64,000 nucleotides of DNA. Origin: Oscillospiraceae bacterium (lineage in GTDB: Bacteria > Bacillota > Clostridia > Oscillospirales > Acutalibacteraceae). The first letter of the stretch is position 1, and every line of letters begins with the position of its first letter. The stretch covers positions 17,565 to 81,564 of the forward strand of contig SVPM01000002.1 in NCBI GenBank assembly GCA_015065865.1. The letters are read 5' to 3'. The notes below the pieces were generated by a model. That model saw nothing but the letters and a program-made list of their open reading frames with translations. It searched no databases and had not been told where the DNA came from. The position numbers and the translations under genes were made by a program. Below are positions 1-64,000 of this stretch, in pieces.

Positions 1-1570
1 GCAGTTCCGCTTCCAGTTCTGCCAACACCTTTTCGGCATCCAAGCGCTGGAACAGCGGTTTTGCTTCGCCCACCGTGAAGGTGTCGGTAGTGCCGAAGGT
101 GAGAGTGTCGTAGGTCATCGTATCACGCGACACCTGCAATTGATCGAAGATCGCTTCGGCAGTCGCGGGCATAAACGGCGCCATCAAGATGGCAAGCACG
201 CGAATGCTTTCGAGCAGGTTGTAGAGCACCGCCGCAAGGCGCGGGCGGTCCTCTTCGTTTTTCGCGAGAACCCACGGGGCGGTTTCGTCAATATACTTGT
301 TGCAACGGCGTGCGAGGTTCATCAGCACGTCCGCCGCATCCGCGTTGTGATAGCAATCCATACGGGCGGCGAAATCCCGCGCGGTATCCGCCACCGCGGC
401 GTGCAGTTCTTCGTCCAGCGGCTCCACAGCCGTGGGACGTGCCACCGTGCCGCCGAAATACTTGTTGGTCATCGCGATCGAGCGGTTGACCAAGTTACCC
501 AGCGTGTTCGCAAGGTCGGTATTGAACTTTGCAATAAAGGATTCGTAAGTGATGGTGCCATCCTGTGCGAACGGGATCTCCGAAAGGAGGTAATACCGCA
601 CCGCGTCGGTGCCGAACCGTTCGGCCAGTTCGTCGGCATAGACCACGTTACCTTTGGATTTGCTCATCTTATCTTCGCCGAAGAGCAACCACGGGTGGCC
701 GAGCACCTGTTTCGGCAACGGCTCGCCCAGCGCCATCAGAATGATGGGCCAATAAATGGTGTGGAAGCGCACGATGTCTTTACCGATAACGTGCAGATCG
801 GCGGGCCAGAAACGGTCATAGAGTTCGCCGCAACCGTCGGGATGGTATCCCACACCGGTGATGTAGTTGGACAGTGCATCCAGCCACACATAGGTGACGT
901 GGCGCGGGTCAAACTCCACGGGGATACCCCAAGTGAAGGAGGAACGGGACACGCACAGGTCCGCCAGACCGGGTTTTAAGAAGTTGTTGATCATTTCGTG
1001 CTTGCGGGATTCGGGTTGGAAGAAATCGGGGTTCTCCTCGTAATACTGCAGCAAGCGGTCCTGATACTTCGACAGGCGCAGGAAATACGCCTCCTCTTTT
1101 GCATCGGTCACGGGGCGGCCGCAGTCGGGGCAACACCCGTCTTTGAGTTGCGAGGCGGTGAAAAAGGATTCGCACGGCACGCAGTATTTGCCCTCGTACT
1201 CGCTCTTATAGATATCGCCTTGGTCGTACAATTTCTTGAAGATGGCTTGGATTGCCTTTACGTGATCGTCATCGGTGGTGCGGATGAAACGGTCGTACGT
1301 CACGTTCAGCGAATCCCACACCGCTTTGATCTGCGCGGACATACCGTCCACGTATTCCTGCGGGGAAAGGCCCTGCTCACGAGCGGCGTCTTCGATCTTT
1401 TGGCCGTGTTCGTCCGAACCGGTCAGAAAATGTACGTCGTAGCCGCACAAGCGCTTGTAGCGCGCGATGGCATCCGCCAGCACGATGTCGTAGCAGTTGC
1501 CGCAGTGCGGTTTGTAGGATGCATAGGCGATAGCGGTGGTCAAATAAAATTTGGGTTTTTGAATATCCAC
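1..1570 (-). CDS. metG: Methionyl-tRNA synthetase (C-terminal part beyond the window)
   Basis: Class I aminoacyl-tRNA synthetase that charges tRNA-Met for initiation and elongation. The start is a GTG (1570-1568) behind a GGAG site; the protein opens MDIQKPKFYLTTAIAYAS. The HIGH signature appears as PHCGN near residue 20, a variant of the HIGN seen in one Firmicutes MetRS subgroup. A zinc knuckle with two CxxC pairs follows at about 147-165, then the KMSKSKGN loop near residue 300 and the helical anticodon domain. Only about 523 codons are present; the stop and any C-terminal tRNA-binding domain lie outside. A promoter sits just upstream. The family call is secure. Confidence 0.97.
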   Translation of the reverse strand, partial: MDIQKPKFYLTTAIAYASYKPHCGNCYDIVLADAIARYKRLCGYDVHFLTGSDEHGQKIEDAAREQGLSPQEYVDGMSAQIKAVWDSLNVTYDRFIRTTDDDHVKAIQAIFKKLYDQGDIYKSEYEGKYCVPCESFFTASQLKDGCCPDCGRPVTDAKEEAYFLRLSKYQDRLLQYYEENPDFFQPESRKHEMINNFLKPGLADLCVSRSSFTWGIPVEFDPRHVTYVWLDALSNYITGVGYHPDGCGELYDRFWPADLHVIGKDIVRFHTIYWPIILMALGEPLPKQVLGHPWLLFGEDKMSKSKGNVVYADELAERFGTDAVRYYLLSEIPFAQDGTITYESFIAKFNTDLANTLGNLVNRSIAMTNKYFGGTVARPTAVEPLDEELHAAVADTARDFAARMDCYHNADAADVLMNLARRCNKYIDETAPWVLAKNEEDRPRLAAVLYNLLESIRVLAILMAPFMPATAEAIFDQLQVSRDTMTYDTLTFGTTDTFTVGEAKPLFQRLDAEKVLAELEAEL

Positions 1571-1605
1571 GAATAAGTCTCCTAACTCTAAAACGTTCTT
1601 TTTGT

Positions 1606-1633
1606 ATTGTAACAGATTTTGTAAAAATTACAA
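1606..1633 (-). promoter_or_regulatory. Probable sigma-A promoter of metG
   Basis: Read on the minus strand: TTGTAA (1633-1628), 16 nt, TACAAT (1611-1606), about 35 nt upstream of the metG GTG. A -35/-10 pair at normal spacing in the short gap between the esterase gene and metG. Confidence 0.5.
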
Positions 1634-1658
1634 GTACCAGTTTTGTTCGGCAAAGGGA

Positions 1659-4600
1659 TCACTTTGCCGCGGGAAGTTTATCGATCTTCATAACGGCGTA
1701 TTGCAGGATGAGGCGTGCATCGGTGGAGTTCACCGCGCCGTTGCCGTCCACATCGGCACAGGCCAAGTCCAAGCCCTCCGCACGAATCTTTTGCACCGCA
1801 TATTGCAGTGTCAAACGGGCGTCGGTGGAGTTCACGACAGTATCGCCGTTCACGTCGCCGAGCAGGGCGGGGGAGGGCGGCAACGGTTCCAAGGCCGCGA
1901 TCGCGTTTTTAAGCGCCGCCGTTGCATCGGTCACGGCGAGCGGGGTGGCGAGAGGCGCCGCACTGTAGGTCGTATGCGCTTTTTCTAACATGATCTCCAG
2001 CCACGTTGCCGATTCGATGGTGTAGAGATCGGGGTCGATCATCTCGGCTTCCCGAATGGCCGCTAACAAGTCGTCAAACGAAGCGAGAACACCGGTCGCC
2101 GCGGCGTTGACGGCGGCATCCGTCACCGTCGGCGCGGTCAAGCCGAAGGAGAACCCATCGAAGAACAGGGTGCCCGTATCCTCGGCGACGCCGTGGAAGG
2201 TGACGCCGCTCACCGCATTCAGCAGGGCGGCGGGATTCTTTTGAACAACGCCCTTGAGTGTCAGTTGATCCAGTGCGAAGGTGTACACGTGAAACGCCGT
2301 GCCGCCTGCCGTGAGTGTCACCGTGTTGCCGCCGTCAACCGGCGGGACGTCGTAGGTCTTGCCGCCGCTCGTTAACGTCATCGAGAGTTCTACGGCAGTG
2401 GCGGAGGGGTTGAGCAGTTTGACCGACAGCGTTTTGTATTTGCCCCATTTCTGCGCGGTCTGCGGATAGGTGAGAATGAGAGATACGAGGAAATTGCGGT
2501 CAAACTCCACCCGCAGAGAGGCGATACCTTCTGCCTTGATGACGGTGTCGTAGGAGTAATCGCCGCTTTCCACGGCAAAGGAGGGGCGGTATCCGTATTT
2601 GTAGTCGGCCGTGTTGGTTTCATCGTATACCCATACGTCGCGGTCGGCGTACATCCAATCCTGCGCCGTGAAGCGGGTGCTGCTTTTGTCTTGGTTCGAA
2701 ACCGTGTCGTTCGGTTTTGCGGTGCGGAAGGGGGAGGCGGGAATGCCGTCCGCGTTCGCAAGGTTTGCCGCCTGTGCGAAGTCGTCAAACGCATACGTCA
2801 CGTGCTGCGGTTCGGCCACGTAGCGGTTCCACACCTTCACCGTGTCGGCATCCACGATCGCCGCTTCGGCGTTGACGTAGACACCGTCGCTCCCCGCGAC
2901 GGTGAAACCGTGCAGGTCGGCGGTGCCGTCGAGCGTTTTGAGCCCGTCACCCACACGATCAAAGGTGACGTATACGGCGCCGTCTTTCACTTCCTTCGAT
3001 GCGTATACGGGTGCGGTGTATTCCCCCTCGCCGCCGTATACCATATTGAGTGCCGCCAGCGCGTAGCGTTTGCCCGCCGGTGTCTTGATACGCGGGTGGA
3101 TCGGGTCGGAGGTGTTGGTGCCGAGCATATGCTCGAGCGGCAGGTCATACAGCGGGAGCATGGCGGTGGTGGCCGCATCGCACACCGCCCAGCCGCGCTC
3201 CATATTTTCGGAAAGATAACCGATGGTCGCTTTGCCGATACCGTAGTTATACGGCGAGATCTGTGCAAAGATGAGCGGCATATCCCCGTTGGGATATCCG
3301 AACACGTCGCCCCAGCTGTCTTTCAGAGCGACGAGTGCTTCATCATACATATGGGAATAACTGCTGTTGCTTTCGCCTTGGTGCCAGATGGTGCCTGCGA
3401 TATTCATCCCCTCGAGCGGTGCGATCTTCGCGTTGTACCACGTGGTCATAATGCCCGCGGTTTCGGGCCACCAGTCGGCATCGTAATATTTACCCAAGGA
3501 TTTGAGCGCGTTTTTGAGTTCGCCGTTTTGGTCGATCGCCTCGCGGGAAAGCCACGCTTCGATCACGGTGGCGCCCAGTGCGGCGTTGACGATACCCACC
3601 GGCACGTCCAACGTTTCTTGCAGTTCTTTTGCAAAGGCATAGGCGATGGAGGACACGTTGGAAAGCGCTGCTTTATCGTTGCCGCGGCACCAATAAGCGC
3701 CGCCCACGTCGCGTGACGGCGTAGCGGAGGTGCCGCCGTTTGCCCGCAACGGTTCACAGAACACCCGAACGGCGGTGTTGTCGGCGGCGTTCAAAATGTC
3801 GGCGGCGTGCATATCGCGTCCGATCCACAACTCCATATTGGACTGGCCGCACGCGATCCACAACTCGCCTACCAACACGTCCTGTATCGTCCAGTCGTGT
3901 TCTCCCGCGGTGACGTGAATGGTATAGGCGGTGTATCCGCCCTGCCGCGGTGCAAACGCCGCTTCCCAACGGCCGTCGGTGTTGATGGTGGTTTGCACCG
4001 TTTCAAGCAGGGAGTCGCCCTGATACAGTTCGGCGGTGACGGTGTCGCTCGCATCGCCGTATCCCCACAGGTTCATCGGCTTATTTTGCTGGAACAGCAT
4101 ACCGTCCGAAAACAGGGTGGGCAGTGTGGGGGCACCCGCTATATCCACCAGACGCACGTTGGTTACCGTGAACTGTAAGCGGTCGGTGAAATCGGAGGGC
4201 CAGTTGTTCATATAGATCCGCATATAGTTGATGGCGGAAAGATCGAGTTTGCCGCCCGTAGTGCCGAAGGAGGAGAGGGGGATGGCGTATTCATGGGTGC
4301 CTTCCTGCCAACGCAGTTGGTTGGTGCCGTAGTTGGCTTCGTTCACGTCGCAACGCCCCGACGAGGTGAGTTCGATCTGGCCACCGGCCAAAATCGGCGG
4401 GGTGAAATCTCCCGCGTTGGTGAGGTTTTGGAAGGTGATATCCATCAACAATACCAGCGTTGCGGGGTTGTGCTTGGAGGCGTCGATCGCAGGGAACGTC
4501 TTCTCCGCCACGACGGTGGGGGTGGCGGTGCCGTTACCTGTGACGGTGCGGTTTAAGGTAAAGGGGATGTTACCCACGAGATACTCCGTTTCCCACACCG

Positions 4601-5189
4601 TTTCTCCCGCTTTCACAGCAGGGCGAGAGGTATCCACCACGCACACGTCCGAAAGGCGCACGGTGTAGGTCGCGGTGGGGATGTTTGTAAACTCCATCCA
4701 CCAGAAATTGAGAATGTCGGTGGAAAAATCCCACGAAGAAAAGCCGGAACCGGTCGAGAAAGGCAACAGGATCTCGTTCCATTCGCCCGACACAAGGTTG
4801 CCGCCGTCTACCGTGCGGAGGCTGTAGATGTTCCACGTGAGCGATTTGGTGGGAGTTTGCAGGCTGTCGTAAAAATGGATCGTGTTACTGTGGTTGGAAA
4901 AAAGATCGGTGTTGGCGGGGTTTTGGCTGTCTTCAAAATAAAAGCGGAAAGACAGCGCCAAATGTTCCTCCGCAACCGACGAAAGGGAGATGTTTAATCC
5001 GTCTTTCCACGCATCGCCGTACTTCTTCCCGTCGGGAATGTAGTTAAACTGTTTCTTTTCGTGGATGGTGTACAGAACGTAGTTGTCCATAGGATCACGC
5101 TCCTCTGCCGAAACGGAGAATGTACCGCCGCATGCGGTGACGAACAAGGCCGCACAAAGCAGCACGGCCCATAGGCGCCGCCAAACCAT
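1659..5189 (-). CDS. Secreted sialate O-acetylesterase-like protein with C-terminal dockerin
   Basis: 1176-residue exported protein. A signal peptide ends near residue 30; a VTAC lipobox-like string at about 17-20 makes lipoprotein processing an alternative to cleavage after VSA. Two beta-rich carbohydrate-binding-like regions (about 35-340) precede an SGNH/SASA-type esterase domain (about 355-800) with the nucleophile block ACGQSNM, the GTIWHQGESN block and a late DPIHPR block fitting the Asp-His pair. A further beta domain, a helical FIVAR-like stretch and a type I dockerin (about 1110-1170, two DVNGD/DVDGN calcium loops each followed by STDARL) close the protein. The dockerin implies docking to a cohesin scaffold, none of which is in the window. 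Likely substrate is O-acetyl groups on glycans; the exact glycan is not determinable. Confidence 0.88.
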   Translation of the reverse strand: MVWRRLWAVLLCAALFVTACGGTFSVSAEERDPMDNYVLYTIHEKKQFNYIPDGKKYGDAWKDGLNISLSSVAEEHLALSFRFYFEDSQNPANTDLFSNHSNTIHFYDSLQTPTKSLTWNIYSLRTVDGGNLVSGEWNEILLPFSTGSGFSSWDFSTDILNFWWMEFTNIPTATYTVRLSDVCVVDTSRPAVKAGETVWETEYLVGNIPFTLNRTVTGNGTATPTVVAEKTFPAIDASKHNPATLVLLMDITFQNLTNAGDFTPPILAGGQIELTSSGRCDVNEANYGTNQLRWQEGTHEYAIPLSSFGTTGGKLDLSAINYMRIYMNNWPSDFTDRLQFTVTNVRLVDIAGAPTLPTLFSDGMLFQQNKPMNLWGYGDASDTVTAELYQGDSLLETVQTTINTDGRWEAAFAPRQGGYTAYTIHVTAGEHDWTIQDVLVGELWIACGQSNMELWIGRDMHAADILNAADNTAVRVFCEPLRANGGTSATPSRDVGGAYWCRGNDKAALSNVSSIAYAFAKELQETLDVPVGIVNAALGATVIEAWLSREAIDQNGELKNALKSLGKYYDADWWPETAGIMTTWYNAKIAPLEGMNIAGTIWHQGESNSSYSHMYDEALVALKDSWGDVFGYPNGDMPLIFAQISPYNYGIGKATIGYLSENMERGWAVCDAATTAMLPLYDLPLEHMLGTNTSDPIHPRIKTPAGKRYALAALNMVYGGEGEYTAPVYASKEVKDGAVYVTFDRVGDGLKTLDGTADLHGFTVAGSDGVYVNAEAAIVDADTVKVWNRYVAEPQHVTYAFDDFAQAANLANADGIPASPFRTAKPNDTVSNQDKSSTRFTAQDWMYADRDVWVYDETNTADYKYGYRPSFAVESGDYSYDTVIKAEGIASLRVEFDRNFLVSLILTYPQTAQKWGKYKTLSVKLLNPSATAVELSMTLTSGGKTYDVPPVDGGNTVTLTAGGTAFHVYTFALDQLTLKGVVQKNPAALLNAVSGVTFHGVAEDTGTLFFDGFSFGLTAPTVTDAAVNAAATGVLASFDDLLAAIREAEMIDPDLYTIESATWLEIMLEKAHTTYSAAPLATPLAVTDATAALKNAIAALEPLPPSPALLGDVNGDTVVNSTDARLTLQYAVQKIRAEGLDLACADVDGNGAVNSTDARLILQYAVMKIDKLPAAK

Positions 5190-5332
5190 AAAACCGCCTC
5201 CCTACAGTTATTTATATATAAAATAACACATTTATTCGGCGTTTGCAACACCCAATCGTGCAATTGCGAAAGGGCCGCAAAATTTTGGTAAAAAAAGACA
5301 AAATAAAATTTAAAATTTTTGCATCAAAAGGG

Positions 5333-5361
5333 TTGCAATTTTGAGAGAAAGTGGGTATAAT
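5333..5361 (+). promoter_or_regulatory. Sigma-A promoter of the mraZ division cluster
   Basis: TTGCAA (5333-5338), 17 nt, TATAAT (5356-5361): a near-consensus promoter about 105 nt before the mraZ start. The -10 directly abuts the first GTGGG-type MraZ box candidate. Confidence 0.75.
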
Positions 5362-5418
5362 GTTCCTATGGTGGGGAAAAGTGCATCAGAAACCCATCTT
5401 TGTGGAGGAAAGTGGAGG
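5351..5418 (+). promoter_or_regulatory. Candidate MraZ-binding repeats (autoregulation)
   Basis: GTGG-type boxes occur at 5351 (GTGGG), 5371 (GTGGGG), 5381 (GTGCAT, weak), 5402 (GTGGAGG) and 5412 (GTGGAGG). The last two pairs are each spaced exactly 10 bp. MraZ in other bacteria binds short G-rich repeats at about one helical turn in its own promoter, so a repressor array over and just downstream of the -10 fits. Binding itself is inference. Confidence 0.55.
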
Positions 5419-5465
5419 TTTTCCACCTTTTCAACACGTTTTCAACAATGAAAGGAGGGGATACA

Positions 5466-5894
5466 GTGACGAAAGGGTATTACGGACGGTATCAGCACAC
5501 GATCGATGCCAAAGGGCGCGTGTTCGTGCCGGTGAAATTCCGCGATAAACTGGGCAGCGGCTTCATTGCGGCGGCCGTGTTGGATCACTGTATCTCCCTG
5601 TACTCGTTCGAAGAATGGGACAAGTTGATGGAGGGTATCAACGCCCTGCCCGTTTCCAAAGCGCGCGACTTGCAGCGTGCGCTGTCCTCTAACGCGATCG
5701 ACGTGGAGGTGGATGCCCAAGGGCGCATCCTGCTGCCGAAACATCTGGTGGCATACGGTTACCTTGAAAAAGAGGTGACGGTCATCGGTGCCGGCAACCA
5801 CGCCGAAATTTGGAATGCCGCCCGTTTGGCTGAACGGGAGAGTGCCATGACCGACGAGGCGCTGGAAGAAAAGTTTGTGGAACTCGGATTCTGA
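5466..5894 (+). CDS. mraZ: Transcriptional regulator MraZ
   Basis: DNA-binding regulator of the division and cell wall cluster, 142 residues, made of two SpoVT/AbrB-type half domains. Each carries the expected DxxGR motif: DAKGRVFVPVKFRD near residue 14 and DAQGRILLP near residue 79. I chose the GTG at 5466 because AAAGGAGGGG lies 6-7 nt upstream and the protein then opens in the family manner (YGRYQHTIDAKGR); a longer frame would begin inside the operator region. It is the first gene of the cluster, 30 nt before rsmH, and the GTGG repeats upstream suggest autoregulation. Confidence 0.95.
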   Translation: MTKGYYGRYQHTIDAKGRVFVPVKFRDKLGSGFIAAAVLDHCISLYSFEEWDKLMEGINALPVSKARDLQRALSSNAIDVEVDAQGRILLPKHLVAYGYLEKEVTVIGAGNHAEIWNAARLAERESAMTDEALEEKFVELGF

Positions 5895-5924
5895 TCGAAC
5901 CGAAACGTTAAAGGAGGGCGCACC

Positions 5925-6869
5925 GTGCCGCAGGAAGTTTCGAGCTATCACCGTCCGGTGTTGCTGGACGAAACGTTGACGGCACTCGCCCCTCGACCCG
6001 ACGGAATATATCTGGACGGCACGGCCGGCGGCGGCGGTCACTCGTTTGCTATTGCCTCCCGTCTTACGACGGGGCGCCTGATCGCGCTGGATCAAGATCC
6101 GGATGCCGTTGCGGCGGCCTCGGCTCGCCTTGCGGGGCTTCCCGCCACGGTGGTACGGTCCAACTTTGCACAGATGGATGCCGTGCTGGCATCGCTGGAC
6201 ATCACGGCGGTAGACGGCATCTTGCTGGATATCGGCGTGTCCTCCCACCAGTTGGATACCGCCGAACGCGGGTTTTCCTATCATATGGATGCGCCGCTGG
6301 ATATGCGAATGAGCCAAAGCGGCACCACCGCCGCCGACTTGGTAAACACCCTGTCGGAAGCGGAACTGATGAAGATATTTTACGATTACGGTGAGGAAAA
6401 GTTTTCGCCCCGCATCGCCCGCGCGGTGGTGACGGCACGGCAGACGGCACCCATCCTCACCACCATACAACTGGCGGATATCATCCGCGATGCAGTTCCT
6501 GCCGCGGCACGGCGGGACGGACATCCCGCACGGCGGGTGTTCCAAGCACTGCGGATCGCGGTGAACGGCGAACTTGACCGTTTGTCCGAAGCGCTGGATA
6601 CCGCCTTTGATTGTTTGAAGGACGGCGGCCGCCTTGCGGTCATTACCTTCCATTCGTTGGAGGACCGCATCGTGAAACAGCGGTTCAACCAATGGCGGCA
6701 GGGATGCACCTGCCCGCGGGAGTTTCCCGTGTGCGTGTGCGGCAAAACGCCCGCCGCCGCGCCTGTCGGAAAGCCGTGGGAGGCTTCTGCCGCAGAATTA
6801 CAAGAAAATCCGCGTGCCCGCAGTGCCAAACTGCGGTGTATTGAACGCATACACGCGAAAAACGATTAA
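5925..6869 (+). CDS. rsmH: 16S rRNA (cytosine-1402-N4)-methyltransferase
   Basis: SAM-dependent enzyme that methylates N4 of C1402 in 16S rRNA; formerly mraW. 314 residues, normal length. It opens SSYHRPVLLDETL and shows the SAM loop DGTAGGGGHSFAI (about 31-43), DGILLDIGVSSHQLD (about 98-112), the RVFQALRIAVN block and the TFHSLEDRIVKQRF block near residue 246. Start is a GTG with AAAGGAGG 8 nt upstream. Position between mraZ and ftsL is the classical dcw order. Confidence 0.97.
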   Translation: MPQEVSSYHRPVLLDETLTALAPRPDGIYLDGTAGGGGHSFAIASRLTTGRLIALDQDPDAVAAASARLAGLPATVVRSNFAQMDAVLASLDITAVDGILLDIGVSSHQLDTAERGFSYHMDAPLDMRMSQSGTTAADLVNTLSEAELMKIFYDYGEEKFSPRIARAVVTARQTAPILTTIQLADIIRDAVPAAARRDGHPARRVFQALRIAVNGELDRLSEALDTAFDCLKDGGRLAVITFHSLEDRIVKQRFNQWRQGCTCPREFPVCVCGKTPAAAPVGKPWEASAAELQENPRARSAKLRCIERIHAKND

Positions 6870-6889
6870 AAGAAAGGACGGGATGAAGA

Positions 6890-7399
6890 ATGGCTATGCA
6901 AACGCCGGTGCACGGTACCGAAGCTTACGATCTGTCGCTGTTTGAAGAACGTCCCGCCCGTCTTAAGGTGGTAAAACCGAGCAAAAAGGTGCAAAAAGCA
7001 CAGCGCCGTGCGGCGCGCGTGCAATCCGTTGTGAACGTGGCGGTGGCGTTGTTGGTCACCACGGCGGTGTGTGCGGTGGTGGCGCTGATGATCTTTGACC
7101 GCGTGCAGATCACCGAGATCAACGATGAGATCATTCAAAAGCAGGAAACGCTGGATATTTTGGAAAGCGAAACCATTCGTTTGTCCAACGAACTGGCGGC
7201 ACAGACCTCGGCTGAGCAGGTGGATTCTTATGCCGCCGCCAACGGTATGCAGAAGATCGACAACTATCAGTTGCAGTACATCACGGTGGAAGCAGGCGAT
7301 AAGTTGGAGGTTACGAACAACGGCGAACGAGGCTTCTTTGAAACGGTGGCGGCCGGTATCGGCGATTTTTTCCACTGGATGAAATATTTGTTTGAATGA
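6890..7399 (+). CDS. ftsL: FtsL-like cell division protein
   Basis: Small bitopic division protein, 169 residues: basic cytoplasmic N-terminus of about 45 residues, one membrane span at about 46-70, then a leucine-zipper-like coiled coil (ITEINDEIIQKQETLDILESETIRLSNEL). FtsL joins FtsQ/DivIB and DivIC and recruits the FtsW-PBP synthase. Sequence conservation in this family is poor; the call rests on architecture and position between rsmH and the division PBP. The last 40 residues are less typical. Confidence 0.8.
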   Translation: MAMQTPVHGTEAYDLSLFEERPARLKVVKPSKKVQKAQRRAARVQSVVNVAVALLVTTAVCAVVALMIFDRVQITEINDEIIQKQETLDILESETIRLSNELAAQTSAEQVDSYAAANGMQKIDNYQLQYITVEAGDKLEVTNNGERGFFETVAAGIGDFFHWMKYLFE

Positions 7400-7621
7400 C
7401 GCGGTATGTGTGACCGTGTTGCGTAATATGCTGTTTAGGGTGAGCAGTCAAACCCGAACGCCGTTTCGGGAAGGCGGATGTTCGCTCATCCTTCGTTAAA
7501 ATACTCGCCAATACGTAAGGGGCTCGGCACTCTACGGTTTCGGCAAGGATCCTTTCGAGAGTTGAGAAGTTGAACCTCAACTCTCGTTTTGTACTTATAT
7601 ATTGCAGAAAGGGAGGTTTTC
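7400..7621 (+). ncRNA. Structured leader between ftsL and the PBP gene, unknown class
   Basis: A 222-nt gap in an otherwise tight cluster. It holds the perfect hairpin CCCGAA-CGCCGT-TTCGGG (7453-7470), a second hairpin GGATG/CATCC (7476-7491), a competing pairing GGGT/ACCC (7438-7455) that shares bases with the first hairpin, and an intrinsic terminator (7556-7590) 30 nt before the PBP start. I do not match it to a riboswitch or T-box class I know. A cis-acting attenuator or a small RNA processed from the operon would both fit. Confidence 0.45.
7556..7590 (+). terminator. Intrinsic terminator upstream of the PBP gene
   Basis: An 11-bp perfect stem CGAGAGTTGAG (7556-7566) / CTCAACTCTCG (7576-7586) with a 9-nt loop is followed by TTTTG. 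It lies inside the cluster, so it probably attenuates transcription into the PBP gene and does not end the operon. Confidence 0.7.
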
Positions 7622-9889
7622 ATGGCGACTTCGGAGAAAAAAAGCAGTTCCGAAATGAATGTCCGTGCACCGGCACGCGGGATGAAACTGCGGGCGGTGC
7701 TGGTTCTTTTGGTGATCGTGTTTGTCGCGTTCGGCGGTGTGATCGCCCAGTTGTTTCATTGGCAGATAAACCAAGGCGATTCCCTGCAGCAGGAGGCAGT
7801 GGCACAGCAACTCAGCGATACCGTCACCTCGCCCAACCGCGGTAAAATACTGGATCGCAACGGCAATACGTTGGCAGAATCTCAGTTGGTGTGGACGGTT
7901 ATTATGTCACCCGCCGCCATCGAGAGCGAAGAGGACCGTCTGACGATCGCGGAGGACATTTCCGCATTGTTGGAGGTGGATAGGGACACACTGTATGCAA
8001 AGACACAAAAGACCTATTCCCAGTTTGAATACGTGAAAAAGAAGATCCCGCGTGCGAAAGTGGAAGAGCTGGCCACGTGGGTGTCCGAAAAGCAAATGGG
8101 CGGCGTGTTCCGCGTGATCACCGACTATAAGCGTGTATATCCTTACGGTTCGCTTGCTTCTACCGTGCTCGGTTTCACGGGCGCGGAGGGAACGGGTCTA
8201 TACGGTCTGGAAGCGATGTATGAGGGCACGCTCGCCGGAGAAGCGGGGCGTGTTATCACGACCCAAAACGGGTGGGGCGAAAAAATGCCCAACACGTTGA
8301 GCTACGAAAAGACCATTGATGCCAACGACGGCAATTGGTTGGTGCTCACCATCGATCAGACCATTCAGCACTACGCCGAAAAATATTTGGAAGAAGCCGT
8401 GCGTTCCACCGGTTGTACCAACCGTGGCTTGGCGGTGATGATGGACGTTAAGACCGGCGGTATTTTGGCCTTGGCGGTCAAAGGGGATTATGACCCGAAC
8501 GACCCGTTCACCGTTGCCGATCCCGATGTGTTGGCGCAGTTGGCGGAACTTTCGGGTGACGAGGAATCCACCGCCCGTGCGGCGGCACTGCAAAAGCAGT
8601 GGAACAACAAGGTGGTATACGATTTCTATGAGCCGGGTTCGGTGTTCAAGGTGTTCACCTCGTGTATGGGCATCGAGGAAGGCGTGGCAAGCGAAAATAC
8701 CACCTTCCGCTGCGGCGGTTCGCTCACGGTGCTCGGCCGTAAGATGAACTGTCACGTGTATCCCTCGGCACACGGTACCCAGACGTTTGCACAGGCGATC
8801 TCCAACTCCTGCAACCCTGCGTTTATGAACTTGGGCCTTTCGGTGGGAGCTAAGAACTTCTTTAAATATTTTGTCGGTTTCGGCTTTACCGAACTGACGG
8901 GAATCGATATGCTCGGCGAGTCAAAGGTGACGTCGGCACTGTATTATGACGACACGATGGGCGACGTGTCGCTGGCGACCAACTCCATCGGTCAGACTTT
9001 TAAGATCACGCCTATCCAAATGATCACCGCGATCTCCGCCGTGGCCAACGGCGGCGACCTGATGACCCCTTACGTGGTGGCGGAACAGCTCGACAGTGCG
9101 GGTAACGTGGTGAAGGCCACCACCCCGACCGTGCGCCGTCAGGTGATCTCGAAAGATACCGCCTCCCGCGTGAGCGCGATGCTTGCGGCGGCGGTCAACG
9201 GCGGCGGTTCGCGTAATGCCTACGTGGCGGGATATCGCGTGGCGGGTAAAACGGGTACGTCGGATAAGACCGAAACCGCCCAGACCGAGAACAACGTGTG
9301 GGCGTCTTTTGCGGGATATGCTCCGGCGGACGACCCGCAAGTGGCCATTTTGGTGGTGCTCGATGAGCCGCACAGCGCCATTCGTTACGGTGGAACCATT
9401 TCCGCTCCCGTGGCGCAAAAGATATTGGCGGATGCCCTGCCGTATCTCGGCATCGAACCGATATATACCGATGCGGAATTGGCCAATATGAACAGTGCGA
9501 CTCCGACAGTGGTGGGTAAAGAGGTCAACACCGCCGCGTCGCTTGTGAAAAGTCAAGGGCTGGAATATTACGTCGTGGGCGACGGCAGTACGGTGCTCAA
9601 ACAGGTGCCGGACGGCGGTGCGACCATTCCGAAGGGCGGCCAAGTGGTGCTGTATACCGAAACGACGGTGGCGGACAAAACGGTTACCGTGCCGAAGTTT
9701 GAGGGTATGACCTTGGCACAGGCGAACCAAGCGGCCGCCGCATCGGGCGTGAATATTTTGATCAAAGGTTTGGTTACGGGTGCCACGGGTGACCCGAAAG
9801 TGTCCACCCAAAGTGTGGCGGGCGGCAGTACCGCACCGCGCGGCACGGTGGTTACCGTGAACTTTATTTATGCCGATGCGATCGAGTGA
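7622..9889 (+). CDS. Class B penicillin-binding protein with two PASTA domains (FtsI/SpoVD type)
   Basis: Peptidoglycan DD-transpeptidase partnered with FtsW, 755 residues. Start is the ATG at 7622 after AAAGGGAGG. One membrane anchor (about 22-44), a dimerisation/pedestal region, then a transpeptidase domain with SVFK at 340-343 (nucleophile Ser340), SCN at 396-398 and KTGTS from Lys543. Two PASTA-type repeats end the protein (about 625-755), one more than in Bacillus SpoVD. The place in the cluster argues for the division enzyme; a sporulation (SpoVD) role cannot be excluded from sequence. Its expression may be tuned by the leader terminator just upstream. Confidence 0.93.
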   Translation: MATSEKKSSSEMNVRAPARGMKLRAVLVLLVIVFVAFGGVIAQLFHWQINQGDSLQQEAVAQQLSDTVTSPNRGKILDRNGNTLAESQLVWTVIMSPAAIESEEDRLTIAEDISALLEVDRDTLYAKTQKTYSQFEYVKKKIPRAKVEELATWVSEKQMGGVFRVITDYKRVYPYGSLASTVLGFTGAEGTGLYGLEAMYEGTLAGEAGRVITTQNGWGEKMPNTLSYEKTIDANDGNWLVLTIDQTIQHYAEKYLEEAVRSTGCTNRGLAVMMDVKTGGILALAVKGDYDPNDPFTVADPDVLAQLAELSGDEESTARAAALQKQWNNKVVYDFYEPGSVFKVFTSCMGIEEGVASENTTFRCGGSLTVLGRKMNCHVYPSAHGTQTFAQAISNSCNPAFMNLGLSVGAKNFFKYFVGFGFTELTGIDMLGESKVTSALYYDDTMGDVSLATNSIGQTFKITPIQMITAISAVANGGDLMTPYVVAEQLDSAGNVVKATTPTVRRQVISKDTASRVSAMLAAAVNGGGSRNAYVAGYRVAGKTGTSDKTETAQTENNVWASFAGYAPADDPQVAILVVLDEPHSAIRYGGTISAPVAQKILADALPYLGIEPIYTDAELANMNSATPTVVGKEVNTAASLVKSQGLEYYVVGDGSTVLKQVPDGGATIPKGGQVVLYTETTVADKTVTVPKFEGMTLAQANQAAAASGVNILIKGLVTGATGDPKVSTQSVAGGSTAPRGTVVTVNFIYADAIE

Positions 9890-9934
9890 TGTCGCGTGTT
9901 TTTTAACCGAGGATGAGCGAAAGGAAGTGGCAGT

Positions 9935-11353
9935 ATGATGCAGTTGTCGATGCTTATGGGCGGTGCACTGCCGATTGCGGACCGTGAGATCGCGGGTATC
10001 ACCTGCGATTCCCGCCGTGTGGAAAGCGGGTTTGCGTTTGTGTGTATTCGCGGCACGGCACAGGATGGGCACGTGTATGCCGCCGATGCGCTGAAAAAAG
10101 GCGCGGCGGTGGTGATCACCGAAGTGGCGCAAGGGCTTTCGGATGAGATCACCGTGTCGGATACGCGGCAGGTGTGGGCGCAGATGTGCGCGCATTGGTT
10201 CGGTAATCCCGCCGAAAAACTGCATCTGATCGGTGTTACGGGAACCAACGGTAAGACCACGGTTACGTGGTTGCTTAAGGCGGCACTCACCGCGTGCGGG
10301 CACAAGGTGGGGCTGCTCGGTACCATTCAGAATATGATCGGCGAGCGTGTGCTCCCCTCGGGTCACACCACACCCGACCCGTATGAACTGCAAAGTATGC
10401 TTGCCTTGATGGTGGCGGAAGGCTGCAGTTATGCGGTGATGGAAGTATCGTCCCATGCGTTGTGCCAACATCGTGTGGAGGGGTGTGTGTTCGATGCGGC
10501 GGTGTTCACCAATCTCACGCAGGACCATCTGGATTACCACGGCACGATGGAAGCGTATATGCAAGCGAAGAAACGGCTGTTTTCACAGGCGCGTCGGGCC
10601 GTTATCAATATAGACGACGATTGGGCAGAGGCCATGTGCGAGGGGGTCACGGCCCCCACGGTGACCTTTTCCGCAAAAGGCGATGCGGATTATACCGCCC
10701 GTGAGATCACCGCGCGACCGGATGGGGTGGATTTCTTATTGCAGGCGGGAGAAACCGCTGCGCGGGTGCATTTCTCCATCCCCGGTATGTTTTCGGTGTA
10801 TAACGCGCTGGCAACGGCGGCCTGCCTTCTGTCGCTGGGATTTCCGCTCTCTACCGTGGCAACGGCACTGGAGGCGGCACGCGGCGTGAAAGGGCGCGCC
10901 GAGATCGTGGAAGGCCCTGCGGGCGTCACGGTGGTGATCGATTACGCGCACACCCCCGACGGCCTTGCCAACATCTGCCGCACGTTGAAGGAATGCTGTG
11001 CGGGTGAACTGATCACCGTGTTCGGTTGCGGCGGCGACCGTGACCGCACCAAACGTCCACAGATGGGACGTATTGCGGCGCAGTTGTCCGACCGCGTGGT
11101 GGTCACGTCCGACAATCCGCGTTCGGAAGATCCGATGAGCATTATTGATGAGATCTTGGTCGGTGTGCGGGAGGAAAATACGCCGTATATCGTGGAAGAA
11201 AACCGTGCCCGTGCCATTCACGCGGCGCTGGCATCCGCCAAAGAGGGGGATACGGTGCTGTTGGCAGGTAAGGGACACGAAACGTATCAAATCTTAGCCG
11301 ACGGCGTGATCCATCTCGATGAACGGGAGATCGTAGCCGAGGCGCGGAGGTAA
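9935..11353 (+). CDS. murE: UDP-N-acetylmuramoyl-tripeptide synthetase
   Basis: Cytoplasmic Mur ligase that adds the third stem-peptide residue to UDP-MurNAc-L-Ala-D-Glu. 472 residues with three domains: N-terminal substrate domain, central ATPase with GVTGTNGKTTV near residue 100, and C-terminal domain with DNPRSED from residue 393. The DNPR box is the signature of enzymes that add meso-diaminopimelate instead of L-lysine, so the wall is predicted to be of DAP type. Start is ATG 9935 (9938 also possible). It is followed after 3 nt by mraY; murF, the usual next gene, is missing. Confidence 0.96.
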   Translation: MMQLSMLMGGALPIADREIAGITCDSRRVESGFAFVCIRGTAQDGHVYAADALKKGAAVVITEVAQGLSDEITVSDTRQVWAQMCAHWFGNPAEKLHLIGVTGTNGKTTVTWLLKAALTACGHKVGLLGTIQNMIGERVLPSGHTTPDPYELQSMLALMVAEGCSYAVMEVSSHALCQHRVEGCVFDAAVFTNLTQDHLDYHGTMEAYMQAKKRLFSQARRAVINIDDDWAEAMCEGVTAPTVTFSAKGDADYTAREITARPDGVDFLLQAGETAARVHFSIPGMFSVYNALATAACLLSLGFPLSTVATALEAARGVKGRAEIVEGPAGVTVVIDYAHTPDGLANICRTLKECCAGELITVFGCGGDRDRTKRPQMGRIAAQLSDRVVVTSDNPRSEDPMSIIDEILVGVREENTPYIVEENRARAIHAALASAKEGDTVLLAGKGHETYQILADGVIHLDEREIVAEARR

Positions 11354-11356
11354 ATT

Positions 11357-12382
11357 ATGGATATTCAACAGATCGTTTGTTTCTTTCTTACCGCAACGGT
11401 GGCGTTTGCGGTGAGCGCTCTTGCAGGTCGGTGGTTGATCCCGTGGTTACATCGTCTGCATTTTGGGCAGACTATTCGTGAGATAGGCCCTTCTTGGCAC
11501 AAGAAAAAGCAAGGAACCCCCACGATGGGCGGTATGCTTTTCCTGTTCGGTATGACGGTGGCGCTTTTAGCGGCTGTGCCCGTCTGTTGCCTTTTGGCAC
11601 CCGAAATGCCTACGCTGTCGGTGTTCCGCACCAACGGGGCGATCACCCGTTTTGTCGCCGGCGTGTTGCTGGTGTTCGGCTGTGCCGCCATCGGCTTCGC
11701 CGATGATTACATCAAGGTGGCAAAAAAACGGAATTTGGGTCTTACCGAACGGCAAAAACTGGCGTTGCAGCTGCTGGTGGCGGTGGGGTACATCACCTCG
11801 CTGTATCTGTGCAGTGACGGCGTGGTGCACATTCCTTTTGCAGGTGAGGTGGACCTCGGCTGGTGGTACATTCCGCTCGGCGTATTTATCGTGGTGGGTG
11901 CGACCAACGCGGTCAACATCACGGACGGTGTGGACGGTCTGTGCGGCAGTGTGACGGTCATTGCACTGATTCCGTTGTTGGTGCTTGCCGGATATTACGG
12001 CGCAGTCGGTCAAGGACTGATCGCCTCGGCGATGATCGGCGGTATCTTGGGCTTTTTGGTGTGGAATCTGCACCCCGCTAAGGTGTTTATGGGGGATCTC
12101 GGTTCGCTCGCTCTCGGCGGCGTGCTGTGCGCGGTGGCGTTCGGTATCGACCGCCCGCTCTTGCTGATTCCCGTGGGTGTAATATACGTTGCCGAAACAC
12201 TTTCGGTCATTTTGCAGGTGGGATATTTTAAACTGACACACGGCAAACGGTTGTTTAAAATGAGCCCGATCCACCATCATTTTGAGATGTGCGGATGGAG
12301 TGAGACCGTTATCGTTACGGTGTTTTCGGCTGTCACATTGCTCGGCAGCATCGGTGCGTTATTGCTCGCGTGGTACGCATAA
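11357..12382 (+). CDS. mraY: Phospho-N-acetylmuramoyl-pentapeptide transferase
   Basis: Integral membrane enzyme that makes lipid I from UDP-MurNAc-pentapeptide and undecaprenyl phosphate. 341 residues, about ten membrane spans. Signature blocks are GPSWHKKKQGTPTMGG near residue 43, GFADDYIKV near 113, NITDGVDGL near 190, FMGDLGSLALGG near 244 and the C-terminal MSPIHHHFE. A GGAGG site precedes the ATG. Confidence 0.97.
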   Translation: MDIQQIVCFFLTATVAFAVSALAGRWLIPWLHRLHFGQTIREIGPSWHKKKQGTPTMGGMLFLFGMTVALLAAVPVCCLLAPEMPTLSVFRTNGAITRFVAGVLLVFGCAAIGFADDYIKVAKKRNLGLTERQKLALQLLVAVGYITSLYLCSDGVVHIPFAGEVDLGWWYIPLGVFIVVGATNAVNITDGVDGLCGSVTVIALIPLLVLAGYYGAVGQGLIASAMIGGILGFLVWNLHPAKVFMGDLGSLALGGVLCAVAFGIDRPLLLIPVGVIYVAETLSVILQVGYFKLTHGKRLFKMSPIHHHFEMCGWSETVIVTVFSAVTLLGSIGALLLAWYA

Positions 12383-12421
12383 TATGTTGATATTTACACA
12401 CGTTTTTGGGGAGGTGACCGT

Positions 12422-13621
12422 ATGGCTATGAACGGACAAGAGGCGGCCCGCACGGCGGGAACGCCTGCAAAAAAGAAAAAACGCAGTTACGGTCTGCTCG
12501 CTGTAGGTGGCTTTGATATGCCGTTTTTGATCCTGCTGTTGTTGGTGCTGTCCGTGGGGCTCATCTGTATGTTTTCCGCCAGCTTCGTGTATGCTTACTA
12601 CAACGACGGCGACAGTTACTTTTATATTAAAAAGCAGATGATCTTTGCCCTTATCGGTGTGGTGGCGATGCTCGCTTGTTCCTGTATTGACTATCATTGG
12701 TGGCATAAGGCGGCATTACCGCTGATGGGCGTTTCCTTTATTCTGTTGATCATCGTTTTCATTCTTCCCTCCGCCAGCGGCATCCGCCGCTGGATCCGTC
12801 TGCCGGGTATCGGTCAGTTCCAACCGTCGGAGGTGGCAAAATTTGCGCTGATCGTGTTGTTTGCACACATGGTGTCGCTCAACCACAAGCGCATGAAGAA
12901 ATTGACTGTCGGTTTTTGGCCGTTCTTGCTGATTTTGGGTGCGGTGTGCGCGTTGGTCGTGTTGGAACCGCACCTGTCGGGCACCATTTTGCTTGCCGCC
13001 ATCGGGTTGGTAATGATGTTTGTGGGCGGCAGTAACGTGATCGCTCTGCTCGGTCTGCTTGTGCTCGGCGGTATCGGCGCTTACGTTATGGTGTTCGTTA
13101 TGGGATACGAATACGACCGTATCTTGGTGTGGCTGGAACCGTTTAAAAGTTATGCCGGCGATATGCGTGACCAAGCGTGGCAAACCGTGCAGTCGCTGTA
13201 TGCCATCGGCTCGGGCGGCTTGCTCGGGCAGGGGCTCGGCAACTCGCGGCAAAAGCACTTGTTCTTGCCCGAACCGCAAAACGACTTTGTGTTTGCGGTG
13301 GTATGTGAAGAACTCGGCTTCGTCGGTGCGGTCATCATCATTTTGTTGTTTGCCGCTTTGGTGTGGCGCGGCTTTACCATCGCCATGAAAGCAAAAGACA
13401 AATTCGGGTTTATGCTGGCGGTCGGTCTTACCGCACAGATCGGGTTGCAGGTCGCACTCAATCTGGCGGTGGTATCCAACCTGTTCCCCAACACGGGTAT
13501 CAGTCTGCCGTTCTTCAGTTACGGCGGTACTTCATTGGTTATGTTGCTCGGTCAGATGGGCATCATCTTGTCGGTTTCCCGCGGGCAGAATCGCCTGCAT
13601 CAAGACCTTATCGAAGAGTAA
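12422..13621 (+). CDS. ftsW: Lipid II glycosyltransferase FtsW (SEDS family)
   Basis: Polytopic SEDS peptidoglycan glycosyltransferase working with the class B PBP of this cluster. 399 residues, about ten membrane spans after a basic N-terminus. Typical blocks are GIRRWIRLPGIGQFQPSEVAK near residue 120, VVLEPHLSGT near 180, and the C-terminal FPNTGISLPFFSYGGTSL. Start is the ATG at 12422 after GGGGAGGTG. RodA and SpoVE share the fold, but the murG neighbour favours the division/SpoVE-like branch. Confidence 0.94.
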   Translation: MAMNGQEAARTAGTPAKKKKRSYGLLAVGGFDMPFLILLLLVLSVGLICMFSASFVYAYYNDGDSYFYIKKQMIFALIGVVAMLACSCIDYHWWHKAALPLMGVSFILLIIVFILPSASGIRRWIRLPGIGQFQPSEVAKFALIVLFAHMVSLNHKRMKKLTVGFWPFLLILGAVCALVVLEPHLSGTILLAAIGLVMMFVGGSNVIALLGLLVLGGIGAYVMVFVMGYEYDRILVWLEPFKSYAGDMRDQAWQTVQSLYAIGSGGLLGQGLGNSRQKHLFLPEPQNDFVFAVVCEELGFVGAVIIILLFAALVWRGFTIAMKAKDKFGFMLAVGLTAQIGLQVALNLAVVSNLFPNTGISLPFFSYGGTSLVMLLGQMGIILSVSRGQNRLHQDLIEE

Positions 13622-13637
13622 TGAGGAGTTAAGCACT

Positions 13638-14756
13638 ATGCGTGTACTGATGACAGGCGGCGGTACGGGCGGACACATTAACCCCGCACTGGCGATCGCC
13701 GGCATTTTGCGTCGCCGCTACCCCGATGCGGAATTTTTGTTTGTGGGCGCTAAAGGGCGTATGGAAGAAACGCTGGTTCCTGCGGCGGGTTACACCCTGA
13801 AAACGGTGGATGTCCGCGGGTTTCAACGGCGGTTATCACTGAAAAATATCGGGCGGAATGTGGCGGCGGCATGGTGCGCCGTGACGGCGACTTCCGCCTG
13901 CACCCGTATTTTGAAAGAGTTTCGACCGGATATCGCCATCGGTACGGGCGGGTATGTGGGCGGCCCGATTTTACGCCGTGCGGCCCAGATGGGTATTCCC
14001 GTGGCGGTGCACGAATCCAACGCATTCCCCGGCGTGACGGTCAAGATGCTCTCAAAATGGGCAGACGTCATTATGTTGTGCGATGAGGCGGCGGCAAAAC
14101 ACCTGCCGACGGGCGCTAAAACGGTGGTGACGGGCAATCCTATCCACCAAGGGTTCCAAAGTGCCGACCGCGAAACGGCGCGGCGGGAACTGGGGTTGGA
14201 TGAACGCCCGCTGGTGTTGTCGGTCGGTGGCAGTTTGGGTGCACGCCGCATTAACGAAACGATGACTGAAGTGTTGTGCCGCAGTCATAAAGAGGGCGCG
14301 TTGCAACACATTCACGCCACCGGAAAACGGGAATATGAACAGACGGCGGCGGTGCTGGAGACGGCGGGTGTCCCACTTTGCAAAGACGGTATTTGGGTGC
14401 GTGATTACATAGACGATATGCCGCGGTGTATGGCGGCGGCGGACGTGGTGGTTTCCCGTTGCGGGGCGATGACCCTCACCGAACTGCCAGCGGCAGGAAA
14501 ACCCGCGGTGCTGATCCCCTCGCCCTACGTGGCGGAAAACCACCAGTATCACAACGCGATGGCGCTTGTGAACAAAGGCGCCGCGTTGTGTATTGAAGAA
14601 AAAGATCTCACGGCGGATACGCTGTGGGATGCGTTGCAGACGATCTTATCCGACCCCGAAAAACAACGGCAGATGGCGGAAAACGCCGCCCGTGCGGCGA
14701 TTCGGGACGTGGATGATCGCATTTTGGCGGCACTTCAACCGTTGATAAAAGAATAA
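13638..14756 (+). CDS. murG: Lipid II synthase MurG (GlcNAc transferase)
   Basis: Membrane-associated GT-B enzyme (GT28) that transfers GlcNAc from UDP-GlcNAc to lipid I on the cytoplasmic face. 372 residues. It opens with the glycine-rich loop GGGTGGHINPALAIA (residues 7-21), followed by HESNAFPGV near 125, the SVGGSLGARRIN donor loop near 194 and SRCGAMTLTE near 274. Start ATG has a GAGGAG site 11 nt upstream. Confidence 0.97.
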   Translation: MRVLMTGGGTGGHINPALAIAGILRRRYPDAEFLFVGAKGRMEETLVPAAGYTLKTVDVRGFQRRLSLKNIGRNVAAAWCAVTATSACTRILKEFRPDIAIGTGGYVGGPILRRAAQMGIPVAVHESNAFPGVTVKMLSKWADVIMLCDEAAAKHLPTGAKTVVTGNPIHQGFQSADRETARRELGLDERPLVLSVGGSLGARRINETMTEVLCRSHKEGALQHIHATGKREYEQTAAVLETAGVPLCKDGIWVRDYIDDMPRCMAAADVVVSRCGAMTLTELPAAGKPAVLIPSPYVAENHQYHNAMALVNKGAALCIEEKDLTADTLWDALQTILSDPEKQRQMAENAARAAIRDVDDRILAALQPLIKE

Positions 14757-14837
14757 CACCCCGCAACTCCGCGGCATAAGATGGGATGCAGGTGCCTGTG
14801 GCACCGAGTTTCAGGCTTTTCCGAAGGAGTGCGGAGT

Positions 14838-16304
14838 ATGGAGCGGCTGAGAATCGAGGGAGGCCGTCGGCTGGACGGTACCGTGAAGATACACGGCGCC
14901 AAAAACAGTGCGTTACCGCTGCTGGCGGCCACGTTGTTGACCAAGGACGAATGTGCGTTACATAATTGTCCGCGGTTGTCGGACGTGGATGTGGCAATGC
15001 GTATTTTGAGGCATCTCGGCTGTCGGGCGGTATGGGAGGAAAACACCGTTTCCGTGCAGGCGGATGCCGTGTGCCGTCACGATATTCCCGAAGGACTGAT
15101 GCGGGAGATGCGTTCTTCCATCGTTTTTTTGGGGGCGATATTGGCGCGGTGCGGCGAGGCGGCACTGTCCTTTCCCGGCGGGTGCGAACTCGGGCCGCGG
15201 CCGATCGATCTGCATCTATCCTCCCTGCGGCGAATGGGTGCGGTGATCGAGGAAGAATTCGGCGTGTTGTACTGCCGCGTGCCGAAAGGGTTGCACGGGG
15301 CGGCGATCACGTTGCCTTTCCCCAGCGTGGGAGCCACCGAAAACGTGTTGATAGCGGCGGTGACGGCTAAGGGTACCACCGTGTTGCGTAATGCCGCGCG
15401 TGAACCGGAAATTGCCGACCTGTGTGACTTTTTAACACAGTGCGGCGCACGTATTCACGGTGCGGGCGAGAGCACCGTGACGGTGGAGGGCGTGGCGAAA
15501 CTGCACGGGTGCGCCCATCGGGTGATACCTGACCGCATCGAAGCCGCGACGTATATGGCGGCGGTTGCCGCAACGGGCGGTACGGTGGTACTGCAAAACG
15601 TTGAAACCGAACATCTGATGCCGGTGATGCCCGCGTTTGAGGAGGCGGGATGTCGCTTGACCTTGTGGGGCGATGCGCTGCTTTGCAGTGCACCGCCGCG
15701 CCTGCATCGCGTGCGTACCGTGCGTACCATGCCGTATCCGGGGTTCCCCACCGATGCGGCGGCGCCTTTGCTTGCGATGTGCACGGTGGCGGAAGGTACG
15801 GGTGTGTTTGTGGAAACGATATTTGAAAGCCGCTACAAATATGCGGGCGAACTCTGCCGTATGGGTGCGTGTATCAAGGTGGAGGACCGCGTGGCGGTGG
15901 TGGAAGGCCGCCCGACCTTGTTCGGAACGGGAGTGGCTTGCACGGACCTGCGCGGCGGTGCCGCGTTGGTGGTGGCGGCACTGGCGGCGGAAGGTGTCAC
16001 CGTTATCGGTGAATTGCATCACCTCGACCGCGGATATGAGGATATGACAGGGGCGCTGAGTGCACTCGGCGGGAAAGTGAAACGAACGGAGGCAGAACAT
16101 GGCACAGCAGACCAAGACCAAAGCGAAAAAGAAAAAACGGCGGGTCAGTCGGTTTACGATGGTGTGCATCCTTTTCGGCACGATCGTGGCACTGATCTTG
16201 GCGAACGTGCTGGTGGATGTGGCGCTGAAAAGCGGCAGCAAGCCGGCTCCGTCCGAAAAGAAGGAGTCGATGTTCTCACTCAAAGAGATCACCGTGTCGG
16301 GTGA
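14838..16304 (+). CDS. murA: UDP-N-acetylglucosamine 1-carboxyvinyltransferase, frame overruns into ftsQ
   Basis: First committed enzyme of UDP-MurNAc synthesis, using phosphoenolpyruvate. Start ATG follows AAGGAG by 8 nt. KIHGAKNSALPLLAA near residue 16 and the fosfomycin-target loop PGGC with Cys116 are present, so the enzyme looks active. The normal family end (RGYEDMTGALSALGGKVKRTE) is reached near residue 418, but no stop occurs there and the frame runs about 70 residues further, overlapping ftsQ by 206 nt in another frame. The tail has no family meaning. Either the stop was lost naturally or a one-base error or mutation lies near 16060-16090. Confidence 0.93.
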   Translation: MERLRIEGGRRLDGTVKIHGAKNSALPLLAATLLTKDECALHNCPRLSDVDVAMRILRHLGCRAVWEENTVSVQADAVCRHDIPEGLMREMRSSIVFLGAILARCGEAALSFPGGCELGPRPIDLHLSSLRRMGAVIEEEFGVLYCRVPKGLHGAAITLPFPSVGATENVLIAAVTAKGTTVLRNAAREPEIADLCDFLTQCGARIHGAGESTVTVEGVAKLHGCAHRVIPDRIEAATYMAAVAATGGTVVLQNVETEHLMPVMPAFEEAGCRLTLWGDALLCSAPPRLHRVRTVRTMPYPGFPTDAAAPLLAMCTVAEGTGVFVETIFESRYKYAGELCRMGACIKVEDRVAVVEGRPTLFGTGVACTDLRGGAALVVAALAAEGVTVIGELHHLDRGYEDMTGALSALGGKVKRTEAEHGTADQDQSEKEKTAGQSVYDGVHPFRHDRGTDLGERAGGCGAEKRQQAGSVRKEGVDVLTQRDHRVG

Positions 16305-17010
16305 AACGCGTTACTTAAAAGAGGCGATCGTTCAGCAAAGCGGCCTTTCCGTCGGACAGAGTATCTGGTCGGTGGATAAGGTGGAAGCGGGCGAACGGGT
16401 GTTGGCGGCGTTTCCGTATATTCAAGATGTGAAGGTGGTCAATACGGCGTACAACAAGCTGGATATCGCAGTGAGCGAAACGGATGAGATCGGTGTGATG
16501 TACGGTGACGGAAAATGGCTTGCTGTCGGCTCTAACGGGCGTATCTTGGAGGTGACGGCGGTGGAATCCGACCGTCCGCTTCGGGCACTGTATCTGAAAG
16601 GCGCCGAGGCGGTGGGGAAAGCCGTGGGTGAACAGGCGATGGACGACCGCTCGTTTGCCATTGTGAACGAATTGCTGGCGGCGTTTCGGGAATACGACTT
16701 GGACGGCGTGTGTGAGATCGACCTTTCAAACAAGAGCGATCTGCGTATCAATTGGAACAACCGCATCACGGTGAAACTCGGCAACGATTCCAATCTCACC
16801 CACGAGATCGGGGTGATGACCTCCGCTCTGCCGGGGATCGAAAGACAATACGGCGAGCAGGCGGTGGGGCAGTTGGATGTCAGCGCATTTTCGGAGGACG
16901 GCACCATGGCGGTGTTCACCCCGCGCGATCTGCTGACCACTGCAACCACCACGACAACCACTTCGCCCGATGGTGAAACCACGGCGGCAACCACCACGAC
17001 GAAACGATAA
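16099..17010 (+). CDS. ftsQ: FtsQ/DivIB cell division protein
   Basis: Bitopic division protein of 303 residues. A lysine-rich cytoplasmic N-terminus and a single span (about 15-38) precede an extracellular POTRA domain (FSLKEITVSGETRYLKEAIVQQ, about 54-125) and a beta domain. The C-terminus is a Thr/Ala-rich tail of about 30 residues, unusual for FtsQ but like other surface proteins in this window. GGAGG lies 6 nt before the ATG, so this start is sound although it sits inside the overrunning murA frame. A strong terminator follows. Confidence 0.9.
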   Translation: MAQQTKTKAKKKKRRVSRFTMVCILFGTIVALILANVLVDVALKSGSKPAPSEKKESMFSLKEITVSGETRYLKEAIVQQSGLSVGQSIWSVDKVEAGERVLAAFPYIQDVKVVNTAYNKLDIAVSETDEIGVMYGDGKWLAVGSNGRILEVTAVESDRPLRALYLKGAEAVGKAVGEQAMDDRSFAIVNELLAAFREYDLDGVCEIDLSNKSDLRINWNNRITVKLGNDSNLTHEIGVMTSALPGIERQYGEQAVGQLDVSAFSEDGTMAVFTPRDLLTTATTTTTTSPDGETTAATTTTKR

Positions 17011-17013
17011 AAC

Positions 17014-17046
17014 AAAGCGGTATGCGATCGGCATACCGCTTTATTT
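17014..17046 (+). terminator. Terminator after ftsQ
   Basis: A 12-bp stem AAAGCGGTATGC / GCATACCGCTTT with a 5-nt loop, followed by ATTTT. It separates ftsZ transcription from the upstream cluster. Confidence 0.85.
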
Positions 17047-17095
17047 TGAGCGCAAAAAAAGTTTACAAATTTTCGAAAAAAAGCGTAAAAAGCAG

Positions 17096-17124
17096 TTGAA
17101 TTTATTCTCCGCCTATGGTAAAAT
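17096..17124 (+). promoter_or_regulatory. Sigma-A promoter of ftsZ
   Basis: TTGAAT (17096-17101), 17 nt, TAAAAT (17119-17124), between the ftsQ terminator and ftsZ, leaving a leader of about 65 nt. Confidence 0.7.
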
Positions 17125-17196
17125 GGTAACAGTATAATTGTAAATTAGGGTATTTGTATGCCCGTGACAAAATAAAGTGTGCAGGAGGAAAAAGCA

Positions 17197-18267
17197 ATGG
17201 CTTTTCGGTTTGATGACGAATTTATGGATGGCATTCAAATAAAAGTGGTCGGTGTCGGCGGCGGCGGCGGCAACGCGGTGGATCGCATGGTTCGTTCGGG
17301 CGTTGCGGGTGTCGAGTTTGTGGCGGTGAATACCGACCGTCAGGCGCTCAACCGTTCGCAGGCAACGATGAAGATCCAGATCGGCGAGAAACTGACTCAC
17401 GGTTGGGGTGCGGGTGCGAATCCCGAAAAGGGTCAGCGTGCGGCAGAAGAAAGCCACGACGAGATCGTGAACGCGCTGAAGGGTACCGATATGGTGTTCA
17501 TCACTGCCGGTATGGGCGGCGGCACCGGTACGGGTGCGGCTCCCGTGGTGGCGGAGATCGCGCGTGATATGGGTATTCTCACGGTCGGCATCGTAACCAA
17601 GCCGTTCTTGTTTGAAGGCCGCAAGCGTATGGAACAGGCGGAGGCGGGCATTGCGAACCTGCGTGAGCACGTGGACAGCCTTATCGTGATCCCGAATGAG
17701 CGCTTGAAGCAGGTGAGCGAAGTGCGTATCACCCTGAACAACGCGTTCGACATGGCGGATGACGTTCTGCGCCAAGGTGTGCAGAGCATTTCCCAGCTTA
17801 TCAAAGTCAACGCGATGGTCAACTTGGACTTCGCGGACGTGACGGCCATTATGAAGGATGCGGGTTACGCACACATGGGTGTCGGTCACGCAGAGGGTAA
17901 AGAGAAGGCGGAGAACGCGGCGAAGGAAGCGATTGCCAGCCCGTTGCTCGAAACTTCCATCGACGGCGCACACGGCGTGATCATCAACATCACGGCTTCG
18001 GTGGATATCGATATGGAAGACGTGGATATTGCCTCCTCGATGATCTCCCGTGCGGTGCATCCCGATGCAACCATCATCTGGGGTGTTGCGCTGGATGAGA
18101 AGTTGAACGATGAAATGTTCATCACCGTGATTGCCACCGGTTTTGAAGGTACTTCGACCGAAACAAATATGACCTTCGGCGGCGTGAGCACTCCCGCTGC
18201 CGCCGCGGTGGATGACGGCGACCTGCTCGACATCTACGGTATTTTTGAAAAGAAGAACCAGAACTGA
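17197..18267 (+). CDS. ftsZ: Cell division GTPase FtsZ
   Basis: Tubulin-like GTPase that forms the Z ring. 356 residues from the ATG at 17197, which follows AGGAGG by 6-7 nt. The GTP loop [13 protein letters not shown] (about 18-30) and tubulin signature [14 protein letters not shown] (about 107-120) are intact, as is the T7 region. The C-terminal linker is very short and the tail reads [12 protein letters not shown] in place of the usual DIPAFLRR-like peptide that binds FtsA, SepF or ZapA; ftsA is also missing from this cluster. Transcribed alone, from its own promoter to its own terminator. Confidence 0.97.
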
Positions 18268-18279
18268 ACATAACCGATA

Positions 18280-18317
18280 AACGGTGACCTGTCAAACGGC
18301 AGGTCACCGTTTTTTTG
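18280..18317 (+). terminator. Terminator after ftsZ
   Basis: A stem of at least 11 bp (ACGGTGACCTG / CAGGTCACCGT) is followed by seven T residues, 13 nt after the ftsZ stop. Confidence 0.92.
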
Positions 18318-19001
18318 TGAGCGAAAACCTCCGGCTGTGCGGGGGATCAAAAAAGCTTTAGCGGTGAGTGGGAAAAAATAAATCTTGAAAAGATGGACAA
18401 TGAAACGATCAAAGAAGCCTTGCCTCCCCTTGTCAGGGGAGCTTTGGCAAAGGAGCGTCCGTTTACGGGTACCAAGTAACAATCCCCTCGCAGGTGTTAG
18501 GCCGAAAAAAGCGCCTGCAGGCGCTGCCGGTAACAGAGCCTTACAGGCGTTTTTTGAAAAGCCACCGGCTGTGCCGGTGGATATTTACTGTCTAAACAAA
18601 CTGTAAATTTTATCCTCGGGTATTGCCGTAGCATTGCTTGTTTTTTGCGTGAAAATGCAGTTTCTTGCGGCTTCTTGCCGGACTCATTGGGATACCTAAG
18701 GGGCGGGCAGCCCCTTAGGCCGTTTGGGAGGGGTACGGGGAACCTATCGGAAAGGTTCCCCGTGTTCTTTGCGCCGCTTTCTTTCAAAGAAAGCGGTTGC
18801 CTGCGCGGCATGAGCGCGAGGCGACGAAGAAAAACGTTTGAAACGCATCGCTACGCGTTGTTTGAAAGCGCTTTGCGATTTTCAAACAACATCGCGGGCA
18901 GAAATTTGTATGAGCGCATATACGGCCGCCGGTTTCTTGAAGTTTACGTCTAATATGCGGTTTTACCCTTAAACAAACTGTAAATTTTATCCGTTCGGAT
19001 A
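18318..19001. repeat. Gene-free hairpin-rich repeat block with flanking direct repeats
   Basis: About 680 nt without a credible gene. Perfect or near-perfect hairpins lie at 18511-18524 (GCGCCTGCAGGCGC), 18562-18580, 18695-18719 (10-bp stem), 18735-18763 (10-bp stem) and 18774-18796. A 23-nt direct repeat occurs at 18593-18615 and 18970-18992, with further similarity over the next ~15 nt reaching the -35 of ruvC. The part at 18383-18440 resembles 60873-60920. The organisation suggests dispersed intergenic repeats inserted between ftsZ and ruvC; no transposase is present. Confidence 0.65.
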
Positions 19002-19030
19002 TTGCCACCTCGGCACATATATGGTATAAT
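19002..19030 (+). promoter_or_regulatory. Sigma-A promoter of ruvCAB
   Basis: TTGCCA (19002-19007), 17 nt, TATAAT (19025-19030), 32 nt before the ruvC start. The -35 lies at the end of the second copy of the direct repeat. Confidence 0.75.
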
Positions 19031-19062
19031 AATTTAAATACAGAGTGGGGAGGTGGCGCAAC

Positions 19063-19593
19063 GTGGTGATTTTGGGTATCGACCCCGGCTACGCGATCGT
19101 CGGTTGGGGTTGCGTGCAGTATGAAAGCGGGCGTTTTACGCCGCTCGCCTTTGGTGCCGTCACCACCCCCGCGGGCATGGATTTCAGTATGCGGCTGGAT
19201 TACATCTTTGAAGAATTGCAGTTGCTGTGTGCGAAATACAAACCCGATGCGGCGGCGGTAGAACGCCTGTATTTTCAAAACAACCAGAAGACCGCCATTG
19301 ACGTGGCGCAGGCGCGCGGTGTCACCTTGTTGGCACTCAAAAAAAGCGGTGTGCCGATGTTTGAATACACCCCGCTTCAGGTGAAATCGGCGGTGTGCGG
19401 GTTCGGCAGAGCACAAAAACCGCAGGTGATGGAAATGACGCGACGCCTGCTCAATTTGAAAGAGGTGCCTCACCCCGATGATACCGCCGATGCGCTGGCG
19501 GTGGCTATCTGCCACGGGCAGACGGGCGGCACACTGCTGAAACAAAGTTTATTGCAACAACATATCGAACAACAAAGGAGGCATAACAAATGA
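19063..19593 (+). CDS. ruvC: Holliday junction resolvase RuvC
   Basis: Endonuclease that cleaves Holliday junctions with RuvAB, 176 residues. Start is taken as the GTG at 19063, giving MVILGIDPG with GGGGAGG 6-7 nt upstream; a longer in-frame start at 19045 would sit on that site. Acidic catalytic residues are visible in GIDPGYAIVGWG (Asp near 6), VERLYF (Glu near 67) and HPDDTADALAVA near the C-terminus. The stop overlaps the ruvA start as ATGA. Confidence 0.96.
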   Translation: MVILGIDPGYAIVGWGCVQYESGRFTPLAFGAVTTPAGMDFSMRLDYIFEELQLLCAKYKPDAAAVERLYFQNNQKTAIDVAQARGVTLLALKKSGVPMFEYTPLQVKSAVCGFGRAQKPQVMEMTRRLLNLKEVPHPDDTADALAVAICHGQTGGTLLKQSLLQQHIEQQRRHNK

Positions 19594-20189
19594 TCCACAG
19601 TGTACGCGGCACGCTGATCCATATCGAACCCCGCTTGGCGGTGGTGGAATGCGGCGGCGTGGGAATGGCGTGTCAGATCACCATGAACACGGCCCGTCAA
19701 CTGCCGGCACAGGGTGATGAGGTTATGCTGTATACCGTTTTGAACGTGCGGGAAGATGCGATGGAGTTGTTCGGCTTTGCCGACACGGCGGAACGCCGTT
19801 GCTTTATGCAGTTGACTTCGGTCAGCGGTGTCGGCCCGAAAGCGGCGATCGCGATCCTTTCGGAACTTTCGCCCGACAAACTGGCGTTGGCGATCGCCAC
19901 GGGGGATCACAAGACCATCACCCGCGCACAGGGCGTCGGCCCGAAGTTGGCGCAACGCGTGGTGTTGGAACTGAAAGATAAGATGGGTGCTTCGGTGAGC
20001 GAAGGTGATGCGGTGATGCCGCAAGGCACCGTGTCTGCCGCGGGCAACGCCGCCGAAGCGGTGAATGCACTCACGGTGCTCGGCTTTTCGGCGGCAGAGG
20101 CTTCGGCTGCCGTCGGTCGATTGGACAGCGCGTTGTCGGTGAACGAATTGGTGCGCGAGGCGCTCAAAAGCCTTGCCAAAAGGGGGTAA
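19590..20189 (+). CDS. ruvA: Holliday junction helicase subunit RuvA
   Basis: Tetrameric junction-binding subunit that loads RuvB, 199 residues. Oligonucleotide-binding N-terminal domain (IHSVRGTLIHIEPRLAVVECGGVGMACQI), then helix-hairpin-helix motifs around SGVGPKAAIAILSEL (near 76) and GVGPKLAQRVVLELKDK (near 112), and a C-terminal UBA-like domain ending SLAKRG. Overlaps ruvC by 4 nt and is followed after 6 nt by ruvB. Confidence 0.97.
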   Translation: MIHSVRGTLIHIEPRLAVVECGGVGMACQITMNTARQLPAQGDEVMLYTVLNVREDAMELFGFADTAERRCFMQLTSVSGVGPKAAIAILSELSPDKLALAIATGDHKTITRAQGVGPKLAQRVVLELKDKMGASVSEGDAVMPQGTVSAAGNAAEAVNALTVLGFSAAEASAAVGRLDSALSVNELVREALKSLAKRG

Positions 20190-20195
20190 CGGGCT

Positions 20196-21218
20196 GTGGA
20201 AATGGACTATGAAAACCGTATGGTCACCACCGAATACATTCCCGAAGACGAGGCGGAAAACTCACTGCGCCCGCGCGCACTGGCGGAATACGTCGGGCAG
20301 GAAAAGGTGAAAGAAAATCTTTCGGTGTTTATTGATGCCGCCAAACAACGCGGCGATGTGTTGGATCACGTGTTGTTGTACGGCCCGCCGGGACTCGGTA
20401 AGACCACTCTGGCGGCGATCATCGCAAACGAGATGGGGGTCAACTTCCGCATCACGTCCGGCCCTGCGTTGGAACGCCCCGGCGATCTGGCGGCCATGCT
20501 CACCAATTTGGACGTGGGGGACGTGCTGTTTATCGACGAGATCCACCGTCTGCCCCGTGCGGTGGAGGAGATACTCTACCCCGCGATGGAGGATTTTGCC
20601 ATTGACATAATGAACGGCAAAGGACAGGGGGCTATGTCCATTCACCTGCCGTTGCCGAAATTCACCTTGATCGGTGCAACCACGCGGGCGGGTCAACTTT
20701 CCGCGCCGTTGCGTGACCGTTTCGGTGTCATCTCTCGCTTGGAGTTGTATACTCCCGAAGAACTGGCACGGATCGTGCGCCGCTCGGCAGGGATCTTGGA
20801 TATCCCCTGTGATGAGGACGGTGCGTTGGAGATCGCTTCGCGATGCCGCGGCACGCCGCGTATTGCTAACCGTATGTTAAAGCGGGTGCGTGATTTTGCA
20901 CAGATCCTGAACGGCGGCGTTATCAACGCCGCCGCGGCACAGACCGCACTGGACCGTTTGGAAGTGGACGAACTGGGGTTGGATATGGTGGACCGCCGTA
21001 TGCTCAAAGCGATGATCGACCACTATAACGGCGGCCCTGTCGGGTTGGATACGCTTGCCGCGGTGATCGGGGAAGAAGCGGTGACCATTGAAGACGTGTA
21101 TGAACCGTATTTGATGCAGATCGGATTTCTCTCCCGCACGCCGCGCGGACGCGTGGTGCTTCCTGCGGCATATGTGCATCTGGGTATCCCCCAACCGGGG
21201 CAACAGACTTTTGGATAA
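20196..21218 (+). CDS. ruvB: Holliday junction branch migration ATPase RuvB
   Basis: AAA+ motor of branch migration, 340 residues, normal length. Start GTG ([19 protein letters not shown]) after AGGGGG; ATG 20202 is an alternative. Walker [13 protein letters not shown] near residue 63, Walker B FIDEIHRL near 108, sensor block [19 protein letters not shown] and a C-terminal winged helix ending [12 protein letters not shown]. Completes a ruvCAB operon with a 12-nt gap to glmM. Confidence 0.98.
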
Positions 21219-21230
21219 GGATGACAAATT

Positions 21231-22580
21231 ATGGGACGACTCTTTGGCAGTGACGGCGTGCGCGGTGTGGCGAACGCGGGGCTGACCTGTGAGAATGTGA
21301 TGAATATCGGCCGTGCGGCCGCCGCGATGTTGGCGGCGGACGGGCGCCGCGTGCAGGTGGCGGTCGGGTGGGATACCCGTGCCTCCTCCGAAATGTTGGC
21401 GGCGGCGCTTACGGCGGGGCTTTGCTCGGTGGGGGCAGACGTGCAGTTGCTCGGTGTGGTGCCTACCCCCGCGGTGGCGTATTTCACCCGTGTACACGAA
21501 GCGGATCTCGGTGTGGCGGTGGCGGCATCCCACACCCCGTGTGAATACAACGGACTTAAGTTGTTCGACCGTGCGGGGCGGCTGTCGGCGGCCGATGAGG
21601 CGCGTATCGAAGCCATTTTGCTGGACGGTGCGGGAGAAATCCCCTGCCCCGTCGGCGGTGAGGTCGGGCGTGTGTCAACGGTGTCGCGCGGTGCGGAGGA
21701 ATATTTGTGGTATCTCGCCTCCACCGCGGCTGATCTGCGCGGTATGCGCGTGGCGGTGGACGGTGCCAACGGTGCCGCGTGTGAAGCGATGGCGCAACTG
21801 CTTGCTGACTTGGGAGCCACCCCCATACGATTGAATTGCGAGCCGAACGGCAAGAACATCAACGCGTCGTGCGGTGTGGCGCAGGTCAATGGTTTGGCGG
21901 ATTACGTGAAGGCACACAAATGCTTTGGCGGCATTGCGCTGGACGGCGACGGCGAGCGCTGCGTGGCGGTGGATGAAAAAGGCAATCGGCTGGACGGCGA
22001 TCGTCTGCTGGCGGCGTTTGCGCTGGACCGTAAAGAAAAAGGTGCGCTGAAAGACCGTGCGGTGGTGACCACACCGCTTGCCAATCTCGGCTTTTTCCGC
22101 TTTTGTGAAACGCACGGTATGGCGGTGCACACGGTTGAAGTCGGCGGCGCGATACCCGAAGAAGCGGCGCGTGTGGGTGCCGTGCTCGGCGGCGATTCTA
22201 CCGGCGCATTGGTGCTGCGGGAGTTTTCGCCCGTGGCGGACGGCCTGCTCACCGCCGTACAGTTGCTTACCCTGTGCCGTGAAAAGGGTTGCAAATTGTC
22301 GGCGGTGGGGGAACAGATGCCCCGCTCGCCCCAAGTGATGCTCACCGTGAAGGCGGATGACCGCGCCAAAGCCGCCTATATGGCAGACAAGACCCTTGCG
22401 GCGCACATTGCGAGTGTCAACGCCTCGCTCGGCGGCGAAGGACGGGTAACGGTGCGCCCCTCCGAAACCGAACCGCTCATCCGCGTGATGGTGGAAGGGC
22501 GCGAATTTCACGAGATCAATCACGTGGCGGTCGCGTTGGCGGCTACGATAAAACAGGCTATTGGAGCTTATGCGTTATGA
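21231..22580 (+). CDS. glmM: Phosphoglucosamine mutase-like protein with altered motifs
   Basis: GlmM converts glucosamine-6-P to glucosamine-1-P for UDP-GlcNAc. 449 residues, normal length, with a classical start (GRLFGSDGVRGVAN) and Ser100 as the expected phosphoserine. Four signature motifs deviate: ASHTP for ASHNP, DGDGER for DGDADR (third metal Asp replaced by Glu), GGDSTGA for the sugar-binding GEQSGH type, and RPSETEP for the phosphate-binding RPSGTEP. It may be a drifted but active GlmM or a phosphohexomutase with another substrate. Its ATGA overlap with the next gene suggests coupled translation. Confidence 0.8.
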   Translation: MGRLFGSDGVRGVANAGLTCENVMNIGRAAAAMLAADGRRVQVAVGWDTRASSEMLAAALTAGLCSVGADVQLLGVVPTPAVAYFTRVHEADLGVAVAASHTPCEYNGLKLFDRAGRLSAADEARIEAILLDGAGEIPCPVGGEVGRVSTVSRGAEEYLWYLASTAADLRGMRVAVDGANGAACEAMAQLLADLGATPIRLNCEPNGKNINASCGVAQVNGLADYVKAHKCFGGIALDGDGERCVAVDEKGNRLDGDRLLAAFALDRKEKGALKDRAVVTTPLANLGFFRFCETHGMAVHTVEVGGAIPEEAARVGAVLGGDSTGALVLREFSPVADGLLTAVQLLTLCREKGCKLSAVGEQMPRSPQVMLTVKADDRAKAAYMADKTLAAHIASVNASLGGEGRVTVRPSETEPLIRVMVEGREFHEINHVAVALAATIKQAIGAYAL

Positions 22581-23449
22581 GAGAAGCAAATAATTGGGTA
22601 GACTATGAATTGTTGGATGCCTCGGCCGGTGAACGGTTGGAGCGGTGGGGTGAATTTATTCTTATTCGTCCCGACCCGCAGGTGGTGTGGGCAACGCCCA
22701 AGACTCACCCGATGTGGAAACGCGCGCACGCGCATTATCACCGTTCGAACAGCGGCGGCGGTCACTGGGAGACCTTGCGCCCCTTGCCCGACAGTTGGCA
22801 GATCGGCTGGGGGGATCTGCGCTTCAACTTGAAACCGATGGGCTTTAAGCACACGGGATTGTTCCCCGAACAGGCGGTGAACTGGGCGGATATGGCCGCG
22901 CAGATCCGTGCGGCGGGACGCCCCGTTAAGGTGCTGAATCTGTTCGGCTACACCGGCGGCGCCACCCTTGCCTGTGTGGCGGCGGGTGCCCACGTGACCC
23001 ACGTGGACGCCTCCCGCGGGATGGTGTCGTGGGGGCGTGAAAACGCGGTGGATTCGGGGCTTGCCGACCGTCCGATGCGCTGGCTGGTGGACGATTGCGG
23101 CAAATTCGTGCAGCGGGAAGTTCGCCGCGGCAACACCTACGATGCCATTTTGATGGATCCGCCGTCCTACGGGCGCGGGCCCAACGGCGAGGTGTGGAAA
23201 CTGGAAGATCAGATCTTTCCGTTGGTGCGGGATTGCGTGTCCCTTTTATCCGACGATCCGCTGTTTTTCTATATCAATTCCTACACCACGGGATTGTCCC
23301 CGTCGGTGATGCGGTATATTTTGCATGCGTTGATACCGCCCGCACTCGGCGGCACGGTGGATGCGGATGAGATCGGTCTGCCGGTGACGGCAAGCGGACA
23401 GGTACTGCCTTGCGGGTCCACCGCCCGTTGGCGTGCAAACGAAGGTTGA
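22577..23449 (+). CDS. Class I SAM-dependent methyltransferase (RlmI/RlmK-like)
   Basis: 290-residue methyltransferase related to the COG1092 family of 23S rRNA cytosine methyltransferases. An N-terminal beta region is followed by a Rossmann fold: VLNLFGYTGGATLACVAAGA (about 116-135) binds SAM, HVDASRGMVSW gives the acidic ribose contact, and DAILMDPPSYGRG near residue 190 is the DPPxF/Y-type catalytic block. The PUA domain of RlmI is not apparent. Substrate is inferred from family, not shown. Start overlaps glmM by 4 nt. Confidence 0.85.
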   Translation: MREANNWVDYELLDASAGERLERWGEFILIRPDPQVVWATPKTHPMWKRAHAHYHRSNSGGGHWETLRPLPDSWQIGWGDLRFNLKPMGFKHTGLFPEQAVNWADMAAQIRAAGRPVKVLNLFGYTGGATLACVAAGAHVTHVDASRGMVSWGRENAVDSGLADRPMRWLVDDCGKFVQREVRRGNTYDAILMDPPSYGRGPNGEVWKLEDQIFPLVRDCVSLLSDDPLFFYINSYTTGLSPSVMRYILHALIPPALGGTVDADEIGLPVTASGQVLPCGSTARWRANEG

Positions 23450-23547
23450 TTACGGATTTACGAGTATTTGGACAAAGCCGAGGGGGAATCGGCCCGTTAA
23501 AATCGGGTTCGGATGCGACTCTCGCCGGCCTAAAAGGAGGGACTGTC

Positions 23548-24390
23548 ATGGGGGATACGATGATCAATGCACGGCAGGTGTCCTTTTCCTACACCACCGA
23601 GGAGATCCCGCACGAAGTGCTCGGCGGGGTATCGCTTGCAGTGGAGAAGGGCAGTTTTACGGCGTTGCTCGGGCATAACGGTTCGGGCAAATCCACCATG
23701 GCCAAACTCTTTAACGCACTCTTGCTGCCGAGCGGCGGACAGGTGCTGGTGGAGGATATGGATACCGCCGTTGAGGCGAACAAATACGACGTGCGCCGCG
23801 CGGTGGGGATGGTGCTTCAAAATCCCGATAACCAGCTGGTGTCCACCGTGGTGGAGGAAGACGTGGCGTTCGGCCCCGAAAACTTGGGGGTCCCGCCTGC
23901 CGAAATTCGGGAACGGGTGGAAGCGGCACTGCGCGCGGTAGATATGTGGGAGTTCCGTGAACACGCGCCCCACAAGCTCTCGGGCGGACAAAAACAGCGG
24001 GTGGCCATTGCCGGTGTGCTTGCAATGCAACCGCGTTGTTTGGTGTTGGATGAGCCCACTGCTATGTTGGACCCGCAAGGGCGTCGCGAAGTGATGGAAA
24101 CGGTGCGCCGTTTGAATCGCGAACAGGGTATGACGGTGGTGCTGATCACCCACTATATGGAAGAAGCGGCGAAAGCCGACCGCGTGGTGGTGATGGAAAG
24201 CGGCGCCGTGGTGATGGACGGCACCCCGCGTGAGGTGTTCGGCAACGTGGAGCGGTTGCGGGCTTTGCAACTGGATGTGCCGCAACCCACCGAACTTTGC
24301 CACGTGTTACGCGGAGCGGGAGTGGCACTGCCGCCCGACGTATTGACGGTAGATGAATGTGTAGAGGCGTTGGCCTCGATGATGGAGTAA
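23548..24390 (+). CDS. ecfA1: ECF transporter ATPase EcfA1
   Basis: One of two ATP-binding subunits of an energy-coupling factor transporter for vitamins or metal ions. 280 residues from ATG 23548, preceded by AAAGGAGG. Walker A GHNGSGKSTMAK, Q-loop QNPDNQLVST, signature LSGGQKQRVAIAG and Walker B CLVLDEPTAMLDP are intact. The 98 nt before it hold only two small hairpins. It forms an operon with ecfA2 and ecfT; no substrate-binding S component is nearby, so this is probably the shared (group II) energising module. Confidence 0.95.
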   Translation: MGDTMINARQVSFSYTTEEIPHEVLGGVSLAVEKGSFTALLGHNGSGKSTMAKLFNALLLPSGGQVLVEDMDTAVEANKYDVRRAVGMVLQNPDNQLVSTVVEEDVAFGPENLGVPPAEIRERVEAALRAVDMWEFREHAPHKLSGGQKQRVAIAGVLAMQPRCLVLDEPTAMLDPQGRREVMETVRRLNREQGMTVVLITHYMEEAAKADRVVVMESGAVVMDGTPREVFGNVERLRALQLDVPQPTELCHVLRGAGVALPPDVLTVDECVEALASMME

Positions 24391-24394
24391 GACT

Positions 24395-25258
24395 ATGGCC
24401 ATTTTGGAAGTCGAAAATCTAACCTACGCGTATTCCGACGGGTTACCGACGGCGCGTGCGGCGGTAAACGACGTGTCGCTCACGGTGGAGGCAGGTAGTT
24501 TCGTGGGGGTCATCGGCCACACGGGCTCGGGCAAATCCACCTTGGTGCAACATTTCAACGGATTGCTCCGCCCCACGGCCGGCCGCGTGTTGCTCGGCGG
24601 CAAGGATATCTGGGCCGACCCGAAAAAGATCCGTGAGGTGCGGTTTCGTGTGGGACTGGTGTTTCAGTACCCCGAGTATCAGTTGTTTGAAGATACCGTG
24701 CGGCAGGATATTGCCTTCGGGCCGCGTAATATGGGCCTTTCCGAAGCGGAGGTCGCCGAACGGGTGGAAGAAGCCGCCGCGTTTGTGGGGTTGCCCGCCG
24801 CCCTGTTGGATAAATCGCCTTTTGACCTGTCGGGCGGCGAAAAGCGCCGTGCGGCGGTGGCCGGTGTGATGGCGATGCGCCCCGAAGTGCTGATCTTGGA
24901 CGAGCCCACCGCAGGGTTGGACCCCGCGGGCCAAGAGAACCTGTTGCGACAGGTGAAGGCGTATCAGCAAGAGCGCGGATGTACCGTGTTGCTTGTGTCC
25001 CACCGCATGGAAGACGTGGCGCGGGTGGCGGACCGCGTGCTGGTGATGCACGGCGGCCGCGTGGCGATGTACGATGATACGGCGGCGGTGTTTTCCCGTG
25101 CGGACGAATTGCGTGAGATCGGTCTGTCGATTCCTGACGTGACGCGGGTGTTTATGGGACTGCGTGCGCGCGGTTTGGACGTGGGAGAAAACGTGTACAC
25201 CGTCGAACAGGCGGCGGCGCGCTTGCTCCCGTTACTTCGCCGCGGGAAGGGGGAGTGA
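24395..25258 (+). CDS. ecfA2: ECF transporter ATPase EcfA2
   Basis: Second ATPase subunit, 287 residues, pairing with EcfA1. Walker A GHTGSGKSTLVQHFNGLL, Q-loop FQYPEYQLFEDTV, signature LSGGEKRRAAVAGVMAM and Walker B LILDEPTAGLDP. The YPEYQLF Q-loop is typical of EcfA2. It follows ecfA1 after 4 nt and precedes ecfT by 3 nt. Confidence 0.95.
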   Translation: MAILEVENLTYAYSDGLPTARAAVNDVSLTVEAGSFVGVIGHTGSGKSTLVQHFNGLLRPTAGRVLLGGKDIWADPKKIREVRFRVGLVFQYPEYQLFEDTVRQDIAFGPRNMGLSEAEVAERVEEAAAFVGLPAALLDKSPFDLSGGEKRRAAVAGVMAMRPEVLILDEPTAGLDPAGQENLLRQVKAYQQERGCTVLLVSHRMEDVARVADRVLVMHGGRVAMYDDTAAVFSRADELREIGLSIPDVTRVFMGLRARGLDVGENVYTVEQAAARLLPLLRRGKGE

Positions 25259-25261
25259 CCG

Positions 25262-26077
25262 ATGTTGCGTGATATTACCATCGGGCAATATTTCCCCGTA
25301 TCTTCGCCGATGCATCGATTGGATCCGCGTGTAAAAATGGTGCTTACCGTGCTGTATATCGTGGCGCTGTTTTTGCCCAAAACGTGGGTGGGGCTGGCGC
25401 TTTCGGTGGTGCTGTTGGCGGTGGCGTATGCGCTGGCACGCATTCCGTTTTCGATGGTCGTCAAAAGTGTACGTCCCATTTTGCTGTTGGTTACTTTGAC
25501 CGCGGCACTCAACCTGTTTTACAACAAAGAGGGCGTCGTGCTGTTTCAGTGGTGGATATTTACCGTGACCGACAGCGGGCTTGCCAAAACGGCGTTTATC
25601 ATCGTGCGTATTTTATGCTTGATCGTGGGCAGTTCTCTGCTCACGTACACTACCACTCCCACGGCGCTCACCGATGCGATCGAACGGTTGCTCTCGCCGC
25701 TTAAAGCGGTGCGGTTAAACGTGCACGAACTGGCGATGATGATGACCATCGCCCTGCGGTTCATTCCCACGTTGATCGAAGAGACCGACAAGATCATGTC
25801 GGCACAAAAAGCGCGCGGAGCAGATATGGAATCCGGCGGGCTGGTCCGCCGCATTCGCGCCTTGCTTCCCGTGTTGATCCCGCTGTTTGCCTCCTCCTTC
25901 CGCCGTGCTTATGAACTGGCGCTTGCTATGGAGTGCCGCTGTTATCGCGGCGGCGAAGGGCGCACGCGTATGAAGCAGTTGCGTATGGCACTGCGGGACG
26001 GGGTGGCGTTGCTCGTGATGGCGGTGGCCATTGCGCTGTTGATCGGGCTCAATTCTGTGTTTCCCAAGGTGATTTAG
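25262..26077 (+). CDS. ecfT: ECF transporter transmembrane subunit EcfT
   Basis: Membrane scaffold coupling the ATPases to S components, 271 residues. Opens ITIGQYFPVSSPMHRLDPRVK, a family hallmark, followed by several membrane spans and the cytoplasmic coupling region AQKARGADMESGG and ALAMECRCYRGGEGRT, which resembles the two Ala-Arg-Gly coupling helices. Last gene of the ecf set; truA starts one base after its stop. Confidence 0.94.
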   Translation: MLRDITIGQYFPVSSPMHRLDPRVKMVLTVLYIVALFLPKTWVGLALSVVLLAVAYALARIPFSMVVKSVRPILLLVTLTAALNLFYNKEGVVLFQWWIFTVTDSGLAKTAFIIVRILCLIVGSSLLTYTTTPTALTDAIERLLSPLKAVRLNVHELAMMMTIALRFIPTLIEETDKIMSAQKARGADMESGGLVRRIRALLPVLIPLFASSFRRAYELALAMECRCYRGGEGRTRMKQLRMALRDGVALLVMAVAIALLIGLNSVFPKVI

Positions 26078-26078
26078 T

Positions 26079-26834
26079 ATGAGACGGCTGATGCTGACTT
26101 TGCAATACATCGGTACACGGTATCACGGCTGGCAGGTGCAACCCAACGCCGTAACGGTGCAACAGTGTGTGCAGGATGCGATCGAACGGGTGACGGGGGT
26201 GCGTTCACCGCTGACGGGGTGCAGTCGTACCGATGCGGGCGTGCACGCCGAAATGTTTTGCTGTGCGACAGAAACCGAATCCCCCATACCCTGTGAAAAA
26301 CTGGTGGCGGCGCTCAACGCGTGGCTGCCGCCCGATATTGCGGTAACCGACTGCCGTGAGGCAGCGGCGGATTTTCACCCGCGGTACGATGCGCGCGGCA
26401 AACAGTATCAATACCGCATTTGGAACCGTCCCGCCCGCAACCCCTTTTGGGAGGGGCGAGCACTGCATTTTCACCGCCCGTTGGACGTGGAAAAGATGCA
26501 ACGCGCGGCAAACGATTTTTTGGGGCAACACGATTTCTCGGCGTTCTGCGCGGTCGGCAGTGACGTGGAGGACCGCGTGCGGACCGTGACCGAGAGCCGC
26601 GTTACCGTCGAGGACGGTATGGTAACGTTCACGGTGGCGGCGGATGGCTTTTTATACAATATGGTGCGTATTATGGTCGGCACGCTTTTGGATATTGAAA
26701 GCGGGCGGCTGGCGGAGGGGTGTATCCCCGATGTGTTGGCATCGTGTGACCGTGCGGCGGCAGGGCATACCGCCCCCGCGTGCGGATTGTACTTAACACA
26801 AGTATATTATGACAACCGAAAGGAGGCGCGGTGA
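26079..26834 (+). CDS. truA: tRNA pseudouridine(38-40) synthase
   Basis: Modifies uridines 38-40 in the tRNA anticodon arm, 251 residues. LQYIGTRYHGWQVQPNAVTVQ at the start and GCSRTDAGVHAEMF near residue 47 with the catalytic Asp are typical. Often encoded next to ecfT in Firmicutes, as here. The end overlaps the next gene by 4 nt (GTGA). Confidence 0.97.
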   Translation: MRRLMLTLQYIGTRYHGWQVQPNAVTVQQCVQDAIERVTGVRSPLTGCSRTDAGVHAEMFCCATETESPIPCEKLVAALNAWLPPDIAVTDCREAAADFHPRYDARGKQYQYRIWNRPARNPFWEGRALHFHRPLDVEKMQRAANDFLGQHDFSAFCAVGSDVEDRVRTVTESRVTVEDGMVTFTVAADGFLYNMVRIMVGTLLDIESGRLAEGCIPDVLASCDRAAAGHTAPACGLYLTQVYYDNRKEAR

Positions 26835-28105
26835 GGGTGGCAAGCAAACGCGATCTGACGATTAAAAAGCGGCGTGTGGCGGCAAAGGAAGAGCCGATGC
26901 CCGAAAAGGTATCCGCCGAACCCAAAGCACCGCGCCGCAAACCCCAAAGGCGTTCACGGCGGTACGGCCGTTCGGTTATTTGGCCGTTGCTGTTTCGCCT
27001 TACGCTGTTGGTGGCGGTGGTGATGTTGGGCGTGCTGTTGTGGCGCAACTGGGACGATCTGGCACCTGCGGCGCTGACCGAATGGTTTGACCGCACCGTT
27101 ACCGGCGGTGACGGCGGCGATGGCTACCCCGTGGATATCAGCGGCGACAGCGTGGTGTCGATGCAGACCTTCGGCAACAATGCCGCGTTGTTGACCGATA
27201 CCTCGTTGTTGGTTTACAATTCTTCGGGTGCTCAAACCATCAACCGCGGGCATACGTTTGCCGACCCGTTACTTCGCACGGCAGGGGAATATATGCTGGT
27301 GGCGGAGTTGGGCGGTAACCGTTATATTCTGCACACCAAAAAGGAAGAGGTGCTGAGCGGGCAGACACAGGGCGCGATCGTCAGTGCCGCCGTGAGCAGC
27401 AACGGACAGATCGCACTGGTGACCGAATCTTCGCAAAGTTATATGTCCGAAGTGTTGGTGTTTAACCGCAAGGGAAATAAGATGTTCCACTGGTACAGTG
27501 CCGACTTGATGGTGGCGGACGTGGCGTTCAGCCCCCGCCAAAAGGAGATCGCGGTGTTGGGCCTCTCGGCGGCGGAAGGGGATATGCGCTCTACCTTGCA
27601 TATTTTCTCGCTCAGCGGCAAGGAGGAAGGGCCCACCCATACCTATCGTAACACGGGCGCGATGATGGCGGCGGTGCAGTATTTCGACAACGGCCGCGTG
27701 GCGGCAGTGGGCGATACCGCCGTGTGGGTGTATGACCCCGATAAAAACGAAGCGGCCGTGACCGAATTTGCAGATGCCGAGTTGTTGGGATTTGCCTTTG
27801 GCAACGATGGCATCGGTGCGGTCACGCGGGATTACGGTGAAAGCCGCGGCGGGATGTTGCGGGTGTTTACCTCTGTGGGTAACCCCGTGCGTGAGATCGC
27901 CTTTGCAGGAGATTACCGCCACGTTACGGCGGCGGGACGCGGGTTTTATCTGCTGACGGAAGATACATTGTATCAGGCGGACGATGCAGGTATTGCCAAA
28001 CAAACGACGGTGTCTGCAGACAGTTTGATGACGGTGGAAATGAATGCAAAGCCGCTGATCTTGCGGCTCAGCATGCTTACGCGGTGTACGTGGGACGAGG
28101 GATAA
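26831..28105 (+). CDS. Membrane-anchored beta-propeller-like protein (DUF5711 type)
   Basis: 424 residues. A highly basic cytoplasmic N-terminus (about 1-48) precedes one membrane span (about 49-72). The extracellular part consists of repeated beta-strand units (VVSMQTFGNNAALLTDTSLLVYNSSG, VAFSPRQKEIAVLGLS, FSLSGKEE...) as in a WD40-like propeller. It resembles DUF5711 proteins of Clostridia, function unknown. Start is the GTG overlapping the truA stop; GTG 26837 is also possible. Sits ahead of two CvpA-like genes, suggesting an envelope role, but no function should be assigned. Confidence 0.75.
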   Translation: MRVASKRDLTIKKRRVAAKEEPMPEKVSAEPKAPRRKPQRRSRRYGRSVIWPLLFRLTLLVAVVMLGVLLWRNWDDLAPAALTEWFDRTVTGGDGGDGYPVDISGDSVVSMQTFGNNAALLTDTSLLVYNSSGAQTINRGHTFADPLLRTAGEYMLVAELGGNRYILHTKKEEVLSGQTQGAIVSAAVSSNGQIALVTESSQSYMSEVLVFNRKGNKMFHWYSADLMVADVAFSPRQKEIAVLGLSAAEGDMRSTLHIFSLSGKEEGPTHTYRNTGAMMAAVQYFDNGRVAAVGDTAVWVYDPDKNEAAVTEFADAELLGFAFGNDGIGAVTRDYGESRGGMLRVFTSVGNPVREIAFAGDYRHVTAAGRGFYLLTEDTLYQADDAGIAKQTTVSADSLMTVEMNAKPLILRLSMLTRCTWDEG

Positions 28106-28108
28106 AAT

Positions 28109-28135
28109 ATAACCGCCGATTTGTGCGGCGGTTAT
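28109..28135 (+). promoter_or_regulatory. Hairpin ahead of the first cvpA-like gene
   Basis: A perfect 10-bp stem ATAACCGCCG / CGGCGGTTAT with a 7-nt loop ends 5 nt before the AAGGAGG site at 28139-28145. There is no T-run, so it is not a terminator; it may stabilise the downstream mRNA or modulate translation. Confidence 0.5.
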
Positions 28136-28151
28136 CGAAGGAGGATACACG

Positions 28152-28877
28152 ATGAGCTTTTTGGTGGATATCGTGTTGATCGGCATCTTGCTGGCGGTGG
28201 TGTCCGTCTATGCGCGAAGATCCGTTTTTTCGGCAGGAATCGGCACGCTCGCTACCGCCGTTGCCGTGGTTGCGGCGGTGTTTTTAACACCGCTTGCGGC
28301 ACCGTTCGTGGCGGAATACGCCGCGGCGCCGCTGACCGAGCGGGCGGTGGCCGAGGAGTTGGCGGATATGTATTCCGCCCCGCACCTTGAAACGGCAGAG
28401 GAAACGGTGGCGGCATTGCCGATCGCGGATATGCTCGCGGCACGGCCGGATACCTATTTGCGCTTGCTTTCGAAATATCACGTGGAGCACGCGGCGGTGC
28501 AGGCGGCTTTCCGCGCCGACTTTGAGGGTATTTCCGTGGTACGCACCATAGCGGCACCTCTGGCAGAGGTGCTGGCAAAGACAACGGTGTTCTTTCTGTT
28601 GTGTTTGGTCTTGAACTTGATATTGCAACTGGTGGTACGCCGTGTGGAACAAAACTTGCCTCCGCAACGGCGGTATCGCGGCATTAAACGGGCTGTCCCG
28701 CCGCTGTTCGGCGTGCTGTGCGGGCTCGTGTGGTCGTGGGTCGCGGTCACGGTGATCTCGTGGGTGGTTCCGCAAACGGCGGAACAGTTGGTGTTTCTTA
28801 CCCCCGCTGTGTTGGAACGTACCGATTGGTATCGCTGGTTGCAAAGTATCAATCCGTTAGCATGGCTGCACAGATAA
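28152..28877 (+). CDS. CvpA family membrane protein (copy 1)
   Basis: 241 residues with about four membrane spans and a large central loop; the opening FLVDIVLIGILLAVVSVYARRSVFSAG is typical of the CvpA (colicin V production) family. CvpA is linked to envelope stress tolerance in enterobacteria; its role in Firmicutes is not settled. A strong AAGGAGG site precedes the ATG. Adjacent to a second CvpA-like gene after 16 nt. Confidence 0.78.
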   Translation: MSFLVDIVLIGILLAVVSVYARRSVFSAGIGTLATAVAVVAAVFLTPLAAPFVAEYAAAPLTERAVAEELADMYSAPHLETAEETVAALPIADMLAARPDTYLRLLSKYHVEHAAVQAAFRADFEGISVVRTIAAPLAEVLAKTTVFFLLCLVLNLILQLVVRRVEQNLPPQRRYRGIKRAVPPLFGVLCGLVWSWVAVTVISWVVPQTAEQLVFLTPAVLERTDWYRWLQSINPLAWLHR

Positions 28878-28893
28878 TTAAGGGGGTCGTGTG

Positions 28894-29586
28894 ATGGCAT
28901 ACATATTGGATGTTGCGGTCATACTGATTGTGGTACTTTGTGTATGGCGCGGCTTTCGCCACGGGTTGGTCCGCACCGCTGTGATGCTGGTCGGTTTTAT
29001 GCTGGCGGCGTTTGTTGCCGGACAGGCGGCGACACCGTTGGCACAAGGGATATACAACGCCGCGATCGCCCCGCGGGTGGAAGCGGTGGTGACTGAGCGG
29101 TTGCAGGAACTCGGTGATACGGAAATTACCGTCGGATTGGAAACGCTGTTCGGCGAAGGGACGATGCTTATCCCGTATTTTGAGAGTATGGGTTGGGACA
29201 CCGCTGTAACGGTTTCACCGAGTGACCGCTCGGAACAGGCGTTCCAACAGGCGATACGACCGGCGGTGGCCAAAGTGTTGCAACCGGCGGTAGTGTATCT
29301 CTTGGAAGCGGTGATATCGTTTCTGCTGTTCGTTTTGCTGTTGGTCGCGGTGTCCTTGCTGTCCCGCTTGTTGGATGCGGTGTTTAAACTGCCGCTGTTA
29401 AAGCAACTCAATCGATTCGGCGGTCTGGCGGCAGGGTTCCTCACGGGTGTGTTTTGGGCGTTGGTATTTACCGCGGTGTTACAATTCGCCATCGGTTGCG
29501 GATGGTTGGGCACGGCGATCACTTCCGAAACGGTGGAGGAAACGCGGTTGGTTTCAAAATTGGTCAATTGGAATTGGATGTTTTAA
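28894..29586 (+). CDS. CvpA family membrane protein (copy 2)
   Basis: 230 residues; AYILDVAVILIVVLCVWRGFRHGLVRTAVMLVGFMLA is a clear CvpA N-terminus, followed by further spans and FGGLAAGFLTGVFWALVF near residue 175. Start is the ATG at 28894, about 7 nt after AGGGGG; the GTG at 28891 is in frame. Tandem with copy 1, with low mutual identity by eye, so an old duplication or a paired complex. Confidence 0.85.
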   Translation: MAYILDVAVILIVVLCVWRGFRHGLVRTAVMLVGFMLAAFVAGQAATPLAQGIYNAAIAPRVEAVVTERLQELGDTEITVGLETLFGEGTMLIPYFESMGWDTAVTVSPSDRSEQAFQQAIRPAVAKVLQPAVVYLLEAVISFLLFVLLLVAVSLLSRLLDAVFKLPLLKQLNRFGGLAAGFLTGVFWALVFTAVLQFAIGCGWLGTAITSETVEETRLVSKLVNWNWMF

Positions 29587-29619
29587 ATTTTTCCTAAAGA
29601 AAGGTTTGGCGACCTCATT

Positions 29620-30189
29620 ATGAAGTGGATAAACGTGAAATGGGAATGGACGGTACCGAACGTGCTGTCGCTTATCCGTATTGCATTGTTACCGGTGTTT
29701 GCGGTGCTGTATCTGTGCAGTGCCGCCCACCCCGCGCTGCTTTGGTGGGCGTTTGCGGTGGTGGTGGTGTCGGGGCTTACCGACCTGTTCGACGGGTGGA
29801 TCGCCCGCCGCTTCAACCAGATAAGCGAAGCGGGCAAACTGTTGGATCCGCTGGCGGATAAATTGACACAGCTGACGGTGGTGATCTGCCTTGCCACACG
29901 GTTTCAAGAGGTGGTGTGGCTGATGTCCTTCTGCCTCGCCAAAGAGGTGGCACAGGTGGTCGGCGGGTTGTTGTTGCTGCACCGCGGTGACGAGGTGCGC
30001 GGCTCGCAATGGTTCGGTAAGGTGTGCACGTTCGTATTCTATTCCGCTATGGCGGCTATCGTGCTGTTTGACGATATGCCGCAGGGTGTGCGTATCGGTC
30101 TTGTGGTGTTGGTCGGCGTGCTGATGCTCGTCACGTTTCTCGGCTATCTTTCCACCTATATCGGTGCGCGTAAATCTTTGAAGGAGTAA
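29620..30189 (+). CDS. pgsA: CDP-diacylglycerol--glycerol-3-phosphate 3-phosphatidyltransferase
   Basis: Membrane enzyme making phosphatidylglycerophosphate, the first step to phosphatidylglycerol. 189 residues, about six spans. The CDP-alcohol phosphotransferase motif is complete at about residues 49-75: DLFDGWIARR, then G and two Asp residues in GKLLDPLADK. The ribosome site is weak (GAAAGG about 15 nt upstream), so the start is slightly uncertain. Confidence 0.93.
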   Translation: MKWINVKWEWTVPNVLSLIRIALLPVFAVLYLCSAAHPALLWWAFAVVVVSGLTDLFDGWIARRFNQISEAGKLLDPLADKLTQLTVVICLATRFQEVVWLMSFCLAKEVAQVVGGLLLLHRGDEVRGSQWFGKVCTFVFYSAMAAIVLFDDMPQGVRIGLVVLVGVLMLVTFLGYLSTYIGARKSLKE

Positions 30190-30195
30190 GTATAT

Positions 30196-32463
30196 ATGGT
30201 TTGTTCACGTTGTAAACAACGTCCCGCCACGGTCTTTATCACCCGTATGGAAGGGGACAAAACGATAAATGACGGTTTGTGCCTTGTCTGTGCCAAAGAG
30301 ATGGGTATCAAGCCGGTGTGCGACATCATTCAGCAGTTCGGTATGAGCGATGATGATCTTGAATCGGTGGATGAGCAGATCTCGGGTATGATGGAGGCGA
30401 TGGGCGGCGACGAGGAGGACGGGTTCAAACCCGGCGGTGCCGCGACCTTCCCCTTCTTGCAAAACCTGTTCCCCAATATGGGGGGCGAGGAGTCTGCCGA
30501 AAAGCCGAAAGAGGCGGAAAAGGCCGAAAAAGGGAAGGGGAAACAGTCCCGCCGTCCGTCGGCACTCGAGCAGTATTGCACCGACCTTACCGCCCGTGCG
30601 CGGGACGGCAAGCTCGGCCGCATCATCGGGCGTGAGCGGGAACTTTACCGCGTCACCCAAATTCTTTGCCGCCGCACCAAGAATAACCCTTGTCTGATCG
30701 GTGAACCCGGTGTGGGTAAAACGGCGATAGCCGAAGGGCTTGCGTTGCGTATCGCGGCAGGTGAGGTGCCGCCCCGCCTGCAAGAGAAAGAGATCCATTT
30801 GTTGGATCTTACCGCCTTGGTGGCGGGCACACAGTTCCGCGGTCAGTTCGAAAGCCGCATCAAAGCATTGGTGGACGAGGTGCGCGCCAAAGGCAACGTC
30901 ATCCTCTTTATTGATGAGATCCACAATTTGGTGGGTACGGGAGATGCCGAGGGCAGTATGTCGGCGGCAAACATCCTGAAACCGGCGCTTTCCCGCGGGG
31001 AGATACAAGTGATCGGCGCCACCACTTTTAACGAATATCGCAAGCATATCGAAAAGGATGCGGCGCTGGAACGCCGTTTTCAGCCTGTGACGGTGGAAGA
31101 ACCGTCGATCGATGAGGCGAAAGCGGTACTCCACGGTATCAAGGAATATTACGAGCAGTTCCACGGTGTGCGGGTGAGTGACGGAATCATTGCCCGTGCG
31201 GTTACGCTGTCGGAGCGGTACATTACCGATCGCTTTTTGCCCGATAAGGCGATCGACTTGTTGGATGAAGCGTGCGCCGCGGCGGCACTCGAAAACAAAG
31301 AAGCCGACCGCTACGCCGCGTATCAGCGTGAGATCGGGCTGATGAAGAAAGAGGAAGAACGCCACATGGCGGCGGAAGCGGTGGACTACGAAGCGCTGGC
31401 GCGTGTGCGTGCGGAACTGATGAAGACCGAGCAGGCGGCGGAAGAGATCCGCGTGGCGGCAACCGAAGCCCCCTTGCTTGACCGTCATTTGGCGAAGGTC
31501 ATTGAACTGTGGACGGGCATTCCCGCCGCGAAAGTGCAGGAAAGCGAACTTTCCCGTTTGAGCGGGATGGAAGAACGGTTGGCCGAACGCATCATCGGAC
31601 AGGATGAAGCGGTGCGGCTGGTGGCCGCCGCCGTGCGTCGCAGTCGGGTGCAGATCAGCCCCCGCCGCCGTCCGGCATCCTTCTTGTTTGTCGGCCCCAC
31701 GGGCGTGGGTAAGACCGAACTGGTGAAAGTGCTGGCGCGCGATCTGTTCGACACGCCGGATGCGCTCATTCGTTTGGATATGTCGGAGTTTATGGAAAAG
31801 CACGCGGTGTCCCGTTTGATCGGTTCGCCGCCGGGATACGTCGGGTATGACGAGGCGGGTCAGCTTACCGAAAAGGTGCGCCGCAAGCCGTATTCGGTGC
31901 TCTTGTTCGATGAGATCGAAAAAGCACATCCCGATGTCTTAAATATCCTGTTGCAGATCTTGGACGAAGGCCGCGTGACCGATGCTCACGGCCGCACGGT
32001 GAATTTTGAAAACACCGTGTTGGTGATGACCTCCAACGCAGGCAGTGACGTGAGCGGCGCGCTGATGGGGTTCGGCAAAAACGCGGGTGAAGCAGGACGT
32101 GACAAGGCGATGAAGGCACTGTCGGATTTCCTGCGCCCCGAATTCTTGAGTCGCGTGGACGAGGTGGTGTATTTCCGCCCGTTGGGCGCGGAGGATTACA
32201 CCCGCATTGCGGCGCTGTTGCTGGACGAGTTGCACGGGCCGCTTGCCGAACGCGGCATCACTTTCCGCTATGACGAAGCGGTGCCTGCCGCTCTTGCGGC
32301 CGCGGCGGCCGACGGCAAGCGCGGCGCACGTGATCTGCGCGTGGCCATTCGCCGTGAGGTGGAGGATAAACTGGCGAGCCTGTTGGTGGATCGCTGTGAA
32401 CAGCCGCCCACGGTGGTGACGGTCGGCGCGGCCGACGGGGTCATTACCCTGACGGCAATATAA
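30196..32463 (+). CDS. Clp AAA+ unfoldase, ClpE-like with N-terminal zinc finger
   Basis: Hsp100 ATPase that unfolds substrates for ClpP or disaggregates them. 755 residues. A treble-clef-type zinc finger opens the protein (CxxC at 3-6 and 29-32), as in ClpE, in place of a double Clp-N domain. AAA module 1 has GEPGVGKTAIAEG near residue 172 and Walker B VILFIDEIHNL; a short middle coil follows; AAA module 2 has GPTGVGKTELVKVLA near 500 and VLLFDEIEKAHPDV. The C-terminal D2-small domain is complete. AAGGAG lies before the ATG and a terminator follows. clpE is a tentative name; ClpC is the alternative. Confidence 0.88.
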   Translation: MVCSRCKQRPATVFITRMEGDKTINDGLCLVCAKEMGIKPVCDIIQQFGMSDDDLESVDEQISGMMEAMGGDEEDGFKPGGAATFPFLQNLFPNMGGEESAEKPKEAEKAEKGKGKQSRRPSALEQYCTDLTARARDGKLGRIIGRERELYRVTQILCRRTKNNPCLIGEPGVGKTAIAEGLALRIAAGEVPPRLQEKEIHLLDLTALVAGTQFRGQFESRIKALVDEVRAKGNVILFIDEIHNLVGTGDAEGSMSAANILKPALSRGEIQVIGATTFNEYRKHIEKDAALERRFQPVTVEEPSIDEAKAVLHGIKEYYEQFHGVRVSDGIIARAVTLSERYITDRFLPDKAIDLLDEACAAAALENKEADRYAAYQREIGLMKKEEERHMAAEAVDYEALARVRAELMKTEQAAEEIRVAATEAPLLDRHLAKVIELWTGIPAAKVQESELSRLSGMEERLAERIIGQDEAVRLVAAAVRRSRVQISPRRRPASFLFVGPTGVGKTELVKVLARDLFDTPDALIRLDMSEFMEKHAVSRLIGSPPGYVGYDEAGQLTEKVRRKPYSVLLFDEIEKAHPDVLNILLQILDEGRVTDAHGRTVNFENTVLVMTSNAGSDVSGALMGFGKNAGEAGRDKAMKALSDFLRPEFLSRVDEVVYFRPLGAEDYTRIAALLLDELHGPLAERGITFRYDEAVPAALAAAAADGKRGARDLRVAIRREVEDKLASLLVDRCEQPPTVVTVGAADGVITLTAI

Positions 32464-32471
32464 AAGGTAAT

Positions 32472-32510
32472 AAAAAGCCACACGGTCAACGCAGACCGTG
32501 TGGCTTTTTT
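32472..32510. terminator. Bidirectional terminator between convergent genes
   Basis: A 16-bp stem AAAAAGCCACACGGTC / GACCGTGTGGCTTTTT with a 6-nt loop is T-rich in both directions. It ends the clpE-like transcript and, on the minus strand, the nifS-to-flavoprotein operon. Confidence 0.92.
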
Positions 32511-32547
32511 GTGTATGAAGAACACCTCAATATTGTTTGCAAAAACC

Positions 32548-33096
32548 TTATCCCGCCACGGCCTTTCCTGCGGCGCGGGCGGCGGTGAGAAGGTCGGACG
32601 AAAGCGCGGTGCGGTCGGTCGCATCGGCGTGCACGCAAACCGCGGGCGCGCTGTTCAATACGGTCAGCGTGGGGGCCAGTTGCTGTTCCAAGCACACACC
32701 GTCCGCACGGTCGGCCCCTGCCGTGGTGAGCAACACCGTCTTTTTGGGCAAGGCGATCGGCGGGCGCACCCCGCGCACGAACCGTGCCGACCAATATCGC
32801 TGCAAGCGGTCGAGCATCGCTTTCAGCGGTGCGGGAAACGCGCGATTATACACGGGAGTGGCGATCACCAACACGTCGGCTTCTTCCAAAGCCGTGTAGA
32901 ACGCATCCAGATCGTGGTGGCGGCATCCGTTTGTTTCGCGACAGAAACCGCAATCGTCACAGGGGGCGGCAACGGTGGCAAACGCATCCCACCGTGTGAC
33001 GACGGCATCGCCGATACCGTCCAAGCAGGAGGCGAGCAGGTGGGCGGTCGTGCCGTTTTCGTGCGGGGAGCCGAACAGTACCAAAACGCGCGGCAT
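32548..33096 (-). CDS. Flavodoxin-like oxidoreductase with CX2CX2CX5C motif
   Basis: 182-residue NADPH-dependent FMN reductase/iron-sulfur flavoprotein-like protein. The FMN loop is LFGSPHENGTTAHLL near residue 6; CDDCGFCRETNGC near residue 46 has the compact cysteine spacing of iron-sulfur flavoproteins (Isf), suggesting a 4Fe-4S cluster, and TPVYNRAFPAPLKAMLDR is the second flavin block. Start is ATG 33096 with GAGGTG 6 nt upstream. It is the last gene of the minus-strand operon, 10 nt after the giant fusion gene. Electron partner unknown. Confidence 0.82.
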   Translation of the reverse strand: MPRVLVLFGSPHENGTTAHLLASCLDGIGDAVVTRWDAFATVAAPCDDCGFCRETNGCRHHDLDAFYTALEEADVLVIATPVYNRAFPAPLKAMLDRLQRYWSARFVRGVRPPIALPKKTVLLTTAGADRADGVCLEQQLAPTLTVLNSAPAVCVHADATDRTALSSDLLTAARAAGKAVAG

Positions 33097-33106
33097 AGCG
33101 TTCACC

Positions 33107-36100
33107 TCATTCCCAAACGGGCAGTACGATGGTGTACCGCCCGCCGTCGGTCAGTGAATAGTAATGGTTCAGTATCTGCCGCCACGACCAACCTTCCTCG
33201 TTGGCGTAGCCGATCGCACCGTATTGGCTGAGACCCAGTCCGTGCCCGTGTCCGCGGGTGGTGAAGGTGATGCGGTCGGTCACGGCATCGTAGGTTACGG
33301 TGAAACTGTGGGAGCGCAGGGTGCCCGAGCCGATGGCTTTGCGAATATCAATGCCGCGCAGATACACCCGTTTTCCTTCGTGCTCGTAATACGCGTTGGT
33401 GTCCACCACGTATCCGCCGTTGCCGTCGTAAGACTTGGCAAACAGCGGGGTGGCACCGTCTTCAAACGATACGGCGGTTACCGCACCGGCGGTCTCCTTG
33501 GATACGTAGGCCGCAAGCAACGCCTTCAACTGCGTGAAGGTGAGGGAATGGGTAGCCGTCAAGGAATCGTTGCCCGAATACTTTTTCACATATTCTTCGG
33601 TGTCGTAACGGCTTTCCACACTTTGCAGATACGGCAAAGCGGCGGTATACACGTGTTGGCAACTGGCGGAAGCACCGCCCGTACTGCTGGAATACATCGC
33701 GCAGATCGGCATACGGCTGCGTATCGTTTGCGCGGTATCCACCATTTTGACACCCACCACTTCGCCTACCGCATCGTACAGTTTGCGGTCGGTCGGGTTG
33801 GCGAGGTCGATGCGCGAGGAGATGGAGAAGGTGCCGCCGCTCATACAAGAGTACAGCATATAGGTATAACTGGCTACCGCTTGTGCTTTTTGTGCTTCCA
33901 CGGAATTTTGCATGGTACGCGCGGCACCCATTTCGGTCTTTACCGCACACGCAACGGCATATTGCAGGTCTTCTCGTGTTTGCAGGGTGCTTTCCTCGCC
34001 GCCGATATTCACTTTGATGCCGCGGAAAAAGGCGGTTTCGCCGCCCGTACTCGGCGTGCCGTGCGGTATCGTGGTCGTGGTGGCGGGTTCGGTCGTGCTG
34101 GCCGCCGTGGTGGAGGCCGCCGTGGTGGCAACGGTCGTTGCCGCGGTGACGGTCGTTTTGCGGCCCGTGGTGGGTGCCGTCGTTGCGGCGGTCGTGCCCC
34201 GCTCTGTCGTGTCGGTCATATCCGGCACGGGCATTTCAATATCCGGCACGATATCACTGCTTTGAAAGACCGTCGTCGTGGCGGAGGTGGTTGCGGTGGT
34301 CGTGGTGGTGTTGCCCGACATGGCGGCGGGGTACACCGTGTGCGGATTATAGGATATTACCGTGTCTTGACCGGGGGGTTCGCCAAGCGAAAGGCGGCGC
34401 GCCGCCACGATCAAGCGGATCCCGTCTACCCCCGTTTTCGCGGAAGCATCCGTTTCCAACAGCAGTAACGTGTCGTCTTTTTGCGGCGTGACCGACGTGA
34501 TAAAGAGCGAACGTGCCTGCAGTTCGGCGGTAAACGCCAAAAAATCCTCATTACTGTCAAAGGACACGGCACGGTAATCAAACGAGGGGTCGTTTTCATC
34601 TGCATACAGCACCGCAAATACTTCAAAAGTACCCGTGGTATACAGGGTGTTCATCTCCACCGCCGTGTGGCGGAGAAGGAAGTTGGCATCGGTGTAACGG
34701 ATCAGATCCGAAAACATCTGCCCGTCTTCGGTGTTGTTGCCGTGAATGATATACGAACGGTTGACGGAAAGCGGAGAGGCAACGGTCACCTTTTCGTCAA
34801 AATACGGCACGCCGTAATGCGAAGGACGTCCCGAAAAATCGGTGGCGGTGTAGTCGTATCGTCCGTTTTGCATAACGGGATAACTGATGCCCGTATCCCC
34901 GATACGCACCCATCCGCGAATGTCGTTGTTTTTTTGGTACAACGCGTAAAAACGCGCCAACATACCGCGCGGGAAATCGGCGGCGTTGTAACTGCCGTCG
35001 TGTTCGCGGTCATACAACAATTCCAACGATACGTATTGCTCGCGGTTTTGGGCAGGGTCGATGACGTACGCATCCAACAAAAACCAGCCGAACACACAAA
35101 AAGCAAGCACCGAAAGCCACACCAGCGTTTTGGCTACCCACAGGGCGGGGCGGTCGCCGCGCCACGGCAGAATGAACGCCAAAAAGCGGCGGTGTCCGGT
35201 GGCTTCACCCATGGGAATGGCGGGTGTGTGATCGCCCGCTTCCAACAACTCTCCGCCCGCCATCACGGTGGGATACGCTTCCAAATAACGGCGGGTGAGG
35301 TCCAGTGCCTGCGCCGTGGCCACGGCACGCACCGTGTCGCGGTCCCCCGCGTTGACATGCAGTTCTTTCACCCATACACGGCGGTCGTCTGCCAGAGCGA
35401 TATACACCGTGCCCACGGGTTTACCTTCACCTGAAGTAGGGCCGGCCTCCCCCGTGATGCTGACACCGAGTTCGCTGCCGCCGACACGGCGCACACCGAC
35501 AGCCATTGCGCGGGCGGTATCGGCCGACACGGCACCTTGCGTTTTCAAAATATCTTCCGATACGCCGAGCACATCGTGCTTGATCTCCTTGGAATAGGCA
35601 GCAATACCGCATTCAAACACCGACGAGGCACCCGCAACCTGTGTCAGTTTGCCCGAAAGCAGACCGGCCGTGCAGGATTCGGCGGTGGCGACCTTCATCT
35701 GCTTTTCCTTGAGCAGATGCACAACGGCGGTTTGCAGGTCGTTGGTATCCACGCCGAAGACGTAGGAGCCCAGCCGTTCGCAGACCGTGCCGACAGGCTC
35801 GGCGCACAGGGCGGCGGCTTCTTCGGCGGTGGCGGCGTGGGCGGTGATACGCACCAACACTTCGCCGCCCGTGCGGGCAGTGAGCGTGATGGTGGGGTTG
35901 GCGGCCGCCATCCGATCCGACAGTCGTTCGGTCACCGCCGCAGGGGTGAGCCCGAAGACCCCTACCGTGCGCGAAACGAAAGCGCCGTTGCCGCGTTCGC
36001 TGAAAAACGGGAGTAAGGCGTGTTGCAACAGAGAGGACAGTATATCCTCATCTGCCGGAAGGAACAAAAACAGTTGAGCATATTTTTCCACCGCAAATCC

Positions 36101-36394
36101 GCGGGGTGTGCCTGCGGCATCGCAAAGCGATACGGCACCGCGGGGGCGTTCTTCCTCCCACGGCAAACCGAGCAGTGCCGCCAGTTCTTTGTCGGCATTC
36201 TGTTCGTCCGATGCACACAGTACGATACAATCGGTGCGGCGCATAGCCCCTTGCAGGGCTTCCCGTAACGCACCACCCGTCGTGTCCACCGACAGCGGCG
36301 TGTCGGGTGTGAGTCCGCACGCGGGCAACTCGCGGGACAAAAACGCGGTGACGGCGGGCGACACGGCGCCAACGGTCAAAATATCTGCCTTCAT
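33107..36394 (-). CDS. Giant fusion: CinA-like / TM / pseudo-sortase B / SpoIID
   Basis: 1095 residues in one open frame; ATG behind AAAGGAGGTG. Residues 1-215 resemble the CinA N-terminal (molybdopterin-binding-like) domain but lack the GGLGPTxDD and LPGPPxE motifs. Residues 222-375 match the CinA-C/PncC nicotinamide-nucleotide amidase (VATAESCTAGLLSGKL, SITGEAGP, KPVGTVYIAL). A span at 417-443 follows, then a sortase-B-like domain (450-668) where the catalytic GHN reads HGNN and the catalytic TC reads TD, so it is predicted inactive; RLIVAARR is kept. A Thr/Ala linker (695-785) leads to a SpoIID/LytB domain (800-1090, RGHGHGLGLSQYGA). Predicted topology: CinA part inside, remainder outside. 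I know of no such combination. Confidence 0.85.
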   Translation of the reverse strand: MKADILTVGAVSPAVTAFLSRELPACGLTPDTPLSVDTTGGALREALQGAMRRTDCIVLCASDEQNADKELAALLGLPWEEERPRGAVSLCDAAGTPRGFAVEKYAQLFLFLPADEDILSSLLQHALLPFFSERGNGAFVSRTVGVFGLTPAAVTERLSDRMAAANPTITLTARTGGEVLVRITAHAATAEEAAALCAEPVGTVCERLGSYVFGVDTNDLQTAVVHLLKEKQMKVATAESCTAGLLSGKLTQVAGASSVFECGIAAYSKEIKHDVLGVSEDILKTQGAVSADTARAMAVGVRRVGGSELGVSITGEAGPTSGEGKPVGTVYIALADDRRVWVKELHVNAGDRDTVRAVATAQALDLTRRYLEAYPTVMAGGELLEAGDHTPAIPMGEATGHRRFLAFILPWRGDRPALWVAKTLVWLSVLAFCVFGWFLLDAYVIDPAQNREQYVSLELLYDREHDGSYNAADFPRGMLARFYALYQKNNDIRGWVRIGDTGISYPVMQNGRYDYTATDFSGRPSHYGVPYFDEKVTVASPLSVNRSYIIHGNNTEDGQMFSDLIRYTDANFLLRHTAVEMNTLYTTGTFEVFAVLYADENDPSFDYRAVSFDSNEDFLAFTAELQARSLFITSVTPQKDDTLLLLETDASAKTGVDGIRLIVAARRLSLGEPPGQDTVISYNPHTVYPAAMSGNTTTTTATTSATTTVFQSSDIVPDIEMPVPDMTDTTERGTTAATTAPTTGRKTTVTAATTVATTAASTTAASTTEPATTTTIPHGTPSTGGETAFFRGIKVNIGGEESTLQTREDLQYAVACAVKTEMGAARTMQNSVEAQKAQAVASYTYMLYSCMSGGTFSISSRIDLANPTDRKLYDAVGEVVGVKMVDTAQTIRSRMPICAMYSSSTGGASASCQHVYTAALPYLQSVESRYDTEEYVKKYSGNDSLTATHSLTFTQLKALLAAYVSKETAGAVTAVSFEDGATPLFAKSYDGNGGYVVDTNAYYEHEGKRVYLRGIDIRKAIGSGTLRSHSFTVTYDAVTDRITFTTRGHGHGLGLSQYGAIGYANEEGWSWRQILNHYYSLTDGGRYTIVLPVWE

Positions 36395-36424
36395 GCGGCA
36401 CCTCCTTTGTTTAAATGCTCACCC

Positions 36425-37630
36425 TTAACAGCCTAAGGCGGCATCGTCTGCGGCGTTCACCGTGATGCGGCGCACGCCGGCGATGGCTTCTTCGATCCAC
36501 TCCTCGATGGGCAGATCGTTTTCCACGGCTTCCAACATCGCCACGGTGGGACGGGTGCGCGGGTGGCGGGGGGTGAATACGGTACAACAATCTTCATACG
36601 GTTGAATGGAGATATCGAAGGTGTCGATACGGCGGGCGATGCGAATGATCTCCTCTTTATCCATACCGATCACCGGACGGAATACGGGAACGGTACACAC
36701 CGCATCGGTCACGGCGAGCGCCTGTGCCGTCTGGCTTGCGACCTGCCCCAGACTTTCGCCCGTGATGAGCGAATGGCAACCGTCCGCCACGGCCACCCGT
36801 TCGGCAATACGCATCATAAAACGGCGCATCAACAGGGTGAACAATTCTTCGGGGCAACGGCGGCTGATCTCTTCTTGAATGTGTGTGAAGGGCACGATAT
36901 TCAGCGAGATGCGCCCTGCATAATTGGCCACGTGTTCGAGCAGTGAAATGACCTTCATTTCCGCACGTTCACTGGTGTACGGCGGGGAGGCAAAGTGGAT
37001 CGCGGTCAGTTGCAGTCCACGTTTTGCCATCATATACGCCGCCACGGGCGAGTCGATACCGCCCGAAATGAGCAAGCCGGAACGTCCCGCCGTGCCCACG
37101 GGCATACCGCCTGCACCGGGCAGTTGTGCCGCGTGGATATAGGCACCGAAATCGCGAATCTCTACCATAATGAGCAGTTCGGGATCGCGGACGTCCACCT
37201 TCAGATGCGGGAATTGACTGAGCACCGCCCCGCCCACTTCGGCACAGATCGCGGGGGAGCCGAGCGGGAACGTCTTATCACTGCGTTTGGCCTCCACCTT
37301 AAAGGTTTTGGCACGGCGCAGTTGTTCCGCCAGATACCGCGGCGCCTCCTCGCAGATCACGCGGATATCCTTTGCCACCACCCGTGCGCGGGAAAAGGCG
37401 GAGATACCGAATACGTGTGCCACGCGGTCGGCGGCGGTGTCCAGATCGATGCCGTCTGCCTGCGGTTCAATGTAGATGGTGGATTGTGCGCGGCGAATTT
37501 GAAAGGAACCGAGCGGGCGCAGACGGTGTTTCAAATTTTTAACCAGCACGTCTTCAAAATTACTGCGGTTTAAGCCTTTCAGTGCCAACTCGCCGTTTTT
37601 TATCAACAGAATTTCTTCGGGTATGTACAT
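36425..37630 (-). CDS. thiI: tRNA 4-thiouridine synthase ThiI
   Basis: Adenylates U8 of tRNA and inserts sulfur supplied by a cysteine desulfurase; may also feed thiazole synthesis. 401 residues from the ATG at 37630 (AAGGAG 9 nt upstream). N-terminal ferredoxin-like and THUMP domains (about 1-165) precede the PP-loop LLISGGIDSPVAAYMMAKRG near residue 180. No rhodanese domain follows, as in the short Firmicutes form. It shares an operon with the cysteine desulfurase upstream, a logical sulfur donor, but srtB lies between them. Confidence 0.95.
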   Translation of the reverse strand: MYIPEEILLIKNGELALKGLNRSNFEDVLVKNLKHRLRPLGSFQIRRAQSTIYIEPQADGIDLDTAADRVAHVFGISAFSRARVVAKDIRVICEEAPRYLAEQLRRAKTFKVEAKRSDKTFPLGSPAICAEVGGAVLSQFPHLKVDVRDPELLIMVEIRDFGAYIHAAQLPGAGGMPVGTAGRSGLLISGGIDSPVAAYMMAKRGLQLTAIHFASPPYTSERAEMKVISLLEHVANYAGRISLNIVPFTHIQEEISRRCPEELFTLLMRRFMMRIAERVAVADGCHSLITGESLGQVASQTAQALAVTDAVCTVPVFRPVIGMDKEEIIRIARRIDTFDISIQPYEDCCTVFTPRHPRTRPTVAMLEAVENDLPIEEWIEEAIAGVRRITVNAADDAALGC

Positions 37631-37649
37631 AGGGTCGTTCTCCTTTTCG

Positions 37650-38954
37650 TTACGGGGTCGCGGCAGTGGGTTCCGTGGCGGCGGCATCCGTGGTTTGTGC
37701 CGCTTCGGCCGCGGTGGTGGTTTCCGCCTCGGTGGGGGCGGCGGTCGTGGAGGTTGCTGCCTCGTCACCGACGGTGGTGGGTGCTGACACGCCGGTGATG
37801 GTGGTCGTTTCTGTGGGCGCGACCGTCGTGGTCGGGTTCGTCCCGCCGCCGTACACGCTGTGCGGGGTCTTCTTCTGCGCGGTGTACCAACGGTACGGCA
37901 TAATGACGTCCTTGTTTACCGTGATCTTGTTGGATACGGTGGCGGCTTCACCGTTGCGTACTTTACGGGCGACCACCGCCAGACGCGCATCCTCAAAACG
38001 CGCGACGCTCTTGGGGGAGCAGGTGTACAAAATAAGCAGTTCGTCGCTTTCCTTGACATCCACGTCGTTGAAATCGTAGAGCGATCGGTCACGCAGATCG
38101 GCCACGTATTTCATAAACTGGTCGTTATTGGTAAAGGACGTTTCCTGAATCGAGAAATAGTGTTCGATCTTGGATTTGGAATCCTGCAACAGCACCGCAA
38201 AGATCTTGTACTGATAGGTGGTGAACAGCGTGTCCAACGTGATGATCTGGTTGGCGTTTTGCATATACGATACCGAGCCGGCCAGATTGTTCAGCTTGGC
38301 AAACATCTGCCCGCTCGCCATATTATGGCCGTAAATGACCAAACTCTTGTTGGCGGAGGTCGGCGTATCCAGATTGTTTTTCGCATCAAAAAAGAGCGCG
38401 CCGTTTTTGTTTTTGTTATTGTAAAAGTCGTGGTCGAGATAGTAATCGTTGTTGTTCTTATGCATCACTTCACGGTCGATGCCGCAAGCGGAATACCGAA
38501 GCCAGCCGCGGATGTCGCTGTTGAGGTAGTACAGCGTTTTTAAATCGTCCTGAATACCCAGCGGATAGCCCTGCCACTTTTCGGCTTCGGCGGTCAGTTC
38601 GGCATCCTGTTTGCCGTAACGGAGGTTGGTAAGTTCCTCCGCCAATTCGGTGTTTTGTTGCGGAATGATGACCGATTCATTGATAAGCACCGAAGTGGTA
38701 CCCACAAAGACCAACAGCGAGATAAGCAGCAGCAATTTGCGGGCGATCTCGCCGATAGGGTCGTCGTGATACGGAATAAACGCATCGAGCGGGCGGCGAC
38801 GGCGGCGCTTTTTGGGGGCTTTCTCCGCCAAGGTTTCCAGTGAGACCGATTCTTCCTGTCGGCGCAGATTTTCCACAAAAGCCAGTGCATCGTCCAATTC
38901 TTCATCGGCTATTGAGGGAAGGGTATCAAAAAACTCTTGTTCACGGTCGGACAT
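37650..38954 (-). CDS. srtB: Class B sortase with Thr/Ala-rich C-terminal tail
   Basis: Membrane transpeptidase of 434 residues. Cytoplasmic N-terminus (about 1-70) ends in a KKRRRRR stretch, the span is about 72-93, and the sortase domain (about 140-332) has the catalytic His in YGHNM (about 210), Cys in LYTCS (about 312) and Arg in EDARLAVVARK (about 324), all intact. A tail of about 65 residues, mostly Thr/Ala/Glu, follows, unusual for a sortase. The start is ATG 38954 with GAGGAG 11 nt upstream; a longer frame would run into nifS. Its domain is homologous to the inactive one in the fusion protein of the same operon. Substrates are not identifiable here. Confidence 0.9.
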   Translation of the reverse strand: MSDREQEFFDTLPSIADEELDDALAFVENLRRQEESVSLETLAEKAPKKRRRRRPLDAFIPYHDDPIGEIARKLLLLISLLVFVGTTSVLINESVIIPQQNTELAEELTNLRYGKQDAELTAEAEKWQGYPLGIQDDLKTLYYLNSDIRGWLRYSACGIDREVMHKNNNDYYLDHDFYNNKNKNGALFFDAKNNLDTPTSANKSLVIYGHNMASGQMFAKLNNLAGSVSYMQNANQIITLDTLFTTYQYKIFAVLLQDSKSKIEHYFSIQETSFTNNDQFMKYVADLRDRSLYDFNDVDVKESDELLILYTCSPKSVARFEDARLAVVARKVRNGEAATVSNKITVNKDVIMPYRWYTAQKKTPHSVYGGGTNPTTTVAPTETTTITGVSAPTTVGDEAATSTTAAPTEAETTTAAEAAQTTDAAATEPTAATP

Positions 38955-38961
38955 AGGGCAT

Positions 38962-40119
38962 TCATCTCCTCTGCTTGGCGTGGCGAAAGGCCGCCACGCG
39001 GGTAAGGGTATCCACCGCTTCCCGCATCGCCGCGAGAAAACGGTCAACGTCGGTTTCGGTGGTGGTGTGACAAAAACTGATACGCAGTGCGCTGTCGATC
39101 TCCGCCGTCGGGAGATTCAGTGCCTGCAAAACGGGGCTTTGCTTTCCTTTGGAACAGGCAGACCCGCCGGACACGAATATGTCGCGTTCCGCCAAAAAGT
39201 GCAGCAGCGTTTCACTCCGCAGGCCGGGGAAGGATACGTTCACAATGTACGGCACGTGCACCGCGGGACGATGCAGACGTGCTCCCGAAAAGGCGGAAAG
39301 CCCTGCGATCAAGCGGTCGCACAGCGCGGTGTAATGCGCCAGTGTTTCTTGCATCGGCGGGAGGGCCGTTACCGCCGCGCCGAAGGCCGCGATGGCGGGG
39401 GCGGCTTCGGTGCCCGCGCGAAGGGCGCGTTCTTGACTGCCGCCCACGGCACGGGGTATCACCCGCACGCCGCGGCGTATGTAGAGCCCGCCCACGCCTT
39501 TCGGCGCGTGCAGTTTATGGCCGCTCACACTCATAAGGTCCACACCCCATTTTTGTGCTTTAAGCGGCAGTTTGCCGGCGGCTTGTACCGCATCGGTATG
39601 AAACAGGGCGCGCGGTGCGGCTTCCCGCACGGCGGCAACTATGGCTTCCGTCGCAAAATGGGCGCCCGTTTCGTTGTTGACCGTCATCACGCTGACCAAC
39701 GCCGTGTCGGCGCGGCAGGCGGCGGCGACCGCGGCAGGGGTGATCATGCCGTCGGCATCGGGCAAAAGGCGGGTGACTTCCCACCCTTGTTTTTCCAATT
39801 CATCGAACGCAGCAGTGACCGATGCGTGCTCCATCGCGGTCGTTACGGCGTGCCGTCCCACGCGGTGGTTGGCGGCGGCACCGCCCAAGATCGCAAGGTT
39901 GTTCGCTTCGGTCCCGCCGGAGGTGAAGATAAGATCTTCGGCAGGAGCGCCGATCAGCCCTGCAACCGCACGGCGTGCGGCGGTGAGTTCGCGCTCGGCC
40001 GTGATGCCGGCCGTGTGCAGGGAGGACGGGTTGCCGAAAGCCTCGGTCATCATATATACAGCCTTTTCCGCCGCCGCTTGACAGACGGCGGTGGTGGCGG
40101 CGTTGTCCAAATAGGTCAT
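38962..40119 (-). CDS. nifS: Cysteine desulfurase (NifS/IscS family)
   Basis: PLP enzyme that mobilises sulfur from cysteine, 385 residues. It opens MTYLDNAATTAV; SGGTEANN near residue 70, HTDAVQAAGKLP near 195, the PLP lysine in SGHKLHAPKGVGG, and the persulfide Cys322 in SGGSACSKGKQSPVL. First gene of the minus-strand operon, with a promoter about 30 nt upstream. With thiI two genes downstream the probable role is tRNA thiolation; no iscU is adjacent. Confidence 0.95.
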   Translation of the reverse strand: MTYLDNAATTAVCQAAAEKAVYMMTEAFGNPSSLHTAGITAERELTAARRAVAGLIGAPAEDLIFTSGGTEANNLAILGGAAANHRVGRHAVTTAMEHASVTAAFDELEKQGWEVTRLLPDADGMITPAAVAAACRADTALVSVMTVNNETGAHFATEAIVAAVREAAPRALFHTDAVQAAGKLPLKAQKWGVDLMSVSGHKLHAPKGVGGLYIRRGVRVIPRAVGGSQERALRAGTEAAPAIAAFGAAVTALPPMQETLAHYTALCDRLIAGLSAFSGARLHRPAVHVPYIVNVSFPGLRSETLLHFLAERDIFVSGGSACSKGKQSPVLQALNLPTAEIDSALRISFCHTTTETDVDRFLAAMREAVDTLTRVAAFRHAKQRR

Positions 40120-40150
40120 AACTCTCGCCTCACCTTATATAATCATACAT

Positions 40151-40179
40151 ATGATATCACAACTCTCGCCAATATACAA
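40151..40179 (-). promoter_or_regulatory. Probable promoter of the nifS-srtB-thiI-fusion operon
   Basis: Minus strand: TTGTAT (40179-40174), 17 nt, TATCAT (40156-40151), about 30 nt upstream of the nifS ATG. It matches sigma-A moderately. Confidence 0.5.
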
Positions 40180-40228
40180 CCCACTTTTTTTTGACAAATT
40201 TGTTACGAATGGGGGAAGGCACTTTGGG

Positions 40229-40558
40229 TCAGCCCGTATAATCCTCCAACAGGCGTTGCAGAGCGGCGGCGGAATACACGGGGATCCCTGCACGAAGCGC
40301 CTCCTGCTCGGTTACGGGAAGTGAGGTTATGAACACGTCGTACACGGCGGTCGGGGTGTCGCCTTGCGAAGAAAACACCGCCAACTGCCCGTCCCACGTA
40401 CCCACCACCGCAAACGGTTCGGCGCCGTTGCCGACGGGGGCGTTTTCGTCGGTGTCGGCAGGGGCGGCGGGGCGCGACAACGCCACGACCACCCCGCTTA
40501 CCACCGCCAGAAGAAGGACGACACCGTACAATCGTTTCCAAAGCGGGTGCAAACGCAT
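40229..40558 (-). CDS. Small membrane-anchored protein with BofC C-terminal-like domain
   Basis: 109 residues: short basic N-terminus, one membrane span (about 9-28), and an extracellular domain reading VVGTWDGQLAVFSSQGDTPTAVYDVFITSLPVTEQEALRAGI and ending VYSAAALQRLLEDYTG (quoted in part; the whole is about 60 residues). This pattern matches the small BofC_C-like proteins of Clostridia. In Bacillus, BofC acts in the forespore to restrain SpoIVB signalling. AAGGAG lies 8 nt before the ATG. A forespore-type promoter candidate is upstream. It diverges from the class A PBP gene. Confidence 0.72.
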   Translation of the reverse strand: MRLHPLWKRLYGVVLLLAVVSGVVVALSRPAAPADTDENAPVGNGAEPFAVVGTWDGQLAVFSSQGDTPTAVYDVFITSLPVTEQEALRAGIPVYSAAALQRLLEDYTG

Positions 40559-40592
40559 ACAAAAACTCCTTTTTTCTGCTGTTTTTTGAGAA

Positions 40593-40622
40593 AAGTATGC
40601 GCCGCACGGCGGAAAATTATGC
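40593..40622 (-). promoter_or_regulatory. Candidate forespore (sigma-G-like) promoter of the BofC-like gene
   Basis: Minus strand: GCATA (40622-40618), exactly 18 nt, CATACTT (40599-40593), 35 nt before the ATG. The Bacillus sigma-G consensus is about GHATR-N18-CATWHTA, so only the last base differs. The 18-nt spacer contains the palindrome CGCCGTGCGGCG. Inference from a short motif. Confidence 0.35.
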
Positions 40623-40641
40623 TTTGAAGCGGTATTATGAT

Positions 40642-40669
40642 TTGACTTTTGGAGAATTTATGGTAAAAT
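40642..40669 (+). promoter_or_regulatory. Sigma-A promoter of the class A PBP gene
   Basis: TTGACT (40642-40647), 16 nt, TAAAAT (40664-40669), 44 nt before the ATG at 40714. Confidence 0.65.
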
Positions 40670-40713
40670 GAAGTGATAGTAAGACAAACTCCGTTTTTGG
40701 AAAGGATGCGACG

Positions 40714-43023
40714 ATGTCTGTGACAACGAAGAAGCAAAAAGGATTACATGCCGTGAAGGCGTTTTTCAAAAGCTTGCCGATGCGTGTGATCAGCAAGACG
40801 GTTGGTGCGTTGTTGAAATGCATCATCACCATTTTGCTTATCGGTGTGATCACCTTTACGGTGGTGGCATCGGTAATGGTGGTCTACGTCCTCTCCAACT
40901 TTGACGGTACCGAAGGATTGCCCGATCTGGCGGATCTTTCGATCAATGAAACCAGTATCGTGTATACCATGGCGGAGGACGGCTCTTGGCAGGAATACCA
41001 GCGGTTGGAAGGGAACGACAGCATCTGGGTGGACCTTGAGGACATCCCCTTGAATATGCAGCACGCGGTCGTGGCGATCGAAGACAAACGGTTTTACGAA
41101 CACGACGGCGTTGACTGGCGGCGCACCATCGCTGCCAGCGCCAACTTGGTGCTCCACTTCCAGTCGGTGGAGTTCGGCGGATCTACCATCACCCAGCAGT
41201 TTATCAAGGTGTATACGGGTGAGGCGGACCAGACGATCGAACGTAAGATCACGGAAATTATGCGTGCGTTGCGGTTGGAACAGACACTGGACGGTTCAAA
41301 AGCCGATGTGAAAGATCAAATTCTGGAAGCGTATTTGAACGTGCTGCCGCTTAGCCGTAACGTGATCGGCGTGGGGGCGGCTGCCAATAACTTTTTCGGC
41401 AAAGAGGTGGAGGACCTGTCCTTGGCGGAATGTGCCGCGATTGCCGGTATTACCCAGAACCCCAGCAAATACGACCCGTTCTCTCATCCCGAAAACCTGC
41501 GTGATCGTCAGCGCACCGTTTTGCGTGCTATGCTGAACCAAGGGCTTATCACCGAGGATGAATACGTGCAAGCGGTGAACGAGGAATTGCATTTCAGCGC
41601 TTACGCTTCGCGGAGCATGTTGCAGGATTATTACGTGGATCTGCAGGTAGAGGAGATCGCGGAAGACCTGATGGAGAAATACGGCTATTCCTACAATCAA
41701 GCCATATCCAAGATCTATCGCGGCGGTTTGTCCATTTATTCGTATGAGAACGTGACGCTTCAGCAGAAAGCGGAGGCGATCTACGCCGACGAATCCAATT
41801 TCCCCGCGCACATTGAGTCGGATGATCAAGATCCGCAGGGCGCCATCTTCGTCATTGACTATAACGGACGCGTGGTGGCAACGGTGGGCGGTCGCGGAAA
41901 GAAGGACAGCGACCGTGTGTACAACCGTTCGACCGATGCCCGCCGTCAGTGCGGTTCGTCTGTGAAACCGCTGGGCAGTTACGGCCCTGCGATCGATAAA
42001 AACTTGATACATTTCTCGTCCCTGATTCCCGATGCGCCCATCACTCTTCCCAACGGGAAGAAGTGGCCGCCCAACTACGGGTCCACCTCCACGAGCAACC
42101 GCGGCACCACCACGGTGGCGTATGCACTCAAGCGGTCGCTCAACACAACGGCGGCACAACTGGTGCAACAATTGACACCGGCGGAAAGTTACAGCTTTAT
42201 GGTGAACCGACTCGGTTTTGAATTGGAACCGCAGGATAAGGATTACAGTGCGCTGGCACTGGGCGGTTTCCACAAGGGCGTTACCTGCCGCGAGATGGCG
42301 GAGGCGTATCAGATCTTCGGTAACGGCGGCTATTTCCGCGATACCTCCACTTACGCTTACGTCAAGCAGGGGGATGAAACGTTACTGGAAGCGAAATCCG
42401 TGCCGGTGCGCGTGATCGGCGAGGACAGTGCGTATGTTATGAACCGCTTGATGCAGTTGGTGGTACGTGAAGGTACGGGTGCCAACATTTCGGGCGACTG
42501 GCGCGGCGGTTGGGAAGTTTTTGCCAAAACGGGTACTTCGGGTACCAGCCGCAGCGGTACCGACTATAACGTGTATTTCGCCGGCGGCACGCCGCAGTAT
42601 GTGGCGGCTTCGTGGTTCGGTTATGACTACGATAAGGCGCTCAACAGCCGTCAGACGGGCTATGCACGTTCGCTTTGGAACGAGGTAATGGTCGCGCTCA
42701 GAAACGATAATCTTTCGGCGGAGGAAAAGGGTTTCGGCGGCGTGAAGGCGGACCTTATCAACCGTGAAATGATCGTAGAGGCGACCTATTGTGAAGAGTC
42801 GGGTATGTTGGTGGGGGATAACAATACCTGTACCGCCAAAAAGACGGGTGTATACAAGACCTCCTTTATGCCGGATTTCTGTAATGAACACGTGTTGGCG
42901 GGGACGGCTACCACGCCCGACGGCGGCACAAGCAACGGCGAACCCACCACGCCGGGGACTACGTTGGATCTGAGCGAGATCTACGGTACCGGCGTGTCAA
43001 CGGCTCCTACGGCGGCCCAGTAA
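40714..43023 (+). CDS. Class A penicillin-binding protein (bifunctional PBP1A type)
   Basis: Peptidoglycan glycosyltransferase and transpeptidase, 769 residues. Cytoplasmic start and one span (about 27-60), then a GT51 domain with the catalytic Glu123 in EDKRFYEHDGVDW and GGSTITQQF near 155, and a transpeptidase domain with Ser415-Lys418 (SSVK), SLN near 478 and KTGTS from Lys605. The C-terminus is Thr/Gly-rich. It starts a two-gene unit with the cyclase-family gene 13 nt downstream. Confidence 0.95.
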   Translation: MSVTTKKQKGLHAVKAFFKSLPMRVISKTVGALLKCIITILLIGVITFTVVASVMVVYVLSNFDGTEGLPDLADLSINETSIVYTMAEDGSWQEYQRLEGNDSIWVDLEDIPLNMQHAVVAIEDKRFYEHDGVDWRRTIAASANLVLHFQSVEFGGSTITQQFIKVYTGEADQTIERKITEIMRALRLEQTLDGSKADVKDQILEAYLNVLPLSRNVIGVGAAANNFFGKEVEDLSLAECAAIAGITQNPSKYDPFSHPENLRDRQRTVLRAMLNQGLITEDEYVQAVNEELHFSAYASRSMLQDYYVDLQVEEIAEDLMEKYGYSYNQAISKIYRGGLSIYSYENVTLQQKAEAIYADESNFPAHIESDDQDPQGAIFVIDYNGRVVATVGGRGKKDSDRVYNRSTDARRQCGSSVKPLGSYGPAIDKNLIHFSSLIPDAPITLPNGKKWPPNYGSTSTSNRGTTTVAYALKRSLNTTAAQLVQQLTPAESYSFMVNRLGFELEPQDKDYSALALGGFHKGVTCREMAEAYQIFGNGGYFRDTSTYAYVKQGDETLLEAKSVPVRVIGEDSAYVMNRLMQLVVREGTGANISGDWRGGWEVFAKTGTSGTSRSGTDYNVYFAGGTPQYVAASWFGYDYDKALNSRQTGYARSLWNEVMVALRNDNLSAEEKGFGGVKADLINREMIVEATYCEESGMLVGDNNTCTAKKTGVYKTSFMPDFCNEHVLAGTATTPDGGTSNGEPTTPGTTLDLSEIYGTGVSTAPTAAQ

Positions 43024-43036
43024 CGGAGGACACGGA

Positions 43037-43648
43037 ATGAAACTGTGGGACATTTCCCGCGAACTGTGTGCGGCGGCGGTGTACCCCGGTGACCCCGCTC
43101 CGCAGGTGACGCGGATACAACAGTTGGCGTTCGGCGACACCTGTAATTTGTCGGTGTTGTCGCTGTGCGCGCATAATGCCACGCATTTGGATGCACCGCT
43201 TCACTTCGTGCCGAACGGCGACGGGGTGGAGGCGGTGGAACTCTCCCACTGTTGCGGCGCTTGCCGTGTGGTGTGCTTTGACGGCGTGCTCACGGGGGAT
43301 GTTGCCGAAAAATTGGTGGCACGTTATCCCGCCGAGCGCTTGCTGTTCAAAGGGGACATGACGGTGGATATTTCGGCGGCATACGTGCTGACGGATGCCG
43401 GTGTGCGTTTGGTTGGGGTGGAAGCCCAGTCGGTCGCGGCGGCCGACCGCGCAGAGGCGGTGCATCGCCATCTGCTCGGCAGCGGCGTGCTGATCCTCGA
43501 GGGGTTGGACCTCTCGGCGGTGGCGGAACGGGAATATTTCCTTTTTGCCGCCCCGCTGAAAATTGCGGGGTGCGACGGCGCCCCCGTGCGTGCGGTGTTG
43601 CTGGACGACGAATCGTTGGACGTTGAGCCGCTGTTTCAAAAACGCTAA
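43037..43648 (+). CDS. Cyclase family protein (kynurenine formamidase-like)
   Basis: 203 residues, metal-dependent hydrolase of the cyclase/KynB fold. The metal motif HNATHLDAPLHF (about 51-62) corresponds to the family's HxGTHxDxPxHF, with Ala in place of Gly, and LILEGLDLSAV is the C-terminal block. Family members open N-formylkynurenine or act on other amides; substrate here is unknown. The gene sits behind the class A PBP with GGAGGA before the ATG, although their functions have no obvious link. Confidence 0.8.
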   Translation: MKLWDISRELCAAAVYPGDPAPQVTRIQQLAFGDTCNLSVLSLCAHNATHLDAPLHFVPNGDGVEAVELSHCCGACRVVCFDGVLTGDVAEKLVARYPAERLLFKGDMTVDISAAYVLTDAGVRLVGVEAQSVAAADRAEAVHRHLLGSGVLILEGLDLSAVAEREYFLFAAPLKIAGCDGAPVRAVLLDDESLDVEPLFQKR

Positions 43649-43669
43649 TGTGTATGTAAAACGAAAAAG

Positions 43670-43709
43670 CAACAGAGCGAATGCCTTTTTTAAGGCATTC
43701 GCTCTGTTG
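43670..43709 (+). repeat. 18-bp perfect hairpin, copy 1 of a pair
   Basis: Arms CAACAGAGCGAATGCCTT and its exact complement around a TTTT loop, 21 nt after the cyclase-gene stop. No T-run follows on the plus strand, so it is a weak terminator at best. Confidence 0.75.
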
Positions 43710-43916
43710 AGTGTGTCAAAAAACTCTACTCTCCCATTTGTAAAACGGAGGGAGGGGGTGTGTGCGGGGCATAATATTAGGAGAACGGTCTATGACCGTT
43801 CTCGCAGACATTGCCTTTACAACTTCGACATTTGTGCACTACGAGCAATGTCCTGTTCCCCTGCACGTCGAGCGTGCAACGCACGCGGATAAACCCGCCC
43901 GCAGGCGGCAGACGGC

Positions 43917-43945
43917 AAAAAGTCCGGCGTATGCCGGACTTTTTT
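43917..43945. terminator. Bidirectional intrinsic terminator
   Basis: A 12-bp stem AAAAAGTCCGGC / GCCGGACTTTTT with a GTAT loop and T-runs on both strands. On the minus strand it lies just beyond groEL and is a good candidate for its terminator. Confidence 0.8.
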
Positions 43946-43956
43946 GACAATCTGAA

Positions 43957-43989
43957 CAGAGCGAATGCCTTTTTAAGGCATTCGCTCTG
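43957..43989. repeat. 15-bp hairpin, copy 2 of the pair
   Basis: CAGAGCGAATGCCTT and its complement around TTT, followed by CTTTTTG on the plus strand. Nearly identical to the hairpin at 43670 and 18 nt downstream of the groEL stop. Confidence 0.75.
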
Positions 43990-44007
43990 CTTTTTGTTAC
44001 GTGTCTT

Positions 44008-46025
<2,018 letters not shown>

Positions 46026-46149
46026 GAGGTAATTTAAAAAAAGCGAGGGAATTTACAAATTTTTAATAGTGCTCCTTGTAAAATTGCACAACTCTTTTGC
46101 GGTTTAAAGTGGCAAATTGCCGAAAGTTGCCGTTTTTGCAAAAAAAGGG

Positions 46150-46178
46150 TTGCATAACGCGAAAACGGGTGCTATAAT
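46150..46178 (+). promoter_or_regulatory. Sigma-A promoter of the SSS-ior-paaK operon
   Basis: TTGCAT (46150-46155), 17 nt, TATAAT (46173-46178). Predicted start near 46185, leaving a leader of about 140 nt before the transporter gene. Confidence 0.75.
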
Positions 46179-46184
46179 AACCGC

Positions 46185-46323
46185 ATACCAAGAAAGGTAT
46201 CGTCGCGCAGGTTCGGAGAAACGGCGAGGATGGAACGGGGTGACCCGTGAATCCCCTTTTTTTATCCCCGAAAATTTTAGCACTTTAAAGCGGCGAGTTA
46301 CATGCTGACGGGAGGCGCATGGT
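46185..46323 (+). promoter_or_regulatory. Attenuator-like leader RNA of the ior operon
   Basis: A small hairpin ATACC/GGTAT comes first. Next is AGGATGGAACGGGG (46227-46240), which matches 11 of 14 positions of the T-box sequence, and then a terminator built on it: GGAT..ACGGG-GTGA-CCCGT..ATCC (46228-46254) followed by CC and seven T (46257-46263). No Stem I or specifier loop fits in the about 40 nt before it, so it is not a standard T-box. Conditional termination ahead of an aromatic-acid operon is plausible. The ligand is unknown. Confidence 0.5.
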
Positions 46324-47880
46324 ATGTTGTTGAAGATCTTATTTTTGGTCGTGTTCTTTGCGATGATGGTGGCGATCGGCATCTATTACCGCAAGAGTAC
46401 CGCCGATGTGAAGGGATTCGTGCTCGGCGGACGTAACGTCGGTCCGTGGCTCACGGCGTTTGCTTACGGTACGTCCTATTTTTCCGCCGTCATCTTTGTG
46501 GGCTATGCCGGCCAGTTCGGTTGGCGATTCGGTGTGGCGTCCACGTGGATCGGCATCGGCAACGCGCTGATCGGCTCCTTGCTTGCGTGGGAGATACTGG
46601 GGCGGCGTACCCGCATTATGTCGCAACATCTCGGCAGTTCCACCATGCCGGAATTTTTCGGTAAGCGGTTCGACAGCACGCCGCTGAAGGTGGCGGCATC
46701 GGTCATTACGTTCTTGTTTATGATCCCGTATACGGCTTCGCTGTATAACGGTCTGTCCCGTCTGTTCCAAATGGCGTTTAACATCGACTACGTCTGGTGT
46801 GTGCTCGGTATGGCGGTGCTCACGGGCGTGTATGTGATCGTGGGCGGTTATATGGCAACGGCGATGGCCGACTTCATTCAAGGTATCATTATGCTCGGCG
46901 GTATCGTGGCGGTGATCGTGGCGGTATTGAATCAAAACGGCGGCTTTACCAACGCTATGGTTTCGCTCTCGCAGGTGGCGGCAGAGGAAACGGCAATGCA
47001 AGGCGCGTTCACCTCTTTCCTCGGTCCGAAGCCGCTCGAACTGGTCGGCGTGGTGCTGCTCACTTCGCTGGGCACGTGGGGCCTGCCGCAGATGGTGCAG
47101 AAGTTCTATGCGATCAAAAACGAAGGCTCGATCCGTAAAGGTACGATGATCTCCACCGTGTTTGCGTTGGTGGTGGCGGGCGGCTGTTACTTCCTCGGCG
47201 GTTTCGGCCGTTTGTATCAGCCCGAGCGGAACGCCGCGGGCGGTGTTGTGTATGACAGCCTGATCCCGAAGATGCTGGAAGGTCTGCCGGATGCCATCAT
47301 CGGTATCGTGATCGTGTTGGTACTTGCGGCATCGATGTCCACCTTGTCGTCGTTGGTGCTGGCCTCCTCTTCCACCATTACGCTGGACTTTTTGCAACCG
47401 CTTTCCAAAAAAGAGTGGAAAGAAAAGACCTCGGTACGGACGATGCGTGTGTTTATCGTGTTTTTCATCACGGTTTCGGCGGTGTTGGCTATCGTGCAGG
47501 CGAATTCTCCCGTCACCTTTATTGCTCAGTTGATGGGTATTTCGTGGGGCGCGATGGCAGGTGCGTTCTTGGCACCGTTCCTCTATGGCTTGTACCGAAA
47601 AAAGACCACCAAGGCTTCGGTGTGGGTGTCGTTTATCGTGGGTGTCGGTGTGATGCTTGCCAATATGGTCTGCACCTTCTTGAAGGTGCCGTTTATCAAC
47701 GCCTACTTCTCTTCCCCCATCAACGCCGGCGTGCTCTCAATGGTGTTGGGATTGGTGTTGGTGCCGATCGTGAGTTTATTTACGCGAAAAATGGATAAAA
47801 CGCTTGTCGAACAGATGTATATGTGTTATAATAGAACGGTGAATGTTCCGGCGAAGGATGCACTGGAAGACGAAGTGTGA
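46324..47880 (+). CDS. Sodium:solute symporter (SSS family)
   Basis: Na+-coupled importer, 518 residues, about 13 membrane spans. SSS family blocks include the N-terminal VKGFVLGGRNVGPWLTAFAYGTSYFSAVIFVG and the AASMSTLSSLVLASSSTITLDF region (about 335-356) that lines the Na2 site. Start is ATG 46324 with GGAGG 8 nt upstream; the earlier ATG at 46319 is out of frame. It heads the operon with iorAB, paaK and an ACT protein, so an aromatic acid or amino acid is a reasonable substrate guess. Confidence 0.9.
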   Translation: MLLKILFLVVFFAMMVAIGIYYRKSTADVKGFVLGGRNVGPWLTAFAYGTSYFSAVIFVGYAGQFGWRFGVASTWIGIGNALIGSLLAWEILGRRTRIMSQHLGSSTMPEFFGKRFDSTPLKVAASVITFLFMIPYTASLYNGLSRLFQMAFNIDYVWCVLGMAVLTGVYVIVGGYMATAMADFIQGIIMLGGIVAVIVAVLNQNGGFTNAMVSLSQVAAEETAMQGAFTSFLGPKPLELVGVVLLTSLGTWGLPQMVQKFYAIKNEGSIRKGTMISTVFALVVAGGCYFLGGFGRLYQPERNAAGGVVYDSLIPKMLEGLPDAIIGIVIVLVLAASMSTLSSLVLASSSTITLDFLQPLSKKEWKEKTSVRTMRVFIVFFITVSAVLAIVQANSPVTFIAQLMGISWGAMAGAFLAPFLYGLYRKKTTKASVWVSFIVGVGVMLANMVCTFLKVPFINAYFSSPINAGVLSMVLGLVLVPIVSLFTRKMDKTLVEQMYMCYNRTVNVPAKDALEDEV

Positions 47881-47910
47881 GATTTGCCGTAGAAAAAAGG
47901 AGAATTTTAA

Positions 47911-49638
47911 GTGAAACAACTGATGATCGGTAACGCGGCGGTTGCACGCGGTTTGTATGAAGCGGGTTGCACCGTGGTGTCGAGTTATCCCGGCACCCCC
48001 AGCACCGAAATAACCGAGTACGCCGCCGAATATGATGAGATGTACTGCGAATGGGCACCGAACGAAAAAGTGGCGATGGAAGTCGCGTTCGGTGCTTCGA
48101 TGGCGGGTGCGCGCAGCGCCTGTGCCATGAAACACGTCGGCTTGAACGTGGCGGCGGACCCGCTGTTTACCATGTCGTACACGGGCGTGAACGGCGGCTT
48201 GGTCATTTGTGTGGCGGACGATCCCGGTATGCACTCTTCGCAGAACGAGCAGGATTCCCGTCACTATGCCGTGGCGGCGAAGGTGCCGATGCTCGAGCCT
48301 GCCGATTCGGCGGAATCGCTGGCCTTTGCAAAAGCGGCGTTTCAACTGTCGGAAGATTTTGATACGCCCGTGATCTTGCGTATGTGCACCCGCATTGCCC
48401 ACGCGCAGAGCATTGTGGAAACGAGCGCGCGTGGCGAGCGTGAAAATCGCCCCTATGTAAAGACTCCCGAGAAGTACATAATGATGCCCGGTAACGCAAA
48501 GAAGCGCCATCCCGTGGTGGAAGCGCGCACCGCGTCGCTCGCCGCGTTTGCAGAAGATTGCCCCTTCAACCGTGTGGAGATGGGGGATACAACGCTCGGT
48601 ATCATCACCTCGGGTGCATCGTATCAGTATGTGCGTGAAACGTTCGGTGAATCGGTGAGCGTGCTGAAACTCGGCATGGTGCACCCCCTGCCCACCGAAA
48701 TGATTCGCGATTTTGCCGCCGCGGTGGATCGCGTGGTGGTCATTGAAGAACTGGACGGTATGCTGGAAGCGCACTGCACCGCGATCGGTGTGGCGGTGGA
48801 AGGCAAGTCGCTGTTTACCAATATCGGTGAATTTTCGCAGCGCACGGTGGCCGAGGTGTTCGGCCTTCCCGCGAAAGAGCACACGGCGTTGGATACCGCC
48901 ATTCCCGTGCGTCCTCCCGTGATGTGCGCGGGTTGTCCGCACCGCGGTATGTATTACACCTTAGCCAAGAACAAGGTGACGGTCATCGGCGATATCGGTT
49001 GCTATACGTTGGGTGCACAGCCTCCGCTGTGTGCGTTGGATTCCACCCTTTGTATGGGTGCATCGGTGTCGGGTCTGCACGGCTTTAACAAGGTGCGGCA
49101 GGACGGCCCCGCCGTGGCGGTCATCGGCGATTCCACCTTTATGCACTCGGGTATTACGGGTCTTGTGAATATCGCGTATAACAACTCCAACTCCACCGTC
49201 ATCATTCTCGACAACTCCATTACGGGCATGACGGGCCATCAGCAAAACCCCACAACGGGTTACAACATTAAAGGCGATCCTGCGGCAAAAATCGATTTGG
49301 AAACCCTGTGCCGTGCGGTGGGGATCTGCCGCGTGCGTGTGGTGGATCCGTATGACCTTGCGGCGTGTGAAGCGGTGTTGAAAGAGGAGCTCGCGGCAGA
49401 GGAGCCGTCGGTCATTATTTCCCGCCGTCCGTGCGTGCTGCTGAAATCGGTCAAGACCAAACCGCCCGTCGTGGTGGATGCGGATAAGTGCCGCAGTTGT
49501 AAGAAGTGTATGAAGTTGGGTTGTCCCGCCATTCGTATGCGGGACGGCAAAGCGGATATCGATGCGACCTTGTGTGTGGGTTGCGGCGTGTGCGAACAGT
49601 TGTGTGCGTTTGATGCTATCGGGGAGGTGAGCGAATGA
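47911..49638 (+). CDS. iorA: Indolepyruvate:ferredoxin oxidoreductase subunit alpha
   Basis: Oxidatively decarboxylates aryl pyruvates made by transamination of Trp, Phe and Tyr to arylacetyl-CoA, reducing ferredoxin. 575 residues from a GTG start (AGGAG 9 nt before). An N-terminal pyrimidine-binding domain (SSYPGTPSTEITEY near 25), a thiamine diphosphate domain (GDIGCYTLG and GDSTF...NNSNSTV, about 355-440) and a C-terminal 2[4Fe-4S] ferredoxin domain (CRSCKKCMKLGCP and CVGCGVCEQLC) follow. The stop overlaps iorB (ATGA). Confidence 0.96.
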   Translation: MKQLMIGNAAVARGLYEAGCTVVSSYPGTPSTEITEYAAEYDEMYCEWAPNEKVAMEVAFGASMAGARSACAMKHVGLNVAADPLFTMSYTGVNGGLVICVADDPGMHSSQNEQDSRHYAVAAKVPMLEPADSAESLAFAKAAFQLSEDFDTPVILRMCTRIAHAQSIVETSARGERENRPYVKTPEKYIMMPGNAKKRHPVVEARTASLAAFAEDCPFNRVEMGDTTLGIITSGASYQYVRETFGESVSVLKLGMVHPLPTEMIRDFAAAVDRVVVIEELDGMLEAHCTAIGVAVEGKSLFTNIGEFSQRTVAEVFGLPAKEHTALDTAIPVRPPVMCAGCPHRGMYYTLAKNKVTVIGDIGCYTLGAQPPLCALDSTLCMGASVSGLHGFNKVRQDGPAVAVIGDSTFMHSGITGLVNIAYNNSNSTVIILDNSITGMTGHQQNPTTGYNIKGDPAAKIDLETLCRAVGICRVRVVDPYDLAACEAVLKEELAAEEPSVIISRRPCVLLKSVKTKPPVVVDADKCRSCKKCMKLGCPAIRMRDGKADIDATLCVGCGVCEQLCAFDAIGEVSE

Positions 49639-50207
49639 ACACGGTACGTTTGATGATCGTTGGTGTCGGCGGACAGGGTTCGTTGCTTGCCAGCAAATTG
49701 CTCGGCCGCCTGCTAGTGGATGAAGGCTACGATGTAAAGGTGTCGGAAGTGCACGGTATGAGCCAGCGCGGCGGTTCGGTCGTTACCTACGTGCAGTTCG
49801 GCGACAAGGTGTATTCTCCCGTTATCGAGCAGGGTGAGGCGGATTTCATCGTTTCGTTTGAAAAGTTGGAAGCGGCACGCCACGTGGCTTGCCTCAAAAA
49901 AGGCGGCACCGTGATCGTGAACACCCAGCAGATCGACCCGATGCCCGTTATCACGGGTGCGGCAACCTATCCCGAAGCGGTGCTGGAGGAGATGGCGGCG
50001 TCAGGTGTGACGGTGGACGCGCTGGATGCGCTGTCGCTGGCACAGCAAGCCGGTTCTGCCAAAGCGGTGAACATCGTGTTGATGGGGCGTTTGGCAAAGT
50101 ATTTTTCGATGGATTACAACAAATGGATCTGCGCGATCGAAAAGAGTGTGGCTCCCCGCTTCGTCGAGATGAACAAGAAGGCATTTGAACTTGGTTACAA
50201 CGCGTGA
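49635..50207 (+). CDS. iorB: Indolepyruvate:ferredoxin oxidoreductase subunit beta
   Basis: Gamma-type subunit of the 2-oxoacid:ferredoxin oxidoreductase family, 190 residues. RLMIVGVGGQGSLLASKLLG near residue 4 and EVHGMSQRGGSVVTYVQFG near 38 are the family blocks involved in CoA binding. Translationally coupled to iorA. Confidence 0.96.
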   Translation: MNTVRLMIVGVGGQGSLLASKLLGRLLVDEGYDVKVSEVHGMSQRGGSVVTYVQFGDKVYSPVIEQGEADFIVSFEKLEAARHVACLKKGGTVIVNTQQIDPMPVITGAATYPEAVLEEMAASGVTVDALDALSLAQQAGSAKAVNIVLMGRLAKYFSMDYNKWICAIEKSVAPRFVEMNKKAFELGYNA

Positions 50208-50220
50208 AAGGATGAGAACA

Positions 50221-51531
50221 GTGGAAGAACGGCGGTATTATCAAAAAGAAATTGAAACAATGCCGGTAGAAGAACTGAAAAAATTACAGTCCGAAAAACT
50301 GGTGAAACAGGTGCGCCACGTGTACGACAACGTGCCGTATTATCGTGCTTTGATGGAGGAGAAAGGGGTCACCCCCGACGATATCCGCGGTATTGAAGAT
50401 CTGCACAAGCTGCCGTTTTTGACCAAGGCGGACTTACGGGATGCCTATCCCTATGGCCTGCTTGCGAAACCGTTGTCGGAGTGTGTGCGTATTCAGTCCA
50501 CTTCGGGAACGACCGGCCGCCGCGTGGTGGCATTTTATACCCAGCATGACGTGGATCTGTGGGAGGATTGCTGTGCGCGTGCCATCGTGGCGGCGGGCGG
50601 CACCAACGAGGACGTGTGCCAAGTGGCATACGGTTACGGCCTGTTCACGGGCGGCCCCGGTCTGAACGGCGGTTCGCACCGTGTGGGATGTCTTACGTTG
50701 CCGATGTCGTCGGGCAATACCGAGCGGCAGATCCAGTTTATGACCGATCTTTCGGCTACCATTCTCTGCTGCACCCCGTCCTATGCCGCGTACATCGGAG
50801 AAACACTGAAAGAAAAGGGTATGGGTCCCGATGATATTCCGCTCAAAGCCGGTATCTTCGGCGCGGAACCGTGGACCGAAGAGATGCGTCATAATATCGA
50901 AGAAACGCTCGGTATCAAGGCATACGACATCTATGGCTTGACCGAAACGTCGGGTCCCGGCGTATCGTTTGAATGTGCGGAACAGACGGGCATGCATATC
51001 AATGAGGACCACTTCTTGGCGGAGATCATTGATCCCGACACGGGTGAGGTGTTGCCCGAGGGAAGCAAGGGTGAGTTGGTGTTCACCGCATTGGATAAAG
51101 AAGCGTTCCCGCTTTTGCGTTACCGCACGCGTGACATCTGTGTGCTTACCCGCAAACCCTGCTCGTGCGGACGTACCCACATCAAGATGTCCAAACCGAT
51201 GGGCCGCAGTGACGATATGATGATCATTCGCGGTGTCAACGTGTTCCCGAGTCAGATCGAAACCGTGCTTTTGAACGAAGGATATCAGCCGAACTATCAG
51301 ATCGTTGTGGATCGCGAAAACAATACCGATACCTTCGACGTGCTTGTGGAAATGAATCCCGATCAGGTCATTGATACGGTGCGCGGTGTGGCGGCACTGG
51401 AAAAATCGCTTGCCAATGCCATGAAGACGATGCTCGGCATCAACCCGTCGGTGCACTTGGTGGCACCCAAGAGCATCACCCGCAGTGAAGGCAAAGCGGT
51501 TCGCGTGATCGATAAACGTAAATTGGTGTAA
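50221..51531 (+). CDS. paaK: Phenylacetate-CoA ligase family enzyme
   Basis: AMP-forming acyl-CoA ligase, 436 residues. QSTSGTTGRRVVAFYT near 95 is the ATP loop, GLTETSGPGVSFEC near 240 the second adenylate block, and RSDDMMIIRGVNVFPSQIE near 334 the hinge. Start GTG 50221 is chosen because AAAGGATGAG lies at normal distance; ATG 50212 is also in frame. Beside iorAB it can interconvert arylacetates and arylacetyl-CoA, recovering ATP if run in reverse, as in peptide-fermenting anaerobes and archaea. Confidence 0.93.
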   Translation: MEERRYYQKEIETMPVEELKKLQSEKLVKQVRHVYDNVPYYRALMEEKGVTPDDIRGIEDLHKLPFLTKADLRDAYPYGLLAKPLSECVRIQSTSGTTGRRVVAFYTQHDVDLWEDCCARAIVAAGGTNEDVCQVAYGYGLFTGGPGLNGGSHRVGCLTLPMSSGNTERQIQFMTDLSATILCCTPSYAAYIGETLKEKGMGPDDIPLKAGIFGAEPWTEEMRHNIEETLGIKAYDIYGLTETSGPGVSFECAEQTGMHINEDHFLAEIIDPDTGEVLPEGSKGELVFTALDKEAFPLLRYRTRDICVLTRKPCSCGRTHIKMSKPMGRSDDMMIIRGVNVFPSQIETVLLNEGYQPNYQIVVDRENNTDTFDVLVEMNPDQVIDTVRGVAALEKSLANAMKTMLGINPSVHLVAPKSITRSEGKAVRVIDKRKLV

Positions 51532-51545
51532 GGAGGCTGTTTGTT

Positions 51546-51983
51546 ATGACCATTAAGCAACTTTCGGTTTTTGTGGAAAACAAAGAGGGCAAATTGGCGC
51601 AGATCATGCAGATACTGGCTAAAAACGGTGTGGATATCCGTGCGCTTTCGTTGGCAGACACCACCGATTACGGCATTTTGCGTATGATCGTGAACGATAC
51701 CGATAAAGCGGTGGCCGCACTGCAGGCGGAACACTGTGTGGTATCGGTGAACGAAGTGCTCGGCGTGGCGGTGGACGATACCCCCGGCGGCTTTGCCGCG
51801 GCGGTGCAGGCTCTGTCGGATAACGAGGTGAATCTTGAGTATGTCTATGCATTTATCACTCCGCAAAAGGGTTATGCCTACGTGGTGATGCGTGTGACGG
51901 ATAACGACACGGCTACTAAGATTCTGCAAAATGCGGGCGTTAAAGTGTTGAGCGATGAGGAACTGCACGAAATGTTCCGCTGA
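51546..51983 (+). CDS. Tandem ACT-domain protein
   Basis: 145 residues forming two ACT domains (TIKQLSVFVENKEGKLAQIMQIL near the start, and NLEYVYAFITPQKGYAYVVMRV in the second). ACT domains bind amino acids; stand-alone tandem ACT proteins often accompany paaK and ior genes, where an aromatic amino acid or acid sensor role is assumed but unproven. Last gene of the operon, 14 nt after paaK. Confidence 0.9.
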   Translation: MTIKQLSVFVENKEGKLAQIMQILAKNGVDIRALSLADTTDYGILRMIVNDTDKAVAALQAEHCVVSVNEVLGVAVDDTPGGFAAAVQALSDNEVNLEYVYAFITPQKGYAYVVMRVTDNDTATKILQNAGVKVLSDEELHEMFR

Positions 51984-52000
51984 AAATTTTTCAAAAACAC

Positions 52001-52029
52001 TTGCAAAGAACCATAAATTCGTGTATACT
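52001..52029 (+). promoter_or_regulatory. Promoter of tRNA-Arg
   Basis: TTGCAA (52001-52006), 17 nt, TATACT (52024-52029). A CTCGCCG-AA-CGGCGAG hairpin (52038-52053) lies in the 5' leader. Confidence 0.7.
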
Positions 52030-52059
52030 ACCTATGCTCGCCGAACGGCGAGCATATAT

Positions 52060-52136
52060 CCGCCCGTGGCGAAGCTGGATATCGCAGTGGATTCCGATTC
52101 CAAAGGCCGGGGGTTCGAATCCCTCCGGGCGGGCCA
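52060..52136 (+). tRNA. tRNA-Arg (anticodon CCG)
   Basis: Cloverleaf by eye: acceptor CCGCCCG/CGGGCGG, D stem GCGA/TCGC, anticodon arm GTGGA-TTCCGAT-TCCAA with anticodon CCG at 52094-52096, T stem GGGGG/CCCTC with loop TTCGAAT, discriminator G and encoded CCA. The outermost anticodon-stem pair is a G-A mismatch. It reads CGG codons. Confidence 0.9.
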
Positions 52137-52140
52137 AAAC

Positions 52141-52172
52141 AAAAAACAGTGACCGACAGGTCACTGTTTTTT
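52141..52172 (+). terminator. Terminator after tRNA-Arg
   Basis: AAAAAACAGTGACC / GGTCACTGTTTTTT, 14-bp stem with a GACA loop. Confidence 0.9.
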
Positions 52173-52450
52173 GTTTTAGCTTTCAAGAGGAGGGATTCGA
52201 ACCACGAAAGGGAGCGAACAGCGCGCAGGGCGCGCTGAGGAGCGACGAAGAAACACTCCGGTGGAGTGTTTCGCCTTTCGTCCAACCGAGCGTAAGCGAG
52301 GGCGACCGAACAGGGGTGAGAACGCCACCACAGAGGGACGACCGACAAGTTTGGTAAAGAGGTGGGTCAAAAGGCGGGTCAATTTTGTCGGCCTGCGGTG
52401 TGTAATACCGCGCCTTTCAAAACATAAAACCGTAAGAATTCATTTTTTAC
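52173..52450. repeat. Gene-free stretch with inverted tRNA T-arm copy and hairpins
   Basis: No gene seen. At 52189-52203 a 15-nt inverted copy of the tRNA-Arg T-arm segment 52112-52126 appears (GGAGGGATTCGAACC), without the remainder of a tRNA. Hairpins include GAAACACTCC-GGT-GGAGTGTTTC (52249-52271) and AGCGCGC/GCGCGCT. The texture is that of a dispersed intergenic repeat. Confidence 0.5.
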
Positions 52451-52479
52451 TTGCAAAACGTAAAAGTTTTTGATATACT
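52451..52479 (+). promoter_or_regulatory. Promoter of the TAXI-TRAP transporter
   Basis: TTGCAA (52451-52456), 17 nt, TATACT (52474-52479), 37 nt before the ATG. Confidence 0.7.
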
Positions 52480-52516
52480 ATTTCTAATAGATTATATTTT
52501 TGGGAGGAACATACAT

Positions 52517-53476
52517 ATGAAACGCATTCTTTCTGTTTTGTTAGCGCTGGCTATGGTGTTCTCGCTTGCGGCTTGCAGCGGTGGTGCAACCACTATGACG
52601 ATGGGTACCGGCAGTCCTACGGGTACCTACTATGCCTACGGCGGCATTGTCGGCCAATACATTACCAACAACGCGGGCATTAAGGTGAACGCGGTTTCGA
52701 CCGGCGGTTCCAAGGATAACATTCAAGGTATTGATGCCGGCGACTATCAGCTGGGCACCGTGCAGTCGGACGTTATGCACTACGCTTGGAACGGTACCCG
52801 TTCTTTCGAAACGGACGGTAAGATCGAAACCTTCCGCACGGTGGCGGGTCTGTACGCCGAAGCGGTGCAGCTCATCACGGTCAATCCCGAAATTCAGTCG
52901 GTTGCCGACTTGAAAGACAAGAAGGTTTCCATCGGCGCACCCGGTTCGGGCGTGTACTTCAACGCGATGGACGTGTTGGCGGCGGCGGGTCTGACCGAAA
53001 ACGACGTCAAACCGCAGTATCAGAACTTTGACGAGAGTGCCGACGCACTGAAAGACGGTAAGATCGACGCTGCTTTCATCGTGGCGGGCGCTCCCACTCC
53101 GGCGATCACCGAACTCGCGATGACCAACGCGAATACCCGCTTGGTGCCGATCGACGGTGCGATTGCCGAAAAGCTGATGAAGGATAACACCTTCTACTCG
53201 GTGTACAACATTCCCGCCAACACCTACAAGAATCAGGCGGCCGATGTGACCACCGTCACCGTCAAAGCGACCTTGATCGTGAGTGCGGATGCGGATGAAG
53301 ATGCGGTGTATAAGTTGACTGCCGCGATCTTCGACAATACGGAAGCCATTTCCAAAGAGCATGCCAAGGGCACGGAACTGAGCCTCAAGAACGCGACCGA
53401 AGGTTTGACGGTGCCGTTCCATGCGGGTGCAGCGAAGTACTTCAAAGAAAAGGGTATTGAGGTAAACGCGGGATAA
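52517..53476 (+). CDS. TAXI family TRAP transporter solute-binding lipoprotein
   Basis: Extracellular substrate receptor, 319 residues. Lipoprotein signal MKRILSVLLALAMVFSLAAC with lipidated Cys20, start ATG 52517 behind GGGAGG. TAXI hallmarks are MGTGSPTGTYYAYGG near 30 and STGGSKDNIQGIDAGDYQLG near 62. Substrate unknown; characterised relatives bind glutamate or other dicarboxylates. Separated from its permease by a terminator-like hairpin that should give receptor excess. Confidence 0.95.
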   Translation: MKRILSVLLALAMVFSLAACSGGATTMTMGTGSPTGTYYAYGGIVGQYITNNAGIKVNAVSTGGSKDNIQGIDAGDYQLGTVQSDVMHYAWNGTRSFETDGKIETFRTVAGLYAEAVQLITVNPEIQSVADLKDKKVSIGAPGSGVYFNAMDVLAAAGLTENDVKPQYQNFDESADALKDGKIDAAFIVAGAPTPAITELAMTNANTRLVPIDGAIAEKLMKDNTFYSVYNIPANTYKNQAADVTTVTVKATLIVSADADEDAVYKLTAAIFDNTEAISKEHAKGTELSLKNATEGLTVPFHAGAAKYFKEKGIEVNAG

Positions 53477-53499
53477 GTTCCCGATAACGCAGATTTCGG

Positions 53500-53550
53500 A
53501 CAGTCTGACAACTGCGGCCTATTCCGTCGCGGTTGTCGGACTGTTTTTTT
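53500..53550 (+). terminator. Intercistronic terminator between TAXI receptor and permease
   Basis: Arms ACAGTCTGACAAC (53500-53512) and GTTGTCGGACTGT (53532-53544) with an inner partial stem, followed by seven T. Partial read-through would lower permease relative to the receptor. Confidence 0.8.
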
Positions 53551-53569
53551 CATTGAAAGGTGTGAGATC

Positions 53570-55522
53570 GTGATATTCTCAAAGAAGAAAAATGCCGTGC
53601 CCGAAGCACCGATGGATCTGGATGCGGTTATGAAAAAATTTGACCGCGAATCCAATACGCGTGTGTGGGAAGGCCCTGCTAAGTGGGTGGTCAACAGCAT
53701 TTTGGCGGTGTTTTCGCTGTTTTGTATTTACGTGACCTTTTTCGCCACATGGTTGGACGTGGTGCGTTTGTCCAGTTTTGTGGGATGTATCGTGCTGATC
53801 GGCTTTTTGATCTATCCCGCCAAAAAGGGGATGCAGAAGGCGAACCGTATGCCGTGGTACGATATTGCGTTGATGCTGGTCGGTTCATCTTCTTTCTTTT
53901 ATTACACCGTTGATGCGGTGAACATTATTCAGCAGGGCAACAAATTTGAATGGTATCAGATCGTGATCGGTGCGATCGGTATTTTGTGTTTGCTTGAACT
54001 CTGCCGCCGCTGTGTGGGCATTCCGATCATTGTGGTGGCGGTCGCCTTTATCGTGTACGCCATCGGTTGGGGCCTCAGCAACCCCGATATGCTCAAACGC
54101 GTGGAAGGCTTGGTGGGCAAACTGTTTTACACCACCACGTCGGGTATTCTTTCGGTGCCGGTGAACACCTGCTCGAAATACATTGCCATCTTCATCATCT
54201 TCGGTGCGTTTTTGGAACGCACGGGCATTGCGGATTTCTTCATTAAGATCTCCAATGCGGTGGTGGGCGGTTTCTCGGGCGGTCCTGCCAAGGTGGCGGT
54301 GGTTGCCAGTGCGCTGGAAGGTATGGTTTCGGGTTCTTCGGTCGCCAACACGGTCGGTTCCGGTTCGGTGACCATTCCGCTGATGAAAAGAACGGGTTAC
54401 AAACCCGAATTTGCCGCCGCCGCCGAAGCATCGGCCTCTACGGGCGGCCAGATCATGCCGCCCATTATGGGTGCCGCCGCGTTCTTAATGGCGGAAAACA
54501 TCGGCGTGTCGTACAGCAGCATCGTGGTGCGTGCCATTCTGCCCGCGTGTCTTTACTTCCTCGGCGTGTTCATCGCGGTGCATTTGGAAGCGAAGAAAGA
54601 GGGCTTGCGCGGCCTTACCAAAGAGGAGCTGCCTCGCTTTCTGCCGTTGCTGAAACAAGCGTATTTGCTGCTTCCGCTGATCCTGCTGATCGCGTTGGTC
54701 AGCTCGGGTTCGCGTTCTATCGCTTACGCTGCGGCGATCGCTATTGTGGCGGCGATCGTGGTCGGTTTGTTTAACAAAGAGAATCGCATTACGCCCAAAC
54801 GCATCTGGGAAGCACTCGCCGCAGGCGGTCAGGGTATGATCACCGTGGCGGTTGCGTGCGGTGTGGCGGGGATCATCGCCGGCACCATCACCATGACCGG
54901 CCTTGCCACCATGCTGATCAACGGCATCTTGACACTGGCGGGTGACAAGGTGATCATTGCCCTGTTTTTGACGATGCTTACCTGCATTGTGCTCGGTATG
55001 GGCGTGCCCACCACGGCGAACTATTGCATTATGGCGGCGACTTGCGCGCCCATCCTTATCAAGATGGGCGTGCCGGATATTGCGGCACACTTCTTCGTGT
55101 TCTATTTCGGCATCGTGGCGGACTTGACCCCGCCGGTGGCCTTGGCGGCATACGCCGGTGCGGCGATCGCACAGGCAAACCCGATGAAGACGGCGATAAC
55201 CGCAACGAAACTGGCCATCGGTGCGTTTATCGTGCCCTACGTATTTGCGCTGAGTCCCAATATGCTGTTCATCGATGCAACGGTGTGGGATGTGGTGTCG
55301 ATCTGTGTCACCTCGTGCATTGGTATATTCGGTGTATCGGCGGCACTGGAAGGGTACTTCTTGCGGAATATGTCGTGGTATGAACGCGTGCTCAGTGCAG
55401 CAGGCGGGTTGCTTTTGATCTATCCCGGTCTGGTGACCGACGTGATCGGTCTGTCTTTGGTGGCGGTCGTGCTGATCGTCCAGTTGGCAAAAGGCAAGTC
55501 CCGCAAGGCACTGTCTGTGTAA
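53570..55522 (+). CDS. TRAP transporter permease, 4TM/12TM fusion (DctQM type)
   Basis: 650-residue Na+-dependent secondary transporter in which the small (Q) and large (M) membrane subunits are fused, as usual for TAXI systems. Start GTG 53570 after AAAGG. About 16-18 spans; EGMVSGSSVANTVGSGSVTIPLMKRTGY near 245 and LGMGVPTTANYCIMAATCAP near 472 are DctM-type re-entrant blocks. Works with the receptor just upstream. Confidence 0.95.
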   Translation: MIFSKKKNAVPEAPMDLDAVMKKFDRESNTRVWEGPAKWVVNSILAVFSLFCIYVTFFATWLDVVRLSSFVGCIVLIGFLIYPAKKGMQKANRMPWYDIALMLVGSSSFFYYTVDAVNIIQQGNKFEWYQIVIGAIGILCLLELCRRCVGIPIIVVAVAFIVYAIGWGLSNPDMLKRVEGLVGKLFYTTTSGILSVPVNTCSKYIAIFIIFGAFLERTGIADFFIKISNAVVGGFSGGPAKVAVVASALEGMVSGSSVANTVGSGSVTIPLMKRTGYKPEFAAAAEASASTGGQIMPPIMGAAAFLMAENIGVSYSSIVVRAILPACLYFLGVFIAVHLEAKKEGLRGLTKEELPRFLPLLKQAYLLLPLILLIALVSSGSRSIAYAAAIAIVAAIVVGLFNKENRITPKRIWEALAAGGQGMITVAVACGVAGIIAGTITMTGLATMLINGILTLAGDKVIIALFLTMLTCIVLGMGVPTTANYCIMAATCAPILIKMGVPDIAAHFFVFYFGIVADLTPPVALAAYAGAAIAQANPMKTAITATKLAIGAFIVPYVFALSPNMLFIDATVWDVVSICVTSCIGIFGVSAALEGYFLRNMSWYERVLSAAGGLLLIYPGLVTDVIGLSLVAVVLIVQLAKGKSRKALSV

Positions 55523-55528
55523 ATTTTC

Positions 55529-55565
55529 AAACCGTTGTTTCGTGTGAGCGAAACAACGGTTTTTT
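55529..55565 (+). terminator. Terminator after the TRAP permease
   Basis: A 14-bp stem AAACCGTTGTTTCG / CGAAACAACGGTTT with a 6-nt loop and T-run. Confidence 0.9.
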
Positions 55566-55581
55566 ATGAGCATATTTGCTC

Positions 55582-55610
55582 TTGTCAAACCCTGTGCCTT
55601 ATGGTATACT
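55582..55610 (+). promoter_or_regulatory. Promoter of the GH20-like gene
   Basis: TTGTCA (55582-55587), 17 nt, TATACT (55605-55610), 21 nt before the ATG. Confidence 0.65.
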
Positions 55611-55631
55611 GTGGAAGAAGGAGAGGTGTAA

Positions 55632-56684
55632 ATGATGGGCGTTGAAAATTATCCTTGGAAAGGGCGCGGGCTGTGCCTGTTTGCCCCCCTGCCCGATGAG
55701 GTGGATGCATTCTGCCGCTATGTGGAGGAGGAACTGGTAGCCGATAAGATCGACACCGTGTTGCTTATCATTCGTTATAATTATGCGTTTGAGAGCCACC
55801 CCGAATGCCGCGGTGAACATCCGCTTTCCCGTGCGGACGTAGAAAAAATGGTGGCGACCTGCCGCCGCCACGGCATAGAACTGATTCCCGATATGAACCT
55901 GCTCGGCCACCAGACGGTGCAGGATACTCACCGTCCCGACGGCCTGCTCAAAGGGCATCCCGAGTTTTCCGAAACCCCCGTTGAGCAAGAGCCGGAATAT
56001 TGCTACAGCATCTGTGCCACCAATGAGCAGGCGTTCGAAGTGGTGTGCGACCTGATGGAAGAAGTGATGGACGCCTTCGACGCGCGGTATATGCACGTTG
56101 GTATGGATGAGGTGTTTTACATCGGGGATTGCGAGCGTTGCAAAGCCAGCGGCAAAGATAACGGCGAGTTGTTTGCCGATTGGTGTAACCGCTTGGCGGC
56201 ACGCATTAAGGCCAAAGGCGCCGTCCCGATGATGTGGGGCGACCGTTTGTTGAACTCGTTTGATTTCGGATACGGTCCGTGGGATGCCAGCCAAAACGGT
56301 ACGTGGACGGCACTGCCGCTGTTGGATAAAGATTATATTATAACCAACTGGCACTACCACAACTGGCCGCACTTCCGTTCGGTAGAGGTGTTTGCCGAAG
56401 CGGGACTCAAAATTTGGCTGTGTCCTTTCGCAAACTCCGAAAATGCCAAACTCTATTTGGATTATGCTTTGGAGCACGGCGGGGATAACATTCTCGGCGT
56501 GATGGAAACCACGTGGGTTCCTGCGCGGTATATGATGGGATGCGCCGAAGGACGTGAACAGTTCGACGACGGCAGATGGTATAAAGACAGCATGAAAAAC
56601 ATTCGCCGTTGCTATGCGTGGTTGTTCCGCCCCGAGGAATTCGAAAAGGATTACCCGCCGCTCGGCGCCGTGACTTACGAATAA
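55632..56684 (+). CDS. Glycoside hydrolase family 20-like protein, probably cytoplasmic
   Basis: 350 residues forming a TIM-barrel like that of beta-N-acetylhexosaminidases. HVGMDEV (Asp159-Glu160) corresponds to the GH20 acid pair HxGGDE, with Met for the second Gly; the barrel strand GIELIPDMNLLGHQ near 84 and the Trp-rich NWHYHNWP near 238 also fit. No signal peptide and no N-terminal GH20b domain. AAGGAG precedes ATG ATG. It could hydrolyse imported GlcNAc/GalNAc oligosaccharides or muropeptides. Transcribed alone. Confidence 0.78.
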   Translation: MMGVENYPWKGRGLCLFAPLPDEVDAFCRYVEEELVADKIDTVLLIIRYNYAFESHPECRGEHPLSRADVEKMVATCRRHGIELIPDMNLLGHQTVQDTHRPDGLLKGHPEFSETPVEQEPEYCYSICATNEQAFEVVCDLMEEVMDAFDARYMHVGMDEVFYIGDCERCKASGKDNGELFADWCNRLAARIKAKGAVPMMWGDRLLNSFDFGYGPWDASQNGTWTALPLLDKDYIITNWHYHNWPHFRSVEVFAEAGLKIWLCPFANSENAKLYLDYALEHGGDNILGVMETTWVPARYMMGCAEGREQFDDGRWYKDSMKNIRRCYAWLFRPEEFEKDYPPLGAVTYE

Positions 56685-56694
56685 ATCGAAACAT

Positions 56695-56729
56695 AAAAAC
56701 AGGCAGTTCGTTAAAACTGCCTGTTTTTT
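56695..56729 (+). terminator. Terminator after the GH20-like gene
   Basis: AAAAACAGGCAGTT / AACTGCCTGTTTTT around a 6-nt loop. Confidence 0.9.
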
Positions 56730-56751
56730 ACGCTGCGGCGGAACATTTTAC

Positions 56752-56780
56752 TTGACTACCGTGGAAAAGTGTGGTACAAT
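56752..56780 (+). promoter_or_regulatory. Promoter of the PutP-like gene
   Basis: TTGACT (56752-56757), 17 nt, TACAAT (56775-56780), about 50 nt before the ATG. Confidence 0.75.
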
Positions 56781-56832
56781 CGCTTTAACTAATTGCTACG
56801 GCAAAGCGTAAAATTGTGTAGGAGTGTATGTT

Positions 56833-58356
56833 ATGACAGAGCAAATGCAACATTTGCTGGCGATGGCGATCTATATGCTCGCCGTTATCGGCATCGGTAT
56901 CTTTTTCGCGAAACGTGCGAACAAGGATGCGGAATCGTATTTCTTGGGCGGCCGTTCGCTCGGCCCGTGGGTGGCGGCGTTCAGCGCCGAAGCTTCGGAT
57001 ATGTCGGGTTGGCTGCTGATGGGCTTGCCCGGCCTTGCGTATTGGACGGGGCTGGCGGATGCCGGTTGGACGGCGATCGGCCTGTTTGTCGGTACGTATT
57101 TCAACTGGTTGATCGTTTCACGCCGTCTGCGCCGTTACAGCGAGCGGGTGGAGGCGATCACCATTCCCGGCTTTTTCTCCAAGCGTTTCCATGAGAAGAG
57201 CAAGATCATTTTGATCCTCTCCTCGCTGTTCATCATTATTTTCTTCACGGTATATGCAGGCCAGTGCCTTTCGGCGTGCGGCAAACTGTTTATGAACCTG
57301 TTCGGTCTGGAATATCACACGATGATGATCGTGGCGGCGGCCTTCGTGTTGTTGTACACCTTCCTCGGCGGTTTCTTGGCCGAGAGTGCTTCCGACTTTA
57401 TGCAAGCCATCGTGATGGTATCGGCGTTGGTGGCGTTGCTGACCATGGGCGTTGTCAGTGCGGGCGGTATCGGTGCCGTGATCGATAACGCCAAGAGTTT
57501 TGACGGTTTCCTGTCGCTGTTCACCACCTCCACGCCGTCCGCAACCCAAGTGAACGTGTTCGGTGCCGGCAAGCCCTATGGTTTCCTCTCCATTTGCTCC
57601 TGTTTGGCGTGGGGCCTTGGCTACTTCGGTATGCCGCAGGTGTTGCTTCGCTTTATGGGTATTCGCTCGGAAAAAGAACTCACCCGTTCGCGCCGTGTGG
57701 CCACCGTGTGGCTGTTTATCGCGATGGGGGCGGCGTTGATGATCGGCATTGTCGGCCGCAGCGTTTCAAACATCAATTACCTCTCCAACGCCCAAGCGGA
57801 AAACATCTTTATCGATACCGCCACCACGTTCCTACCGCCCATTTTGGCGGGTCTCGCGTGTGCAGGTATCTTGGCGGCATCCATCAGTTCCTCCGACTCC
57901 TATTTGCTGATCTCTACTTCGGCGCTGGCGGAAAACATCTATCACGGTATCATCAAAAAGGATGCCACCGATAAACAGATCATGTGGGTATCTCGTATTG
58001 CGATGGCGGCGATCACCTTGATCTCGATGGTGATCGCGTGGGATGCAAACAGCACCATCTTCGGTATTACCTCCTTTGCGTGGGCAGGTTTCGGCGCCAC
58101 CTTCGGCCCGTTGATGCTGTTTTCATTGTTCTGGAAACGCACCACCTACGCCGGCGCGATCGCCGGTATGGTCAGCGGCGGCGGTATGGTGTTCTTCTGG
58201 AAGTTGGTCATCAATCCGCTGGGCGGTGTTTGGAGCGTTTACTGCCTGCTTCCTGCGTTTATTTTGTCCGCTGTGGTGATCGTGGCGGTTTCGCTGCTCA
58301 CCCCCGCTCCGTCGGCGGAAGTTGCCGAGGATTTTGAGGCGGTTAAACAAGCGTAA
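56833..58356 (+). CDS. putP: Sodium/proline symporter (PutP-like, SSS family)
   Basis: 507 residues, about 13 spans. Start is taken as ATG 56833, with AGGAG about 9 nt before. RSLGPWVAAFSAEASDMSGWLLMGLPGLAY near residue 43 is the PutP-type Na+/proline site block, and GILAASISSSDSYLLISTSALAENIYH near 345 the second Na+ block. Only distantly similar to the SSS transporter of the ior operon. Stands alone between its own promoter and terminator. Confidence 0.92.
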   Translation: MTEQMQHLLAMAIYMLAVIGIGIFFAKRANKDAESYFLGGRSLGPWVAAFSAEASDMSGWLLMGLPGLAYWTGLADAGWTAIGLFVGTYFNWLIVSRRLRRYSERVEAITIPGFFSKRFHEKSKIILILSSLFIIIFFTVYAGQCLSACGKLFMNLFGLEYHTMMIVAAAFVLLYTFLGGFLAESASDFMQAIVMVSALVALLTMGVVSAGGIGAVIDNAKSFDGFLSLFTTSTPSATQVNVFGAGKPYGFLSICSCLAWGLGYFGMPQVLLRFMGIRSEKELTRSRRVATVWLFIAMGAALMIGIVGRSVSNINYLSNAQAENIFIDTATTFLPPILAGLACAGILAASISSSDSYLLISTSALAENIYHGIIKKDATDKQIMWVSRIAMAAITLISMVIAWDANSTIFGITSFAWAGFGATFGPLMLFSLFWKRTTYAGAIAGMVSGGGMVFFWKLVINPLGGVWSVYCLLPAFILSAVVIVAVSLLTPAPSAEVAEDFEAVKQA

Positions 58357-58362
58357 TACTTC

Positions 58363-58389
58363 AAAAAAGGCGAGAAACTCGCCTTTTTT
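58363..58389 (+). terminator. Terminator after putP
   Basis: A 12-bp stem AAAAAAGGCGAG / CTCGCCTTTTTT with an AAA loop. Confidence 0.9.
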
Positions 58390-58399
58390 GTTTTTTTAC

Positions 58400-58428
58400 T
58401 GGACGAAAAGGCGAAAAGATGGTATACT
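58400..58428 (+). promoter_or_regulatory. Probable promoter of the YuiD-like gene
   Basis: TGGACG (58400-58405), 17 nt, TATACT (58423-58428). The -35 is poor. Confidence 0.5.
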
Positions 58429-58468
58429 GTATATGGTAAAGACTATTATATTTTAAGGATGGAACGAT

Positions 58469-58930
58469 ATGGATTGGTTGAGGGACCTTTTGGCGAACCC
58501 GCTGCTGGTAACGGCGGTCGGTTCGTGGCTGATCGCACAGGTGATAAAAACGATCATCCACGCGATCATTTATAAAAAACTGGATCCGGCGCGTTTGTTC
58601 GGCGATGGCGGTATGCCCAGCGGTCACTCCGCCACCGTGACCTCGCTCGCGACCATCAGCGGGTTGGTGTACGGTTTTGCCTCCTTTCAGTTTGCCGTTA
58701 CGGCGGTGCTGGCCATCATTGTGTGTCACGATGCCACGGGGGTGCGGCAGGAAACGGGAAAACAGGCGGTGCTGCTTAATGAGTTGGTGCGTGCGTTTGA
58801 GGCGCTGACCACCGAAGACCTGCCCGAGATGAAATTGAAGGAATTTGTGGGGCATACTCCCGTGCAGGTGCTGGCGGGCACGTTAGTGGGGGTGCTGAAT
58901 GCAATCGGCATGTATTTTTTGTTGGTATAA
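58469..58930 (+). CDS. Divergent PAP2 family membrane protein (YuiD/DUF212)
   Basis: 153 residues, about four spans. GGMPSGHSATVTSLATISG near residue 47 and CHDATGVRQETGKQAVLLNEL near 85 are the DUF212 signature, related to the phosphatase motifs of PAP2 enzymes. Possibly a lipid phosphatase; no activity is established for the group. Confidence 0.9.
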   Translation: MDWLRDLLANPLLVTAVGSWLIAQVIKTIIHAIIYKKLDPARLFGDGGMPSGHSATVTSLATISGLVYGFASFQFAVTAVLAIIVCHDATGVRQETGKQAVLLNELVRAFEALTTEDLPEMKLKEFVGHTPVQVLAGTLVGVLNAIGMYFLLV

Positions 58931-59023
58931 CACAAAACAAGCAGTCTTCGACTGTGCAATATTTCCAATAAATTCTTTTGTGGTATTCTGCTAAAATTTT
59001 TGCGACACAGTTACAAAAGCCTA

Positions 59024-59052
59024 TTGACAATTTCCGTTGAATGCGGTATCAT
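59024..59052 (+). promoter_or_regulatory. Promoter of the CBM9-like surface protein gene
   Basis: TTGACA (59024-59029, perfect -35), 17 nt, TATCAT (59047-59052). Confidence 0.8.
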
Positions 59053-59118
59053 ATTGGTGTTAGAACGGGGGATGTGACGTCCTCACGATCAACAAATCAT
59101 TATAGGAGAGTGTAAACA

Positions 59119-60759
59119 ATGAAAAAGGTATCCAAAATCCTTGCGGTGATCCTTTCCGTTTGCCTGCTGTTCTCGTTGACGGCAATCTCGGCCGGCGCTG
59201 TTGCGGAAGCAATTCCGAACGACCACAAGCGCCCCTCCGTGACGGCAAAGCAGGTGACCACCCGCCCCAACATCGACGGTAAACTCGATGATGCCACTTG
59301 GAAACAGGCGACCAAATCGCCCTTTACGCAGGCTGCTTTGCAGGCCGGCGCCGGTATCCTGTGGTCCTATCCCGAAACCGGCGGTGGATATACCGAGCTG
59401 CCGGAAGACGGCGACGGTGATTTCTACCTCGGTTGGGACAGCGAGTACATCTACTTCGCTTTGGAAGTTCAGGATGAAGAGCACGTGAACAACCAGAGCC
59501 AGGGCCACCTGTTGTGGCGTGACGACTGCTTGCAGATCCAGATCGGCCACAGCCGGCAGAGCATGTTCGACGATTCCGCTCGTTTTGAGCTCGGTTTTGC
59601 GCTTAACGACAAGAATGACCGTCAGCTCGGCTTCCGTTGGACCGATACGACCGGTTTGGTCGGTGACTTCCTGCGTGCCGGTGCGACCACCGATATGAGC
59701 AAGGGTGCCGGTGCCGACTATTACTACTACGTCGGCCGTAACGACAGCAAGTACACCACCACCTATGAGATCGCGCTGAAGCACTCTTGGCTTGGCGGCG
59801 ACGGTCTGGTTAACGGTGATACGTTCATGCTTGGCTTTGCGCTGCATCTGCAGGAGGATGCTCTGCCGGAAGCTTGCTTGGGCGACCCCTCTACTTACAA
59901 CGGCTACTTCATGGAATGGGCAAAGGGTCTGGTTTTCGGTAAGACTTTGTCCGAAGCCGGTGTTATTACCTGTAGCGCTTCCGGCGGCGGTTCGGTAACT
60001 CCTCCGCCCGCCAACGATCCTACCACTACCGCCAAGACCACTGCCAAGCCCACCACCACCAAACCCGGTCAGACCACCAAACCCGGTCAGACCACCAAAC
60101 CCGGTCAGACCACCAAATCCGGTCAGACCACCAAACCCGGTCAGGTCGTGACCACCGAAGCGCCGACCACCACGACCGTGGCGATCGATGACGTGGAAGT
60201 GTTCATCTACAACGCGGAAACGGCTGTGGATGCGGATGAAGAAGTTGTGAACGCGGTTGCGAAGGACTTTGCAGACAAAGAACTGAGTGTCAAGACGCTG
60301 ATCGCTCCGGACGACAAGTCCAAGTTGAGCGGTATTCCGTCCGAGAACCTGCTCGGTGTTTACGTGAAGGATCGCAAGGGTCGTTTGAAGAAGATCGAAC
60401 CCACGATGGAAAAGGGTACCGACGCGGAAGGCAACGAAGTCGAAGTGCCGGTGTACGAAGTGGGTGAGAAGGCGGAAGTCGTTCTCGCATACGAGGCGAT
60501 CCCCACCACCACGACCGAAGAAGTGACCACCACGCTCGCGGATGCGACCACCACGGCTAAGACCGCAAAGCCGACCAAGGCTACGCAGGCGGCCGACGGT
60601 GAAGCGGATGACGAGGCAGGGTTCCCCTGGTGGATCATCGTTGTGGCGGTTGTCGTTGTGGCGGCTGTCGTGGCGGCTGTCATCGTGATGAAGAAGAAGG
60701 GTGCTGCTGCTACTGAAGAAGCTCCCGCCGAGGAAACCCCCACGGATGATGCGGAATAA
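59119..60759 (+). CDS. Membrane-anchored CBM9-like surface protein
   Basis: 546 residues. Signal peptide to about residue 27, then a CBM9/DOMON-like carbohydrate-binding domain (about 45-295, starting PNIDGKLDDATWKQA). A Thr/Pro linker contains five TTKPGQ-type repeats (DNA 60055-60144). A small beta domain of unknown type (about 350-455) and another Thr-rich stretch lead to a C-terminal membrane span (about 498-523, FPWWIIVVAVVVVAAVVAA) with KKK and a short acidic cytoplasmic tail. There is no LPxTG, so anchoring is by the membrane. Probably displays a glycan-binding module at the surface. Confidence 0.82.
   Translation: MKKVSKILAVILSVCLLFSLTAISAGAVAEAIPNDHKRPSVTAKQVTTRPNIDGKLDDATWKQATKSPFTQAALQAGAGILWSYPETGGGYTELPEDGDGDFYLGWDSEYIYFALEVQDEEHVNNQSQGHLLWRDDCLQIQIGHSRQSMFDDSARFELGFALNDKNDRQLGFRWTDTTGLVGDFLRAGATTDMSKGAGADYYYYVGRNDSKYTTTYEIALKHSWLGGDGLVNGDTFMLGFALHLQEDALPEACLGDPSTYNGYFMEWAKGLVFGKTLSEAGVITCSASGGGSVTPPPANDPTTTAKTTAKPTTTKPGQTTKPGQTTKPGQTTKSGQTTKPGQVVTTEAPTTTTVAIDDVEVFIYNAETAVDADEEVVNAVAKDFADKELSVKTLIAPDDKSKLSGIPSENLLGVYVKDRKGRLKKIEPTMEKGTDAEGNEVEVPVYEVGEKAEVVLAYEAIPTTTTEEVTTTLADATTTAKTAKPTKATQAADGEADDEAGFPWWIIVVAVVVVAAVVAAVIVMKKKGAAATEEAPAEETPTDDAE
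60055..60144 (+). repeat. Five tandem 18-bp coding repeats
   Basis: Unit ACCACCAAACCCGGTCAG repeated five times, one copy with a C-to-T change; encodes the Thr-Thr-Lys-Pro-Gly-Gln linker. Near-identity suggests recent slippage expansion. Confidence 0.95.
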
Positions 60760-60793
60760 TCGGTAACTCCTTCATAACAACGCTATAGACTAA

Positions 60794-60827
60794 AAAAACG
60801 CCCGTTGCGCTTGCAACGGGCGTTTTT
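60794..60827 (+). terminator. Terminator after the CBM9-like gene
   Basis: A 15-bp stem AAAAACGCCCGTTGC / GCAACGGGCGTTTTT with a GCTT loop. Confidence 0.9.
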
Positions 60828-60872
60828 CTGTGTAATGCGTTTGAATGCGCGCGGGATTTCAAAGTTATAGAC

Positions 60873-61095
60873 CTTGAAAAGTCGGGCGACGAAAGAAGCC
60901 TCGCCTCCCCTGTGCAAGGGGATTCCCCCGCGTGCGGGGGAAATGTCCGCAAAGCGGACAAAAGGGGCCTGTCTCCGGGAGGAAAGGTGGGTCGCCGCAA
61001 GGCGACTCGGAGGGGTTGCAAGTCGAGAGCGTAAACAATCCCTCAGTCGGCTGCGCCGACAGCGCCCTTTACACAAGAGAGCCTTGGAGTGGCCG
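60873..61095. repeat. Dispersed intergenic repeat with inverted ends
   Basis: Starts CTTGAAAAG..GAAAGAAGCCTCGCCTCCCC.., resembling 18383-18440. Near its right end it carries the approximate inverted counterpart (ACAATCCCTC...CCCTTTACACAAGAGAGCC). Internal hairpins include CCCCCGCG/CGCGGGGG-like and TCCGC/GCGGA pairs. No gene. The pattern is of a short non-coding repeat of clostridial genomes. Confidence 0.6.
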
Positions 61096-61355
61096 ATTTG
61101 GTGGTTGTAGATGAGGATCATAACGTTATACGGGTGATATAAAGCCTAAAATGTGCCGTCGGCACATTTTCTTAACGCGTCGGCCCCTTTGAGAAAAGAG
61201 AAAAGGATGGCGTTTCAAATAGGGGTATATGCAACGGATAGTGTCTATATTTGTTTTGTAACACAAGGCTGTCGGCAAAACAACCAAAAGAAATTGATGC
61301 CATCTATTCAAACCGCCGATTTTGTGCGGTGTAACAAAAAACCGCCAAATATTCA
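61096..61355. other. Remaining intergenic sequence before the last gene
   Basis: Holds a perfect hairpin AAAATGTGCC-GTC-GGCACATTTT (61148-61170), which could terminate transcription weakly. A 68-codon open frame at 61153-61359 has no ribosome site or family resemblance. Otherwise nothing seen. Confidence 0.4.
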
Positions 61356-61384
61356 TTGAAATTTTTTATCTTTTCCTATATAAT
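61356..61384 (+). promoter_or_regulatory. Promoter of the large surface protein gene
   Basis: TTGAAA (61356-61361), 17 nt, TATAAT (61379-61384), 63 nt before the ATG. Confidence 0.75.
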
Positions 61385-61447
61385 ATAGGCAACTGCAAGG
61401 CGGAGTGTACCGCCTTGCGGAAAATTGTTGTGAAAGGAAGATTTCCA

Positions 61448-64000
61448 ATGGCAAAGAAAATTTTGTCCTGGGCACTCGCTTGTGCGCTGATCCTCACTTG
61501 CTTCAGCGGCATTGCGCTGATCGGCGCGGCAGACGAGTTGCCCACCCCGTACGTGTGGTACACGGTTGACCAAACGACGGGCGAAGTTACGGCCAGTCGG
61601 ACGGCAAATGTCTCTCCGCTGGATCCGTACGTTTCCACCGAGATCCCGGGAGGTAACGGCTACGGCCTGAAACTGACGGGCGACTGGCAAGGTATCTGGA
61701 TCGGCAGCGATGCTATGTACGGTATTGCTGAAGATGCGAGCGTTACCTTGTTGGTCGAGTATTACGTCGAGGGCGACAAAAAGCTCAACGATCAGCTGTT
61801 CCGCATTATGCCCGCATCGGTTTACGATGCGAACGGTGTGGCACAGGCGGGCGAGCAGTGGATCGACTACTTCGCCGCCGGCACTGTCGGTGACGGTAAG
61901 GGCAACGACGTGATCGAGCTGAACAAGACGGCGGTCATGGCGTACACCTATCCCGCGGCTCAGCTGGATGCGATCCGCAACGCCGGTATGGCGATGGGCA
62001 TCAAGGGCTGCTACGGCGGCACCGATTGCGTGTACATCAAGTCGATGAAATGGGTGGATTCCAAGTATCTGAACACCCCCGTGGGCGCTGCTTGCTACTC
62101 GTTCGAGCCGACAGCGCTGACTCCCTACTATCCGGATGCTACGGCGATCTTCACGAAGGATATGAAGACCCATCCCGAAGGGGACGTCTTTACGCACTTC
62201 CAGGTGTACGGCGCTCCTGCGGCGACCGACAGCAGCGTGAACAAGCCGGTGTACATCAAGGTCTACACCAAGGCGGGTTACGAAAACACCACCATTGTGT
62301 TGCAGAATTTTGAGGCGTACACGGCAGGCGGCCGCTGGGCGTGCGATAACGGTTATGCACAGCCGTCGATCACCGTGACCAACGGTGTGGGCGGCGTGCT
62401 GTTGCCTGAAACCAGCTTCACCAATGCGAACAACGGTGGTTCCTTCCGTGTCACTCAGGCTCTGGCGAATCAGATCTCGCGCATTGAAGTGTACGATGCA
62501 GCGACCTATTGTGTCAGCGGCGGCGTCGATGCGGCGATGAAGGAGGCACTCCACAACGCGTTGGTCGAGACCGGTTACGGTGTCACCACCGAAGGCGCTT
62601 TCGATTACACCGCTTCCACCCCCGGCAACACCGGCACGGTCACTTGTAACGCGTGCGGTGAGGTGATTGCGGAGGGCGAGGTGACTTATCCGCCCGTATA
62701 CGCATCCTTTGATACTGCAACGGGTGAATTGGTGCGTAAGGGCATGGTGCTCGGTGCATCCGGCGGCGTGGGCCGTACGGACGTTATGCAGATTCCTGGC
62801 ACCGATGAATACGGTATCCGTTTGGATAATGACTGGTCCGGTTTCTGGACCGGCGGTACCATGATGGCGAACGTTCCCGCCGGCCAGAGCGTGACCATGG
62901 CGGTGGAATACTACATCACCGGTGACGTGAGCGGCCGTCAGCAGCTGTTCCGTTATCAGTCCTATGCCGGCATGGATTGGAAGGATATGTTCACCGATAC
63001 CGAGAAACTTGTCGGCGGCACCAGCGGCCTGTTCTTCCACACCTACACGGCGGAAGAAATGGCGGCGATCGGCACGGGTGACTTCCGTTTCACCGTTTTG
63101 GGTTGCGGCCCCGGTGCGGAGCGCGTGTACATCCAGTCGATGAAGCTCATTAACACCGATTTCGTGAAGCCGCTGATCACTTCCGGCGATTTCGCGATGG
63201 CGGATCTGGCGGGCCGTCCGATCTGCGACTACTATCCCGACATCACGGCGTATGAGAACGTGAACGCGGATGTTCGCTTGTTGGAAGCGACCGAGACGTT
63301 TGAAGGTTATCACTACATCCGTGTGTACGGTGCTGTGGCGGGCAATGCCGACAACACCAACCGCAAGATGCTCGCAAAGATCTATGCAAAAGAAGGTCAC
63401 GAAAACGACCACATTCCGAGCGACTATCGTTTCAACTACGATTCGAGCAACGAGGATGGTAGCTTTAAGTGGACCGGCTTCCCGGCGTTCGATTTTGTGG
63501 ACGGCGTGGCAGAAGTTGAGTTCGATGCCTGTTTGAAGAATCGTTTGAACGACGCCGGTTCCTTCCGTGTCATTAAGAACTACGAAGACGTTATTGCGCG
63601 TATTGAAATCTACAACGTGGAGGAAGAATGCGCCCATGCGAACGTCACCACCGTGACGGTGGATGCGACCTGCACGACCGACGGTTCGGTTACCGTGACG
63701 TGCGATGCTTGCGGCGAAGTGGTTTCGACCGAAGTCATCCCCGCAACGGGTCACCAAGATCTCACCACCACCACGGTGGATGCGGATTGCACCACCGACG
63801 GCAGCATCACCGTAACGTGCGACTCTTGCGGCGAGGTCATCTCGACCGAAGTTATCCCCGCAACCGGTCACGTGAACACCACCACCGAAACGGTGGATGC
63901 GACCTGCACGACCGACGGTTCGGTCACCGTGACCTGCGCTTGCGGCGAAGTGATCTCGACCGAAGTCATCCCCGCACTGGGTCATAAAGACCCCACCGGT
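61448..64000 (+). CDS. Large secreted protein with C-terminal CxxC repeats (3' end beyond window)
   Basis: 851 codons in the window, open at the end. Signal peptide MAKKILSWALACALILTCFSG to about residue 27; AAAGGAAG lies before the ATG. Two homologous halves (about 30-390 and 420-720) each contain a beta-sandwich-like domain (GYGLKLTGDWQGIWIGSD and EYGIRLDNDWSGFWTGG) that looks carbohydrate-binding-like. From about 727, at least three repeats of about 40 residues follow, each with TCTTDGSVTVTC, a CGEV cysteine pair and STEVIPATGH. Such repeats occur in clostridial surface proteins. Function unknown; cell surface or matrix role inferred. Confidence 0.85.
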   Translation, partial: MAKKILSWALACALILTCFSGIALIGAADELPTPYVWYTVDQTTGEVTASRTANVSPLDPYVSTEIPGGNGYGLKLTGDWQGIWIGSDAMYGIAEDASVTLLVEYYVEGDKKLNDQLFRIMPASVYDANGVAQAGEQWIDYFAAGTVGDGKGNDVIELNKTAVMAYTYPAAQLDAIRNAGMAMGIKGCYGGTDCVYIKSMKWVDSKYLNTPVGAACYSFEPTALTPYYPDATAIFTKDMKTHPEGDVFTHFQVYGAPAATDSSVNKPVYIKVYTKAGYENTTIVLQNFEAYTAGGRWACDNGYAQPSITVTNGVGGVLLPETSFTNANNGGSFRVTQALANQISRIEVYDAATYCVSGGVDAAMKEALHNALVETGYGVTTEGAFDYTASTPGNTGTVTCNACGEVIAEGEVTYPPVYASFDTATGELVRKGMVLGASGGVGRTDVMQIPGTDEYGIRLDNDWSGFWTGGTMMANVPAGQSVTMAVEYYITGDVSGRQQLFRYQSYAGMDWKDMFTDTEKLVGGTSGLFFHTYTAEEMAAIGTGDFRFTVLGCGPGAERVYIQSMKLINTDFVKPLITSGDFAMADLAGRPICDYYPDITAYENVNADVRLLEATETFEGYHYIRVYGAVAGNADNTNRKMLAKIYAKEGHENDHIPSDYRFNYDSSNEDGSFKWTGFPAFDFVDGVAEVEFDACLKNRLNDAGSFRVIKNYEDVIARIEIYNVEEECAHANVTTVTVDATCTTDGSVTVTCDACGEVVSTEVIPATGHQDLTTTTVDADCTTDGSITVTCDSCGEVISTEVIPATGHVNTTTETVDATCTTDGSVTVTCACGEVISTEVIPALGHKDPTG

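What the first reader, a model, noticed from the sequence alone, without database searches (positions are those of the whole stretch)
33107..36394. Single protein joining CinA/PncC, a dead sortase B and SpoIID across the membrane
Seen: one open frame of 1095 codons with a CinA-like N-terminal half, a membrane span at about 417-443, a sortase-B-like domain, a Thr-rich linker and a SpoIID/LytB domain. The predicted topology puts the nucleotide-amidase domain in the cytoplasm and the sortase and SpoIID domains outside. Known: CinA-C/PncC recycles pyridine nucleotide; SpoIID degrades denuded glycan strands. Inference: the protein could couple a cytoplasmic nucleotide signal to wall remodelling. 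I know of no described protein with this order.
Basis: partly seen in the sequence, partly recalled or inferred. Interest (0 to 1): 0.9.

Follow-up and report, generated by a model that had tools for sequence, protein, structure and literature searches.

The report
Wall-cutter fused to NAD-recycling enzyme
One predicted membrane protein joins an NAD-recycling enzyme domain, a sortase domain that has lost its active site and a SpoIID wall-cutting domain; the same joined protein recurs in at least 119 other sequence clusters, and it likely cuts the cell wall where a neighbouring sortase with an intact active site would attach surface proteins.

Summary
The frame is on the minus strand (33107-36394) and is not chimeric: all 120 listed homologous clusters (itself included) carry the three parts in one chain. 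In those 120 the PncC (NMN deamidase) catalytic residues and the SpoIID catalytic Glu are always kept, the sortase His and Cys never. The gene sits in a run nifS - srtB - thiI - fusion - FMN reductase; that srtB keeps His, Cys and Arg and is the only sortase Pfam recognises in this genome. Relatives encode the same parts as adjacent genes; in 120 of 120 listed homologues of one such SpoIID protein the joined sortase is dead, and 100 of 120 match a COG1058 (CinA N-terminal) profile. Fusions occur at the CinA-sortase and sortase-SpoIID joints, at none of the other joints counted. Best reading: a membrane-anchored glycan cutter that the pseudo-sortase likely places at sites of sortase anchoring, with CinA as cytoplasmic clasp. 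I found no published description.

The parts
33107..36394 (-). Fusion gene: degenerate COG1058 - KH - PncC - membrane span - pseudo-sortase B - Thr-rich linker - SpoIID (1095 aa)
35981..36394 (-). Residues 1-138: COG1058 fold without its two signature motifs
35279..35980 (-). Residues 139-372: CinA KH and PncC (NMN deamidase) domains; Ser240, Tyr267, Lys272, Thr314 kept
35060..35116 (-). Residues 427-445: predicted membrane span, N-side predicted in the cytoplasm
34325..34990 (-). Residues 469-690: pseudo-sortase B; catalytic His replaced by Asn553, Cys by Asp649, Arg660 kept
33995..34324 (-). Residues 691-800: Thr-rich linker, mostly predicted disordered
33110..33994 (-). Residues 801-1095: SpoIID/LytB domain, catalytic Glu821 kept
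37650..38954 (-). Class B sortase with His, Cys and Arg intact and a Thr-rich tail (listed ORF runs to 39047; the ATG at 38954, just after nifS, is my choice of start)
36425..37630 (-). thiI (ATG at 37630 after a ribosome-binding-site-like stretch; listed ORF runs to 37768)
38962..40119 (-). nifS-like class V aminotransferase gene, first of the conserved run
32548..33105 (-). NADPH-dependent FMN reductase-like gene, last of the run (also in the same-genus genome)
32472..32509 (-). Intrinsic-terminator-like stem-loop (16 pairs, T tail) after the run

Best explanation
This 1,095-residue protein carries in one chain an NMN-deamidase (PncC) domain with its catalytic residues intact, a predicted single membrane span, a class B sortase fold that has lost its catalytic His and Cys, and a SpoIID domain with its catalytic Glu, and it likely works as a membrane-anchored glycan-cutting enzyme that the dead sortase places beside the intact sortase encoded two genes upstream. 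Inferred steps: (1) the CinA half likely dimerises in the cytoplasm, as CinA proteins do, and goes on making NaMN from NMN; (2) the span and the roughly 110-residue Thr-rich linker would let SpoIID reach into the wall; (3) the pseudo-sortase, whose former active-site stretch is still conserved (Gly552-Asn553-Asn554, Arg660), would bind rather than cut: a PxTG-type sorting signal, the wall peptide that sortase uses, or the live sortase itself; (4) SpoIID would then cut glycan strands at those sites, opening or trimming the wall where surface proteins are attached. In two-gene genomes the same assembly would be made by two proteins, CinA::live sortase and pseudo-COG1058::pseudo-sortase::SpoIID, held together by COG1058 pairing. 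Shown here: the domains by sequence and predicted fold, the residues, the usual pairing of a dead with a live sortase, the gene order and the recurrent fusions. Not shown: any activity, binding or dimer.
Against: No binding or activity was tested. Genome G082 has CinA::dead sortase (L138) and a separate SpoIID gene (L139), and three more genomes have such separate SpoIID genes (L140-L142), so covalent joining is not essential everywhere. One genome (G085, L122) has a triple fusion whose sortase is intact, so a dead sortase is not strictly required. Four loci that include nifS and/or thiI hold sortase domains but none with His and Cys (L050, L054, L055, L125), so the live/dead pairing is not universal. 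The residue at the lost Cys is variable (Pro 50, Asp 42 of 120), which argues against a fixed new chemistry there; in the two-gene form the His position is mostly Lys (66 of 120). The pTM of 0.45 means the model says nothing about how the domains pack.
Confidence: 0.45

Rival explanations
1. Nucleotide signalling across the membrane: NMN binding or turnover in the PncC dimer changes its shape and, through the span, switches SpoIID on or off, so that NAD use sets the pace of wall remodelling.
For: PncC site invariant in 120 of 120 listed; CinA or COG1058 parts are joined to this wall module in the dead-sortase group, the live-sortase group and the two-gene form; TtCinA domains are proposed to move during catalysis (PMC4246079, abstract and passages).
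Against: The deamidase is the only one found in the genome, which alone could explain its conservation. The long disordered linker to SpoIID is a poor lever for allostery (inference). The ADP-ribose signature is lost in 40 of 120.
Confidence: 0.15
2. No coupling: neighbouring genes fused by loss of stop codons. CinA does its housekeeping at the membrane and the wall half does its own job; the joining itself has no function.
For: Relatives carry the same genes side by side in the same order, so fusion needs little; sortase and SpoIID genes also stay separate but adjacent in 22 cases; separated forms exist.
Against: Fusions recur at the CinA-sortase and sortase-SpoIID joints but at none of the other joints (0 of 59, 34, 22, 21); the triple fusion occurs in 7 genera of the family; unfused SpoIID proteins keep a cytoplasmic pseudo-COG1058 domain in 100 of 120.
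Confidence: 0.25
3. Sporulation role: the fused SpoIID acts with SpoIIP in engulfment or spore wall work, and the sortase pair decorates the forespore.
For: SpoIIP found in 32 of 32 genomes tested; a weak BofC-like gene lies just upstream of nifS in both same-genus genomes.
Against: The genome has a separate SpoIID-like gene (329 aa); nifS, thiI and cinA are housekeeping genes by general knowledge; no BofC-like relative was found in the other 39 loci searched, and among the upstream frames clustered only those two grouped (divergent ones are not excluded).
Confidence: 0.12
4. Assembly or frameshift artefact.
For: The genome is a fragmented assembly (74 contigs), and no reads were available.
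Against: Same architecture in 17 of 81 loci, from 17 genomes, and in all 120 listed clusters; purifying selection across all domains.
Confidence: 0.01

Closest known systems
CinA / PncC NMN deamidase (A. tumefaciens 2a9s, T. thermophilus 4uux, S. mutans 6mr3)
   Same: KH and PncC domains with the catalytic Ser/Lys and the fold
   Different: COG1058 signature motifs lost; joined to a predicted membrane span and a wall module; known CinA proteins are soluble (general knowledge)
Class B sortase (B. anthracis 2oqw, C. difficile 4ux7)
   Different: Catalytic His and Cys both absent at the aligned positions in all 240 SpoIID-linked homologues listed; one intact exception among the loci (L122)
SpoIID lytic transglycosylase (C. 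difficile 5i1t, B. anthracis 4rwr)
   Different: Carried at the end of a Thr-rich linker behind a pseudo-sortase and a cytoplasmic enzyme; the genome has a separate SpoIID-like gene
PASTA Ser/Thr kinases (recalled, not tested)
   Same: One-span proteins with a cytoplasmic enzyme and an outer wall-reading part
   Different: Different enzyme, different outer modules, and a wall-cutting domain instead of a sensor only

Membership tests
PncC / NMN deamidase | Ser/Lys catalytic dyad (S31, K63 of AtCinA, PMC5384747) | tested here: met
   Ser240, Lys272; 120 of 120 listed homologues
PncC / NMN deamidase | PncC fold | tested here: met
PncC / NMN deamidase | NMN deamidation | not testable with these tools
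   needs an assay
COG1058 ADP-ribose pyrophosphatase (full CinA) | Motifs GxExxxG and GG(L/I)GPxxxD (PMC3680494) | tested here: not met
   Both absent in the window protein; both kept in 16 of 16 stand-alone CinA and 79 of 120 triple fusions
Class B sortase | Sortase B fold | tested here: met
Class B sortase | Catalytic His and Cys | tested here: not met
   Asn553 and Asp649; 0 of 120 listed homologues have either
Class B sortase | Active-site Arg | tested here: met
   Arg660; 109 of 120
SpoIID/LytB | TIGR02669 over its cut-off and SpoIID fold | tested here: met
SpoIID/LytB | Catalytic Glu (E101 of C. difficile, PMC6221140) | tested here: met
   Glu821, aligned to the EM motif of 4rwr and equated with E101 by counting from there; 120 of 120
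SpoIID of the engulfment machine | Being the genome's sporulation SpoIID | tested here: inconclusive
   A separate SpoIID-like gene exists on contig C34; expression unknown

The most novel reading that the evidence does not exclude
A membrane-spanning wall machine of Oscillospiraceae-type Clostridia in which CinA, an NAD-recycling enzyme, is the cytoplasmic clasp, a pseudo-sortase reads sorting signals or wall peptides, and SpoIID cuts the wall there: a family of dead sortases kept as readers alongside a live one, and a direct physical tie between NAD recycling and wall remodelling.
Probability: 0.3. Interest if true: 0.9.

Novelty: new variant of a known kind. Interest (0 to 1): 0.76.

Why it matters
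CinA is widespread and its cellular role beyond NMN recycling is unclear (general knowledge); here it is welded to a wall module across several genera, which makes a link between NAD turnover and the wall testable. It also gives a large set of pseudo-sortases, usually with a live partner in the same run of genes, a form of sortase targeting not found described in the searches named here. Current annotation hides it: the precomputed Pfam domains show no sortase and no SpoIID in any of the 120 listed rows, and most of the few names given are CinA-type (one is SrtB family sortase).

Tried and rejected
Cellulosome link: the window's genome has 28 dockerin matches and 1 cohesin, but the triple-fusion genomes G024 and G077 have no dockerin match, so the fusion is not tied to cellulosomes. 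Pfam alone failed to see the sortase and scored SpoIID below cut-off; NCBIfam, PDB sequence search and folds resolved it. Replacement of the pseudo-sortase by PASTA or SH3 modules: rejected, those proteins keep the dead sortase as well. A conserved upstream sporulation gene (BofC-like): found only in the two same-genus genomes (41 loci). Promoter scan: no excess over shuffles (4 found, mean 3.5). Wider spread: at E 1e-45 only the window's genome and one of the same order (a partial match with a stop inside) matched among 291 genomes of the class; the threshold is strict, so this does not show absence. Literature: CinA+sortase+SpoIID+fusion 0 papers, pseudosortase 0 (20), class B sortase+SpoIID+Ruminococc 0 (24), catalytically inactive sortase 0 (76), CinA+sortase+peptidoglycan+nicotinamide 0 (80); two of SpoIID/sortase/PncC 7, none about such a protein by title and abstract start (81). 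The library is open-access only.

Full report
The frame. The finding's frame lies on the minus strand: 33107-36394, 1095 codons, ATG at 36394 preceded by AAAGGAGG. The plus strand of the same stretch holds stops. It belongs to a tight run of minus-strand genes: nifS (40119-38962), a class B sortase (my choice of start is the ATG at 38954; ends 37650), thiI (37630-36425), the fusion, and an FMN reductase (33105-32548), followed by a terminator-like stem-loop at 32509-32472.

Which sites are alive. PncC: Ser240, Tyr267, Lys272 and Thr314, which align with S31, Y58, K63 and T105 of AtCinA (alignment; residues from PMC5384747, abstract and passages), are kept in 120 of 120 listed triple fusions, the window's own included. 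These are the best 120 of 158 homologues with E up to 1e-30, out of 7995 candidates scored. In the 81 loci, one triple fusion has Ala for the Ser (L106). SpoIID: Glu821 aligns with the Glu of the EM motif of 4rwr, which I equate by counting with C. difficile E101 (PMC6221140, passages); it is kept in 120 of 120. Sortase: His 0 of 120, Cys 0 of 120, Arg 109 of 120; Asn stands at the His position in 110. COG1058: the two signature motifs given in PMC3680494 (abstract and passages) are both absent here and in 39 more of the 120, both present in 79, one present in 1; all 16 stand-alone CinA proteins examined keep both.

Relatives. I examined 81 loci (40 + 40 fetched, plus the window). thiI lies directly before cinA in 59 of them, and the order nifS - thiI - cinA - sortase(s) - SpoIID recurs with different joints; in others only CinA or SpoIID lies in the stretch. 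Three arrangements matter. (a) Triple fusion: 17 loci; the sortase is dead in 16 and intact in one (G085, L122). In 14 of the 16 the contig reaches past thiI, and in all 14 an intact sortase lies upstream of thiI. (b) Two genes: CinA joined to a sortase, usually intact, then a second gene with a dead sortase joined to SpoIID. (c) Separate genes. Over all loci, 34 of 35 SpoIID-linked sortases are dead. All 120 listed homologues of one type-b SpoIID protein (best 120 of 315 at E up to 1e-10) lack His and Cys at the aligned positions (8 have a gap at the His column, 1 at the Cys column), keep the SpoIID Glu and have no PncC.

Exceptions. CinA-joined sortases without SpoIID are dead in 10 of the 29 complete enough for the tree; 8 of these 10 fall in the triple-fusion group, two of them (L116, L133) because their contig ends inside the gene. 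Four loci that include nifS and/or thiI hold sortase domains but none with His and Cys (L050, L054, L055, L125). Genome G082 has CinA::dead sortase (L138) and a separate SpoIID (L139; its frame is preceded by a stop), and G379, G274 and G262 have separate SpoIID proteins 41-44% identical to the fusion's over their match (L140-L142); L140 and L141 carry a dockerin.

Evolution. In a tree of 106 sortase domains, live-type domains (65 rows: 59 live without SpoIID, L122, and five dead ones) form one supported group (100/98), fusion-type dead ones another (25 rows, 99/99), and most two-gene dead ones a third (14 rows, 98/95); of the other three SpoIID-linked dead rows two stand apart (L124, L127) and one, cut by its contig end, falls with the fusions (L113). 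CinA is joined to sortases in the first two groups, so the joining happened more than once; L122 lies in the live group, a separate triple fusion. Between the window and its same-genus relative dN/dS is 0.05 (PncC), 0.08 (pseudo-sortase), 0.10 (SpoIID) and 0.18-0.24 elsewhere (counting method of Nei and Gojobori, dS 0.5-1.2, so rough). The joints ThiI|CinA, NifS|ThiI, sortase|ThiI and NifS|sortase are never fused (0 of 59, 34, 22, 21) against 48 fused and 15 unfused for CinA-sortase, and 34 fused and 22 unfused for sortase-SpoIID, 15 of the 22 being a CinA::sortase gene before a sortase::SpoIID gene. The loci were chosen by similarity to the fusion, so the 48 and 34 are enriched.

Substrate side. 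The live sortase is the only Pfam-recognised sortase in this genome (genome 92.55% complete). The genome has one match to the wall-anchor family, in a protein cut by its contig end, with five SpaA-type repeats and a C-terminus of SPQTG, a hydrophobic stretch and a basic tail. SPQTG is among the two sequences that C. difficile SrtB cuts best (PMC4155245, abstract and passages). Eight proteins from related genomes, those fetched beside it out of 32 listed matches, end in similar PxTG signals; most of those genomes have a further sortase.

What it does. Two enzymes with intact sites are kept on either side of the predicted span with a dead sortase between them, while a live sortase is usually kept in the same run of genes. 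The simplest reading is placement: the dead sortase binds what a sortase binds, or the live sortase, and so brings SpoIID to anchoring sites; CinA supplies the cytoplasmic dimer and remains the only NMN deamidase found. PASTA and SH3 modules in some relatives and a dockerin on separate SpoIID proteins fit a need to place the cutter. Coupling to NMN, for instance NMN released by DNA ligase during replication (recalled), is not excluded. A purely sporulation role is less likely because a separate SpoIID-like gene exists elsewhere in the genome, although SpoIIP is present in 32 of 32 genomes tested.

Names. 

Noticed in passing
L122 (G085:C29) 1158-4787 +: A triple fusion whose sortase keeps His, Cys and Arg and falls in the live group: a separate, one-piece version with a potentially working sortase.
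   Followed up: partly
L140 6402-7940 -, L141 7556-9232 +: Separate SpoIID proteins related to the fusion's SpoIID that carry a type I dockerin and a Thr-rich linker. L142 7631-9221 + looks alike by eye, not scanned.
   Followed up: partly
P0210, P0218, P0223: Homologues of the two-gene-form SpoIID protein that carry SH3 or three PASTA modules in addition to the dead sortase.
   Followed up: partly
window 40229-40558 -: Small protein with a weak BofC C-terminal match (20.5 bits, cut-off 21) just upstream of nifS; also in the same-genus genome.
   Followed up: partly
window 1701-1862 - (from G000:C69:19265-19426): A dockerin in a 1180-residue frame; the genome has 28 dockerin matches and one cohesin, so it may bear a cellulosome-like complex.
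   Followed up: no
L106 892-4344 -: A triple fusion with Ala in place of the PncC catalytic Ser, the only such case in the loci examined.
   Followed up: no
L050, L054, L055, L125: Loci with sortase domains of which none keeps both His and Cys; whether a live one lies elsewhere in those genomes was not checked.
   Followed up: no
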